Positions 1 to 64,000 of a DNA stretch of 64,000 nt are shown one piece after another. The DNA is from Acidobacteriota bacterium. Its GTDB lineage: Bacteria; Acidobacteriota; Vicinamibacteria; Vicinamibacterales; UBA2999. The notes below the pieces were generated by a model. The model was not told the origin of the DNA. It worked only from the letters and a program-made list of their open reading frames with translations, and did not search any database. Position 1 is the stretch's first letter; the number at the start of each line of letters is the position of its first letter. The position numbers and the translations under genes are program-made. Where the stretch lies: assembly GCA_016184455.1 (NCBI GenBank), contig JACPCS010000105.1, positions 1 through 64,000 on the forward strand, given 5' to 3'.

Positions 1-140
1 GGAGGCGCGGTCGCGGCCGGCGGCGGCGCCGCGGCTGGCGGCGGCACGGGCGTGGCGGCGGGTGGCTGCCGGCGCGCGCAGCCGGCGACCAGCGTCAGAG
101 CCAGAATCGCGACCACCGAGGGCGCGGCTTTCCTCATCAT
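1..140 (-). CDS. Lipoprotein N-terminus, probable Pal (partial, runs off window start)
   Basis: Reverse strand reads MMRKAAPSVVAILALTLVAGCARRQPPA..., a lipobox signal followed by a Pro/Ala linker; position immediately after tolB fits pal. Confidence 0.6.
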   Translation of the reverse strand, partial: MMRKAAPSVVAILALTLVAGCARRQPPAATPVPPPAAAPPPAATAP

Positions 141-1528
141 CAATTCGACCATGACGGTGTGTAGTTGTTGCCGTCGCGCGTGATCTGCTTCACCCCGCGG
201 CCATCGCGGCCGACCGTGAAGATCTGCGGGCGGCCCGTTCGCGTCGACGTGAACGCCAGATGCCGGCCGTTCGGCGCGTAGGCCGGACTCTCGTTGCTGC
301 CCTCACCGAAGGTGATCTGCCGCGTGGTGCCCGTCGCGAGGTCATAGACCTTGATGTCGTAGCCGGGGCCCGTGCGCGCGGCGAAGGCGACCTCGTTGAA
401 CGGCGCCGGCGACCACGTGGGCCGGTCGGCGTACGACTCGGCCGTTGTCAGGCGCCGGAGGTTCAGACCGTCGGCGCCGACGATATAGATCTGCGGCGTA
501 CCGGCGCGGTCGGAGGTGAACGCGATCTGCGTGCCGGTGGGCGACCAGGTCGGCGAGGTGTCGATCGCGGGGTGGTTCGTCAGCCGCCGCACGCCCGAGC
601 CGTCGCGATTCGTGATGTAGAGCTCCGGGTTGCCGTCGCGGCTCGAGGTGAACACGATGCGCGTGCCGTCGGGCGAGAACATGGGCAGCCAGTTCTGGGT
701 CCCTCCTTTGGTCGGCTCCTGCTGCAGGCCCTGATAGATGAGCGCGATGAACAGATCCGGGTAGCCGCGTCGGTACGACGTGTAGGCGATCGCGCGCGCG
801 TCGGGCGACCAGACCGGCGTGAGGTTGAGCTGGCGGTTCGTCGTGATCCGCCGCGCGTTCGCGCCGTCGTAGTCGGCGATGTAGACCTCCTTGACGTCGC
901 GGTTTTCGACGGTTCCGACCATGCGCTCGCGGTTGCGATCGGAGGTGAACGCGAGCTTGGTCCGCGCCACGCCGCGCAGCGCCCGCTGCTGCTGGTGGAT
1001 CTCGTCCGAGACGGTGTGCGCGTAGAGCCGCGGATTGTTCGCCGACCCGGTGTACTCCTTGCCGAAGACCGACTGACGCATCCGGACGTTGTACAGACGC
1101 ACCTCGACCCGGACCATGTCGCCCGTGCGTGCGACGGTGCCGAAGACGACGGCATCGGCGCCCAGCTCGCGCCAGGCGGTGAACGGGATCTGATCCGGCG
1201 AGCGGGCCACCGGGATGGTCGCGTACGTGTCGCGCGGAATGAGATAGAACTCGCGCTCGAACGCGAGGTCGTCCCAGAGGACCTGCGCGACCGTCTTCGC
1301 GATCCCCCCGGCATCCGGGGTCAGCGCGATGAAGTCCGGCACGGCATACCGCGGCGGCGTTCCTGGGTCGCCCGTGATCACCACCGCCACCTCGGACGGT
1401 TGTTGCGCGGCGGGCGCGGCGGGCGGCTCCTGTCCGGAGGGCCGAAGCCCTCCGGCCATCACGATCATCGTGGCCAGAAGGTAGCAGGAGGGCTTGAGCC
1501 CTGCGGTCGAGAATCTTCGCATTGTCAT
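140..1528 (-). CDS. tolB: Tol-Pal system beta-propeller protein TolB
   Basis: WSPDG/FTSDR-type propeller repeats (IAYTSYRRGYPDLF, IVFTSSRDGNPELY, IAFTSDRAGTPQIY); ATGA overlap with the upstream tolA-like gene. Confidence 0.92.
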   Translation of the reverse strand: MTMRRFSTAGLKPSCYLLATMIVMAGGLRPSGQEPPAAPAAQQPSEVAVVITGDPGTPPRYAVPDFIALTPDAGGIAKTVAQVLWDDLAFEREFYLIPRDTYATIPVARSPDQIPFTAWRELGADAVVFGTVARTGDMVRVEVRLYNVRMRQSVFGKEYTGSANNPRLYAHTVSDEIHQQQRALRGVARTKLAFTSDRNRERMVGTVENRDVKEVYIADYDGANARRITTNRQLNLTPVWSPDARAIAYTSYRRGYPDLFIALIYQGLQQEPTKGGTQNWLPMFSPDGTRIVFTSSRDGNPELYITNRDGSGVRRLTNHPAIDTSPTWSPTGTQIAFTSDRAGTPQIYIVGADGLNLRRLTTAESYADRPTWSPAPFNEVAFAARTGPGYDIKVYDLATGTTRQITFGEGSNESPAYAPNGRHLAFTSTRTGRPQIFTVGRDGRGVKQITRDGNNYTPSWSN

Positions 1529-2265
1529 CGCCGGTACTCGAAGGTCAGATGAACCGTGAGCGTCGGGTTCGGAAACTGCACCGGCAGCTCCGACAGCCGC
1601 GTCAGCAGCAGCGCCCGTTCTGCCGCCAGGTCGAGCGCGACGAAGCCGCTCGGCCGCTCGACCATGACTCCCTGGATCGATCCGCCGCGCGTGATCGTGA
1701 ACTTCATCAGCGTCGATCCGGATACGCCTTGATTCGACTGCCAGTTGCGTTGAATGAGCGTGACCATCTGCTCGATGTATTCGGGACAGCAGAAGTTGGC
1801 GACGTCGAGCTGCACGCCGCTGCCCCCAGCCCCGCCCGTGGCCAACCCGAACCCCTGGCCACGCGCTCCGGTTTCGGTCCGCGTGACGCCCGGCTGCGGC
1901 TCTTCCTCGGGCGCGGGCTTCGGCTGCGGCTGCCGACGCCGCACCGGGGCGGTAGGGGCAGGCGTCGCCTTCGGTTTCGGCGGGGGCGGTGGCACCGCCC
2001 GCGGCTTCTCCGGTGTCGGCTGTGGGACGGCGCGGCCCCCCATCGGCGTCATGCCTCCGGCCCGCGGTCCCGGCGCGCCCGCGAGGCTGATCGTCATGAC
2101 GGTGCGCGGCGGCTCTTCCGCGACGAGGTTCCAGTCGAACGGGCCAAAGAGGAGCAGCGCGATCACGCCGGCATGCGCGGCGACCGAGCACGCGACCATC
2201 GCGCCGAATTTCTCCGGGCGCTGGCGCCGCGCGGCGAGCACGTCGGTCACTTCGGTGAGCTGCAT
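1525..2265 (-). CDS. TonB/TolA C-terminal domain protein
   Basis: Single N-terminal TM, Pro/Lys-rich linker, C-terminal TonB-like region; located between tolR and tolB. Confidence 0.8.
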   Translation of the reverse strand: MQLTEVTDVLAARRQRPEKFGAMVACSVAAHAGVIALLLFGPFDWNLVAEEPPRTVMTISLAGAPGPRAGGMTPMGGRAVPQPTPEKPRAVPPPPPKPKATPAPTAPVRRRQPQPKPAPEEEPQPGVTRTETGARGQGFGLATGGAGGSGVQLDVANFCCPEYIEQMVTLIQRNWQSNQGVSGSTLMKFTITRGGSIQGVMVERPSGFVALDLAAERALLLTRLSELPVQFPNPTLTVHLTFEYRR

Positions 2266-2266
2266 C

Positions 2267-2728
2267 TCACTGCTCGCCCGGTAGCCGCGAGATGATGCCG
2301 ACGTTCTGGATGCCGGCTTCCTTGAGCCGGTCGAACACCTCCATCAGCTCCTGCAGGTTGACCTCGCCGTCGCCGCGCAGGTAGACGAGCTTGTCCGTCC
2401 GGTTGAGCATGAGCTGCGTCACGCGCTCGGCGAGGAAGTCGAGCCGGACCGGCTCCTTGTCGATGTAGACGCGGCGGTCTTCGCGATACGACACGGGAAG
2501 ATCGACGAAGACCCGGTCGCTCGCAATCTCCTGCGACCGGCTCGCCACCGGCAGATTGACCTCGACGCCGCGCTGCAGCATCGGCGCCGCGACCATGAAG
2601 ACGATGAGCAGCACGAGCATCACGTCGACGAGCGGCACGACGTTGATCTCGGAGAGAGTCGGGTTCACGCGCCGGCCGCGCTGATGGCGGCCGCCGGCGT
2701 TCGGGGCGGAAGCGATGACCTTCGGCAT
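2267..2728 (-). CDS. tolR: ExbD/TolR family biopolymer transport protein
   Basis: INVVPLVDVMLVLLIVFMVAAPMLQRGVEVNLP motif. Confidence 0.9.
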   Translation of the reverse strand: MPKVIASAPNAGGRHQRGRRVNPTLSEINVVPLVDVMLVLLIVFMVAAPMLQRGVEVNLPVASRSQEIASDRVFVDLPVSYREDRRVYIDKEPVRLDFLAERVTQLMLNRTDKLVYLRGDGEVNLQELMEVFDRLKEAGIQNVGIISRLPGEQ

Positions 2729-2741
2729 CTGCTGGGCCGTC

Positions 2742-3506
2742 TCACGTAAAGTTGCGCTCGGCAATATTCAGGAACTCGAGCGCGAAGTCGTCCATCGTCG
2801 CCGACAACTCCTTCACGCGGTGCGTGAAGGAGTTGTAGAAGACCAGCGCCGGAATCGCCGCGAAGAGCCCCGCCGCGGTGGCGATGAGCGCCTCGCTGAT
2901 GCCGGGCGCCACCACAGCCAGGTTCGTCGACCCGGTGGCGCCGATGCGCTGGAACGCAATCATGATTCCGACCACCGTCCCGAAGAGCCCGATGAACGGC
3001 GTGACGCTCGCCGTCGTGGCGAGAAAAGTCATGCGGCGCTCGAGCTTGGCAATCTCGTTCGTGGCCGCGCGGATGAGCGCGCGATCCACGCCGTCGAGGC
3101 TCTTCAACGTAGGACGCGCCGCCCCGGTCGATGGACTGGACGGCGCGGGGTTGCCACCGCCGGCCGCGCGGAACTGGGCATTCATCTCCGCGTAGCCGGC
3201 CTGAAACACGCCGACGAGCGGTGTCGCCGTGAGCGACGGACAGGCGGCCTGCACCTCGGAGAACTTGGTGCTGCGGCGGAAGACGTCGAGGAACCGCGAC
3301 GTGTCACGCGCGGACGCGCGAAACGACCAGAGCTTCTGCAGAATGATGGCCCACGACGCAATGGAGAAGATGATCAGAACGGCGAGGACCGCCTGATTGA
3401 TCGGCGTTGTGTCGGCGATAAGACGAATGAGGTCGCCGCTCCCGGCAAAAGGGGTTCCGTCACCCTGCACCTGCAGGGCGAGGAGAAGGGAGCCACGCGT
3501 GTGCAA
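2742..3506 (-). CDS. tolQ: MotA/TolQ/ExbB proton channel family protein
   Basis: ATTASVTPFIGLFGTVVGIMIAFQRIG...GISEALIATAAGLFAAIPALVFYN motif. Confidence 0.9.
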   Translation of the reverse strand: MHTRGSLLLALQVQGDGTPFAGSGDLIRLIADTTPINQAVLAVLIIFSIASWAIILQKLWSFRASARDTSRFLDVFRRSTKFSEVQAACPSLTATPLVGVFQAGYAEMNAQFRAAGGGNPAPSSPSTGAARPTLKSLDGVDRALIRAATNEIAKLERRMTFLATTASVTPFIGLFGTVVGIMIAFQRIGATGSTNLAVVAPGISEALIATAAGLFAAIPALVFYNSFTHRVKELSATMDDFALEFLNIAERNFT

Positions 3507-3557
3507 CGAAGCCTCCGAAACATCGGACGGGCGCCGCTCTGGAGGGCGCGACGGGTC

Positions 3558-3586
3558 AGACTAGCATGCGCCCAAAGTGCTGTCAA
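3558..3586 (-). promoter_or_regulatory. Sigma70-like promoter for the tol operon
   Basis: Reverse strand TTGACA - 17 nt - TAGTCT, about 50 nt upstream of tolQ. Confidence 0.5.
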
Positions 3587-3617
3587 ACATATGATACGAT
3601 GAGAGTTCCGCGCACGC

Positions 3618-5360
3618 ATGCTCCGCTTCCTCCGCATCCGCAGCCTTGCGGTGATTGAAGCCGTCGAGGTGGAGTTCGAACCGGGGTTCAATGTGCTGAC
3701 GGGGGAAACCGGCGCGGGCAAGTCGATTGTCGTCGAGGCCGTCGGGCTCCTGCTCGGCGCGCGCGCCTCGGCCGATCTCGTCCGCACGGGCGAGGCGCAG
3801 GCCTCCATCGAGGCCATCTTCGAAGATCTCTCGCTCGCGACGGGCCGCGCGGCGGGCGAGATCGTCGTGCGCCGCGAGATCACGAACCAGGGCCGCAGCC
3901 GGTCGTTCATCAACGGCGCGCTGGCGACGGCGGGCGCGCTGCGCGATCTCGCCGCGCGGCTCGTCGAGCTGCACGGCCAGCACGAGCACCAGGCGCTCCT
4001 CGATCCGCAGATGCATCTGCCGCTCCTCGATGAGTACGCGGAGCTCGAGGATCGAGTGGCGCGCGTCGCCGAGGCGTGGGGCACCGTTCACGATCTGCGC
4101 GAGCAGCTGGAGCGGTCGCGGATGAACGAGCGCGAGAAGGCGGCGCGGCTCGACCTGATAGCCTTTCAACTCGGCGAGATCGAGAAGGCGGCGCCCGCGG
4201 TCGGCGAAGATGAGGCGCTCGCCGCCACGCGGCTGGTGCTGGCGAGCGCCGAGCGGATCGAGCGGCTGTGCGAGGAAGGGTATGCCGCGCTGTACGAGAG
4301 CGACGGCGCGGTGCTGGCCGGGCTCGCCGGGGTCTGGAAGCGCGTCGGCGAGCTCGCCACGATCGACCCGCAGTTTGCGCCGTACGTCGAGGCGCGCGAC
4401 GACATCAAGGGGCAGCTCGAGGACCTTGCGTTCTTCCTGCGGCGCTACGCCGACCTCGTCGACGCCTCGCCGCGGCGTCTGCAGGAGGTGGAGGATCGGC
4501 TGGCGCTGCTCGAGCGGCTGAAGCGGAAGTACGGCCCGACGCTCGATGACGTGATCGCGCGCGGGCGGACGCTGGCGCACGAACGCGAGCTGCTGACCGG
4601 CGCCGGGGAACAGGCGGAGGCGCTGCAGGGGAAGCTGAGCGACGCCACGGATCGCTATCTCGATGTCGCGCGCGATCTCTCGCGCCGGCGGCGGGACGCG
4701 GCCGGACGGTTCGCCCGCGCCGTCGAGACGCTGGTCGCCGAGCTGGCGATGCCGCAGACGCGGTTCGACGTCCGCTTCAACGCCGCGGCGCTCGGCCCGG
4801 ACGAGTGGTCCGAGCAGGGGATCGACCGCGCGGAGTTCTACGTCTCGCCGAATCCGGGCGAGCAGCTGCGGCCGCTGGCGCGCATCGTGTCGGGCGGCGA
4901 GCTGTCACGCATCATGCTGGCGCTGAAGACGATGGCCGCGGAAAAAGGGGTCGGCGGTCATTTTTCGAGGACAGCGGTTCTTGCTTCGTCTCCGCTGTCC
5001 TCGAAAAATGACCACCGACCCCTTACGCTCATCTTCGACGAGGTCGACGCCGGCATCGGCGGGCGCGTCGCCGAGGTGGTGGGCACTCGCCTCCGGGCGC
5101 TCGGCGATCGGTTCCAGGTGCTCTGCATTACCCACCTGCCGCAGATCGCCGCGCACGGGACGACGCACTTCCGCATCGAGAAGGCTGTGCGGGGAGGACG
5201 GACGGTGACCTCGGTCGAGCGGCTGAGCGACGGGGGCCGCGTCGAGGAGCTGGCGCGGATGATCGGCGGGGCCGTCGTGACCGATCAGGCGCGGGGCACC
5301 GCGCAGGAGATGCTCGCGGCGGGGGCGAAAGGCGAAAGCGAAAGGCGAAAGAGACGGTAG
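3618..5360 (+). CDS. recN: DNA repair protein RecN
   Basis: N-term MLRFLRIRSLAVIEAVEVEFEPGFNVLTGETGAGKSIVVEAVGLLLG; SGGELSRIMLALKT and TLIFDEVDAGIGGRVAEVVG. Carries an in-frame palindrome insert. Confidence 0.93.
   Translation: MLRFLRIRSLAVIEAVEVEFEPGFNVLTGETGAGKSIVVEAVGLLLGARASADLVRTGEAQASIEAIFEDLSLATGRAAGEIVVRREITNQGRSRSFINGALATAGALRDLAARLVELHGQHEHQALLDPQMHLPLLDEYAELEDRVARVAEAWGTVHDLREQLERSRMNEREKAARLDLIAFQLGEIEKAAPAVGEDEALAATRLVLASAERIERLCEEGYAALYESDGAVLAGLAGVWKRVGELATIDPQFAPYVEARDDIKGQLEDLAFFLRRYADLVDASPRRLQEVEDRLALLERLKRKYGPTLDDVIARGRTLAHERELLTGAGEQAEALQGKLSDATDRYLDVARDLSRRRRDAAGRFARAVETLVAELAMPQTRFDVRFNAAALGPDEWSEQGIDRAEFYVSPNPGEQLRPLARIVSGGELSRIMLALKTMAAEKGVGGHFSRTAVLASSPLSSKNDHRPLTLIFDEVDAGIGGRVAEVVGTRLRALGDRFQVLCITHLPQIAAHGTTHFRIEKAVRGGRTVTSVERLSDGGRVEELARMIGGAVVTDQARGTAQEMLAAGAKGESERRKRR
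4945..5024. repeat. 33-bp-arm inverted repeat inserted in frame in recN
   Basis: aaggggtcggcggtcatttttcgaggacagcgg (4945-4977) pairs with ccgctgtcctcgaaaaatgaccaccgacccctt (4992-5024), 32/33 matches, 14-nt loop. Confidence 0.95.
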
Positions 5361-6815
5361 GTGGCGAAGAAATACCTCATCGAGACGTTCGGCTGTCAGA
5401 TGAACGTGCACGACTCCGAGCGCCTGGCCGGTCTGCTCGAGCAGGCCGGCTACGAGCCGACGGACGACGAGCGCGACGCCGACGTCGTCGTCATCAACAC
5501 GTGCAGCGTGCGCGAGCACGCCGAGGAGAAGCTCTACACCCGGCTGGGCGAGCTGCGCGTGCTCGAGGAGGAAACCGGCCGGCGGCCGCTCGTCGCGGTG
5601 GCCGGATGCGTGGCGCAGCAGGAAGGCGCGGCGCTCGTGCGGAAGACGAACGGGCATGTCATCGACGTCGTGCTCGGCACGCAGCGGCTCAAGATGCTGC
5701 CGATGCTGGTGCAACAGGCCACGGGGACACGGAGACGCGGAGACCGGTTCAGGCTTCTCCGTGATTCCGCGTGGTCCGTCATCGACGTGGCGCCGTGGGA
5801 CGACATGGGCTTTCCGCTCGGCGTCGCGCGGCGCGGCGACCCGGTGAAGGCGTACGTGACGATCATCGAGGGGTGCAACGACTACTGCGCCTTCTGCGTC
5901 GTCCCGTATACCCGCGGCCACGAGCGGATGCGCCCGAAGGCCGACATCCTCGCCGAAGTGCGCCAGGCGGCCGAGACCGGCCGGCGCGAGATTCAGCTCC
6001 TCGGCCAGATTGTGAATCACTATCAGGCGCCGGACGATCCGCGGTGCGACTTTGCGACGCTGCTCGAGGCGGTGCACGAAGTGCCGGGCGTCGAGCGGAT
6101 CCGTTTCGCCAGCCCGCACCCGCGCCACACGGGCGCGCGCCTCATCGAGGCGGTACGCGACCTGCCGAAGGTGTGCAAGCACCTGCACCTGCCGGTGCAG
6201 TCGGGCTCGACGCGCGTGCTGCAGGCGATGCGCCGCCGGCACTCCCGTGAGGACTACCTCGACCTGGTCGCGCGGATTCGGGCGGCCATTCCGAACGTCG
6301 CGCTATCGACCGATATGATCGTTGGCTTCCCGGGCGAGACGAGGGAGGACTTCGACGAGACGCTGTCGCTCGTGGAGGCGGTGCAGTATCACAGCATCTT
6401 CTCGTTCAAGTACTCCGCCCGGCCGAACACGCTCGCGTCGAAGCGGATGCCGGACGACGTGAGCGAGGAGGAGAAGACAGCCCGGATCGTGGCGCTCCAG
6501 GCGCGGCAGCGGGAGATTCAGACCCGCCTGTACGTGCAGGCGGTCGGCCGCACGGTCGAGGTGCTCGTCGACGCCGTGAGCCGCCGCCGCGACGGCGAGA
6601 TGTCGGGGCGGACGACCGGGAATACAGTGGTGAATTTTCCGATCCCGGCGTGCGGGTCGGATTCCGAATCTCGCATCGCGGCTCCCGACTCCGGCGCCTG
6701 GCTTGGCCGCACCGTCCCGGTTACGATCTGGCGGGCCGGTCCGAACAGTCTCTGGGGCGAGGTCGCGGGCGTGCCCGCCGTCGCGCGAGCGGAGGCGGGC
6801 GTGGGACTTGCGTAA
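5361..6815 (+). CDS. miaB: tRNA-2-methylthio-N6-dimethylallyladenosine synthase MiaB (GTG start)
   Basis: YLIETFGCQMNVHDSERL, NTCSVREHAEEKLYTRLGEL, radical SAM motif EGCNDYCAFCVVPYTRG. Confidence 0.93.
   Translation: MAKKYLIETFGCQMNVHDSERLAGLLEQAGYEPTDDERDADVVVINTCSVREHAEEKLYTRLGELRVLEEETGRRPLVAVAGCVAQQEGAALVRKTNGHVIDVVLGTQRLKMLPMLVQQATGTRRRGDRFRLLRDSAWSVIDVAPWDDMGFPLGVARRGDPVKAYVTIIEGCNDYCAFCVVPYTRGHERMRPKADILAEVRQAAETGRREIQLLGQIVNHYQAPDDPRCDFATLLEAVHEVPGVERIRFASPHPRHTGARLIEAVRDLPKVCKHLHLPVQSGSTRVLQAMRRRHSREDYLDLVARIRAAIPNVALSTDMIVGFPGETREDFDETLSLVEAVQYHSIFSFKYSARPNTLASKRMPDDVSEEEKTARIVALQARQREIQTRLYVQAVGRTVEVLVDAVSRRRDGEMSGRTTGNTVVNFPIPACGSDSESRIAAPDSGAWLGRTVPVTIWRAGPNSLWGEVAGVPAVARAEAGVGLA
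5719..5775. repeat. Degenerate inverted repeat inside miaB
   Basis: ccacggggacacggaga ... tctccgtgattccgcgtgg; encodes the ATGTRRRGDRFRLLRDSAWS segment. Confidence 0.65.
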
Positions 6816-6829
6816 GTCGGCCGGCCGAC
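6816..6829. repeat. Perfect palindrome GTCGGCCGGCCGAC
   Basis: Self-complementary; a second, longer copy lies at 7420-7437. Confidence 0.8.
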
Positions 6830-6864
6830 ATGAGCGGGCGTCCGGAGGGTCGCGGGAGAGGGCG

Positions 6865-7350
6865 ATGCTGATAGAGATGACGATCAAGGGGTTGATGGTC
6901 GACCCGATCACCAACATGCCGATTGTGATCCTGAAGGACAAGGGGGGTGAGCGGGTGCTGCCGATCTGGGTCGGCATCTTCGAGGCCAACGCGATCGCGT
7001 TGCAGATGGAGAACATCACGACGCCCCGCCCGATGACGCACGACCTGCTGCGGAACATCATCACCGACCTCGACGGCCAGGTCGATCAGGTGATCGTCTC
7101 CGACCTGCGGGACAACACCTTCTACGCCATCATCCACCTCACCGTGAAAGGGGAGCGCGTGGTCGTCGACGCGCGGCCGAGCGATGCGATCGCGCTGGCG
7201 CTCCGGACGCGCTCGCCGATCCTCGTCGAGGAGGCGGTAATCGACAACGCCAAGACGATCGACTTCGCCTCCGAACGCGCCGACAGCGACCGCCTGCAGA
7301 AGTGGCTCGAGAGCCTCGATCCCGAGGAGCTTGGCAAGTACAAGATGTAG
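6865..7350 (+). CDS. Bifunctional nuclease family protein (DUF151)
   Basis: MTIKGLMVDPITNMPIVILKDKGGERVLPIWVGIFEANAIALQMEN...PRPMTHDLL and ARPSDAIALALR motifs. Confidence 0.9.
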   Translation: MLIEMTIKGLMVDPITNMPIVILKDKGGERVLPIWVGIFEANAIALQMENITTPRPMTHDLLRNIITDLDGQVDQVIVSDLRDNTFYAIIHLTVKGERVVVDARPSDAIALALRTRSPILVEEAVIDNAKTIDFASERADSDRLQKWLESLDPEELGKYKM

Positions 7351-7419
7351 TCAGTTGGTAGTCGGTAGCAGGTTCCAGGTTCTTGCTACCAGCTACCGCC
7401 CACCAGCTCCCGGCTAGCC

Positions 7420-7437
7420 ATGTCGGCCGGCCGACAT
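7420..7437. repeat. Perfect 18-bp palindrome ATGTCGGCCGGCCGACAT
   Basis: Self-complementary; shares its core with 6816-6829. Confidence 0.85.
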
Positions 7438-7514
7438 TTCTCAACTCCCAGCCCTCCCAACGCCAAAGTGAGCAGATTCGACCTGCTGCAATGTGGGAGT
7501 TGGTGTTTTGGGAT

Positions 7515-7543
7515 TTGACTGATCTCTCCACTATCCCTAGAAT
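7515..7543 (+). promoter_or_regulatory. Sigma70-like promoter upstream of parA
   Basis: TTGACT - 17 nt - TAGAAT. Confidence 0.6.
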
Positions 7544-7581
7544 GGCCGCGGCGTTTCGCCACAAGATATCGGCTCAGCTCG

Positions 7582-8352
7582 ATGATCGTCGCCATCGCCA
7601 ATCAGAAAGGCGGGGTGGGCAAGACCACCACAGCCGTGAACCTCGCCGCCGCGCTGGCGATGCGCGGCCGCCGGACGCTGCTCGTCGATCTCGATCCGCA
7701 GGCGAATAGCAGCATCTCCTTCCTGCACCACGACGCGATCACCCGCAGCACCTACGACGCGATCGCCGACCCGTCGTGCGCGCTCGCCGACGTCATCCAG
7801 CCGACGCCGGTGCCCAACCTCGACATCGCGCCGGCACGCATCAGCCTGGCGAAGCTGGAGGCGCGGCTCATCGGCGAGCTCGACGCGCACTTCAAGCTGA
7901 AGGACAAGATCAGCCAGCTGAACGGGGAGTACGCGCACATCGTCATCGACTGCCCGCCGGCGCTCGGTCTGCTGACGGTAAACGCGCTCGTCGCGGCGAC
8001 GCACCTGCTGATTCCGATTCAGTCGTCGTACTTCGCGCTCGAGGGGACCGATGACCTCCTCGAGACGATCGAGAAGGTGCGCCAGCGGCCGAATCCGGCG
8101 CTCCGGATCCTCGGGGTCGTCATCACGATGCACGACAAGCGGACGGCGCTGGCGCGCGACATCCGCGAGCAGATCCAGAAGGTGTTCGGCGGCACGGTGT
8201 TCAAGACGGTGATTACCAAGAGCGTGCGGCTCGAGGAAAGCCCGGCCTACAAGGAATCGATCTTCACCTTCGCGCCGGACTCGACCGGCGCCACCGACTA
8301 TTACAGCCTGTGCGAGGAGGTCATCGAACGTGTCGAAGCGCGGACTGCCTAA
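7582..8352 (+). CDS. ParA/Soj family ATPase
   Basis: Deviant Walker A QKGGVGKTTTAVNLAAAL, LLVDLDPQANSS, IVIDCPPALGLLTVNAL. Confidence 0.93.
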   Translation: MIVAIANQKGGVGKTTTAVNLAAALAMRGRRTLLVDLDPQANSSISFLHHDAITRSTYDAIADPSCALADVIQPTPVPNLDIAPARISLAKLEARLIGELDAHFKLKDKISQLNGEYAHIVIDCPPALGLLTVNALVAATHLLIPIQSSYFALEGTDDLLETIEKVRQRPNPALRILGVVITMHDKRTALARDIREQIQKVFGGTVFKTVITKSVRLEESPAYKESIFTFAPDSTGATDYYSLCEEVIERVEARTA

Positions 8353-9151
8353 CACGCTCCGGATGCGGCACGACGAGCACTATGTCGAGGCGCTCGCCGC
8401 CTCGGCCGGAGCGCCCGTCGGCCGCATGCTGCCGATCGATCTCCTCGACCCGAACCCCGACCAGCCGCGCCAGGTGATGGGCGATCTCTCCGAGCTGATG
8501 GCGTCGATTGCCGAGAAAGGGGTCATCGAGCCGCTCATCGTGCGGCCGCGCGGCAGCCGGTTCCAGATCATTGCCGGGGAGCGCCGCTACCACGCCGCCG
8601 TGCAGGTCGGGCTGCGCGAGTTGCCGATCATCGAGCGCCACGCCGACGATGCCGAGGTGATGGAGCTGGCGCTCATCGAGAACCTCCAGCGGAAGGACCT
8701 GACGCCGTTCGAGGAGGCGGAGGCGCTGCTGCAGCTCGCGCAGAGGTGCCGCTACACGCACGAGGACATGGCGCGGAAGCTCGGCAAGTCGCGCACGTCG
8801 ATTACCGAGACGCTCGCGCTCAACCAGATGCCCGACGACGTCCGCAACCTGTGCCGGCTGGCCGATGTCACCTCGAAGTCGACGCTGCTGCAGATCGTGC
8901 GTCAGGCGACGCCGCAGAAGATGCTGGCGCTCGTCGAGAAGATGGTCGCGCAGGGTGCGGTGACGCGGAAGGGCGTGCGCGCGGAGACGACCAGGGGACG
9001 GCCGGCGCGTCCCAAGCCGTATGTGTTTGCCTTCCGTGCGCCGACCAGGACGTTCCGCCTGCGTCTGAGCTTCACGAAGAGCCGCGTGGAGAAGGCGGAG
9101 ATCATCGAGGCGCTCGAGAACATTCTCCGAGAGCTGCGATCGTCGAAGTGA
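8330..9151 (+). CDS. ParB/Spo0J family partition protein
   Basis: PNPDQPRQVMGDLSELMASIAEKGVIEPLIVR..FQIIAGERRYHAAVQVG and ENLQRKDLTPFEEAEAL; overlaps parA. Confidence 0.9.
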   Translation: MSKRGLPNTLRMRHDEHYVEALAASAGAPVGRMLPIDLLDPNPDQPRQVMGDLSELMASIAEKGVIEPLIVRPRGSRFQIIAGERRYHAAVQVGLRELPIIERHADDAEVMELALIENLQRKDLTPFEEAEALLQLAQRCRYTHEDMARKLGKSRTSITETLALNQMPDDVRNLCRLADVTSKSTLLQIVRQATPQKMLALVEKMVAQGAVTRKGVRAETTRGRPARPKPYVFAFRAPTRTFRLRLSFTKSRVEKAEIIEALENILRELRSSK

Positions 9152-9176
9152 GCGGCCGTGTCCTGCCGCGGTCATT

Positions 9177-9204
9177 AGTTAACATAACGCCTATTATGCG
9201 ACGT
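9177..9204. other. dif: Candidate dif site (XerCD recombination site)
   Basis: AGTTAACATAA-CGCCTA-TTATGCGACGT: two 11-bp arms around a 6-bp centre. The E. coli dif reverse complement is ATTTAACATAA-TATACA-TTATGCGCACC; arms match 10/11 and 8/11. Confidence 0.75.
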
Positions 9205-9269
9205 AAGGCGGTTGCGGCGGAAAAACGACGACCGGCTACCGCCGAACGGCGACCGGCTACCAGCCAGGT

Positions 9270-11462
9270 TCACGCCGTCCAGTTGCGCGACGGAAAGCGC
9301 GCGTCCGGCACGTCGAGCTCGATCGGCCCGTGGCGCGGATGGAGCTCCAGCTCCGCGCCCTCCCGCGTCACCGACACCAGGAACGCCACGCGACCGTGTG
9401 CGGCGGCGCCAAGGCATGCAAAGGGGATTCGCGCCTCGAGAATCCGGCCGACCGCAGCCGCCAGCCCCGCACAGCTGCGCAGGCGCCACTCCGGGCTCGC
9501 CGAGGAGCGCTCCTCCAGCCGCGCCTCGGCACCGTCGCCCGTCGGCCGCACCACCACGCGGAGCCCTGCCGGCTGGAGGAAGCGGATGCGGATGTCGATG
9601 TCGGACTGGAGCAGGTCGCGGATCGCCATCGCGCCGTCGATGCGCACGAAGAGGTGTCGCAGGTCGAAGCCGAACTCGACGAGCGTGACCATCGGCGGCC
9701 GGTCGCCCGCCTGCTGCATCGTGCCCGCCGCCCGTCCCGCGTCGACGCAGCCCGCGCCGATCCACTCGAAGTAGTTCGTCACGGCGCCGTCGATCGCCGG
9801 GTCGATGAAGCCCGTCGGCGGTTCGATCGGGAGCGGCGGCGGCTCGGTCGTGATGTTGGTGACGAAGAGCTCCTCCGGCACCGGACGCTCGAGCGCGCGG
9901 TAGACGTTCCGGAGGTGGCGTCGGAACAGATCGTCGAAGGCGAGGTCGTGCTCGGACGAATGGTCGTCGCCGTACCACCAGAACCAGTCGCTCCCCTCGG
10001 CGATCAGCATCTCCTCCCGCGCCCGCGCCAGCGCCGCGGGCGTCGCTGCCGCGGCGGCCGCCTCCAGCGCCAGGCGGGCGTCACCGAGCTGGCTCCACGC
10101 GCGATGGTCGTCGGGGTGCCCGATCCAGATGTAGAAGTCGCCGTTGATCCACGATCCGGGTGCGATCGACGCCAGCGTGTCGGTCGGTGCCGCGCACGCC
10201 TCGCTCATCGTCACCGTCCGGATCTCGGGATGCGCCGCCAGGCGGCTGTAGAGCGCCCGCAGGAACGGCCGTCCCTGGGCCTCGTAGTGCTCCCAGGCGT
10301 TCTCCCCGTCGAGGATGATGAAGACGGTTGCCTCTTCCCCGCCTGTGCGCGCGGCGTACCGGCGTCCGGCGGTCACGAGCCGGTGGATGAAATCGTCGGC
10401 GGCCCGGTCAGCGGACCACGACGCATACGTGAACCCAATCAGATCGGACAACGTGTGGTCGCGGAAGCCGCACGCGACCTGGCCGACGCCGTACGGCCGG
10501 TAGAGGCGCTCGGGCTGATCGAGATGGCCGTCACCGCTGCGCGCGAACGCGATCCCGAGCGTGCGCGCGAGGATCTCCTCGTCGGTCGCCATCCAGCGAA
10601 AGCCGGCCTGCGCGACGAGCGGCACCATCGCGTCGGAGACCGATCCCTCCGACGGCCAGAGGCCGCGCGGGCGCTCGCCGAACAGCCGCTCGTGCAGCGC
10701 GGCCGCGCGCGCCAGCTGCTCCGCGGCGTCCTCCGGATGCCGGAAGGGCTGGCGCGGCGCGCGCGCGTGCGGATGCATCCGCAGATACACGTCGGTGTCG
10801 CACAGCAGCGGCAGGATGGGGTGATAGAAGGGCGAGGTCGAGAGCTCGATCTGCCCGCGCGCGGCGGCCGCCGCGTACTCGGGAATGACCGCGCGCAGGA
10901 CCTCCAGCTCGACCGCGCGCAGCGTCGCCTTGTCGTCTTCGGTGAACGCGCGGCCTTTGCGGAGGAGCGCCTGGATGCGCGCGTCGTGGTCGTGGTACCA
11001 CATGTCGATCCAGACGAGCTTGTGCCACACCTGCAGGTCGCGCAGGTCGTCGGCCGAGAACTGCGATGTCTGGGTGCGCGCGCTCAGTTCTCCCCCGCCA
11101 CCGCGCAGCGCGAGCAGCTCGCGGTAGCGTGGGTACGGCTCGATCATCCGCGGCCGGTGTGCGTGGAAGAACTGCTCGACCGAGAACGCGCGCTCCTCCT
11201 CCGTGAGCTGGGCAGCCGGCTTGAGGCCCAGCTCGAGGTGCCGGTCGCGTGCTTCCTCGCGCGCGAACGCCTCGAGCTGCACGAGCAGCGACGGCACCAG
11301 GTTGAACGTGACCCGCACGTCGGGAAACTCGCGCAGGAGCGCGACCATGCCCCAGTAGTCCTTCAGCGCGTGCAGCCGCACCCACGGCAGGACGTGCTCC
11401 CGCGTGAGCAGGTCCTCGTAGAACGGCTGGTGCATGTGCCACAGGAGCGCGACGCGGGTCAT
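9270..11462 (-). CDS. Glycoside hydrolase family 57 protein
   Basis: VALLWHMHQPFYEDLLTREHVLPWVRLHALKDYWGM, FNLVPSLLVQLEAF, GLWPSEGSVSDAMVPLVAQAGFRWMATDEEIL, IILDGENAWEHYEAQGRPFLRALY. Confidence 0.92.
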   Translation of the reverse strand: MTRVALLWHMHQPFYEDLLTREHVLPWVRLHALKDYWGMVALLREFPDVRVTFNLVPSLLVQLEAFAREEARDRHLELGLKPAAQLTEEERAFSVEQFFHAHRPRMIEPYPRYRELLALRGGGGELSARTQTSQFSADDLRDLQVWHKLVWIDMWYHDHDARIQALLRKGRAFTEDDKATLRAVELEVLRAVIPEYAAAAARGQIELSTSPFYHPILPLLCDTDVYLRMHPHARAPRQPFRHPEDAAEQLARAAALHERLFGERPRGLWPSEGSVSDAMVPLVAQAGFRWMATDEEILARTLGIAFARSGDGHLDQPERLYRPYGVGQVACGFRDHTLSDLIGFTYASWSADRAADDFIHRLVTAGRRYAARTGGEEATVFIILDGENAWEHYEAQGRPFLRALYSRLAAHPEIRTVTMSEACAAPTDTLASIAPGSWINGDFYIWIGHPDDHRAWSQLGDARLALEAAAAAATPAALARAREEMLIAEGSDWFWWYGDDHSSEHDLAFDDLFRRHLRNVYRALERPVPEELFVTNITTEPPPLPIEPPTGFIDPAIDGAVTNYFEWIGAGCVDAGRAAGTMQQAGDRPPMVTLVEFGFDLRHLFVRIDGAMAIRDLLQSDIDIRIRFLQPAGLRVVVRPTGDGAEARLEERSSASPEWRLRSCAGLAAAVGRILEARIPFACLGAAAHGRVAFLVSVTREGAELELHPRHGPIELDVPDARFPSRNWTA

Positions 11463-11470
11463 AATGAAAA

Positions 11471-11505
11471 GGCCTCAGGCCTCAGGCCCCAGGCCCGAGG
11501 CCTCA
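11471..11505. repeat. 7-bp tandem repeat (ggcctca)x5, imperfect
   Basis: ggcctca ggcctca ggcccca ggcccga ggcctca fills most of the divergent GH57/lptFG intergenic region. Confidence 0.85.
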
Positions 11506-11507
11506 GA

Positions 11508-13766
11508 ATGCGCATCATCGACCGCTACGTGATCCGTGAAGTGCTGTGGCCCTTGGTCATCGGGCTGCTCGTCTTCACGTTCATGTTAATCATCCCGTAT
11601 CTCATCGAGTACGCCGAGAGCTTCATCTCGAAGGGCGTGCCCGTGCCGGTCGTGCTGCGCGTGATGGCCACGCTCCTCCCGATGGCGCTGGCGCTCACCA
11701 TCCCGATGTCGCTGCTGCTGGGCTTGCTGGTCGCCTTCGGCCGGCTCTCCGCGGATCGTGAGTTCGTCGCGCTCCAGGCGTGCGGGGTCAGCCTGTTCCG
11801 CCTGATGCGGCCCGTCGGCGTCCTGTCGGTGTGTGCCTGGATCGTCACCTCGTACGTCCTGCTCGTCGCGGTCCCCGATGCGAACCAGCGCTTCCGCGAA
11901 ATCACCTTCGGGATCGTCGCGGAGCGTGCGGAAGGCGAAGTGCGCCCGCGCGTCTTCTTCGAGGATTTCCCCGACGTCGTGCTGTACGTGCGCGAGCTGG
12001 CGCCGGGCGGCGCCGGCTGGACCGACGTCTTCATGGCCGACAACCGCACGGGTCAGACGCCGGCGGTCTATCTCGCCCGCGGCGGCCGCGTGGTGATCGA
12101 TCGCGAGCAGCGGACGGTCGAGATGGTGCTGCAGGACGCGGTCCGCCACACGGCCGACGAGGAGGGCAAGTACGAGGTGGTCCACTTCGACCGCCTGCTC
12201 CTCAGTCTCAACCCGGACACGGTGTTCCCGCGGCAGGGGCCGCCGCTCGGCGCGCACGAGATGTCGATTCCGCAGCTCCGCGCCCGTGCCGCCGAGCTCG
12301 AAGCGGAGGGGATCTATCCGCACAGCGAGCTGTTCGAGATCCAGAAGAAGTTCTCGATTCCGTTTGCCTGCCTCATCTTCGGGCTGATCGGCCTGGCGCT
12401 CGGCGTCACCAATCGGCGCGACGGCAAGCTCGCGAGCTTCGTCATCGGTCTCGGCGTCATCTTCATCTATTACGTCGTCCTGTGGCTCGGGCAGTCGCTC
12501 GTGCGCGGCCACATCGTGCCGCCGTGGCTGGCGGCCTGGGGCCCGAACATCGTGCTGGGCGTCCTCGGCCTGCTGCTCTTCCACTGGCGCGACCGGGGGT
12601 TCGATCGGCCGCTGCGGCTGCCGACGCTCCGTGCCAGCGCCATTCCACCGCTTCGACTCCCGATGCTCGGCATCCTCGACCGCTACGTCGCCACGACGTA
12701 CGCGCGCATCGCGCTGCTGTCGGCGCTGGCGATGGCAGGCATCTTCTACATCTCCGGCTTCCTCGACCTGTCGGACAAGGTGTTCCGCGGTCAGGCGACC
12801 TGGGCGATGCTCGGCGCGTACTTCTGGTACGCGACGCCGCAGTACGTGTATTACATCCTGCCGCTTGCGGTGCTCCTCGGCGCGCTCGTCACCGTCGGCC
12901 TGCTCACGAAGAACAGTGAGCTCGTGGTGATGAAGGCGTGCGGTATCAGCCTCTACCGGGTCGCGGTGCCGATGCTCGCCGGCGCGCTCGTCGCCGGCGG
13001 CGTCCTGTTCCTGCTCGAGGAGACCGTGCTCGGGCCGTCGAACCGCCGCGCCGAGGCGCTCCGCCATGTAATCCGCGGCGGATCCCCGCAGACCTTCGAC
13101 GTGCTGCACCGGCAGTGGGTCGCCGGCAGCGACGGCGAGATCTACCATTTCGACTACTACGACCCGCGCGCGCGGCAGCTCATGGGCCTGTCCGTCTACG
13201 AGTTCGGCGAGCGGATGCAGATCCTCGCCCGCCGGCTCTATGCCGAGCGGGCCGTCTACGCGGGAGCGGCGCCGGATGACGAGCGGGATCGCTGGAAGGC
13301 CGAACAGGGATGGACGCGCGAGCTCGATCCGAACGGCGAGACGCGGACGTTCACGCCGTTTGCCGCGTCGGAGATCGAGCTCGAGCCCGCCTCGTACTTC
13401 GGTACGGAGCCGCCCGACGAGCGGTTCATGAGCTACTCGCAGCTGCGCGACTACACGTCCCGGCTGCGAGCGACCGGCTTCGACGTCAGCGCACAGCTCG
13501 TCGCGCTCGAGCGCAAGGTCTCCTTTCCGTTCGTCACGATCGTGATGACGCTGCTGGCCGTTCCCTTCGCGGTGACGACCGGGCGGCGCGGGGCGATGTA
13601 CGGGATCGGAGTCGGGATCGTGCTCGCCATCGCCTACTGGGTGGCGATCAGCGTCTTCGCCGCGCTCGGCACCGGCGGCCTCGTCACGCCGGCGCTTGCC
13701 GCCTGGGCGCCGAATCTCCTCTTTGGCGCCGGCGCCGGGTACCTCCTCCTGACCGTCCGGACGTAG
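11508..13766 (+). CDS. LptF-LptG fused LPS export permease (two YjgP/YjgQ domains in one ORF)
   Basis: First domain MRIIDRYVIREVLWPLVIGLLVFTFMLIIPYLIEY; second begins MLGILDRYVATTYARIALLSALAMAGIFYISGF; no stop between them. Confidence 0.9.
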   Translation: MRIIDRYVIREVLWPLVIGLLVFTFMLIIPYLIEYAESFISKGVPVPVVLRVMATLLPMALALTIPMSLLLGLLVAFGRLSADREFVALQACGVSLFRLMRPVGVLSVCAWIVTSYVLLVAVPDANQRFREITFGIVAERAEGEVRPRVFFEDFPDVVLYVRELAPGGAGWTDVFMADNRTGQTPAVYLARGGRVVIDREQRTVEMVLQDAVRHTADEEGKYEVVHFDRLLLSLNPDTVFPRQGPPLGAHEMSIPQLRARAAELEAEGIYPHSELFEIQKKFSIPFACLIFGLIGLALGVTNRRDGKLASFVIGLGVIFIYYVVLWLGQSLVRGHIVPPWLAAWGPNIVLGVLGLLLFHWRDRGFDRPLRLPTLRASAIPPLRLPMLGILDRYVATTYARIALLSALAMAGIFYISGFLDLSDKVFRGQATWAMLGAYFWYATPQYVYYILPLAVLLGALVTVGLLTKNSELVVMKACGISLYRVAVPMLAGALVAGGVLFLLEETVLGPSNRRAEALRHVIRGGSPQTFDVLHRQWVAGSDGEIYHFDYYDPRARQLMGLSVYEFGERMQILARRLYAERAVYAGAAPDDERDRWKAEQGWTRELDPNGETRTFTPFAASEIELEPASYFGTEPPDERFMSYSQLRDYTSRLRATGFDVSAQLVALERKVSFPFVTIVMTLLAVPFAVTTGRRGAMYGIGVGIVLAIAYWVAISVFAALGTGGLVTPALAAWAPNLLFGAGAGYLLLTVRT

Positions 13767-13779
13767 CGGTATACTCCAC

Positions 13780-13824
13780 GCCGGGTCTGCGGCGCGCGGA
13801 ACCTATCGCGCCGCCAGACCCGGC
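13780..13824. repeat. Inverted repeat (17/18-nt arms, one bulge)
   Basis: gccgggtctgcggcgcg ... cgcgccgccagacccggc, 10-nt loop, 13 nt after lptFG. Confidence 0.8.
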
Positions 13825-13866
13825 TACGTACCGTCCCGGGTACGTAGGCGGTACGTCGGTACGTAG

Positions 13867-13911
13867 GGCGGGGCTCGCCGAGCGGACGACCGCAGGCGAG
13901 GCAGCCCCGCC
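13867..13911. repeat. Inverted repeat ggcggggctcgcc ... ggcgaggcagccccgcc
   Basis: Complementary arms with a 3-4 nt interruption, immediately upstream of a serine hydrolase gene. Confidence 0.7.
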
Positions 13912-13922
13912 GGGAGGATCTG

Positions 13923-15116
13923 ATGCGCCGTGTCGTTATCGCCGCGCTTGCCGCGCTCGTCGTCGCGCCGTTTCTCGCCCAGCCCGCGGCACAAACGCGC
14001 CAGACGGCGCCCTACTTCCCTCCCCCGCATCAGTGGGAGCGCCGCGCGCCCGCGGAGGTCGGGCTCGACCCGGCGCTGCTCGACGCCGCGGTCGCGTTCG
14101 CGACAGCGAACGAGACGCCGCGCTTCAAGGATCTGCTGCTCGATCAGGCGACGACGTTCGGGGCGCGCGAGCCGTTCGATACGCCGATCGGACCGATGAA
14201 GGAGCGCGGGCCGGTGAGCGGCCTGATCATCCGCAACGGCTATCTCGTGGCACAGTGGGGCGACCCCGACCGCGTCGACATGACGCACAGCGTGACCAAG
14301 ACGTTCCTGTCGACCGTCGCGAGCCTCGCGTTCGAGCGGGGTCTGATCAAGGACGTCAACGATCGCGCGCGCGGCTACATGCCGCCCGGCGTGGATCTCT
14401 TCGACGCGCCGCACAATCAGCCGATCACCTGGGATCACCTGCTGCGGCAGACGAGCGACTGGCAAGGCACGATGTGGGGCAAACCCGACTGGGCCGACCG
14501 TCCCGAGGGTGAGCCGTCGCAGTGGCCGAACCGCAAGCTGTACGAGCCGGGCGTCCGCTACAAGTACAACGACGCACGCGTCAACGCCTTCGCCCTGGCG
14601 CTGCTCCACGTCTTCCGCCGTCCGCTGCCCGACGTACTCCGCGAGGCGATCATGGAGCCGATTGGCGCCTCGTCCACGTGGCAGTGGCACGGATACGAGA
14701 ATTCGTGGGTGAACATCAACGGCCAGCGCGTGCAGTCGGTCTCGGGCGGTGGCCACTGGGGCGGCGGCATGTTCATCAACGCCTGGGACATGGCGCGCTT
14801 CGGATACCTCTTCCTCCGCAACGGCCGCTGGAAGGACCGGCAGCTCGTCTCCGAGCACTGGATCAGGCAGGCGCGCACGCCGACCAAGCCCAACGACCAG
14901 TACGGCTACATGAATTGGTATCTGAACACCGGCCGCAAGTCGATGCCGGCGACGCCCGAATCGAGCGTGCGCTTCGTCGGCAACGGGCCGAACAACGTCT
15001 ACATCGACTGGGAGAACGACCTGGTCGTGGTCATCCGCTGGATCCGCGACGATCAGCTCAACGAGTTCTACGGGAAGGTGCTGGCGGCGCTGCGGCAGGC
15101 GCGGCCCACGGCGTAG
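13923..15116 (+). CDS. Secreted serine hydrolase, beta-lactamase/class C family
   Basis: Signal peptide; SVTK (SxxK) motif in MTHSVTKTFLSTVASLAFERGLI; YKYND in place of the YxN motif. Confidence 0.85.
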   Translation: MRRVVIAALAALVVAPFLAQPAAQTRQTAPYFPPPHQWERRAPAEVGLDPALLDAAVAFATANETPRFKDLLLDQATTFGAREPFDTPIGPMKERGPVSGLIIRNGYLVAQWGDPDRVDMTHSVTKTFLSTVASLAFERGLIKDVNDRARGYMPPGVDLFDAPHNQPITWDHLLRQTSDWQGTMWGKPDWADRPEGEPSQWPNRKLYEPGVRYKYNDARVNAFALALLHVFRRPLPDVLREAIMEPIGASSTWQWHGYENSWVNINGQRVQSVSGGGHWGGGMFINAWDMARFGYLFLRNGRWKDRQLVSEHWIRQARTPTKPNDQYGYMNWYLNTGRKSMPATPESSVRFVGNGPNNVYIDWENDLVVVIRWIRDDQLNEFYGKVLAALRQARPTA

Positions 15117-15218
15117 TCGTTCCGAGCCGTGTGTCCTCGGCCCGATCGACCACGCCCATCCCGCCGCCGCCGACCTGCTCCAGGATGCGATAGTGGGAAA
15201 CGGTCTCGCCCGCCTGCA
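15117..15218 (-). pseudogene. Serine/threonine protein kinase N-terminal relic
   Basis: Reverse strand from 15218 reads MQAGETVSHYRILEQVGGGGMGVVDRAEDTRLGT, the glycine-rich loop of bacterial STPKs, then runs into the hydrolase 3' end with no kinase continuation. Confidence 0.8.
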
Positions 15219-15313
15219 TCGATGCGATGCCTCCTCGGGGCTGGCGCAGATTGTTCCGGAATCCGCGAGGAGGATATCCCGTCTTTGAAGCGAATGTAAA
15301 GGGATCGCGCCGG

Positions 15314-15589
15314 TTACGACCGCGTTGCGGCCGGTGTACGCGGAGCTGGCGTGCCCCGCAGCAGGCCCTCCGTGCTCAGGTCTTCGTCGATATCGGGCCA
15401 GTGGATACCGAAGCCTGCGCCTGCAATCTTCCAGTTGGCGCGCTGTTCGGGCGTGGCGTGCAGCAGCCGGGGATACCACGCCAGGGGGACCGTAATCGTC
15501 CGTCCATCCATCAGATCGACGCTGAGCGCGTCGTTGCTACAGCGAACATCCTTCACGCGTTCGCCTGGCTTAGGTTGAATGGCGGACAT
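15314..15589 (-). CDS. DUF2442 domain-containing protein
   Basis: VKDVRCSNDALSVDLMDGRTITVPLAWYPRLLHATPEQRANWKIAGAGFGIHWPDIDEDLSTEGLLRG. Confidence 0.88.
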   Translation of the reverse strand: MSAIQPKPGERVKDVRCSNDALSVDLMDGRTITVPLAWYPRLLHATPEQRANWKIAGAGFGIHWPDIDEDLSTEGLLRGTPAPRTPAATRS

Positions 15590-15808
15590 GCCATGCCTCC
15601 AATAGCTCTGCGCGATGCTCCACTATGAGCTTCTCGATTCGATTCAGCTCGTGGGGCGCAAATCCGAAGTTCCATACGAGCGCGACCGGGTCGAGCCAGA
15701 ACTTCGCGGACTCGTCGTCTCGGTCGACGGGTGGATGTGGGGCGGCTCGTTCGGCTCATGACTGTGGAAATACAGGCGATACGGGCCACTGCGAAGTATC
15801 GTCGGCAC
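15570..15808 (-). pseudogene. DUF4160 domain-containing protein, apparent frameshift
   Basis: GTG start gives MPTILRSGPYRLYFHSHEPNEPPHIH; the next frame continues VDRDDESAKFWLDPVALVWNFGFAPHELNRIEKLIVEHRAELLEAWH. Frame change near 15729. Confidence 0.75.
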
Positions 15809-15855
15809 GATGTCAGGGAGCCGCGGCGCATCCCGATCTTCAGTATACCGTCCTC

Positions 15856-15920
15856 GCGATCCGCACGATTCCGCACGGTCCGCGCCGAACGGTGCGAACG
15901 CCCCGAACGATCCGAACGAG
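15856..15920. repeat. 9-bp periodic CCGAACGAT-type repeat
   Basis: ...cgaacggtg cgaacgccc cgaacgatc cgaacgag; same unit as 53357-53401. Confidence 0.75.
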
Positions 15921-15922
15921 AG

Positions 15923-17480
15923 TTACCGCGCGTACCTCACATCGTCAATCCAGATCCGCCCGCTGCCGCCGAGCGGCGTGTTGACCGTATCGAGAACGAA
16001 CAGGATCGTGTTGACGTTCTCAAGCATGGGGCGCTCGGGCGCCGTGGCGCTGATGGCGCGGAGCTCATCGAAGTACACGACGATCTCGCGCGATTCGGTG
16101 TCGAGATAGACCGACCGCTGCCACCGGTGGTCGGCCTGTCCCGTCGACGCGCGCAGCTGGACAGACAAGCGCATCGGACGATCCGCGCGCGCTCGAAACA
16201 TCAGGCGATCCGCCTTCGCGAGCTGCGGGCCCGGCTCGAGCGCAAACGCCGCGAACGGACTCGACGACGCTGCGCCACCTACCGCATACCGCAGCGCGAG
16301 CTCCGTGCCGCCTACGCCGCCGACGACGTCGAGCGCGGCGAGCGAGGCGGGACTGGTCTCCACCGTCCAGCCCGCGGCGGGCCCGTTGGTATACCGCGGC
16401 ATCACCGCTGAGACCGCACGTGGCGCGGGTACTCCACGGCCGACGATCGGCTGGCGGCCGACGTAAATCGGATTGGACACGATCCACGGCACCGGCGGCT
16501 CTCCCGGCGCGTCCGGCCGGAAGACTTCGACGCGGTAGGCCCCTGGCCCGTCCGCCGGTTGCTCCAGCGTGGCGCCGCGGCCGCTGGCGACCATGGCGCC
16601 GTCCTTCCACAGCTCGATGCGGGCGTCCGGGGCGCCTTGCCCGTCCAGCCCGGCGCGCAGCACGACGCCGTCGGCTGCCGGCACGATCTCCCCCGCGCCG
16701 GCGTGCGCCTTCCCGTCGACGGCCGCAAACGTCAACGCGGTTGCGCCGCCGAGCGCATCGATCCGCGAGTAGGCGCGTCCGGCCCGAATCGCGGTGAGCA
16801 CCGCGCGCGCATCCGCAGCCGGACACGACGCGCCGGTCGCGCGCGACCGCGTCCCAGCGGCGCAGCGCCTCCGCCGGCCGGTCGAGCAGCGACGCCAGCG
16901 TCTCGACCCGCCGTGCCGGGTACGTGAAGAGCGCCCAGGCGAGCGACCAGGTCGACTCGTCGCGCCATTCGCTGTCCCCGTTCAGCCATTCCACGCCGTC
17001 GACCGGCACACTCCAGTCGCGCCAGTCGAGCTCCGCCTTGTTCGAGACCGGGTGTGCCGCGACGGCGAAGCCGCCCAGGCGCGCCACGTCCTCGACGACG
17101 TCGCGCGCGTCGCCGCCCAGGGGGTACGGCGCCTGCGGGAGCCCGAGCGCGAGCACATGCCCATCGCGCGTGCTGATCTCGACGGCGTCGATGCAGAGCA
17201 CCCCATCCCGATATTGAGGGCGGTTGGGCTGCCGTGTGCCGTCGCCGTGGTCGGTCAGAATCACGAAATCGAGGCCGGCCCTCGCGGCGGCGGCCGCAAC
17301 CTCCTCGACGGTGCCGGTGCCGTCCGACCGGTTGGTGTGGACATGGATCGCACCGCGAAGCTCCCGCGCGGATCCGCTCGCCGCAGCCTCCTGCGCCGGC
17401 GCTCGAGGCGGCAGTGCCAGGTACCACGCGGCGCCGAGGCCAGCGAGCAGGAGCAGGACGATCGCACGTCGCATCTGCAC
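15923..17480 (-). pseudogene. PHP-domain phosphoesterase family protein, disrupted by frameshift or out-of-frame deletion
   Basis: N-terminal part MQMRRAIVLLLL...LRGAIHVHTNRSDGTGTVEEVAAAAARAGLDFVILTDHGDGTRQ and C-terminal part ADARAVLTAIRAGRAYSRIDALGG... are in different frames; junction about 16815-16830. Confidence 0.75.
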
Positions 17481-18359
17481 CTACGCCCGTGGATGGAATC
17501 TGTCGTAGACCGCGCGCATGCGGCGCTCGAGGACGTGCGTGTAGATCTGCGTCGTCGAGAGATCCGCGTGGCCGAGCATCATCTGGATCGCGCGCAGGTC
17601 GGCGCCGCGCTCGAGCAGATGCGTGGCGAACGAATGCCTGAGGACGTGCGGGCTGATCGCGGCCTTCAGGCCGGCCAGCCGCGCGTAGGCCTTGAGGATC
17701 TTCCAGAAGCCGACCCGCGTCAGCCCCGCGCCGCCGCCCCGTGCGTTGACGAACAGCCGCGGGCTGCGGCGCGTGCGGAGCAGCGCGGGACGGCCGTCGC
17801 GGAGATACCGTCGAACCCACGCCGCCGCTTCGTCGCCAATCGGGACGATGCGCTGCTTGTCGCCCTTGCCGGTGCAGGTCAGGTACGACGCATCGAGATC
17901 CACGTCGCCGGGACGCAGGCCGACGAGCTCCGACACGCGCATCCCGGTGGCGTACAGGAGCTCCAGCAGCGCACGATCGCGGATGCCGCGAGGCGTCGCG
18001 ACGTCGGGCTGCGCGAGCAGACGATCGACCTCGTCGGTCGACAGATACCGCGGCAGCGCCTTCCACGCGCGGGGCGGGCGCAGGTCGTCGGCCGGGCTCA
18101 CCGTCACGCGCCCCTCGATCGCCAGAAACCGATAGAACCCGCGGCAGCAGGCGACGGCGCGCGCGACCGACCGCGGCGATCGGCCGTCGGACATGAGGTC
18201 GCGCACGAAGCCTTCGAGGTCCTGCCGGGTCAGCGCGTCGAGCCGCCGGCCCCGACGGGCCGCGAACCCGGCAAGCAGCCGCAGGTCGCGCTCGTAGCTC
18301 GCCACGGAGTTGGCCGCCAGCCGCCGCTCGACCGTGAGATGTGTCAGATACGCGCTCAC
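17481..18359 (-). CDS. Tyrosine recombinase XerC/XerD family
   Basis: ELLYATGMRVSELVGLRPGDVDL, GKGDKQRIVPIGDEA, SPHVLRHSFATHLLERGADLRAIQMMLGHADLSTTQIYTHV. Confidence 0.92.
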   Translation of the reverse strand: MSAYLTHLTVERRLAANSVASYERDLRLLAGFAARRGRRLDALTRQDLEGFVRDLMSDGRSPRSVARAVACCRGFYRFLAIEGRVTVSPADDLRPPRAWKALPRYLSTDEVDRLLAQPDVATPRGIRDRALLELLYATGMRVSELVGLRPGDVDLDASYLTCTGKGDKQRIVPIGDEAAAWVRRYLRDGRPALLRTRRSPRLFVNARGGGAGLTRVGFWKILKAYARLAGLKAAISPHVLRHSFATHLLERGADLRAIQMMLGHADLSTTQIYTHVLERRMRAVYDRFHPRA

Positions 18360-18376
18360 AGGAGTCGATCGCGCTC

Positions 18377-18412
18377 CAGGCACCTCAGGCACCCCAGGCA
18401 CGTCAGGCACGC
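18377..18412. repeat. 9-bp tandem repeat (caggcacNN)x4
   Basis: caggcacct caggcaccc caggcacgt caggcacgc. Confidence 0.9.
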
Positions 18413-18455
18413 AGACTACGTTGACGCATGCGGTGAATCGGTAGAATTGTACGTG

Positions 18456-19418
18456 ATGCGCTCGAAATGGCAGTCTCTTCCGACCGAGGCCATCAACCCT
18501 TCCTCTCTCGGCATCGACAAGCTCTCCGAAGGCGAAATCGTCGACCTGATGCTCAACGAAGACCGCAGGATGCTGGCGGCCGTCCAGCGCGAGAAGGAGC
18601 GGATCGCCGTGGGCATCGAGATGGTCGCGATCGCGCTGCGCAAGGGCGGCCGGATCGTCTTCGTCGGCGCCGGCACGAGCGGACGGCTCGGTGTGCTCGA
18701 GTCGGCGGAGATGCCGCCGACGTTCAGCACCGATCCGGCGCTCGTCCAGGCACTCATGGCGGGTGGCCAAAAGGCGACGTTTGCCGCGAAGGAAGGCGTG
18801 GAGGACGACTACGAGGAAGGCGCACGCGCGATCACGCGCCTGCACCCGACCAAGAAGGACATCGTCGTCGGCGTCTCGGCCAGCGGCATGACGCAGTTCG
18901 TCCGCGGCGCGCTGACGCGGGCGCGCAAGGCGGGGGCCCGCAGCATCTTCATCACGTGCGATCCGGGGACCGAGCTGCAGACGTTCGTCGATCTGACGAT
19001 CGCGCCCGACGTGGGTGCCGAGGTGATCGCCGGCTCCACGCGCCTCAAGGCCGGCACCGCCACGAAGCTCGTGCTCAATATGTTGACGACGGGCGCGATG
19101 GTGCGCATCGGGAAGACCTACGGCAACCTGATGGTCGACGTGCAGACCGGCTCCGAGAAGCTCAAGGACCGCGCCCGCCGCATCGTGAACATCGTCACCG
19201 GACTCGACTACGACGAGGCCGACAAGCTGCTCAAGAAGGCGCACTGGAACGTCAAGGCCGCCATCGTCATGCAGAAGACAGGGCTGTCCTATCTCAAGGC
19301 GCTCTCGCGCCTCCGGCGCGCGCACGATTCGATGCGCGAGGCGCTCGGCGAGGACATCGAGCCGCGGCTGCGGGGCATGCTCCAGGGGCACGCCGAGGGC
19401 GCCTCGACGAGGAGCTAG
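18456..19418 (+). CDS. murQ: N-acetylmuramic acid 6-phosphate etherase
   Basis: GRIVFVGAGTSGRLGVLESAEMPPTFSTDP, VGVSASGMTQFVRGAL, STRLKAGTATKLVLNMLTTGAMVRIGKTYGNLMVDV. Confidence 0.95.
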   Translation: MRSKWQSLPTEAINPSSLGIDKLSEGEIVDLMLNEDRRMLAAVQREKERIAVGIEMVAIALRKGGRIVFVGAGTSGRLGVLESAEMPPTFSTDPALVQALMAGGQKATFAAKEGVEDDYEEGARAITRLHPTKKDIVVGVSASGMTQFVRGALTRARKAGARSIFITCDPGTELQTFVDLTIAPDVGAEVIAGSTRLKAGTATKLVLNMLTTGAMVRIGKTYGNLMVDVQTGSEKLKDRARRIVNIVTGLDYDEADKLLKKAHWNVKAAIVMQKTGLSYLKALSRLRRAHDSMREALGEDIEPRLRGMLQGHAEGASTRS

Positions 19419-19433
19419 CTGGGGGCAGCAGGG

Positions 19434-20162
19434 CTAGAGTGCGGTGGCCGCCGCGCGGTCGAGATAGAGCTCCACGTGCCGGTGCAGCTGCAGGAATGAT
19501 GCAGGCACGTGGGTCGAGACAGGGCCCCGCACCGCACGTTCCACGCACCGCGCTTTGCGCGCGCCGGTGGCGATGAGCACGATCGCGCCCGCCTCCAGAA
19601 TCGTTCTCATCCCCATCGAGAGCGCCTCGCCTGGCACCGCGGACACATCGCCACCGAAGAGCGGCGCATTGTCGCGGCGCGTGGAGTCGGCGAGCCGCAC
19701 CCGGTGCGTCCGGGCGGCCAGCGCGTCGGCAGGCTCGTTGAAGCCGATGTGGCCGTTGGCGCCGATGCCGGCCAGCAGCAGATCGATCCCGCCCGCCGCT
19801 TCGATCGCCGCTTCGTAGCGCTCGCATTCCGCGTCGAGATCGGGCGCGGCGCCGTCGAGGAACTGGATCCGCGACAGCGTCAGGTTGATTCCCTGGAACA
19901 GATGCCGCTCCATGAACGTGCGGAAGCTTCCGGGATGGGACGGCGGAATGCCGGCAAACTCGTCGAGGTTGAACGTGGTGGCGCGCGCGAAGTCGGCCTC
20001 CCCCGCCGCGTGGAGACGCCGGAGCTCGGCGTAGGTGGCGACCGGCGTCCGGCCGGTCGGGAGCGCGAGCACGAGCGAGGGTTTGTCGGCAAGCGCGCGT
20101 GCGACGCGGCGGGCCAGCGCAGCGGCCGTTTCCTCAGGCGTGTCAAAGACCCGAATATCCAC
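19434..20162 (-). CDS. nagB: Glucosamine-6-phosphate deaminase
   Basis: LALPTGRTPVATYAELRR, FNLDEFAGI, DLLLAGIGANGHIGFNEPAD. Confidence 0.93.
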   Translation of the reverse strand: MDIRVFDTPEETAAALARRVARALADKPSLVLALPTGRTPVATYAELRRLHAAGEADFARATTFNLDEFAGIPPSHPGSFRTFMERHLFQGINLTLSRIQFLDGAAPDLDAECERYEAAIEAAGGIDLLLAGIGANGHIGFNEPADALAARTHRVRLADSTRRDNAPLFGGDVSAVPGEALSMGMRTILEAGAIVLIATGARKARCVERAVRGPVSTHVPASFLQLHRHVELYLDRAAATAL

Positions 20163-20165
20163 TGC

Positions 20166-21101
20166 TCAGACGTACGTCGGCATCTGCACGGTGCCTCGGG
20201 CGGCGGCCAGTGCCAGCCGGACCGCACCGACCGCCGGCTCGACGTCGAGTAGGCGCACCGCGCTTCGCGGCGCCGCTTCCGAGAGCCGCGCCTGCACGTC
20301 GCGCGTCAGCCACGACACGCCTCGGAACATCCCTCCGGCGAGAATCGTCGGGAAGGCCTCGCCGCGCATCCCGAGTCGGCTGATGACCGATGCCGCCGCC
20401 GACGCCAGCTCGGCGCCGGCACGCGCGAGGATCTCGGCCGCGACCGCATCACCGGCATCGGTCGCCTGCTGCACGACACGCGCCAGCCCGGCAATCGCCT
20501 GCCGATGAACGTCGCGGTAGTAGATCGCGTGAATCAGCTCCGTCGGGTTCGACAGCCCCAGATGCGCGAGGACGAGCTGCGTGAGGCGGGTCGTGGGTCC
20601 GCGTCCGTCGAACTGCCGGACCGCCGCCGAGAGCGCCGCCCGGCCGATCCAGAATCCACCGCCCTCGTCACCGAGCAGGTAACCCCACCCGCCGCTGCGC
20701 GCCGCCTGACCGGTGCTGTTCCGGCCGTACGCGATCGATCCGGTCCCCGCCACGAGAACGACGCCCGGCTCGTCGTCCGCTCCGGCCACGAGCGCGACGA
20801 GCGCGTCGTTGACGACGAGCGTCTGCGCCTTGAAGCCGATGCGCTTCATGATCGCGCGCACGGCCTCCGCGTCCGCGGGCCGATCGACGCCTGCGATACC
20901 CAGGCAGATCGCCTCGGGACGCATGTCGTGGCGCGCGAGCGCCGACTCCATGACGCCGTACAGGACCTTTTCGACCTCGAGCTCGCCGACCGACTGCAGG
21001 TTGGCCCCTCCACCGCGCGCCTCGGCGAGCACGCGGCCGTCGCCGTCGGCGAGCAGGCAGACGGTCTTGGTGCCGCCGGCGTCGATGCCGAGGACGTGCA
21101 T
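20166..21101 (-). CDS. BadF/BadG/BcrA-type N-acetylglucosamine kinase
   Basis: MHVLGIDAGGTKTVCLLAD, VLVAGTGSIAYGRN, GGWGYLLGDEGGGFWIGRAAL. Confidence 0.9.
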   Translation of the reverse strand: MHVLGIDAGGTKTVCLLADGDGRVLAEARGGGANLQSVGELEVEKVLYGVMESALARHDMRPEAICLGIAGVDRPADAEAVRAIMKRIGFKAQTLVVNDALVALVAGADDEPGVVLVAGTGSIAYGRNSTGQAARSGGWGYLLGDEGGGFWIGRAALSAAVRQFDGRGPTTRLTQLVLAHLGLSNPTELIHAIYYRDVHRQAIAGLARVVQQATDAGDAVAAEILARAGAELASAAASVISRLGMRGEAFPTILAGGMFRGVSWLTRDVQARLSEAAPRSAVRLLDVEPAVGAVRLALAAARGTVQMPTYV

Positions 21102-21167
21102 CTTTCTATGGTAGTTGGTCGTGACCAGTTGGTAGTGGGGAGCCGGTAGCTGGTAGCTTCTTAGGCG

Positions 21168-22247
21168 ATGCAGCCGGTTCAGGTGGTCCGGTCCGGGCGG
21201 TTCGACGGCGCCGCGCGTGTCGTCGCCGAGGCGGTCGAGGCGAAAGCCTTCCCCGCCGCCGTGGTCGAGGTGGGCGACGCGACGCGGCCCGTGTGGCGCG
21301 AGGCGTTTGGACGGCTCACGTACGACGCCGACGCGCGGCCGGCCGCCGAGGACACCGTCTTCGACCTCGCGTCGCTGACCAAGGTGCTCGCCACCGTGCC
21401 GATCGCGATGCAGCAGGTCGAGCGCGGCGCGATCGGCCTCGACGATCTCGTGCGCGACCATGTTGCCGGCTGGACGAATCCGGATCGCGCGCAGGTGACG
21501 GTGCGCGACTTGCTGGCCCATTCGAGCGGCCTCGCCGGCCATGCGCCGCTGTACGAATCGTGCCGCACACGGGCCGAGTTCGAGGATGCGATCTGCCGCA
21601 GCCCGCTCGCGCATCCACCGCGCACGAAGTCCATCTACAGCGATCTCGGCTTCATGTTGCTCGGCTTCCTGCTCGAACGCGGCGGCACGCTCGCCGCGCG
21701 ATTCGACGTGCTGCGCGCACAGATGGCGGTTGTCGAGGATCTGCAGTTCCATCCGCCGCGACCATGGCTGCCGCGCATCGCGCCGACCGAATTCGACCGG
21801 TGGCGCGGGCACCTGCTCGTCGGCGAGGTCCACGACGAAAACGCCTGGGCGCTCGGCGGTGCAGCGGCTCACGCCGGGCTGTTCGGCACCGCAGCCGCCG
21901 TCGGACAGTGCGCGCGCCATTGGCTGCAGGTGCTCGATGGCCGCACCGGCGCGTTCACCCGCGCGACCGCCGAGACGTTCATCCGCCGCGCGGATGTCCC
22001 CGACGGCTCGCGGGCGCTCGGGTGGGACACGATGCGGCCGACCTCGTCGTGCGGCCGCCGCATGTCGCCGCGCGCATTCGGGCACACGGGATTTACCGGT
22101 ACGTCACTGTGGATTGATCCCGATCGGGCAGTCTACGTGGTCCTGCTGACGAACCGCATCCACCCGAGCCGCGACAACGAGGCCATCCGGCAGGTTCGCC
22201 CCACGTTCCACGACGCGGTGATGGAGGCTCTCGACATTTCCGATTAG
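21168..22247 (+). CDS. Serine hydrolase, beta-lactamase family
   Basis: FDLASLTKVLATVPIAMQQVERG (SxxK), YSDLGFMLLGFLLER (YxN-like), HTGFTGTSLWIDP. Confidence 0.88.
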   Translation: MQPVQVVRSGRFDGAARVVAEAVEAKAFPAAVVEVGDATRPVWREAFGRLTYDADARPAAEDTVFDLASLTKVLATVPIAMQQVERGAIGLDDLVRDHVAGWTNPDRAQVTVRDLLAHSSGLAGHAPLYESCRTRAEFEDAICRSPLAHPPRTKSIYSDLGFMLLGFLLERGGTLAARFDVLRAQMAVVEDLQFHPPRPWLPRIAPTEFDRWRGHLLVGEVHDENAWALGGAAAHAGLFGTAAAVGQCARHWLQVLDGRTGAFTRATAETFIRRADVPDGSRALGWDTMRPTSSCGRRMSPRAFGHTGFTGTSLWIDPDRAVYVVLLTNRIHPSRDNEAIRQVRPTFHDAVMEALDISD

Positions 22248-22303
22248 CGATTCGTGATTCCGCGATCTCGAATCACACATCATCAATCGCAGGTCGCAAT
22301 TGG

Positions 22304-23179
22304 CTACAGCCGTCCGCGGCCGGGCGTGGACGGCGACGGGGCGCCGCCCGGGCCGCCTGGACGTCCGAACGGCGACGGTTGGAAGCCGCCAGGACCGCGC
22401 CCGGGAGGCCCAGGACGGTCGAACGGGGTCCGGCCGGGAACGTCGCCGCGGCCGCGTCCGCCCCGTCCGGGCACGCCTTGATCGGCGCCCCTCCCCCGCC
22501 CGCCGGGCGCGACGCCAGGAAGGCCGGGAGCCCCGGCTCCAGCCGGTATGCCGGGTTGCTGCGTCGCGGCCGTGCTGACGAACATCCATTCGTTGTAGCG
22601 CCCGCGGCCGTTATAGAGGCGCATCGACTCGGCGGTGCTGCGGCTGACCACGCCGACGATCGGCCCGGCGCCCGTTGGCCCGGCCTGGCCTGGCGTTCCA
22701 CCGGGCAGCTGGCCGGCGCGACCGGCGGGCGCGGCCGGGAACGGACTGGCCGACGGGAAGCCTGTTGGGCCTGGCTGGCCCGCACGCCCGAACGGCTGCG
22801 CGGCAGGTGGTGTGGCGCCGGCTCCGGTCCCAGGTGCGGCCGGCGCGCCGCCGCGGCCGGTGACCGGCGGCGTCAGGGCACCAATCTGGCCCAGATACAC
22901 CGGCTGAAAGTCGCCGTTGGTGATCGGGTCTTTATAGAGCTTGCGGATGTAGCGGCCGTCGCGCAGCGCGTCGAGCGTGGTGGGAAACCCGCCGGTCCGG
23001 CGCGAGAAGAGCGAGATCGCCTGGGCGTACTGCTCGCCGCGGAAGACCAGCTCCGCCTCGCGCTCGCGCTGGACGAATGTGCGCCACGCCGGCAGCGCCA
23101 TGCCGAGCATGATCGACATCACGCTCAGCGCCACGAGCAGCGCCGCCATCGCGTAGCCGCGTTCGCTGCCCCACCTCAC
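22304..23179 (-). CDS. Type II secretion/pilus pseudopilin-like protein with long Gly/Pro/Arg-rich C-terminus
   Basis: MRWGSERGYAMAALLVALSVMSIMLGMALPAW prepilin-like N-term; DPITNGDFQPVYLGQIGALTPP; RGRG/GPGG low-complexity tail. Confidence 0.8.
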   Translation of the reverse strand: MRWGSERGYAMAALLVALSVMSIMLGMALPAWRTFVQREREAELVFRGEQYAQAISLFSRRTGGFPTTLDALRDGRYIRKLYKDPITNGDFQPVYLGQIGALTPPVTGRGGAPAAPGTGAGATPPAAQPFGRAGQPGPTGFPSASPFPAAPAGRAGQLPGGTPGQAGPTGAGPIVGVVSRSTAESMRLYNGRGRYNEWMFVSTAATQQPGIPAGAGAPGLPGVAPGGRGRGADQGVPGRGGRGRGDVPGRTPFDRPGPPGRGPGGFQPSPFGRPGGPGGAPSPSTPGRGRL

Positions 23180-23182
23180 GGC

Positions 23183-24446
23183 TTACAGGTCCGGGTTCGC
23201 AGAAACGACGATCTCGGTTCGGCCGTCCGCCGTACGGCCGTCCGGTGTGCGCACCTTGACCGTCACGGTGTATCGCCGCACGTCCACTTCGGTGTTGTAC
23301 ACGTGCGAGGTCTTGTTGCCAGACGTGGTCGCTTCGTTGCCGTCGCCGAAATCCCACCGGTACGATTCGATCGCCGCGGTTGCGGTTCCCTCGGCGCCGC
23401 CGGTGACGTTAGACTGCGGCGGCACAAGTGGCATCGATGGTGACGCTGATCGGCGTGATGGTCGCTTTGGGCGTGATGATGACCGTCGCCGCCGCCGACG
23501 ATGATTCCCCGTTGATGTCAGTGGCCTGGACCGTGGCGCTGTACGTACGGGCAGTGGAGCCAGACGGTCCGGTGTACGTATGTGTGATCGTCGCGTCACC
23601 GGCCAGATTGCCCAGCGCCTGCGAGGATCCGTCGCCGAAATCGAGCGTCGACGTGCGGAGCGTGCTGCTGCCGCTCACCTTCTTCACGGTGAAGAGCACC
23701 GAGGCAGTGTTGTTCGTGGTGCTCGCCTGGAGGGCGGAGCAGTTGCCGGTGCCCGATGTCGGCGCGCACGAGATCGAGACGCCCGGGCCCGAGCGCAGAT
23801 CGACCGTCACGTTGCTGCTGGTCTTGATCCCGGCCGTCGCGGTCACCGTCGCCTTCTGCGTGGTCGTGAGCGTCGTCCGCGCCTGGCCCATGGAGTCGGT
23901 CGTCGCGGCGGTGGCCGACAACGTGCCCTGGTCCGTATTGAACGTGACCATCAGACCAGGGAGTGCCTGCCCGTTCTCCCCCACCACGGTTGCGATGAGC
24001 TCCACCGTGCCGCCGAACGGGCTGACGCTGCCCGGGCTGGCGCGAAGCGTCACGGTGTTGACCGCCGCTGCACCAATAGTGATGTCCACCTGGTTCGTGT
24101 CGTCGTCTCCGCCGGAGGCCGCACCCGATATCGCGCGCACGCGCGCCACGCCGGAATTGGTGTCGGCGAAGAAGGTGGTGATCGCAATGCCATTTCGCGT
24201 CTGCACTTCCACCGGGCTCACGCGTCCCAGCGTGGCGGTGAACCGCACGGTCGTGCCGTTCTGCACGGGCGTGCCCGCCTCCTCGGTGACCACGGCCGTC
24301 ACTTCGGTGTTCCCGCCGGGTGGCAGCAGCCGCGTCGCCGCGACAATGGTGATCGTCGACTTCGTCGGTGCGAGCAACTGCGCCTTCTCGCACGCGGCGG
24401 CCGTCAACGCCGCCAGGACGATCAGACCGGCCGCCGTGCGATTCAT
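23183..24446 (-). pseudogene. Ig-like/PKD repeat lipoprotein, C-terminal PKD domain frameshifted
   Basis: MNRTAAGLIVLAALTAAACEKAQLLAPTKSTITI... in one frame ends near 23409; SNVTGGAEGTATAAIESYRWDFGDGNEATTSGNKTSHVY continues in another to 23183. Confidence 0.75.
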
Positions 24447-24475
24447 GCCGCGAGCTCCACCTGCCATGCTCTGCC

Positions 24476-24892
24476 TTACCATTCCGAGTACGGTGTGCCG
24501 TCGAGCGCCGTGCGATCGGTCCCGCTCTTGACGTCGTAGACGCCGGGCGTGGCCGCCGGATTCGCGGGGTCGATCTCCGACATGATGGTCTGCCACGTCG
24601 ACGCCGAATTCGTGAACGGGTCGACCGGAATGGCGCGCAGGTACTTCGCGGTGACGAGGTCCTCGAGCGCCGGTGGGTACTCGTTCTTGTCCGCGTGGTA
24701 CTGGTCGATGGCGTCGCGCATCCGGAACAGATTTTCCTTGAGCACCGCCTCCCTCGCGCGCGTCTGGCTGTTGGCGTGCACGGCCAGGCTGATGCTCGCG
24801 AGGACGACGATGAGCGCCATCACGACCATCACCTCGATGAGCGTGAAGCCCCGGTCCGCCTGAAGGCGGACACCACGTACTCCTATCCTCAT
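24476..24892 (-). CDS. Type II secretion GspG-like pseudopilin
   Basis: MRIGVRGVRLQADRGFTLIEVMVVMALIVVLASISLAVH, IPVDPFTNSASTWQTI. Confidence 0.9.
   Translation of the reverse strand: MRIGVRGVRLQADRGFTLIEVMVVMALIVVLASISLAVHANSQTRAREAVLKENLFRMRDAIDQYHADKNEYPPALEDLVTAKYLRAIPVDPFTNSASTWQTIMSEIDPANPAATPGVYDVKSGTDRTALDGTPYSEW
24848..24879. repeat. REP-like palindrome ggtccgcctgaaggcggaccac within a prepilin leader
   Basis: gtccgcc tgaa ggcggac stem overlapping the codons of the VRLQADR leader. Confidence 0.8.
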
Positions 24893-25359
24893 TACCAATC
24901 CTGATATTTCGTGCCGTCGAGCCCCGTGCCGTTGTATCTCGTGTAGACGTCGAAGACGTTCTGACCGCCCCACGTGGTCGACGTCGGTGAATCCTGGTAC
25001 GAGCGCAGCCCCCACTCCGTCGACTGTGTCATCGGATCGATCGGGATTCGCCGCAGGAACTTCAGCTTGCGTCCCGTTGCATCATTGGCCGCGGAGATGC
25101 CTTCGACGAGCGTCTCGAGATCCGGCGGATAACCTTCGTTCTCGGGCTCGAGCTCGGTCGTCGGGATGCGGCCCTGCTCGACGGCGTTCTTGAACTGGTC
25201 GATTGCCGTCCGCAGCTCGCGGAGCGACCGACGGAACTCGGCCTCCCGCTGCCGCTGCGAGGCGACCTGTGCGAGCGGCATGACGGCCGACGCCAGGATC
25301 AGCAGGATCGTCGTGACGACGAGCAGCTCGATGAAGGTGTAGCCGCCTTCCCTTTTCAT
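24892..25359 (-). CDS. Type II secretion GspG-like pseudopilin
   Basis: MKREGGYTFIELLVVTTILLILASAVMPLAQVASQRQREAEFRRSLRELRTAIDQFKNA, IPIDPMTQSTEWGLRSYQD. Confidence 0.9.
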   Translation of the reverse strand: MKREGGYTFIELLVVTTILLILASAVMPLAQVASQRQREAEFRRSLRELRTAIDQFKNAVEQGRIPTTELEPENEGYPPDLETLVEGISAANDATGRKLKFLRRIPIDPMTQSTEWGLRSYQDSPTSTTWGGQNVFDVYTRYNGTGLDGTKYQDW

Positions 25360-27726
25360 TTCACCACCACCATCGGCAGGGGCGCGAACTGCAGCGGAAC
25401 CGGCGTCCCGCGCGGACCGGCAGCGGCGCCGGTCACGGCGAGATTGGCCGTGCCGCCTCCCACCGCATCGAACACCACGGCCGCGAGCAGCCCCGTGCCG
25501 GCCACACGCGCCGTCGACCTGCTGCGTGAACGTCACCGCCGCGCCGCCGGTTCGCATGAAGCTGCCTTCCTGAATCGCGCGGACGCGCAGCGCGGCCGGA
25601 TTGAACGTGATCGTCAGGGTGAGGCTCGACAGCTGCGACGCGCCGGAGATCGACACGGGCACGGTGTACGGGCCCGCGCCCACGCGGAACTCGGGCCCGG
25701 GCGGCGAGAGCAGGAGCTGGCCGCCCACTGCGGCGCCGGGGACCGCGACGGGCGGCGTCCCTGCGGCGGGCGCGACCGGCGCGGTTCCCGCCGGGGCGCC
25801 GCCCGGCGGCGGAGCCGGTGTCGGCTGCGCGGGGGCGGCCGGAAGCGTCGTGGTGCCTGGAATCGGTGAGCTGCCCGGGGGGACGACTGGCACACCGGCG
25901 GCGCCCGGTGCGCCCGGCTGACCCGGTGCCGGGACCGCCGGCGGAAGGGTCGGCGCGGGTGCGGCCGGCGGCGCCGGCTCGGTTCCCGCGGGCGGCGCAA
26001 TCAGCGGCGGCGGCCCGCCGAGGCCGAGGCTCTGCTGCGACCCGATGAAGATCGGGCTGACGTCGCGCGTCGTCAGTTCCTGCGTGCGCACGATGCGCGG
26101 CGTCAGCAGCATCACGATGTCGGTCTGCTCGATGCGGTTGTCGTTCGATGCGAACAGGCTCCGCAGCACCGGCAGGCGCAACAGGCCCGGGATGCCGCGC
26201 ATCACGCGGCGATCCTCCTCGCGGAGGAGGCCGGCCAGCAGGTTCGACTCGCCGTCGCGGAGGCGCAGCCGCGTCTGGACGCGGCGCGATCCGAACGACG
26301 GCAGATCCTGCCCCGCGATGTTGATCGAGGCGCCGAGCGTGCTGTTCTCCACCATCAGGTCGAGGATGATGTCGCCTTCGATCGTGACGCGCGGCGTCAT
26401 CTGGACGTTGACGCCGACGTCCTTGTAGTTGAAGGAGGTCAGCGGATTGAAATTCGCGCCGCCCTGCGCGACCGGCGTGAACACGGTGGCCGGCACCGGG
26501 ATCTGGTCGCCGAGGTTCAGATTGATCTGCTGCCCTTCCGCGCCGCGCAGCTGCGGCTTGGCGATGAGCCGCGTCTCCGAGTCGGTCTCGAGGAAACGCA
26601 CGATGGCCGCCGGCACCGACAGATAGAAGTCGGCGGTCGAGATGCCGCGCGTGATCGTGTTCAGGTTGAACGGCTGCGGCACCAGCCCGTCGTCGGTGCG
26701 CGGATCGGTCTCGGGCGAGAAGGCCGCGGTGATGGCGAACTCGCTGAGGTCGATCCCGAACTCGCGCGTCCGGCGGCGGTTGACCTCGAGGATCTGGACG
26801 TCGATGACGATCTCGGCCTTCGGGTTGTCGTTCTGTTCGACGATGCGCTCGATGATCTGGACGATGTTGGCGGTGGCGCGCACGGTGATCGTATTGTTCG
26901 TCTTGTTCGCGACGATCTGCGGCGCGACGGCGAGCGCCGGAATCCGGATCACCCCGTTCAGGATCTGCGTGAGCTCGATGGCGTCGGCGTGTGAGACGAA
27001 GAACGTGCGGATGACCTGCTCCTCGTACAGCGCCCGCTTCTGGGCGTTGTCGGGGATGACCATGATGGTCCGCTCGTTGATCACCTTGTAGAAGAACTGG
27101 TTCGCCGCCAGGATCTGGTTGAGCGCCTGCTCGAAGGTGACGCCGCGCAGCTGAACGCTGTAGCTGCGGTCCTGATAGTCGCGCTCGTAGGTGACGTTGA
27201 TGCCCGCCGACATCCCCATCGAATTGAGAATGTCGCGGAGGCTCGCGTTGTTGAAGACGACGTCGATCGGCTCGCGCGAGGCCGGGTTGAGGAGCGGCTC
27301 CGGCGACTGGCGCGCCGCCTGCTGCAGCTGCTGCAGCGTGGGCGAGGGTCGCGCAGCCTCGGCGAGATCGCGGAGCCGGCGCTCCATCTCGAGCGCCTTG
27401 CCCGCAATCTGCCGGTTGGTCGGGTCGTACTCGCTGGCCCGGCGGTACTCCCGCAGCGCGTCCTCGATCTGCCCGCGCGCCTCGAACACGCGCGCCTGAT
27501 CGAGGTGCCGGATCGACGCATTGATCATCGCGCGCTCGAGCGCGATCTGATAGTCGGGGCGACCCGGGTTCGCCTGGACCGCCGCGCGGTAGTGCTCCAC
27601 GGCGGCGTCCCAGTCGCCGCCGCGTGCGGCGTTGTCGCCGCGGCCGAACGCGCGGCTGGCGGCGCAGCCGCTGGCAGCGATGGCGAGGGCAATGATGACT
27701 GCGGAGAGCGCGCGTCGACGCATCAT
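25358..27726 (-). CDS. GspD/PilQ-type secretin with C-terminal cohesin-like domain; apparent frameshift in the cohesin region
   Basis: SGC lipobox, TPR region, secretin core (VGVNVQMTPRVTIEGDIILDLMVENS, SNLLAGLLREEDRRVMRGIPGLLRLPVL), then EFRVGAGPYTVPVSISGASQLSSLTLTITFNPAALRV; correct C-term (ARVAGTGLLAAVVFDAVGGGTANLAVTGAAAG...PMVVVK*) is in another frame. Confidence 0.88.
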
Positions 27727-28286
27727 TGTCCTGTCAGGCGGATCACCTGGCGTCCGCGGCCGTCGCTGTACGACAACTCGAGGGAGTCGGTCGTCACGCG
27801 TCCGACGCGGTATCGGCCATCGATGATATCGCCTTCTTTCCCTTGAAAGACGTTGCCGCGGCCGTCGCTCATGATCGCCACGCGCCCCGCCTGGCCGGGC
27901 GCATCGAACAATCCGATGAACCGGAGCGGAATCGGCGGAGGCCCAGTCGGAACCGGCGGAGCCGCCGGCCGGGGCGCTACCGCCGCCGCGGCGTCAGGGG
28001 CGGGCGCGGCCGAGGCGCGAGGGGGCGACGGCGCGGGACGCGGCCGGAACCGGAACGGGTTGCGTTCGGGCGCCCCCAGCTCGGGACGCGTCTGCTCGAG
28101 CAGCTCGAGGTGCACATCCGTCATCGGAATCGAGGCCGTTGCTTCGACCGGCGCCTGGCGCGACGCCCTGGCGGCCGCGGCCGTCGCGGCGCTCGTCGAG
28201 CCCGCGCGCGTGAAGAAGATCACGGCCATGAGCGCCGCACCGCCGAGCGCCCCTGCAAGCACGACCTGCCGTCCGGGCCACGTCAT
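27723..28286 (-). CDS. GspC/PilP-like pilus or secretion assembly protein
   Basis: N-terminal TM, Pro-rich linker, C-term IPLRFIGLFDAPGQAGRVAIMSDGRGNVFQGKEGDIIDGRYRVGRVTTDSLEL. Confidence 0.75.
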   Translation of the reverse strand: MTWPGRQVVLAGALGGAALMAVIFFTRAGSTSAATAAAARASRQAPVEATASIPMTDVHLELLEQTRPELGAPERNPFRFRPRPAPSPPRASAAPAPDAAAAVAPRPAAPPVPTGPPPIPLRFIGLFDAPGQAGRVAIMSDGRGNVFQGKEGDIIDGRYRVGRVTTDSLELSYSDGRGRQVIRLTGQ

Positions 28287-28870
28287 GGCGTCGTGTTCCT
28301 GAAGTAGGTGGAGAGATCGAGCGTCACCACGAGCGACCCGCTCTCGTCGGCGCCCTCCGCCAGGTGGACGTTGTCGATGACGACGAACTCCGGGGCGGTC
28401 TCGAGCTGATAGATGAAATCGCGCATGTCGGGGTACGTACCCGAAAGCACGAGCTGAATGTGCAGCCGGGTCAGCGTGCTGCCGGTCTCGACGACGGGCG
28501 CGTACGTCGCACGCTCGTAGTCGAGGCCCGACTCGCGGGCCAGCCGGGCGAGCCGCAGGTACGTCAGCCGCCGTGCACCGGCCAGATCCTGCGGCAGGAC
28601 GTCCTTGTAGAAGGTCCCCAGCTCCGTGGCGGCGCGCGACTTGCCGGTCAGCGTCCCCGACGCCTGGTCGTGCTCGGTCTTCGCTTCGGCCAGCGTCCGC
28701 TCTGCCGTCCGCTCGCGCTCGGTGACGTTCGCCACACGCTGCGAGAGCGGATAGACGACAAACGCGTAGACGAGCGCGTTCACCACGATCGCGGCGCCGA
28801 GCCCGAGGACGATCCGGCGATGCTCGGCAATGGCCCGGCGGACGAGCGCGCGCCCGTGTATCCCGTCCAT
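28283..28870 (-). CDS. PilO/GspM-like protein
   Basis: One TM, coiled coil, YLRLARLARESGLDYERATY...LVLSGTYPDMRDFIYQLETAPEFVVIDNVHLAE. Confidence 0.8.
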   Translation of the reverse strand: MDGIHGRALVRRAIAEHRRIVLGLGAAIVVNALVYAFVVYPLSQRVANVTERERTAERTLAEAKTEHDQASGTLTGKSRAATELGTFYKDVLPQDLAGARRLTYLRLARLARESGLDYERATYAPVVETGSTLTRLHIQLVLSGTYPDMRDFIYQLETAPEFVVIDNVHLAEGADESGSLVVTLDLSTYFRNTTP

Positions 28871-29457
28871 TACCGGCCGCCCCCCGTGCCAGCCGCCGCA
28901 CGCGGCGGCGCCGTATAGTTCCCCTGAACGATCGCCTGAATCAGTCCCGCGTCGTTCGTTTCCTCCGAGATCGACAGCACGTTGCGGAAGCTTCCCTCCG
29001 TCTCGAGCGCCTCGATGAAGGCATCGAGGTCCTCCGCGCGCCGCGCCTCGACGCCGATGGCGACCACGAACGCGCGATCCTTGTCGAGGCGTGGCTGCAC
29101 GGTCGTGATCCGGACGTCGGGAGGCAGCGTCGCCTCGAACTGGGTGAGCAGATCGGTCCACGAGAACGCGCGCTGATCGATGATGGCGTTCGCCTCGCGC
29201 GCCGCGTTGGCGACGACTGCAAGCTCCTGCGGGTTGATCTGCCCGCGGATGCGCGCCGCCTCCGCCCGCAGCCGGGCGGCTTCGCGCTCGGCCTCGGCGG
29301 CGCGCGCTCCGAGCGTGTACTGGCTGGCGGTGAGGCGCACCAGCTGGACGGCGTTGAAGAGCGTGAACGCGGCGGCGATGAGTGCCACGGCCGCCAGCAG
29401 CGCCCGGACCGCGCGGAGGTTGTAGAACGGCCGCATCGACAGATTCGTGCGCAGCAT
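28870..29457 (-). CDS. PilN-like fimbrial assembly protein
   Basis: NLSMRPFYNLRAVRALLAAVAL...FSWTDLLTQFEATLPPDVRITTVQP. Confidence 0.82.
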   Translation of the reverse strand: MLRTNLSMRPFYNLRAVRALLAAVALIAAAFTLFNAVQLVRLTASQYTLGARAAEAEREAARLRAEAARIRGQINPQELAVVANAAREANAIIDQRAFSWTDLLTQFEATLPPDVRITTVQPRLDKDRAFVVAIGVEARRAEDLDAFIEALETEGSFRNVLSISEETNDAGLIQAIVQGNYTAPPRAAAGTGGGR

Positions 29458-30415
29458 CAGACGCCCACCGCCTCGCGCTTCGCGCGCAGGAGAATGCCGG
29501 CCAGCGGCGCCAGCCCGTCATCGAAGGTCGAGGAGGCGCCGACGCGGTCCGGCAGCCCGGCCCCGACGCCCGGATCGATCGGCTCGACGGAGGTGCCGAG
29601 CCGTTCCTGGAGCTCCTGCCGCGCCTGGTCGAACGCGCCGGCGGAGCGTCCACGACCGCCGAGCAGCACGCGGCCGAACCCCTGCCCCGCCAGCCGATCC
29701 TGGTAGTACATCGCCGTCTGGTGCACCACGTCGGTCAACGACTCTTCGTCGCCCTCGGGGCGGTTGCGGAAGAAGATGAGATCGCCCTCGCGCAGGATGC
29801 CGATCGACGTGTATTCCGGCCGCATGTGGACGACGAGCCAGTCCGCGGTTGCGTTGCCGCTGCCGGCCAGCGTCAAGTTCAGGACGGAGAACGTCGCCAG
29901 GTCGACCAGCCCGGCGTGCGCGCCGGCGGCCGTACACACATCCTCGTATTCGCTCACGACGTCGTGCCGGGCGGCCACGACGATGAACTCGCTGCCATCC
30001 GGACCGTGGCGGCCGGCGGTGTGGGTCACCGACGCGTCCTCGATCGGGAACGGCAGCGACTTGCGAATCTGCCACCGCACGAGCTGCTCCAGATCGTCGC
30101 GGCGCGGCGGCACGCGCTCGAATCGCACGATGGAGACCTTGCCCGCCAGGTCGGGAATGACGAGCGCCACGCGCGCCGCCCGCGTGCCGAGCCGGCCGAA
30201 TACCGCACGGACCGCCCCGACGACCGCGTCGCGGTCGACAATGTTGTGCGCGCCGAGCCCGGCAGCCACGGCACCGGGCGGCAGCGGCTCCGACGCGTAG
30301 GCGTGCACGCGCGGCGCGCCGCCGCGCGCGGCCAGTGTGGCCGCGGAGACGCGATCCGGCGCGATTTCCACCGCCGCGTCGGGCAGCGGACTGGCGAGCC
30401 ACGAGGTGAGAAAGC

Positions 30416-30419
<4 letters not shown>
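29457..30419 (-). CDS. PilM-like actin-fold ATPase
   Basis: VALVIPDLAGKVSIVRFERVPPRRDDLEQLVRWQIRKSLPFPIEDASVTH; position next to PilN/PilO. Confidence 0.82.
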
Positions 30420-32045
<1,626 letters not shown>

Positions 32046-32053
<8 letters not shown>

Positions 32054-33257
32054 CTACCAGCGAGCTCAGCTCGAACAGCGGCATGTAGAGCGCCAGCACG
32101 ACGGCGGCGATCACCACGCCCATGATGACGAGGATGACCGGCTCGATCAGCGTGACGAACCGGCCGACCTCCGTCTCAATCTCTTCGTCGTAGAAATCCG
32201 ACAGGCTGTTCAGCATCTCCTGCAGCGCGCCCGTCGACTCGCCGACTTCGACCATCTTCACCGCCACGTCGGGAAACACGCCGCGCGCCCGCAGCGCCGC
32301 GGCGAAGCCGTCGCCCTCACGCACGCGCCGCGTCACTTCGTGGAGCTCGGCGCCCAGATAGCGGTTCGTCATCGCGGTGCCGGCGACCTCGAGCGCGTTG
32401 ACGAGCGGAATGCCGCCGCCGAGGAGCGTGGCCAGCGTGCGCGCCAGCTGCGAGGTCGCAAACTTCCGGACCGTCTCGCCCGCCCAGGGCAGCTCCATCA
32501 CGAGGTGATCGGCGCGCGCGCGCTGCCCCGGCTGCCGCAGCCACACGATGACCGCGGCGACGCCGCCGACGACGGCCAGGGCAATCAGCCAGAAGTTGGC
32601 GACGAACGTATTCGAGATGCCGACGATGATGCGCGTCGACAGCGGCAGCTCGCGGTCGAACGTCGCATAAAACCCGGCAAACGCCGGCACGACCCGGAGC
32701 ACGATGATGCCGATGAGCCCGAACATCAGCACCACGAGAATCGCCGGATAGATCAGCGCCGAGATCGTCCGCCGCCGCACCGTGCCGAGGACCTTCTCGT
32801 AGGTGACGTATCGGCGAATCACGGCGTCGAGGTTGCCGCTCCGCTCCCCCGCCATCAACGACGCCGGATAGACGGCCGGAAACAGACTCGTGTGCGCCGA
32901 GAACGCCTCCGACAGCGACGCTCCCGACTTCACCTTTTCATACACGTCGTCGAGGACCGCCTTGAACGTCGCGTTCGTGACGCGCTGGCGCAGGATGTCG
33001 AGCGACTGCACCAGCGGCATGCCCGCCTTGAGCAGCGTCGCCAGCTCCTGGTTGAAAACGAGGAACTCCTGTCGGGAGATCCGCCGGCGCGGGGCGAACG
33101 GAAGCGCCAGGCCCCGGACGCTGCCGCGCTGCTGGAGGGAGAGGACGTACAACCCCTTTTCTTCCAGCTCCCTGCGCAGGCGCGACTCGCTGTCGGCGAC
33201 GTAAATCCCTTCGACGACGTCGCCGCTGGGCGTGCCGAGCCTACAGCGAAATTCCAT
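32046..33257 (-). CDS. GspF/PilC family inner membrane protein
   Basis: FLVFNQELATLLKAGMPLVQSLDIL, ALIYPAILVVLMFGLIGIIVLRVVPAFAGFY, LARTLATLLGGGIPLVNALEVAG. Confidence 0.93.
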
Positions 33258-33378
33258 CGTAACAGTGTGGCATATCGATTCCGCCTACTGCTTAGACCGT
33301 CCTGAGCCGTCCGTAGCCGGCCAGTATGCAGAATCGTGAAATGCCACTTACCGCCTGCTGCCGACCGCCCACCGCCTG

Positions 33379-34251
33379 TTAGATCGGCTGCACGAACGCC
33401 CGGAACACGCGCAGACCGAGCTCTCGGGGGTCCGAGCTCTTCAATTCCGGCACCTCCGCGGGGACAAATGTCTTATCGACCGATAACGTCATTTCCACCG
33501 TCTCCCCGGCGCCGAGGCGGTCCGCCCGGATATCGACCCGCCGAATCAGGCTGGCGCCGCTCGTCGGTACCGGGAAGGCATCGACGACCGTGTCGCCGAT
33601 CCGCAGCTCGACGCGCTGGGGGTCGCCGAAGGCCGCGGCACCGGGCTGGTCGGCCTCCAGATAGAACCGCACGTCGCGTCTGGGGTTGCGGAACGCGAAC
33701 GTCGCCTGCGTGCGCGACCACTGCCATTCGCGGCCGGAGCCGGCGCCGCCCACCTCCGCGTCGTACCAGCCGTCCCGGAAGATGACGAACAGGTTGTCGG
33801 TCTGCAGGCGCATCTTGAAGGTCGCGACCCGGTACGCCCGCTGCCCCTCCGTCTCGCCGGCGAGCGGGAGCCGCTCGTTGGTCGCGGGCGAGAACAGGCC
33901 GACCTCGACACGCGTCTCGCCGACGTACGGAAACTTCGGCACGAACATCGTGCGCTCGTACTCGATCGTGGATCCCGCCTTCCACTGCCGCGTCGGCGTC
34001 GGCGGCTGGTGATCATCGGTCCACATCAGCTCGCCGTTGCTGTCGATGAAATGGACGAAGACCCAGTAGTCGTCGGCAAACGCCGGCGCGTTGGAGGCGA
34101 CGGCGAACCGGTACGTCATCTCGATGGGGCTGCCGATCGCCACGTCGCGCTGGCTGAGCACCACGGTCGGCGTGGCCACTGGAGGCGCGTCGTCGACGCG
34201 CGAGCAGGCCGCTGCCAGGGCAGTCAGAACAACCGCAAGCCAGATTCTCAT
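33379..34251 (-). CDS. Lipoprotein of unknown function
   Basis: MRIWLAVVLTALAAACSRVDDAPP lipobox; beta-rich VFVHFIDSNGELMWTDDHQPPTPTRQWKAGSTIEYERTMFVP. Confidence 0.75.
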   Translation of the reverse strand: MRIWLAVVLTALAAACSRVDDAPPVATPTVVLSQRDVAIGSPIEMTYRFAVASNAPAFADDYWVFVHFIDSNGELMWTDDHQPPTPTRQWKAGSTIEYERTMFVPKFPYVGETRVEVGLFSPATNERLPLAGETEGQRAYRVATFKMRLQTDNLFVIFRDGWYDAEVGGAGSGREWQWSRTQATFAFRNPRRDVRFYLEADQPGAAAFGDPQRVELRIGDTVVDAFPVPTSGASLIRRVDIRADRLGAGETVEMTLSVDKTFVPAEVPELKSSDPRELGLRVFRAFVQPI

Positions 34252-34300
34252 AGGGAGCGATTCAAGGTTACCACTTCCATGCTAGAGTGCATGCGGATAC

Positions 34301-34576
34301 ATGGCTGCAGACGCGCTGGGCATGGTGGAGACCAAGGGGCTCATCGGCTCGATCGAGGCCGCCGATGCGATGGTGAAAACGGCCAACGTGGTGCTGGTCG
34401 GCAAGGAGTACATCGGAGCCGGCTACGTGACCGTGCTGGTTCGCGGCGACGTCGGCGCGGTCAAGGCGGCCACCGACGCCGGCGCCGCGGCGGCGCGCCG
34501 GGTAGGCGAGCTCGTGTCGGTCCACGTCATCCCGCGGCCGCACGCCGACGTCGAACGCATCCTCCCCAAACAGTAG
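34301..34576 (+). CDS. Bacterial microcompartment shell hexamer (BMC-H, PduA/EutM-like)
   Basis: [77 protein letters not shown]. Confidence 0.95.
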
Positions 34577-34579
34577 GCA

Positions 34580-36331
34580 GTGGCCGCTGAGGACCGCCCG
34601 TCGGTATCCGACAAAGATCTGGCGTCGATTGCGGAAGCGCGCACGCTCGCGCGGGCTGCCCGCCAGGCCCAGAGCCGCCTCGCCGAGCTCTCCCAGGAGC
34701 AGATCGACGGAATCGTCGCCGCCATGGCCGAGGCGGTGACGCCGCACGCCGAGGCGCTGGCGCGGCTGGCGGTCGAGGAGACCGGCTACGGAGTCGTCGC
34801 CGACAAGATCCAGAAGAACCTGTTCGGCTCCGAGCGCGTATACGAGTTCATCCGTCCGATGCGCACCGTCGGCGTGATCAACCGGATCGAGGAGAGGAAG
34901 ATCGTCGAAATTGCCGAGCCGTTCGGCGTGGTCGCGGCGATCATCCCGTCGACCAATCCCACCTCGACCGCCATCTACAAGGTACTCATCGCGCTCAAGG
35001 CGCGCTGCGCGATCGTGATCAGTCCGCATCCGGCCGCCGTCCGGTGCATCAGCCGCACGGTGGAGATCATGGCCGAGGCGGCAGCGCGCGCCGGGGCTCC
35101 AGGCGGCAGCATCGGCCTGATGAAGACGGTGACGCTCGAAGGCACCCAGGAGCTGATGAAGCACCGGGAGGTCGCCGTGATTCTCGCCACGGGCGGCATG
35201 GGACTCGTACGCGCGGCCTACAGCGCCGGCAAGCCGGCGTACGGCGTCGGACCGGGGAACGCGCCCGCCTATATCGAGCGGACCGCCGACCTGCGTAAGG
35301 CCGTTCGCGACATCCTCACGGGCAAGACGTTCGACAACGGTGTGCTCTGCTCGTCGGAAAACTCAGTCGTCGTCGACGAAGCGATTGCCGAAGACGCGCG
35401 ACGGGAGTTCCAGGCCCTGGGGGGCTACTTCATGAACCCGGCCGAGATCGATACGCTCGGCAAGGCGTTCGTCTCGCCTCAGCGGCTCCCGAACCCCTCC
35501 CTGGTCGGCAAGTCGGCCACCTTTATCGCCGCGCAGGTGGGGATGACGGTTCCGGACGGCACGCGGGTCTTGATTGCGCCGCTCGCCGGTGTCGGCCGGG
35601 ACTACCCGCTCTCCATTGAAAAGCTGGCGCCCATCCTGTCGTGGTACGTCGTGAAGGACTGGCAGGAGGCGTGTGAGCGCTGCATCCAGATTCTTCGGTA
35701 CGGCGGCATGGGCCACACCATGTCGATTCACTCGCGGAACGAAGAGGTCATTCTCCAGTTCGGCCTCAAGAAGCCGGCGTTCCGGATCTGTGTCAACACT
35801 CCCACGGCACACGGCTCAATCGGGTTGACCACCGGACTCGATCCCGCCATGACGCTCGGGTGCGGCGGCTGGGGCGGCAACATCACGTCCGACAACATCT
35901 CCCCGCGCCACCTGCTCAACATCAAGCGGCTCGCCTACGAAGTGCGGCCAGCGGCCGCCGCGGGCGAGGCGAAGCCGGCCACGGCTTCCGCGGCGGTGAG
36001 CGGTGGTCGCCCGCTTCCGCAGCGGCCGGTTCGCCCCGTCGTCGAGGGAGGGATACCAGCCGACCTGCTCGCCGCCCGGATCGACCGGTTTCTGGCGTCG
36101 CGAGGCGTTGTGGGACGACCGCTCTCGGGTTCTCCCAGCGGACCTGAAACGGTCCGACCAGCCCCGCAGGAGACGACCGCTCCCGTTGCGTTCATCTGCG
36201 AAGACGACGTCCGGGAGGCGATCAAGGCTGGCCGCAAGCTCCTGGTCGGCGAGAAGACCATCATCACGCCGGCCGCCCGCGACCTCGGGGAATCGCATCA
36301 GATTTTCGTGCAGGCGGGTTGGCCCGCGTAG
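34580..36331 (+). CDS. BMC-associated aldehyde dehydrogenase (EutE/PduP-like) with about 130-aa C-terminal extension
   Basis: [71 protein letters not shown]; tail has [22 protein letters not shown] and [33 protein letters not shown]. Confidence 0.93.
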
Positions 36332-36393
36332 CATTCTGACGAGCTCTTTTGCCTCCGGATCAGCTATAAATGCTGACTCAGCTGGACTTATTG

Positions 36394-36423
36394 TTGACCG
36401 GCGATCTTCAGGAATGCTAGAGT
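36394..36423 (+). promoter_or_regulatory. Sigma70-like promoter upstream of the LysM transglycosylase
   Basis: TTGACC - 18 nt - TAGAGT. Confidence 0.45.
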
Positions 36424-36431
36424 AACTCCCG

Positions 36432-38189
36432 ATGCTGAGGCCAGGTCCCGCACAGGCGGGGATGATTGGCGCGTTGAGCGTAGTCCTCGCAGGGTGCGCG
36501 ACCAGGGTTCCGACCCCGTCCCAGACCCCGGCACCGCCGGTCACGATCGTCGCGCCGGCGCCGGTCGCGCCGACTCCAGCCCCCGTTTCTCCGGTCGATC
36601 CGATCGTCGAGCTGATCGCCGTGTCGACGCTCCACTTCGAGGCCGGTGAGCGCGAGCTGCAACTGGGGCATTTGACATCCGCGAAGGCGGAGTTCAACCG
36701 GGCGCTCGAGATACTGCTGGAGTCGCCGCCTGGCGGCCGCACCGAGCCGCGGCTCCGTGCGCACTTCGACCGCCTGGTGGAGCGTATTAGCGCCTACGAG
36801 GTCGCGGCCCTGGCTGAGGGCGACGGCTTCGTCGAACAACGCCAGGAAACCTCGGGTCTCGACGAAATCCTGGCGATTACCACGTTCGATGTCCCCGCGC
36901 CGACCGCGCAGACCGCCCAGGCGGTCGCTGCCGACCTCGAGGCGATCGTCCACGACATCGACATCCCGCTGAACGCGAAGGTGCTCTCGTTTGTCGAGCT
37001 CTTCACCGGCCGGCTCAAGTCGTTCCTCGAGGAGGGGCTCAGCCGGGGCGTGCAGTACCTGCCGATGATCCAGAGCATCTTCAGGGCGGAGGGGCTGCCG
37101 CTCGACCTGGCGTACGTGCCGCTCGTGGAAAGTGCCTTCAAGCCGACGGCGCTCTCGAGGGCCAAGGCCAAGGGCATCTGGCAGTTCATGCGCGGGACGG
37201 CGCTCGAGAACGGGCTCAGGCACGACTGGTACATCGACGAGCGGGCCGAGCCCGAAAAGGCGACCCGGGCGGCGGCCAAGTACCTCAAGACCCTTCACGA
37301 GATGTTCGACGGCGATTGGCACCTCGCGCTCGCCTCGTATAACGGGGGGCCGGGACGGGTCCAGCGGGCCATCAAGCGATCGGGCCGTACGGATTTCTGG
37401 AAGCTCGCCGCGACGAGCCGTTACCTGCCGCGCGAGACGCGCGACTATGTGCCGCTCATCCTTGCGGCGATCGTGATTGCGCGGAACCCGGCGATGTACG
37501 GGTTCGAGATCCAGCCGGTCGAACCGCTCCGGTACGAGACGGTGGCGCTGGCGCGGGCCATCGACCTCCGTCGCGTCGCGGAATGGGTGGGGATGCCGGT
37601 CCAGACGATTCAGGAGCTCAACCCGGAGCTCCGGCGGTGGACGACTCCGGTTCACGCCACCGAATACGAATTGAAAGTCCCATCCGGCACGGCGGACATC
37701 GTCCAGGCGCGCCTGACGCAGGCGGACCCCGCCGAGCTGGCGCCGCTCAACTGGCACACGGTCAGGAAGGGCGAGACGCTGCTCTCCATTGCGAAGAAGC
37801 TCAAGGTGAGCCGGACCGATCTCGCCGAGGCGAATTACCTTTCGCCCCGCGCGATGCTGCGGGCCGGTCAGCGGCTGGTGATTCCACGCGCCCCTGCCCT
37901 GCTCGTCGCGACGCGCCCCGAGGCGCCGTCGCCGGTCGTTGTTGAAGCATCGACGGAGCCTGCGGCCGTCGTCGCGGTCAGCACGCCCGCGACGGAGGGC
38001 CCCAGACCGCAGCCGGTGCCGGTGACCTATCGCGTGAAGCGCGGCGACACGCTCTCGTCCATCGCGCGGCTCTACCGCACCACCGTCGCGGCGCTCAAGA
38101 CCTGGAACCGCCTCCGGTCGAACTCGATTCAGGTGGGCCAGCGGCTGACAATCTTCACGACGCACGCCCAAACGGCCGCCACGAACTGA
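36432..38189 (+). CDS. MltD-like lytic transglycosylase with two LysM domains
   Basis: LVPL.ESAFKP..SRAKAKGIWQFMRGTA, LASYNGGPGRVQRAI; LysM motifs HTVRKGETLLSIAKKLKVSRTDL and YRVKRGDTLSSIARLYRTTVAAL. Confidence 0.92.
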   Translation: MLRPGPAQAGMIGALSVVLAGCATRVPTPSQTPAPPVTIVAPAPVAPTPAPVSPVDPIVELIAVSTLHFEAGERELQLGHLTSAKAEFNRALEILLESPPGGRTEPRLRAHFDRLVERISAYEVAALAEGDGFVEQRQETSGLDEILAITTFDVPAPTAQTAQAVAADLEAIVHDIDIPLNAKVLSFVELFTGRLKSFLEEGLSRGVQYLPMIQSIFRAEGLPLDLAYVPLVESAFKPTALSRAKAKGIWQFMRGTALENGLRHDWYIDERAEPEKATRAAAKYLKTLHEMFDGDWHLALASYNGGPGRVQRAIKRSGRTDFWKLAATSRYLPRETRDYVPLILAAIVIARNPAMYGFEIQPVEPLRYETVALARAIDLRRVAEWVGMPVQTIQELNPELRRWTTPVHATEYELKVPSGTADIVQARLTQADPAELAPLNWHTVRKGETLLSIAKKLKVSRTDLAEANYLSPRAMLRAGQRLVIPRAPALLVATRPEAPSPVVVEASTEPAAVVAVSTPATEGPRPQPVPVTYRVKRGDTLSSIARLYRTTVAALKTWNRLRSNSIQVGQRLTIFTTHAQTAATN

Positions 38190-38318
38190 TCGTACTCAGT
38201 TCTGAACCTCCCCCGCCGCTCTCAGGGCGGCAGATTCTGCGTACTCGGCCGGCCAACCGGGCGGAAATTCGCTTATTCCGGCTGATTCCGAGGGTGCACG
38301 CATGGCGCGCGTCCTTGC

Positions 38319-39845
38319 ATGACGGGCGGCATGCTGGCCAGCCTGCGCAGCGCCGCCGTGTTCGGCGTCGACGCCTATCCCGTCCAGATCGAGGTGGACG
38401 TCTCCTTCGGTCTGCCGCACTTCACGATGGTGGGGCTGCCTGACGCCACGGTTCGCGAGAGCCGGGACCGCGTCCGCGCCGCCATCCGCAACTCGGGGTT
38501 CGTCTTCCCGCCGCACCGCATCATCGTCAATCTGGCGCCCGCTGACGTACGCAAGGCGGGCTCGTCGTTCGACCTCCCCATTGCGCTGGGACTGCTCGCC
38601 ACGTCGGGTCAACTGACGCGCCGCGACGTCGACGACACCGTCGTCCTCGGCGAGTTGTCGCTCGACGGCGCCATCAACGGGATCCGCGGCGTGCTGCCGA
38701 TCGCCATTGCGGCCCGCCGCCTTGGCCTGCGCCGGCTGCTGCTGCCGCCGCAGAATGCGGCGGAGGCGTCGGTCATCGAGGGGCTCGACGTCTGCGTGGC
38801 ACGCTCGCTCCCGGAGGCGGTCGGCGCGCTGAACAATCCTGACGGGGCCGAGCGCGTGCAACGCGCACCGACCCCAGCCGCCTCCGCGGCGCCGGCCGAC
38901 GGCGACCTTGCCGAAGTGCGGGGCCAGCTGCTCCCGCGGCGAGCGCTCGAAGTGGCGGCCGCCGGCGGCCACAATCTGCTGCTGAGTGGGCCGCCCGGCG
39001 CGGGCAAGACGATGCTGGCGCGGCGGCTCGGCGGGATTCTGCCGGGACTGACCTTCGACGAGGCACTCGAGTGCACGGCGATCCACTCGGTCGCGGGCGC
39101 GCTGCCGCCGGGCACCGGCCTGCTCACGACGCGCCCCTTTCGTGCGCCGCATCACACGATCTCCAACGTGGCGCTCGTCGGCGGTGGCGCGAGTCCCCGC
39201 CCCGGCGAGATCTCGCTCGCGCACAACGGCGTGCTTTTTCTCGACGAGATGCCCGAATTCGACCGCCGCGTGCTGGAGGTGCTGCGGCAGCCGCTCGAGG
39301 AGGGACTCGTCACCATTGCCCGCGCGGCGCGGACCGCGGTCTTCCCTGCCCGCTTCGTGCTGGTCGCCGCCATGAATCCGTGCCCGTGCGGCTTCCTCGG
39401 CGACGAGCGCCGTGAGTGCCGGTGTACGCCATCGCAGGTTGCGAAGTACCGCGGGCGCCTGTCCGGCCCGCTGCGCGATCGCATCGACCTCATCGTGAAC
39501 GTACCAGCGGTGCCCGTCCAGGCGATCACCGACGCGCAGCCCGGCGAACCGAGCGCGGTGGTCCGTCAGCGCGTCTGGCTGGCACGAGGCACCCAGCGGC
39601 ATCGTTTCGCCGGGTGCGGCGTTCGCACGAATGCCGATCTTCGCGGCGCGGTCGTGTCGCGGTTCTGCGCGCCCGATACGGCCGGACGGGCGCTCCTCGG
39701 TCGCGCCGTCGAACGCTTCGGCGTGAGCGCTCGCGGCTACGACCGCGTGCTCAAGGTCGCGCGCACGATTGCGGACCTGGCGGGATCAGACGCGGTGTGC
39801 GCCGAGCACGTCGCGGAGGCGCTGCAGTATCGACTGGTGGAGTGA
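38319..39845 (+). CDS. YifB/ComM family Mg chelatase-like AAA ATPase
   Basis: FTMVGLPDATVRESRDRVRAAIRNSGF, LLSGPPGAGKTMLARRLGGILP, RPFRAPHHTISNVALVGGG, GVLFLDEMPEF, AAMNPCPCGFLGD. Confidence 0.94.
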   Translation: MTGGMLASLRSAAVFGVDAYPVQIEVDVSFGLPHFTMVGLPDATVRESRDRVRAAIRNSGFVFPPHRIIVNLAPADVRKAGSSFDLPIALGLLATSGQLTRRDVDDTVVLGELSLDGAINGIRGVLPIAIAARRLGLRRLLLPPQNAAEASVIEGLDVCVARSLPEAVGALNNPDGAERVQRAPTPAASAAPADGDLAEVRGQLLPRRALEVAAAGGHNLLLSGPPGAGKTMLARRLGGILPGLTFDEALECTAIHSVAGALPPGTGLLTTRPFRAPHHTISNVALVGGGASPRPGEISLAHNGVLFLDEMPEFDRRVLEVLRQPLEEGLVTIARAARTAVFPARFVLVAAMNPCPCGFLGDERRECRCTPSQVAKYRGRLSGPLRDRIDLIVNVPAVPVQAITDAQPGEPSAVVRQRVWLARGTQRHRFAGCGVRTNADLRGAVVSRFCAPDTAGRALLGRAVERFGVSARGYDRVLKVARTIADLAGSDAVCAEHVAEALQYRLVE

Positions 39846-39891
39846 TGCCAAACGACTGGTGCCGGTGAAAGGATTCGTCGCCCTGACGCGC

Positions 39892-40515
39892 CTATCGACG
39901 AAGCCGCGCAGGAGGCAGACGGTTGAAGTAGAACTCCTTGTACTGGACCGGATTGCCGTTCGCGTCGAGGAACCCGAACGACTGCTGAAAGATGATCGGC
40001 GGCGCCGCATTGGCGGGCGCGGTCGCGTCGAGGATGTACAGACGATTCTCGTGCAGGTAGATGCCGACGTACGACTGGGTGCCATCCGGATTGGTCAGCT
40101 GCAGCTCGTGCCCCGTGACGCGCTCGATGTAGTGCCACGCGTCGTACGTCACCCTGACACCTGGCTTCTGGCGGTACCGCGTCGCCGCATAGTCGATCGA
40201 CGCCATGATGTCGATCGTCCAGTACCCGGGACCGCCCCGATACGCGACGTGATTCAGTTCCGAGTGGATGCGCTCGGCATCCGAGTAGTCGATCACGGTG
40301 ATCGAATACTGCGTGCCGCCCTGCGCCCAGCGGTACACTCGGCCGGGAAACGTCGCACCGTACTCGGACTCCCAGGTGATGGTCTCGATCTTCGGTTCGC
40401 CGGGAGCGGGGATGGTGAAGCGATCGACGCGATTCACGTATTCGGTCCAGTCCTGTGCCAGCGCCGGCTGCGCCAGCAGCACGCATGACGCCGCTATGAA
40501 CCACCCGTGGCGCAT
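39892..40515 (-). CDS. Secreted protein of unknown function
   Basis: Signal peptide MRHGWFIAASCVLLAQPALAQDWTEY; no family recognised. Confidence 0.7.
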   Translation of the reverse strand: MRHGWFIAASCVLLAQPALAQDWTEYVNRVDRFTIPAPGEPKIETITWESEYGATFPGRVYRWAQGGTQYSITVIDYSDAERIHSELNHVAYRGGPGYWTIDIMASIDYAATRYRQKPGVRVTYDAWHYIERVTGHELQLTNPDGTQSYVGIYLHENRLYILDATAPANAAPPIIFQQSFGFLDANGNPVQYKEFYFNRLPPARLRR

Positions 40516-40537
40516 ACGCCCGTAACTTACCACAGGG

Positions 40538-41398
40538 TCAGGACAGCCTGGACTCGGACCGCATTTGCGCGGCACTGGCTGCGAGGATGACGGCGCCGCC
40601 AACCAGTGTCCATCCACCTGGCTGTTCACTCCGCACCAGCCAGGTCCATACGGGATTGAGCACCGGTTCAAGGAGGAGCAGCAGCGACGCGTCCAACGCC
40701 GGCAGCTCCCCTACCGCCGCCGTCAAGAGGATGTAGGCCATCCCGATCTGGAAGACACCGAGATACCCGAGCGTCGCCCATGCAGCGACCGGAGCTGCCG
40801 GGAGCGGCCACATCGCCGGGACGCCGACGAGGAACGCCAGCACGTTGCCGGTCGCGACCGCCGACACCGCCGTGCCCGGCTCACTCCGCTCCATCCACCG
40901 GAGGCCCAGCAGCGTGAGGCCCCAGGTCGCGCCGCACATCGCACCCAGGAGATTGCCCGTCGACGGATCCGGCGCCGTGGCTGTTGATTGGGCGCTTCCC
41001 GAGATGCAGAGCGCGAGGCCGACCGCCACCGCCACGAGCACGCCGATGTCGCGCCGCCGGAACCGTTCGCCGAGCAGCACGGGACCGACGAGCGCCACGT
41101 ACAGCGGCGCCGTCGACTGCAGGAAGATCGCGCTTGCCGCCGTGGTCAGCTTCGTCGCCGCCACGAACAGCACGAGCGTCGCCGCATACACGACGCCGAC
41201 GGCCGCCGCTCGGGGGGACCAGCGCAACTGACCACGAAACCAGAGGAGGAGCATCGCTGCGGCGATGCCGGATCGGATCGACGCCACCTGCATCGCGGAA
41301 AACGCGGCGGTTTTGATGGCCGCGCCGCCCGTCGAAAACAACAGGGCGGCTCCCGCGACCTGCAGGACCGCTTTGGTCTTTCTTCGCCCGGGGGTCAT
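40538..41398 (-). CDS. EamA/DMT family transporter
   Basis: About ten hydrophobic segments; LLFSTGGAAIKTAAFSAMQVASIRSGIAA, FLQSTAPLYVALVGPVLLGERF. Confidence 0.85.
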   Translation of the reverse strand: MTPGRRKTKAVLQVAGAALLFSTGGAAIKTAAFSAMQVASIRSGIAAAMLLLWFRGQLRWSPRAAAVGVVYAATLVLFVAATKLTTAASAIFLQSTAPLYVALVGPVLLGERFRRRDIGVLVAVAVGLALCISGSAQSTATAPDPSTGNLLGAMCGATWGLTLLGLRWMERSEPGTAVSAVATGNVLAFLVGVPAMWPLPAAPVAAWATLGYLGVFQIGMAYILLTAAVGELPALDASLLLLLEPVLNPVWTWLVRSEQPGGWTLVGGAVILAASAAQMRSESRLS

Positions 41399-41434
41399 TT
41401 GTTTTGAAGAGCCGATAAGCCGTGTGGTAGCCTC

Positions 41435-42382
41435 ATGACTCCGCGTCGAGAGATGGCTTCACGTCGTTTCACTATTCTTGCGGCCGATCGCAGCACCGGC
41501 GTGGTGCGCCGGGCGACGATCTCGCTCCGCGTCGTCACGGTCGCCGTCAGCATCGTACTCGCGACGCCCATCCTCATCGGCCTTGGCGCGGCCTGGAAGG
41601 GGTGGACCGACGTGGGCGCGCTGCGCGCCAGCCATCAGGAGCTCCTCATCGAGAACTCCAACTACCGCGAGGCGACCCAGGCGCTCGCCGGCCAAATCGA
41701 GTCGCTCCAGGCGGCCGTCAGCGATCTCAGCGCGCGCTCCGCGCTCGAGCCGAATCTCGCGCGCGCGATGAACCGCCTGCCGGCGATCGTGCGCTCCCGC
41801 GCGATGGGCGGCACGACGACGGGCGGCTCCCGCGACGATCTGTCCTATGCGCGGGCGCTCTCGGCGCTGACCACGCCGGAAGACACCTTCGGCATGCTCC
41901 GCACGCTGCTCGGAAGCCTGGAGGATCGCCTGAACGTCGTCGCGCGCACCGTGGAGCGGCGCAACGCGCTCGCCAACGCGACGCCGTCGATGTGGCCGGC
42001 GTACGGGTGGCTCTCATCGGGCATGGGACCGCGGCGCGATCCGATCACGGGCGGCCCGGATTATCACTCGGGGCTCGACATCGCCGGCGAGCGGGGCCAG
42101 CCGGTGTACGCGACCGCGGCCGGCACGGTACGGCGCGTCGGCTACGAGGGCGCCTACGGCAACCTCATCGTCATCGACCACGGGTTCGGGCTCGAAACGC
42201 GCTACGGCCACCTTCAGCGCTTCCTGGTCCGACCCGGGGCGAAGGTGCAGCGCGGCGACACGATCGGGTTGATCGGCGGCACCGGCCGCACGACCGGCTA
42301 TCACCTCCACTACGAGGTGGTGGCCAACGGGCGGATGATCAATCCGCTCCAGCTGCTGACCCAGCAGCCGACCCGCCGCTAA
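41435..42382 (+). CDS. M23 family metallopeptidase
   Basis: GPRRDPITGGPDYHSGLDIAGERGQPVYATAAGTV...LIVIDHGFGLETRYGHLQ...GTGRTTGYHLHYEV. Confidence 0.92.
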   Translation: MTPRREMASRRFTILAADRSTGVVRRATISLRVVTVAVSIVLATPILIGLGAAWKGWTDVGALRASHQELLIENSNYREATQALAGQIESLQAAVSDLSARSALEPNLARAMNRLPAIVRSRAMGGTTTGGSRDDLSYARALSALTTPEDTFGMLRTLLGSLEDRLNVVARTVERRNALANATPSMWPAYGWLSSGMGPRRDPITGGPDYHSGLDIAGERGQPVYATAAGTVRRVGYEGAYGNLIVIDHGFGLETRYGHLQRFLVRPGAKVQRGDTIGLIGGTGRTTGYHLHYEVVANGRMINPLQLLTQQPTRR

Positions 42383-42451
42383 GGTCCTGCAAGTCCGGCG
42401 TTTCCTTGCCGATCTGTAGCCCGGCGGCTACAATCGAAAGAATACCTTTCC

Positions 42452-46985
<4,534 letters not shown>

Positions 46986-46998
<13 letters not shown>

Positions 46999-47396
46999 GT
47001 GATCCGGCGCGTCGTTTCTCCGGTGATTTCCAGGTCGACGGTGACCGCGCCGGGGAGCGCATGCGTCAGCCTGTCGGGCCATTCGATCGCCAGCACCCCG
47101 TCGGTCGCGCCCATCTCTTCCAACCCGAGGTCGTCGGTCGCTGCCTTCTCGAGACGGTAGAGATCCGCGTGGTACAGCGTCAGGCGACCGCTCCGATACT
47201 CGTGAACGAGCGTGAACGTGGGGCTGGACACCTCGTCGGGATCGACGCCGAGGCCCACCGCGAGGCCGCGCACGAACGCGGTCTTCCCTGCCCCGAGGGC
47301 CCCTGAGAGGAGTACGACGTCGCCGGCGTTGAGTGTGGCGGCGAGTTCGCGCGCGACTGCCTGGGTCTCTTCTTCGGAGTGCGTGAGCCGGGTCAC
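46986..47396 (-). CDS. tsaE: tRNA threonylcarbamoyladenosine biosynthesis protein TsaE
   Basis: LSGALGAGKTAFVRGLAVGLGVDPDEVSSPTFTLVHEYRSGRLTLYHADLYRLE; GTG start overlapping nnr. Confidence 0.93.
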
Positions 47397-48958
47397 GCGT
47401 CCTTCTCGGCGCCGGTCAGCCGGTTGAGCGCTTCCCCGAGCCGTGCGACGACGTCGGTCGCCGTGATGGCGACCTGCCCGATGCTGGCTTCGGCGAGGTC
47501 CCCCGCCGCGCCATGGACGAACACCGCGAGACGGCACGCCGCCTCGGCGTCGAGGAGCTGCGCGAGCCAGGCGGCAATCATCCCCGTCAGCACGTCGCCC
47601 GTTCCGCCGGTGGCGAGACCGGCGCCGCCGGTCGGGTTGATGAAGATATGGCCCTCGGGCGTCGCGATGATGGTGCGATGCCCCTTCAGCACCACGTAGA
47701 TGCGATGGGTGGCCGCGAAGTGTCCTGCCACCTCGATGCGGTTCCCTTGGACCTCCTCGACCGAGGAGCCGACGAGCCGCGCCATCTCGCCCGGATGCGG
47801 GGTGATGATGATCTCCCGATCCTCCCGGCCGGTAAGGACGGCTGGCTCGTCGGCGAGCACGGTGAGCGCGTCCGCGTCGAGCACGAGCGGGACCGTGGCA
47901 CGATCGACGAGCGTGCGGACGAATGCCGCCACACCAGCGTCGCGTCCGAGGCCGGGACCGCATGCAATGACATCCTGGTGCATCGCCAGGACGGTGTCGA
48001 CCGCGCTCGCCGCGACCGTGCCCCCCTTGCCGTCCGGGAGAGCCTCCGTCATGTACTCGGGCGCCATGGCGGCGACGATCGGCAGGCAGCAGCCGGGTGT
48101 GGCGACGGTCACGAGACCGGCACCCGAGCGGAGCGCGCCGATGGCCGCCAGATGCGCCGCGCCAGTCTTGCCGCGCGACCCGGCAATCACCGTGACTCGC
48201 CCGTAGTCACCTTTGTGGGAGTCCGGCGCACGCGGCTCGACGAGCGGGCGGAGCTGCTCCGGCGTCAGCAGCTCGATGCGCGGCCCCTCGAGGCCGTCGA
48301 GCACGTCCGACGGGATGCCGATGTCGGCAATGACCACGTCGCCGGCATGCGCCTCCCCTGGCGGCAGGACGAGCGGCAGCTTGGGCGCGGCCAGCGTCAC
48401 CGTCATCGACGCATCGATGCAGTCGCCGATCGGATGCGGCGTGTCGGCTGACAGGCCGCTCGGCAGGTCGATCGACACGATCGGAATCCCAGCGGCGTTC
48501 ACGTCGGCGACGACGGTCTCCATCATCCCGGCGAGCGACGACCTGAGGCCCGTACCGAAGATCGCGTCGACGATCAGCGTGCACTGGGAGATCTCGGAGA
48601 AGTGCAGCTCCCACGTCTGCTCGTCACCGATTTCCACAACGGTGACGCCGAGGCGGCCCAGGATGTCGAGATTCGTGCGGGCATCGCCCCGGATGTCGGC
48701 GACGGATCCGATGATGAAGACGCCGGCATCGATGCCGCGCTGGATCAGCGTCCGGGCCACGACGAACCCATCGCCGCCGTTGTTGCCGCAGCCGCACAGG
48801 ACGGCCACGCGCGCCTCGAGCCGCGACTCGTACGCCGCCTCCATCGCCGCCACGACCTGGCGGCCGGCGTTCTCCATGAGGACGAGCGACGGGATGCCGA
48901 TCTCCTCGATCGTGTAGCGATCCGCCTCGCGCATCTGCGCGGCGTTGAGAATACGCAT
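47393..48958 (-). CDS. nnr: Bifunctional NAD(P)H-hydrate epimerase / ADP-dependent (S)-NAD(P)H-hydrate dehydratase
   Basis: VAVLCGCGNNGGDGFVVARTL; GDYGRVTVIAGSRGKTGAAHLA, TPHPGEMARLVG, NPTGGAGLATGGTGDVLTGMIAAWLAQ. Confidence 0.94.
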   Translation of the reverse strand: MRILNAAQMREADRYTIEEIGIPSLVLMENAGRQVVAAMEAAYESRLEARVAVLCGCGNNGGDGFVVARTLIQRGIDAGVFIIGSVADIRGDARTNLDILGRLGVTVVEIGDEQTWELHFSEISQCTLIVDAIFGTGLRSSLAGMMETVVADVNAAGIPIVSIDLPSGLSADTPHPIGDCIDASMTVTLAAPKLPLVLPPGEAHAGDVVIADIGIPSDVLDGLEGPRIELLTPEQLRPLVEPRAPDSHKGDYGRVTVIAGSRGKTGAAHLAAIGALRSGAGLVTVATPGCCLPIVAAMAPEYMTEALPDGKGGTVAASAVDTVLAMHQDVIACGPGLGRDAGVAAFVRTLVDRATVPLVLDADALTVLADEPAVLTGREDREIIITPHPGEMARLVGSSVEEVQGNRIEVAGHFAATHRIYVVLKGHRTIIATPEGHIFINPTGGAGLATGGTGDVLTGMIAAWLAQLLDAEAACRLAVFVHGAAGDLAEASIGQVAITATDVVARLGEALNRLTGAEKDA

Positions 48959-48964
48959 GGGCTG

Positions 48965-51841
48965 CTACTGCGAGGCGAACGTCGTCTCCACCGCCGGGCA
49001 CGAGCAGAACAGGTTGCGATCGCCGTACGGGTTGTCGATCCGGCCGACGGACGGCCAGAACTTGTGTGCCCGCACGAACGGCAGCGGAAAGGCCGCTTCC
49101 TCCCGCGAATAGGGATGCGTCCACGTGTCGGCGGCCACCGCCTCGGCCGTGTGAGGCGCGTGCTTCAGCGGATTGTCGTCGCGACTCCAGCGGCCGCTGA
49201 CCACGTGATCGATCTCACGTCGAATCTGGATCATCGCGTCGCAGAAGCGATCGAGCTCGGATGTGTCCTCGCTCTCCGTCGGCTCCACCATGAGCGTGCC
49301 GGCCACCGGAAACGACACGGTGGGTGCGTGAAAGCCGTAGTCCATCAGCCGCTTCGCCACGTCCATCTCGTCGACCCCGGACGACTTGAACTGCCGCAGA
49401 TCGAAGATCAGCTCGTGCGCGACGCGGCCGTTCGCCCGCGCGTAGAGTACCGGGTAATACGACTCCAGCCGCGCCTTGATGTAGTTCGCGTTCAGGATCG
49501 CGTAGCGCGTCGCGTTGGTCAGCCCCTCGGCGCCGAGCATCCGGATATAGCCGTAGGAGATCAGCAGAATGCTGGCGCTTCCCCAGGGCGCCGCCGAGAC
49601 GGCATGAATGCCCTGCGTGCCGCCGGTCTCGAGGAGCGGGTGCCGCGGCAGAAACGGCGCGACGTGCCGCGCCACGCCAATCGGGCCCATGCCAGGTCCC
49701 CCGCCACCATGGGGGATCGCGAACGTCTTGTGCAGGTTGAGGTGGCAGACGTCCGCGCCGATGAGCGCCGGGCTCGTCAGCCCGACCTGCGCGTTCATGT
49801 TCGCGCCGTCCATGTACACCTGCCCGCCGTGCGCGTGGACGATCTCGCAGATGGTCCGGATTTCGTCCTCGAACACACCGTGCGTCGAGGGGTACGTCAC
49901 CATCAGGCAGGCCAGACGGTCGCGGTGCTCGGCTGCCTTTGCGCGCAGATCGTCGACGTCGATGTCCCCCCGCGGCGCCGATGCGACGACGACCACCCGC
50001 ATGCCGGCCATCGCGGCGCTCGCCGGGTTTGTGCCGTGCGCGGAGGCGGGAATGAGCACCACGTCACGGTGCGCGCCGCCGCGGGAGCGATGATACGCCC
50101 GGATGACCATCAGGCCGGTGAACTCCCCCTGCGCGCCCGAATTCGGCTGCAGCGACACCGCGGCGAAGCCGGTGATCTCGCAGAGCGCCGCCTCCAGGTC
50201 GCGGAAGACCTCGGCGTAGCCCTGCGCCTGATCGACCGGCGCACATGGATGCACGCGGCTGAAATGCTCCCACGTGACCGGCAACATCTCCGTGGCGGCG
50301 TTCAGCTTCATCGTGCAGGAGCCGAGCGGAATCATCGACGTGTCCAGGCCGATATCCTTGCGTTCGAGGCTCCGGATGTACCGCATCATCTCCGTTTCGG
50401 ACCGATGCGTGTTGAACACCGGATGGGTCATGAACGGCGTGGTCCGGCGCAGCGAAGGCGGCAGATCGTCAGTGCCGGAGACCGCGCGCGTCTCGAGCGC
50501 CGGCGGCGCCTTGCCGAGCGCGGCCGCGAACACACTCACGATGTCGTGAACATCCGATGTGTCGACGGTCTCGTTCAGCGCGATGCCCACCCGGCGGTCG
50601 TCCATGTACCGGAAATTGATGCCCGCCGCCAGCGCGCAATCGCGCACGACGGCCGAACTGGGCACTTCGACCTGCAGCGTGTCGAAGTACTGCGCGTTGA
50701 GCTGGCGCAGGTCGAGCGCACGGAGCGCGTCGTCGAGGACCCGGGCGAGCGTGTGCACCCGGCCGGCAATCGCGCGCAGGCCATCCGGCCCGTGGTAGAC
50801 CGCGTACATCGCGGCCGTGTTGGCAAGGAGCGCCTGCGCCGTGCAGATGTTCGAGGTCGCCTTCTCGCGGCGGATGTGCTGCTCGCGCGTGGCGAGCGCC
50901 ATACGGTACGCCTTGCGGCCGTGCGCATCGACGGAGACGCCGATCAGCCGTCCCGGCAGCTGCCGGACGTAGCCGGTCCGCGTGGCGAAAAAGGCCGCGT
51001 GCGGCCCGCCGTAGCCGAGCGGCACGCCGTAGCGCTGTGAGTTGCCGAAGGCGACGTCGGCGCCCATCTCGCCCGGAGGCGTGAGTAGCGCAAGCGTCAG
51101 CAGATCAGTGCCGACGGCCACCAGCGCCCCCCCGTCGTGCGCCTCGCGGATGATCGGCGCGAGATCCCGGACGAGCCCCGCTTCATCGGGGTACTGCAGC
51201 AGCACGCCGAAGGGTGCCGTTGCCGCAAACCTCATCGCCTCCACCGGCTCGACGCGCACGTCGACGCCGAGCGGCTCGGCGCGCGCCTGCACGACGTCGA
51301 TCGTCTGCGGCAGGCAGCGGTCGCTCACCAGAAACAGGTTCCGCCCGCGTGCCCCGACGCGGTGCAGCAGCGTCATCGCCTCCGCCGCCGCCGTGGCCTC
51401 GTCCAGCAGCGACGCATTCGCCACCTCCATCCCCGTCAGGTCCGCGACCATCGTCTGGAAATTGAGGAGCGACTCGAGCCGGCCCTGCGCGATCTCGGCC
51501 TGATAGGGCGTATACGGCGTGTACCACCCGGGGTTTTCCATCACCATCCGCAGGATCACGCTCGGTGTGATGGTGTCGTGGTAGCCGAGCCCGATGTAGG
51601 AACGGAACGTCTTGTTGCGCCGCGCGAGATGCGTCAGACGCCGCAGGTACTGGTGCTCGCCTTCCGGCGGCGGTAGCCGGAGCGGCTGCGTGAGCCGAAT
51701 CGAAGCCGGGATCGCCTGGTCGATGAGCGCGTCGAGCGAAGGCGCGCCGATCGCAGCCAGCATCGCGTCGCGCTCGGCTGGTGTCGGGCCGATGTGCCGC
51801 GGGGCGAACCAGTCGTGGGCGTCGAGGACGTGATCAGCCAA
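48965..51841 (-). CDS. gcvP: Glycine dehydrogenase (decarboxylating) GcvP
   Basis: [37 protein letters not shown] lysine region [30 protein letters not shown] start probable. Confidence 0.96.
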
Positions 51842-52208
51842 GGAGCTTCTGATACTGCGCGCTGTCGAGAAGTGCAGCCGCTTCACCGGGATTGGCGACC
51901 CGCACCTTGATCATCCAGCTGGCGTGCGGGTCGTTGTTGACCACTTCCGGATGCTGCTTCAGATGGTTGTTCACCTCCACCACCTGTCCCCCCATGGGGG
52001 CAACCAGCTCCGAGACCGCCTTTACCGACTCGATCGTCCCGAACGGCTGCCCTGCCGTGACGTGCGCACCGACCTCGGGGAGCTCCACGTAGACGACGTC
52101 GCCGAGCTGCTGCTGGGCATAGTCGGTGATCCCCACCTCGGCCGTGTCGCCCGAGACTCGGATCCATTCGTGATCCTTGGTGTACCTGCGGTCATCCGGA
52201 TATGCCAT
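51834..52208 (-). CDS. gcvH: Glycine cleavage system H protein
   Basis: [41 protein letters not shown]...[16 protein letters not shown]. Confidence 0.96.
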
Positions 52209-52260
52209 AAGGTTCTCCGGCGGGGCTGTCGCGTCTCTTCGCCGCGCGTCGTGCCCTGCC

Positions 52261-53430
52261 CTACGTACGACGTTTGTAGAACGGCATCGGCACCACCCGC
52301 GCGCGCGCGGCACGGCCACGGATGTCGATGGCGATCTCGGTGCCGCTCCGCGCCAGCGCGACGGGCACGTAGGCCATGCCGATCGCCTTCTTGAGATACG
52401 GGGTCTGCGTGCCGCTCGTCACGACGCCAACCGGCCTGCCGTCCTGCAGGACGCGGTAGCCGTGCCGGGCAATGCCCGGATCGATCATCTCCAAGCCGAC
52501 AAGACGGCGCGTGACACCCTGCTCCTTCTGCCGCAGAAGCGGATCGCGCCCGATGAACCGCTCGTTGGTCCACCCGACGATCCACCCGAGGCCGGCCTCG
52601 AGCACCGTCGTGGACTCGTCGATGTCGTTGCCGAACAGGCGCATGCCGGCTTCGAGCCGCAGCGTATCGCGCGCGCCGAGTCCGGCGGCCACGACGCCGG
52701 CCGACCGGCCGGACTCCAGAATCGCCTGCCAGACGCGGTCTGCCATGTTCGGCGGCACGAAGATCTCGAATCCGTCTTCGCCCGTATATCCGGTCCGTGC
52801 GATGGTGGCGCGCGCGCCCGCGACCTCGCCGTACGCGAAGCCGAATGCCGGGATCGCCGCAAGCTCCACGCCGGTGAGCGGCTGCAGCACGTCGAGCGCG
52901 GCCGGTCCCTGCAGCGCGAGCAGCGCGTACCGGCTGCTCGAGTCGACGGCGACCGCGTCTCCGGCGGCCTTCACCTGCTCGCTGATCCAGGCGTAGTCCT
53001 TCTCGGCGTTGCTCGCGTTGACCACGAGCAGGAAGTGCGTGGGCGCCAGGCGGTAGACGATCAGGTCGTCGAGAAACGTGCCGTCGGGGGTCAGCAGCCC
53101 CGTGTACTGCGCGTGGCCGACGCGCAGCTGTGCGGGATCGCTGCAGACGATCCGCTGCACCGCAGCGAGCGCGTCTCTGCCCGCGATCTCGACCTCCCCC
53201 ATGTGGCTCACGTCGAAGAGTCCCGCCCGTGTGCGAACCGCCATGTGCTCGCTCGTGATGCCCGCGTACTCGAGCGGCATCTCCCAGCCGGCAAACGGCA
53301 CCATCCGGGCCCCGGACGCGTGATGGCGGGCGTTGAGCGGAGTCTTTCGAAGGAGGTTCGGCTCGTTCGGGGCGTTCGATGCGTTCGGATCGTTCGGGTT
53401 CCGCTCGTGTGAGGCGTTCGCGACGGTCAC
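52261..53430 (-). CDS. gcvT: Aminomethyltransferase GcvT
   Basis: LNARHHASGARMVPFAGWEMPLEYAGI, LFDVSHMGEVEIAGRDA, ARTGYTGEDGFEIF. N-terminal start uncertain (repeat-encoded). Confidence 0.94.
   Translation of the reverse strand: MTVANASHERNPNDPNASNAPNEPNLLRKTPLNARHHASGARMVPFAGWEMPLEYAGITSEHMAVRTRAGLFDVSHMGEVEIAGRDALAAVQRIVCSDPAQLRVGHAQYTGLLTPDGTFLDDLIVYRLAPTHFLLVVNASNAEKDYAWISEQVKAAGDAVAVDSSSRYALLALQGPAALDVLQPLTGVELAAIPAFGFAYGEVAGARATIARTGYTGEDGFEIFVPPNMADRVWQAILESGRSAGVVAAGLGARDTLRLEAGMRLFGNDIDESTTVLEAGLGWIVGWTNERFIGRDPLLRQKEQGVTRRLVGLEMIDPGIARHGYRVLQDGRPVGVVTSGTQTPYLKKAIGMAYVPVALARSGTEIAIDIRGRAARARVVPMPFYKRRT
53357..53401. repeat. 9-bp tandem repeat (ttcggNNcg)x5 at the gcvT 5' end
   Basis: ttcggctcg ttcggggcg ttcgatgcg ttcggatcg ttcgggttc. 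Confidence 0.9.
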
Positions 53431-53464
53431 AAAGACGTAACGGTACTATCTGCGCGCAGGAGGG

Positions 53465-54844
53465 TCAAGAATCCCGCGGTTCGCCGTCAGCTGGACGCGG
53501 CGCACTCGGCAATGCGGTCTCGGTCTTCGCCCATCTCGGGAGCCGTCGATTGAGTGGCCGTGGACCATCCGTAAACCGCAGATACGCGTCGAGCGTGTGA
53601 TAGCTGATCTCGAGGTGCCTGGCGGCGATGCGCTTGTTGCGGCCGCACCGCTCGAAGACGAGGCGCGCATAGCGGCTCGCCCACGCGCGCATCGAGTCGC
53701 CCGCGGCAATCGACGGCGCCAGCACGTCGCGGTAATCGCCGCGTACCTGGGGCGGCAGATCGTCGAGCTCGATCCGGCAGCCGGCCGCCAGGGCGACGGC
53801 TCGTTCCACGAGTCGTTCCAATTCGCGCACGTTGCCCGGCCAGTCATAGAGCCGCAGCGCGTCCAAGGCTCCGTCCGAGAGTGTCAACCGGCGTGTCGCG
53901 CGATGGCGTTCCAGGAAGTGCTCCGCCAGCTCCGGAATGTCTTCGCGCCGGTCGCGCAGCGGCGGCACGTGAATGTCGACTCCGCTCACGCGGTAGAACA
54001 GGTCGGACCGGAAGAGGCCATTGGCCGCCAGTCCCGCGAGCGGACGATTGGTTGCGGCCACGATGCGCGTATTCACCCGCCGGGTGCCGGTCGTGCCCAC
54101 GCGCTCGACGGCGAGGTCCTGGATGGCGCGCAGCAGCTTCGCCTGCGCCGAGACGGCGAGATCGGACACTTCGTCGAGGAACAGGGTGCCGCCGTCCGCG
54201 TATTCGAACTTGCCTCGCCGCCCCCGGACGCCTGTGGCCGTGCGCTCCTCGATGCCGAACAGCTCCGCCTCGAGCAGCGTTTCGACGACCGCGGCGCAGT
54301 TGACCGCGACGAACGGCCCCTTGCGCCGCCGGCTCGACTCATGAATCTGGCGGGCAACGAGCTCCTTGCCGGTGCCGCTCTCACCCTCGATGAGCACCGT
54401 GAAGTCGGTCTGCGCCACGCGCGCCACCTGCTCGCGCAGTGCCACCATCGCGGAGCTCGAGCCAACCAGTGGGCTCGTCTCCGCCGGCAGCGGCAGCCGC
54501 GGAGGACCCCATCGGCGGGTCGCTTCGAGGACGAGCCCTCCGAGCTGCGCGGCGGCGGTGAGCAGCTCGAAGTCGCGCTCGTCCAGCGTGCGGCCACGAT
54601 CGAAGGAGGCTTCGAGCACGGCCTGCGTGCTGGGATCGGCCGTCGGGACGCTAACGACGATCGACTCCGGCGTTCGGGTCGGCGTGACGAGCCGTGCTTG
54701 GTATCGCGCCGGAATCTCCCGGAGCCGGACCGCGCGCATCGACAGCAGCTGCTGCACCTGCCGTTCGAAGATGCCGGGGAGCTCTTCGAGCGCCGGGTGC
54801 GTCAGCGCCGCGCTCACGGCCGCGACGATTTGCCGGAGATCCAT
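53465..54844 (-). CDS. Sigma54-dependent transcriptional regulator (GAF-like sensor, AAA+, HTH)
   Basis: VLIEGESGTGKELVARQIHESS, GGTLFLDEVSDLAVSAQAKLLRAIQD, NGLFRSDLFYRVSGVDIHVPPLRDRREDIPELAEHFL. GAFTGA loop replaced by ERTATGVR. Confidence 0.9.
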   Translation of the reverse strand: MDLRQIVAAVSAALTHPALEELPGIFERQVQQLLSMRAVRLREIPARYQARLVTPTRTPESIVVSVPTADPSTQAVLEASFDRGRTLDERDFELLTAAAQLGGLVLEATRRWGPPRLPLPAETSPLVGSSSAMVALREQVARVAQTDFTVLIEGESGTGKELVARQIHESSRRRKGPFVAVNCAAVVETLLEAELFGIEERTATGVRGRRGKFEYADGGTLFLDEVSDLAVSAQAKLLRAIQDLAVERVGTTGTRRVNTRIVAATNRPLAGLAANGLFRSDLFYRVSGVDIHVPPLRDRREDIPELAEHFLERHRATRRLTLSDGALDALRLYDWPGNVRELERLVERAVALAAGCRIELDDLPPQVRGDYRDVLAPSIAAGDSMRAWASRYARLVFERCGRNKRIAARHLEISYHTLDAYLRFTDGPRPLNRRLPRWAKTETALPSAPRPADGEPRDS

Positions 54845-55031
54845 TGAGTTCGCATCGCTGGTCACACGCGCGCGCCGTAACAAGGCCGATGCCAGCGCGA
54901 CGAGGGGCGAGGAACCGTCCGATGTGACCCGTGCTGTCCTCTGGCGTCCGCTCGCGGCGAGCGCGGCTGGGTAGCGCCTCCCCGGCGCCGACGGTTCAGC
55001 TGTGGAGACGATCGGGCATGCGCTACCCGCA

Positions 55032-55615
55032 TCAGAACGTTTCCATCCACCGGCGCGCACGCGGTGCGTAATACAGCACGCGCGTACGGGCGGTTGCGCC
55101 GAGCACACGCACGGCGAGCTGCGTGCCGTCGCGGCCGCGGATGTAGACCGTGCCCGGCGTGGCAGTCCCGAGCGGCGTGAACGAAAGCAGATCGCTCGAT
55201 CCAAAACGAACTGGATCGGCGCCAAGCTCCGGTGCCAGCGCGATCTCGACACCCGGAAAGAGCTCGGGGAGCCGCGCCGGCGCGTCGAGGGGGCGATCCA
55301 CGTCCGCGGCAATGTCGCTCGTGCGGACCCCGTTCTGGTTGTGGTCGACGAATGTCTGAAACGTGACGCCCGTACGGTCGTCGACGAAACGCAGCGCCAC
55401 GTTCGCCGATCGCAGCACCGCGTAGGTTCGCGCTGCGGTCATCCGCGCCGCCAGGAAGCGCGCCGCGGCCCTGGCGCGTGAGCGGTCGAGGCCGCTCAGC
55501 ATCTGTGGAACAGCCACCGCGGCCATCACGGCCATGAGCCCGGCGACGAACAGCAGCTCGACGAGCGTGTAGCCGGAGGCGGAGGGCTGAAGCCCTCCGC
55601 CTCCTTCTCGTTCAT
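55032..55615 (-). pseudogene. GspH/FimT-like pseudopilin; start codon separated from the body by a 30-bp palindrome
   Basis: GYTLVELLFVAGLMAVMAAVAVPQMLSGLDRSRARAAARFLAARMTAARTYAVLRSANVALRF; ATG at 55613-55615 is out of frame with this body. Confidence 0.75.
55574..55603. repeat. Perfect palindrome ggaggcggagggct-ga-agccctccgcctcc
   Basis: 14-bp perfect arms around a 2-nt centre. Confidence 0.95.
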
Positions 55616-55948
55616 CTACTGCGTGGCGGCGCGGTCGGTCTTCGGTGGCGTGACCGTGACGAGCGCTTTCAGCTTCAGGAAGCTCGCTTCGCCGATGCCG
55701 CGGACGTTCATCAGTTCCTCGATCTTCTTGAAGCCGCCACTCTGCTGGCGATAGTCGACGATCCGCTGCGCCAGCGCCGGACCGACGCCGGGCAGCGCCT
55801 CGAGCTGCGCCGCGGTCGCGGTATTCAGGTTCACCGGCGCCGCCGCGTCGACCGCCGCCGCAGCCGCCGGCGCGCGGCCGCGCTGCTGCGCGGCGTCCAC
55901 GGTGAGGCCAAGGCTCAGTACGAGCAGCGCCGCCATCATCATTCGCAT
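55616..55948 (-). CDS. ComEA-like helix-hairpin-helix protein
   Basis: PVNLNTATAAQLEALPGVGPALAQRIVDYRQQSGGFKKIEELMNVRGIGEASFLKLKALVTV. Confidence 0.93.
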   Translation of the reverse strand: MRMMMAALLVLSLGLTVDAAQQRGRAPAAAAAVDAAAPVNLNTATAAQLEALPGVGPALAQRIVDYRQQSGGFKKIEELMNVRGIGEASFLKLKALVTVTPPKTDRAATQ

Positions 55949-56220
55949 CGCATCTCCTCCTCTGCTGTGTGTCCGTCCATGCCATGGGCTTGCCCTGGCG
56001 CGCTCCCGTGGCGCGAGGTCGGGCGCCTTCGACGAGCGCATCCCGGAACGGTCAGGGTTCCGGCAAGGACGACGCCGCTGCGGCGGCACGGCGACTGTCC
56101 CGGCAAGCCACTGAGGACGAGCGACTTCAGAGAAAGAGAGAAGAGAGCGAAACTGGAAGGGACGTCGCGAGCGACAACTGCGGTTACGCGGGAGACGGGC
56201 ACCGGCGGGTGACGCGGGGC

Positions 56221-57165
56221 CTACGCGACCGTGACGTGCGAGCTGCGGTACCAGTCGACCGTCTTTTTCAGCCCGTCTTCGAACGCGACGATCGGGGCAT
56301 AGCCGAGCAGCCGCTGCGCCTTGGTGATGTCCGCCTGGGAATCGCGGACGTCGCCGAGGCGGGCGGGCGCGTACACCGGCTCCACGCGCGCGCCGATCAG
56401 GTCGCGGAGCGCGCGAAAGAGCCCGTTGATGCTGATGCGGCTGCCCGTCGCCACATTGATCACGTCGCCGGCCACCCCCGGCACTTCACACGCCCGCAGC
56501 ACGCCGTCGACCACGTTGGCGACATAGGTGAAATCGCGCGTCTGCTCGCCGTCGCCATAGATGGTCGGTGCGCGGCCCTCCGACAGCGCCGTGATGAAGA
56601 GCGAGATCACGCCGGAGTACGGCGACGACGGATCCTGCCGCGGCCCGAAGACGTTGAAGTACCGGATGGTCACCGTCTCGAGGCCGTACAGGCGCATGAA
56701 CAGCTGCCCATACTGCTCGCCCACGAGCTTCTGGAGCGCATAGGGCGACAGCGGCGACGGTGCCATCGACTCGGTCTTCGGCAGCGCCGGCGTGTCGCCG
56801 TACGCGGACGACGAGCCGGCATAGACAACGCGGCGCACGCCGGCCTCGCGCGCGGCCAGCAGCACGTGCAGCGTGGCATCGATGTTCGCCTGATGAGAGG
56901 TGAGCGGATCCTCGACCGAACGGGGTACCGACGGAATCGCCGCCTGATGAAGCACGACGTCGACGCCGGCGCACGCGCGGCGGGCGACGGCAAGGTCGGC
57001 CAGGTCGCCTTCGATGAAGTCGACGCCGCCCGCCTGCGCGAGGTTCTGCCGGCGGCCCGTGACGAGATTGTCGACGACGCGGACTCGGTGCCCGCGGCGA
57101 ACCAGCTCGTCCGTCAGATGGGAGCCGATGAACCCGGCCCCGCCCGTGACAAGGTAGAAGGCCAT
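56221..57165 (-). CDS. NAD-dependent epimerase/dehydratase (UDP-glucose 4-epimerase-like)
   Basis: YLVTGGAGFIGSHLTDELVRRGHRVRVVDNLVTGRRQNL, YAGSSSAYGDTPALPKTE, SPYALQKLVGEQY. Confidence 0.93.
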   Translation of the reverse strand: MAFYLVTGGAGFIGSHLTDELVRRGHRVRVVDNLVTGRRQNLAQAGGVDFIEGDLADLAVARRACAGVDVVLHQAAIPSVPRSVEDPLTSHQANIDATLHVLLAAREAGVRRVVYAGSSSAYGDTPALPKTESMAPSPLSPYALQKLVGEQYGQLFMRLYGLETVTIRYFNVFGPRQDPSSPYSGVISLFITALSEGRAPTIYGDGEQTRDFTYVANVVDGVLRACEVPGVAGDVINVATGSRISINGLFRALRDLIGARVEPVYAPARLGDVRDSQADITKAQRLLGYAPIVAFEDGLKKTVDWYRSSHVTVA

Positions 57166-57223
57166 ACGGCCGGGTTCCTCAGCAAAGATCGGTCCGGCTC
57201 AGGCCAGACCCTTCGAAGGCAAA

Positions 57224-57711
57224 GAGAACGTCGCAGACAGCCATAAGCCGAATTCTGTCCGCCTTCGCCCGCCTTGCGGCGGGCTACGGCGAGACGACCA
57301 TTCCTCTAGTCCCGCAATTGCTCGCGGGCTCCAGCGACCTACCCGGTGGCTTCGGACGGGCCGTCCTCGATCGCCACCCTATTTGGTCTTGCTCCGTGCG
57401 GGGTTTTGCCTGCCGTCCGTGTTACCACGAACGCGGTGCGCTCTTACCGCACCTTTTCACCATTGCCGCGTCCGCCTGCGCGCCCGAAGGCGCTTCGGCG
57501 AGACGGTAGGCTGTGTGTTTTCTGTGCCACTCATCCGTCAGGTTACCCTGCCCGGGCGTTACCCGGCGCACTGCCCTTCGGAGTTCGGACTTTCCTCCCC
57601 TCGACTCGCCTCTTCGGGGCTCGCTCGGGGCGGGCCCGTTGGCCGGCCTGTCGCGAGCGAGCCCCGAAGGGGCGAGTCGAGCGGCGGTCGTCTGTCTGAC
57701 TGCGACTTCTC
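57224..57711 (-). ncRNA. rnpB: RNase P RNA (bacterial, A-type-like)
   Basis: Reverse strand GAGGGGAGGAAAGTCCGAACTCC ... GGGTAACGCCCGGGCAGGGTAACCTGACGGA ... ACAGAATTCGGCTTAT; GAGAAGTCGCAG/CTGCGACGTTCTC P1 pairing sets the ends. Confidence 0.93.
57600..57681. repeat. 28-bp-arm inverted repeat in the P3 region of rnpB
   Basis: ctcgactcgcctcttcggggctcgctcg (57600-57627) versus cgagcgagccccgaaggggcgagtcgag (57654-57681), 27/28 complementary, 26-nt loop. Confidence 0.95.
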
Positions 57712-57726
57712 ATTATCCCGTACGGG

Positions 57727-59141
<1,415 letters not shown>

Positions 59142-59145
<4 letters not shown>

Positions 59146-60635
59146 CGGCCGTCGATCTTCACGGTCTCGAGCGTGCGCTGGTCGAGCTCCGGCTTGTAGA
59201 CGTACATCGTGAGGATGTCGCCTGCACGAGCGCCGGTCGTCAGACGGCGGTAGTCGTCCACGTTCTGGACGCGCTGCCGGTTGATCTCCAGAACGACGTG
59301 GCCGCGCTCGATCGCCGCGTCGAAGGCGGGACTCATCGGCTCCACGCGCGCGACCACCACACCACGAAGCCCCTCGGGCAGCCTGTACCGGGCGGCCGCC
59401 TCCGCGTCGAGATCCCGAACGCTCAGGCCGAGCGAGGAGCCGGGCTGGCTCGAGGGAACCGGCGGTGCGTCGGTCACGGAGGTGCGCCGCTCGCGCGTCG
59501 GCCGCTCCGTCAGCTTCAGGGTCACGCTCAGGGCACGGCCGTCGCGCAGGAGCTGCAGCGTGGCGACCGACCCGGGCTCGCGTGCGGCAATCGTCTGAAT
59601 CAGCGCCTCGTTGCCCGGAATCGGCCGGCCATCGACGCCAACGATCAGGTCGTAGGTCCGGACGCCGGCCCGGGCTGCGGGCGATCCCGGCGTCACGTCC
59701 TGGACGAGCGCACCGACGGCCGTCGACAGCCGGAGCGACCGCTGGAGGTCGGGATCGACGTCGCGCAGCGTCACGCCGATATAGCCGCGGGACACGCGCC
59801 CCTTGGCCCGCAGCTGCGGGAGAATGGCGCGCGCCTGATTGATGGGAACGGCGAAGCCGATGTTCGCGGCGCGCGAGCTGATGGCCGCGTTGATGCCGAT
59901 CACTTCCCCCCGCGCGTTGATCAGCGGGCCGCCGCTGTTGCCGAAGTTGATCGCCGCATCGGTCTGGATGTAGCGGTCGAGCGAGCTGTCGAAGAGCTTG
60001 CGGCCGATGAAGCTCACGACCCCGACCGTCACGGTGTGCTCGTACGCGAGCGGGTTGCCGATGGCGAGCACCCACTCGCCGACGCGCAGCGTGTCGGAAT
60101 CGCCCAGCGGCGCGAACGGAAACGGCCGGCCGTCGTCGATCTTGATGAGCGCGATATCGGTATCGGGGTCGGTGCCGACGGCCTCGGCGCGGAGCTGCCG
60201 GCCGTCGCCGAGCCGCACCACGATGCGCTCCGCGCCGTCGATGACGTGGTGGTTGGTCAGAATGAATCCGTCTCCGTCGATGATGAAGCCGGTGCCGGCG
60301 CCGCGGCGGGGCGCCTCGGGCTCCCGCGGCTGCGGCCGCTCGAACGGGTCGAAACCGTCTGGCAGCAGCATCCGGCGGCGCGGTCTCGCGCTGGCGCGCG
60401 AGGCGGCATCGATGTTGACAACGGCGGGGTTCAGGCGCTCCGCGACATCGGCAAACGAGGGCGTGGCGACCGACACCGCCGCCGCCGCGCGCTCCACGAC
60501 GCGTGCGGCGGGAGCTGGCGCGGCGACGGCGGAGGCGGCCGGCGCCGGCATCATCGTGCCGGCCACGACGAGCCCGACGAAAAATGCCACGGTGGCGGTG
60601 AGCGCGACCGTCACCGCCAGAAACCGCCGAGTCAT
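59142..60635 (-). CDS. Do/DegP family serine endoprotease
   Basis: GTGFIIDGDGFILTNHHVIDGAERIVVRL, DTDIALIKID, TDAAINFGNSGGPLINARGEVIGIN; two PDZ domains. Confidence 0.95.
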
Positions 60636-60657
60636 GGCTGTTTTTATTATGACAGAA

Positions 60658-62750
<2,093 letters not shown>

Positions 62751-62755
62751 TCATT

Positions 62756-63778
62756 CTATCGATCGCGCGAGACGACGTAGTCGGGCAGAAAGAGCAGCGC
62801 CTCGCGTGCGTCGTTGGCCGGGAACGCCTGCAGCGCCTGCTTGGCCCGGTCGACGAAGCTCAGCGCGGTGTTCTGGGCGTACTCGATCGATCGCGTCTCG
62901 GCCAGCATGGCGCGCAGCTGCCGCCACTCATCCACATCGACCGCCCGATCGCGCGCGATCTTGCCCACGAGCGCGCGCGCCCGCCCATCGTCCTGCGTGA
63001 GCAGGTGGATGACGGACAGCGTCAGCTTCCCTTCGCGCAGGTCGCCGCCCACAGGTTTGCCGAGCGCGACCTCATCGCCCGTGAAATCGAGCAGGTCATC
63101 GACGATCTGGAACGCCATGCCGATGTTGGAGCCGTACTCCCAGAGGGCTTCCTGCTGCTCGCGGGTCGTCGGCCCGAGCATGCCGCCGATGCGGGCGCAG
63201 CCGGCGAACAGATACGCAGTCTTGCGGCGAACGATCTCGAAGTGCTCTTCTTCGGAGAGGTCGACCGCGCCCTGCTTCGTGAGCTGGTAGATCTCTCCCT
63301 CGACGATCCGAAGCGTCACATCACAGAGCAGCCGGATGACGTCGAGCGTGTCCTGCGTGAGCGCGAGCGACATCGACTTGAGATACAGGAAGTCGCCGAA
63401 GAGCACCGTCAGATGGTTCCCCCACCGCGTATGCGCGGCCTGGCGTCCGCGGCGCAGCTCCGCCTCGTCGATGATGTCGTCGTGCACGAGTGTCGCGCTG
63501 TGGATGAACTCGACGACCGACGCGTACAGCACCGCGCGCTCGCCGGTATAGCCGGCCATGCGCGCCGCCATGAGGAGCACGGCGGGCCGGATCCGCTTGC
63601 CGCCCCCGTCCTTGACGTAGTTGCCAATCGCGGGGATTACGGAGATCTGCGACTGCACGTGCCGCGCGAACTCGCGCTCGACCGCGCGGAGATCGTCGCG
63701 AATGGGCTCGAACAACTGGGCGAGAACGGACGCGGACGCGTTAGGCGTGGCGGGATTCACGCGCGACAATCTGACCAC
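62756..63778 (-). CDS. Polyprenyl (isoprenoid) diphosphate synthase
   Basis: GGGKRIRPAVLLMAARMAGY, LVHDDIIDEAELRRGR, GMAFQIVDDLLDFTGDEVALGKPVGGDLREGKLTL. Confidence 0.94.
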   Translation of the reverse strand: MVRLSRVNPATPNASASVLAQLFEPIRDDLRAVEREFARHVQSQISVIPAIGNYVKDGGGKRIRPAVLLMAARMAGYTGERAVLYASVVEFIHSATLVHDDIIDEAELRRGRQAAHTRWGNHLTVLFGDFLYLKSMSLALTQDTLDVIRLLCDVTLRIVEGEIYQLTKQGAVDLSEEEHFEIVRRKTAYLFAGCARIGGMLGPTTREQQEALWEYGSNIGMAFQIVDDLLDFTGDEVALGKPVGGDLREGKLTLSVIHLLTQDDGRARALVGKIARDRAVDVDEWRQLRAMLAETRSIEYAQNTALSFVDRAKQALQAFPANDAREALLFLPDYVVSRDR

Positions 63779-63794
63779 ATCCCTGCGCCGCCAA

Positions 63795-64000
63795 TCAAGG
63801 TTTGAACAGGCGGACGAAATTCTCGTCGGTCGCGGCGGCGATGGCGTCGACGTGTATTCCCCGCGCGGCGGCGACGACTTCCGCGACGTGCACGACCCGC
63901 GCGGGCTCGTTGCGCGTGCCGCGGTGCGGCACCGGCGCCAGAAACGGGCTGTCGGTCTCGATGAGCAGGCGGTCGGCGGGCACGAGCCGCGCGACCTCGC
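63795..64000 (-). CDS. TatD family hydrolase, C-terminal part (truncated by window end)
   Basis: [42 protein letters not shown]...NFVRLF. Confidence 0.88.

Follow-up and report, generated by a model that had tools for sequence, protein, structure and literature searches.

The conversion of selfish DNA into protein sequence is best known from intracellular bacteria. The palindromic elements of Rickettsia and Wolbachia (RPE and WPE) are inserted in frame in genes (reviewed in PMC10969869), and WPE-like inserts occur in addA, addB and priA (PMC4224334). For REPs carrying the GTAG or CGTC tag, Di Nocera and co-workers (2013) found that intragenic copies are frequent in genes of replication and repair such as uvrA, uvrB, dnaE2 and recB, and that the recB genes of two Xanthomonas species are hit by REPs at about the same site (PMC3733652). 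The same paper described Y1 genes in Acidobacteria that are flanked by long TIRs, some of which bear the motif GGGGWSAS and copies of which can be dimers. In Acidobacteria the corresponding transposases, the TIRYTs, make up a clearly delimited group (PMC3733652).

Here we describe a palindrome in the recN gene of an uncultured acidobacterial genome, contained in a 64,000-nucleotide stretch of DNA (hereafter the window). It is very probably a mobile REPIN-like hairpin, itself probably mobilised in trans by a Y1 transposase, that inserted in a loop of recN, left the frame open and gave a product that is probably functional. The palindrome would be a non-autonomous hairpin built from two inverted GGGGTCGG..GGACA arms and a variable apex, one of a population of about 26 copies most likely moved in trans by an arm-flanked Y1 (HUH) transposase. 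One copy would have entered the stretch of recN that encodes a surface loop linking the signature helix to the Walker B strand, displacing a few loop codons. Its length of 76 nt (1 mod 3) and its stop-free frame would have kept recN open, yielding a RecN whose extra loop, about 26 residues long, is disordered.

Comparison with described elements

The element is REPIN-like and belongs with a transposase of the RAYT/TIRYT kind, with GGGG as its tag; neither GTAG nor CGTC, the tags of classical REPs, is present in the arm GGGGTCGGAGGTCATTTTTCGAGGACA. Its closest class is the TIR repeats of TIRYT transposases, which are probably TnpA-Y1 subclass 2.1 of PMC6006769, and it behaves like a REPIN. As in the TIRYT/TIRtron systems (PMC3733652), a Y1 gene lies between long inverted repeats that are also scattered as dimers. 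The TIR motif GGGGWSAS, which occurs in only some TIRs, agrees with GGGGTCGG at 7 of 8 positions, with G for A at one base. The present population differs in consisting of about 26 short-distance pairs with paired, variable apices, some of them in frame inside genes, whereas the intragenic repeats of that paper are of the GTAG/CGTC type, unlike the TIR/GGGG-type repeat found here.

With the REPIN/RAYT system (Bertels and Rainey 2011, PMC3116915) the element shares inverted REPs separated by a less conserved spacer, a hairpin fold, a transposase gene, present once, next to a copy of the repeat and a mostly intergenic distribution, but it lacks GTAG, numbers only tens of copies, and shows symmetric arm variants and intragenic copies. 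The intragenic GTAG/CGTC REPs (PMC3733652) resemble it as in-frame dimers that encode 20-30 residues, often in repair genes, but belong to another repeat family in another phylum. RPE and WPE, compared here by description, are likewise palindromes that sit in conserved genes without breaking the frame and seem to be tolerated, as are the copies in recN, uvrC and other genes described below; they are longer (RPEs about 150 bp) and reside in obligate intracellular hosts.

In-frame insertion events of this kind, and a preference of intragenic REPs for repair genes, are thus already known (2013, PMC3733652). New are the recurrences in recN and mutS2 within a family of uncultured Acidobacteria, the empty site in the same genus and the in-frame coding use of a TIR/GGGG-type repeat. 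The genes recN, mutS2, uvrC and mfd are unnamed in the main text of PMC3733652, and our literature search found no report of REPs in recN. The locus offers a clean case of selfish DNA turned into protein sequence beyond intracellular bacteria, with the in-frame element tied to a transposase gene that has the same arms.

The palindrome in recN

The recN gene (positions 3618..5360, forward strand) is an intact reading frame of 580 codons with no stop or frameshift. Its product belongs to the RecF/RecN/SMC family in Pfam, and the nearest solved structures are those of D. radiodurans RecN. Against the same-genus relative, dN is 0.125 and dS 0.66 (dN/dS about 0.19). The ABC signature SGGELSR (residues 425-431; 4890..4910, forward strand) includes the invariant columns S425, G426, G427, E428 and R431. 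Walker B, LIFDE (residues 471-475; 5028..5042, forward strand), includes the invariant F473, D474 and E475. Between the two, as the original prediction had it, a palindrome at 4945..5024 is read in frame as (K)GVGGHFSRTAVLASSPLSSKNDHRPL(T), directly followed by Walker B, and the order in the protein is SGGELSRIMLALKTMAAEK-GVGGHFSRTAVLASSPLSSKNDHRPL-TLIFDEVDAG.

A repeat search returned a single inverted repeat with 33-nt arms, 97% complementary and 14 nt apart. The left arm is AAGGGGTCGGCGGTCATTTTTCGAGGACAGCGG (4945..4977, forward strand), and the genome consensus is GGGGTCGGAGGTCATTTTTCGAGGACA; the apical loop of 14 nt (4978..4991) differs in every copy, and the right arm (4992..5024, reverse strand) is complementary to the left at 32 of 33 positions. 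Folded as DNA, the element reaches -40.4 kcal/mol against -12.1 +/- 2.4 for shuffled sequences (z -11.8), and as RNA -64 against -25.6 kcal/mol. From GGGG to CCCC it measures 76 nt, which is 1 mod 3, with a stop-free frame. The core of the arm has no second occurrence within the 64-kb window.

The distance from SGGE to DEVDAG is 55 residues in this RecN versus 33 in most relatives. The 33-residue spacing is also found in nearly all more distant RecN sequences that were read (Bacillota, Gammaproteobacteria, Gemmatimonadetes and others). The predicted figure of about 26 extra residues holds for what the element encodes but overstates the net gain, which is 22 because the insert takes the place of about 4-5 residues of the usual loop. 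RecN had also been called essential; it is a conserved, yet non-essential protein.

A hairpin population and an arm-flanked transposase gene

The source genome (4.73 Mb, 162 contigs) contains 32 forward and 28 reverse matches to the arm pattern, compared with 1 and 0 for a reversed control pattern. From these, 26 inverted pairs were extracted, with few arms left single. In a pair, GGGGTCGGAGGTCATTTTTCGAGGACA and its mirror arm flank an apex that varies in sequence and measures 20-33 nt, and the ends are mostly AAAT/ATTT; one pair of 760 bp encloses a gene, and one has no apex. Variants of the arm are symmetric (TTTTTCG/CGAAAAA, TCGAGG/CCTCGA, AAAGAGG/CCTCTTT, ATAGAGG/CCTCTAT and TTGGAGG/CCTCCAA). 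The apices are unrelated in sequence between copies, yet their feet pair at 116 of 144 positions; when left and right apices were re-dealt, 67.6 +/- 6.1 positions paired and none of 5000 trials reached 116. The symmetric arm variation and the apex pairing together make the hairpin the conserved unit. Arm changes and self-paired apices look as if mobilisation had copied one arm from the other.

The population has the hallmarks of REPINs: two inverted arms forming a hairpin, many copies and a prevalence of doublets. By codon-phase analysis, only the copies in recN and uvrC are both in frame and open; the other 24 of the 26 sit at phase breaks or stops, in keeping with the mostly extragenic distribution of REPINs. 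Across the six frames of 25 short elements, 38 of 150 frames are free of stops. Both certain in-frame copies are 1 mod 3 long (76 nt in recN, 55 nt in uvrC), a length at which the left arm's open frame (GVGGH..SRT) runs on into that of the right arm (SS.NDxRP). No obvious target-site duplication was seen in the flanks of the 26 copies, the alignment with empty sites covering recN.

One arm pair in the source genome encloses the gene of a 224-aa Y1 (IS200-like, HUH) transposase. Its terminal arms (L049, 1394-1427 and 2126-2159) are 34-nt inverted repeats, 97% complementary. The protein scores above the cut-off of Pfam Y1_Tnp (PF01797); against the NCBIfam model of REP-associated tyrosine transposases (NF047646) it reaches 64.9 bits over the full model, below the cut-off of 80. 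A Y1 gene between arms is also present in G014, G015 and G017. The proposed assignment to non-autonomous REP/RAYT-type elements is borne out by the 26 full copies, the transposase gene between two arms and the lack of the insert in the same-genus relative G001, and falls short in the GGGG tag and the missed RAYT cut-off. A second Y1 gene (L050) was considered as the partner and ruled out, having no REP arms around it.

Recurrence in the RecN loop of relatives

The genomes compared are mostly fragmented, metagenome-type assemblies. Within family f1, the source genome, G013, G014, G015, G031 and G017 are rich in the arm pattern, G027 and G016 have few matches, and the other genomes, the same-genus G001 included, have none or almost none. 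G001 carries no REPINs, and its RecN, 81% identical to that of the window, has no insert. The RecN loop of G014 holds a left arm only, AAATGGGGTCGGGAGTCATTTAAAGAGGACA, and that of G013 a right arm only, AAAATGACTCCCGACCCCATTTAA. G015 has a palindrome with AGGACA..TGTCTTCG, which may be the apex remnant of an element or may have another origin.

Separate insertions into one RecN loop, with hits on several relatives, seem the simplest reading of these sequences. Every recN insert falls in a genome that has REPINs (hypergeometric p 0.0015 with four inserts and 0.009 with the three certain ones, among 34 family genomes whose RecN loop could be read, a number counted by hand). Each insert has the arm subtype of its own genome, GGGAG in G013 and G014 and the GGAGG family in the source genome. 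When the loop is left out of the RecN tree, a single clade of insert-bearing sequences is rejected (p-AU 8.8e-5 for four, 0.005 for three).

A single ancestral insertion in recN, which most lineages would later have deleted or excised precisely and which would have decayed in different ways in the source genome, G013, G014 and G015, is the best-surviving alternative, if an unlikely one. The same loop is occupied in all four genomes, and a clade of the source genome and G013 alone is not rejected (p-AU 0.12). Excision of the IS200/IS605 type can restore a site precisely, which counts in its favour. However, relatives without an insert have the exact 33-residue spacing seen across bacteria and family-like loop residues, so that many exact losses would be needed. 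The presence of inserts also tracks genomes that are REPIN-rich today, each insert has the arm subtype of its own genome, and the boundaries differ between genomes.

The RecN loop varies in length throughout the order, and one lineage has 46 residues with no palindrome. That lineage, together with L030 (another palindrome) and L060 (another repeat), has a longer RecN loop that is not due to this element. The longest distance seen from signature to Walker B, 77 residues, is in a RecN from another Acidobacteria MAG (L095).

In-frame copies in other genes

About 161 arms or pairs were scanned in nine genomes, giving 16 in-frame cases in recognised genes, 10 of them (raw counts) in repair or recombination genes. 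Elements lie in frame in recN of the source genome, G013 and G014; in mutS2 of G015 (L277), G031 (L303) and G017 (L307), always as a REPIN at one site between ARHPLL and VPVDI; in the error-prone dnaE2 of G013; in mfd of G027; and in the gene of an Lhr-like helicase in G016. The uvrC copy of the source genome (L165:260-2110, G000:C138) is a shorter one of 55 nt that has lost its apex and is read in the same frame as the recN copy, so that UvrC reads YRRFRVK-GVGGHLSRTLSSENDLRPHL-PDDVAAM. The non-repair cases are alr and trmFO in G015, deoB in G017, the genes of an FAA hydrolase and a VWA protein in G013 and that of a YfhO protein in G027. Left uncounted were phase-flagged, antisense-like reading frames with no family match (L173, L177, L244, L247, L275, L310, L334 and L341), L336, which was outside the family search, and L228, where the element lies upstream of the Yip1 domain.

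The repair bias was first noticed after four genomes and then sought in five more, where 4 of 6 new in-frame cases were in repair genes; two of these were further hits on mutS2, a gene known from the first set. Across the family the loops of mutS2 and uvrC vary in length, and other mutS2 members have variable, non-REPIN loops at the site. Tolerance of these two loops may explain much of the bias. That the element population is targeted to genes of repair and recombination (recN, mutS2, uvrC, dnaE2, mfd and lhr), or retained there, is an idea to which we give little credence. If true, a mobile hairpin and its single-strand transposase would time and again alter the very repair machinery by which they are processed. 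With one RecN loop and one MutS2 loop (in three genomes) filled repeatedly, such a preference can be tested in a family with empty sites. A practical warning also follows for alignments of RecN, MutS2 and UvrC, in which loops can be repeat-derived and not functional signatures. In the family, the UvrC loop after YRKFRI (L197-L226) often contains other in-frame short repeats, for instance arrays of GGGATCA or GGGCTTC heptamers together with their inverse.

Predicted structure and probable tolerance of the insert

In an AlphaFold2 model of RecN built with 60 RecN sequences, the mean pLDDT is 90.3, and the only values below 50 are those of two segments of the insert, 445-448 and 452-465. On either side, the helix (426-443) and the strand (470-474) are intact and the head fold is kept. 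The insert is thus predicted to be a disordered surface loop of about 26 extra residues. Two possibilities had been raised, that the loop tolerates the insert or that the insert has been domesticated. The former fits better, because the loop is naturally length-variable, the insert is predicted to be disordered and other relatives hold only decayed halves. RecN with the insert is probably functional; we infer that translation runs across the element, that activity is retained and that the insertion is near-neutral.

Co-option, in which the hairpin would tune translation or mRNA stability of recN or the extra loop would have a role, is very unlikely. The RNA hairpin is indeed very strong (-64 kcal/mol) and repair genes hold 10 of the 16 in-frame copies, but the loop residues are unconserved between genomes, two relatives retain half-elements only and the loop is predicted to be disordered. 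Furthermore, other repeats occupy the equivalent UvrC loops, and MutS2 loops vary freely. Least credible of all is a repeat misjoined into recN during assembly: the element is repetitive and the assembly fragmented (162 contigs), but the frame is exact, the flanks are continuous with recN on both sides, the same loop is filled in independent assemblies, and the recN copy has private substitutions (GGCGG/GGTGG) that occur together in no other of the 26 copies. At the 3' end of recN, tandem GGCGAAA units at window positions 5324-5351 encode the final residues of the protein.

Follow-up and report, generated by a model that had tools for sequence, protein, structure and literature searches.

An enlarged P3 helix in the RNase P RNA gene

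The window, i.e. the whole 64,000-nt stretch of an Acidobacteriota contig that was analysed, contains an RNase P RNA gene (rnpB) whose P3 hairpin is 82 nt long, and the question raised by this locus is where so long a helix came from. An earlier note on this DNA had proposed that a palindromic repeat of the genome was inserted into a peripheral helix of the structural RNA. The gene was identified by a match to the Rfam model RF00010 at 57228-57616 on the minus strand, the strand named in that note (232.2 bits against a cut-off of 100, model positions 1-367). With a score above the cut-off and the whole model covered, it is a class A bacterial RNase P RNA. This is the only RF00010 match in the genome; a single rnpB suggests that its RNA must work, and the gene presumably encodes an active ribozyme. 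Moreover, the whole RNA folds far below shuffled versions of itself (z = -7.8, 0/100 shuffles). The features referred to below are as follows, the P1 and P2 strands having been placed by hand.

57230-57706, minus strand: rnpB, class A RNase P RNA gene, from P1 to P1 (RF00010 match plus the hand-placed P1/P2 strands)
57696-57706, minus strand: 5′ strand of P1, GTCGCAGTCAG, from sequence; its 3′ strand is at 57230-57240
57686-57693, minus strand: 5′ strand of P2, AGACGACC, from sequence; its 3′ strand is at 57292-57299
57600-57681, minus strand: P3, a full family-B palindromic element of two inverted half-elements, 82 nt
57654-57681, minus strand: 5′ arm of the P3 element, 28 nt
57628-57653, minus strand: loop of the P3 element, 26 nt, itself partly paired
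57600-57627, minus strand: 3′ arm of the P3 element, 28 nt, with one A opposite C
57580-57597, minus strand: conserved GAGGAAAGTCCGAACTCC, directly 3′ of P3, from sequence

The RF00010 match begins at 57616, within the 3′ arm of P3, and loses the 5′ strands of P1 and P2 together with most of P3, because the apparently inserted helix displaces the P1 and P2 of the model. The Rfam-placed 5′ end of this gene is ~90 nt short. Caution is needed with Rfam-based annotation, which truncates the 5′ end of rnpB genes with such inserts.

Read along the minus strand from 57681 to 57600, P3 is CTCGACTCGCCCCTTCGGGGCTCGCTCG-(26 nt)-CGAGCGAGCCCCGAAGAGGCGAGTCGAG. Its arms are complementary at 27/28 positions, with one C.A, and form a duplex of 11 bp, a mismatch and 16 bp, so that the earlier description of the enlarged hairpin, its arms and its loop stands. 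The site is that of P3, being enclosed by P1 and P2 with GAGGAAAGTCCG immediately after it. In an inverted-repeat search the arms grew to 43 nt (86% complementarity), separated by 8 nt, and therefore the 26-nt loop is mostly paired itself. A mini-palindrome of the GCCCCTTCGGGGC type lies in each arm, as had been noticed, although the 3′ copy has a mismatch. The alternative cruciforms to which these pointed are possible for the DNA. As RNA, however, the branched form of this element is 24 kcal/mol worse than the rod (-48.3 vs -72.3 kcal/mol), and the rod was better by ~12-26 kcal/mol in 8/8 full elements of its family, family B (defined below), which disfavours the cruciform as an RNA structure.

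The P3 element is a member of a dispersed repeat family

Family B has the consensus YTCGACT..CGCTCRNGRCA / GAGCG..AGTCGARGG, of which the P3 arm is a variant with the inner stem CCCCTTCGGGG. In this genome the pattern YTCGACTN{0,24}CGCTCRNGRCA gave 20 matches against 1 for the reversed control, ~19 of them besides P3, and it is this excess of conserved ends at unrelated loci that makes the P3 element a family-B member and supports the proposal of the earlier note. The likeness holds for the ends and not for the 28-bp arm as a whole: searched across the genome, the exact arm matched only the two P3 arms, and the other B copies differ in their inner stems. As inner stems vary, exact repetition of the arm is not needed for membership. 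Several B copies of this genome have a composite form of ~70 bp (GGTCCGGCTGCCCTTCGACTTCGCTCAGGGCACCCCGAGCG..GTCGAGGGGTGAAGCCGGACGCC).

Across the order Vicinamibacterales the same pattern was matched in 94/162 genomes, while 107/162 contain another family, A (CGCCGTAGC..GCGAAGGCG). A fixed B pattern, GAGCGAGN{2,31}CGAGTCGARGG, gave 576 matches in the 162 genomes against 6 for its reversed control. Seven full B elements have inner parts of 11 nt, and five of these (L050, L190, L191, L192 and L193, judged by eye, the scripted counts including one loop position per arm) have two perfect mini-palindromes and yet 1-2 mismatches arm against arm, a hint of branching that the folding energies above did not bear out. 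Since the mini-palindromes are perfect while pairing between the arms is mismatched, this suggests that each B half has a history as a hairpin of its own, before rnpB or outside it.

Short B units also form tandem arrays (G085:C80:15061-15199, G045:C78 and G085:C332). At L085 and L087 a B element immediately follows a tRNA gene or a tRNA-like 3′ end; at L090 one shortly precedes a tRNA gene.

The long P3 is sporadic among relatives

The earlier note had staked its reading on the long P3 not being common to relatives, and it is not. Among 131 rnpB genes recovered from the 162 genomes, median P3 length is 37 nt, and in the only other genome of the genus (G001) P3 has 38 nt between flanks near-identical to those of this genome. 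A full B element occupies P3 in five genomes (this one, G051, G061, G071 and G079), which span three families. Three of the five have congeners without the insert; G080, a congener of G079, and G070, a congener of G071, have a short P3 and no element. A full B element was also found in P12 of G012, G123 and G100.

To count changes, parsimony was applied to a tree built from the rnpB core (~250 nt, variable helices left out), which may overcount them, so that all counts are upper estimates: full B in P3 takes 5 changes for 5 genomes, B in P12 takes 14 changes for 15, and B in P19 takes 12 for 13. On this tree, full B in P3 needs up to five separate gains. A search of GTDB representatives with the P3 junction returned 6 matches, all from Acidobacteria, 2/6 of them with short P3s. 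When 396 genomes of the phylum were searched with the P12 junction, exact matches were confined to Vicinamibacterales.

Families A and B recur in rnpB helices

Of the 576 fixed-pattern B copies, 19 fall in P3, P12 or P19 of 15 rnpB genes (15 genomes). This is a ~400-fold enrichment over the share of rnpB in the DNA (~60 kb of ~0.7 Gb), or ~40-fold if measured against non-coding DNA, assumed to be 10%. Of 517 helix segments, the tolerant B+ pattern matched 37 and the A+ pattern 81, where shuffles or random hairpins gave ~1-2 per pattern. The tolerant patterns assign 25 P3, 55 P12 and 48 P19 helices to A or B, classes that include some misassignments (e.g. L169). The tmRNAs of these genomes are uniform in length, 43 near-complete copies measuring 347-359 nt, and strict A/B matches were present in 0/30 of the tmRNAs inspected; one B copy lies 38 nt beyond the 3′ end of a tmRNA. 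Judged by these patterns, P19 of the RNA studied here also resembles a repeat half, and P12 probably does too, both having been missed by the first reading.

57473-57500, minus strand: P12, degenerate family-A half-element CGCCGAAGC..GCGCAGGCG (tolerant pattern)
57260-57291, minus strand: P19, family-A half-element CGCCGTAGC..GCGAAGGCG (strict pattern)

Lone B halves in rnpB are all in the + orientation (11/11 with the strict pattern, ~29/29 with the tolerant one), a count weakened by the shared ancestry of some of them. The strand of a lone B half that is found in the RNA has tandem G.A mismatches, whereas pyrimidine mismatches take their place in the opposite strand. Two A and two B helices were folded as both strands, and in all four the one present in the RNA was the more stable, by 3-6 kcal/mol. 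Taken together, the one-way orientation of lone B halves and the better folding of the RNA strand point to selection acting on the RNA. Family A is present in P12 in both orientations.

Other palindromes were encountered in the same helices. Within P19, family-A elements are nested in family-A elements at L161, L167, L173, L047 and L052. P12 of L118, L150, L035 and L026 contains other, unrelated long palindromes (e.g. GGGGTCAGATCTTGATTTTTT..) that resemble further repeat families. P12 also has a third palindrome that recurs (L024, L039, L041, L046, L050, L051 and L180). It is like GGAGTGGCGGGGCAGG..CCCCGCCACTCC, is often followed by CCAAGTGCGC, and is present two or three times in L046 and L051. 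In G111, G113 and G064, rnpB was recovered only as pieces, several of them at contig ends, perhaps because repeats within the gene break the assemblies.

Origin of the long P3

From the comparison with the congener and the dispersed nature of the family we infer that P3 was enlarged by insertion. We consider it highly probable that a copy of a family-B palindromic repeat replaced the native P3 hairpin, giving the long P3, and was kept because it folds, its retention presumably being due to selection at the RNA level. The full element consists of two inverted halves (YTCGACTCG, the mini-palindrome and CTCGCTCRNGRCA, plus the inverse) around a short spacer. Its outer ends, which pair with each other and terminate in CTC/GAG(GG), let it fit between P2 and the conserved GGAGGAAAG and fold into a rod of ~28 bp that leaves the catalytic core untouched. 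The GG of the outer end could be shared by the conserved GGGAGG 3′ of P3 and GGGTAAG 3′ of P12. Such an element would persist because one-sided trimming would break the helix. Like replacements by A and B have probably occurred many times in P3, P12 and P19 across Vicinamibacterales.

Neither a target-site duplication nor a mobiliser came to light. A RAYT was considered as the mobiliser. Y1 (RAYT-type) transposases are present in 104/162 genomes, with two loci in this one, and at the Y1 loci inspected (30 of a larger set, in other genomes) no A/B association was seen, one weak flanking match apart.

A further step, compatible with replacement by a family-B copy, is that RNase III cuts the 28-bp rod as it does a 23S rRNA intervening sequence, which would leave the RNase P RNA as two pieces held together by helices. 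RNase III substrates have a duplex size range that takes in 11 bp, a mismatch and 16 bp, and sporadic occurrence in peripheral helices resembles that of rRNA intervening sequences; nevertheless, we regard such cutting as doubtful. Similarly tentative is a broader reading in which rnpB of Vicinamibacterales would be a preferred home of mobile palindromes, with repeated entry into P3, P12 and P19, orientation kept by selection, and cleavage of some rods by RNase III, leaving a ribozyme that functions in pieces.

It is very improbable that P3 grew gradually in place, through hairpin slippage or template-switch correction of quasi-palindromes, and came to look like the repeats by convergence on GC-rich stable stems. 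Near-perfect arms are expected from hairpin-templated correction, and P3 length does vary generally within the order. However, the conserved ends TCGACTCG..CTCGCTC are shared by P3, P12 and P19 helices from different genera and turn up next to tRNAs as well, and shuffles of the same composition and random hairpins almost never match. Hardly credible is the reverse route, in which the repeats were born in rnpB, a transcribed and structured gene with A/B-like halves in many P12/P19 helices, and then spread, as dispersed copies outnumber rnpB copies by ~30:1 and have composite flanks of their own, and many of the 107 genomes with family A have no strict rnpB copy.

Relation to known systems

In a 1997 paper, cited by title in PMC2858038, Vioque reportedly described STRR repeats inside cyanobacterial rnpB. 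There, as here, a genomic repeat lies within the RNase P RNA gene; the STRR are short tandem repeats, whereas the elements described here are inverted and hairpin-forming, and STRR are not known to recur in P3, P12 and P19. REP/BIME elements, associated with RAYT, are dispersed imperfect palindromes that occur singly or as inverted pairs. Families A and B share these traits, and family A contains GTAG, but they are distinct sequence families and no RAYT gene was flanked by A/B among the loci inspected. Bacterial 23S rRNA intervening sequences are stem-loop inserts that are excised by RNase III, leaving the RNA in pieces. Like the P3 element, they occupy a peripheral helix, belong to an RNA that is essential and are sporadic among relatives; for the P3 element such excision would be hypothetical, and its repeat family has copies scattered through the genome.

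The palindromic GC clusters and double-hairpin elements of mitochondria are likewise short, GC-rich, sporadic palindromes with merged units and no coding capacity, the palindrome being maintained by constraint, but they belong to organelle genomes, are mostly intergenic and have no tie to RNase P RNA (PMC4478555). P3, P12, P15-17 and P19 have been left out of alignments for their poor conservation (PMC4264200). In the part of the open-licence literature that was searched, no paper was found on these repeat sequences or on palindromic repeats recurring in P3, P12 and P19 across a bacterial order.

According to the accretion model, RNase P RNA has grown from inserted helices (PMC12974513). The P3 element resembles the expansion segments of that model, in that a helix is added at a peripheral site and the core is unchanged, but here the DNA that supplies the helices can be pointed to, and they were gained recently. 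Whereas the accretion model infers such gain from structure only, these genomes would provide both a source and a route for the gain of a peripheral helix in an ancient ribozyme, with insert-free congeners for comparison. Moreover, P3, P12 and P19 over the whole order may serve as many natural replicates for asking which insertions a ribozyme tolerates.
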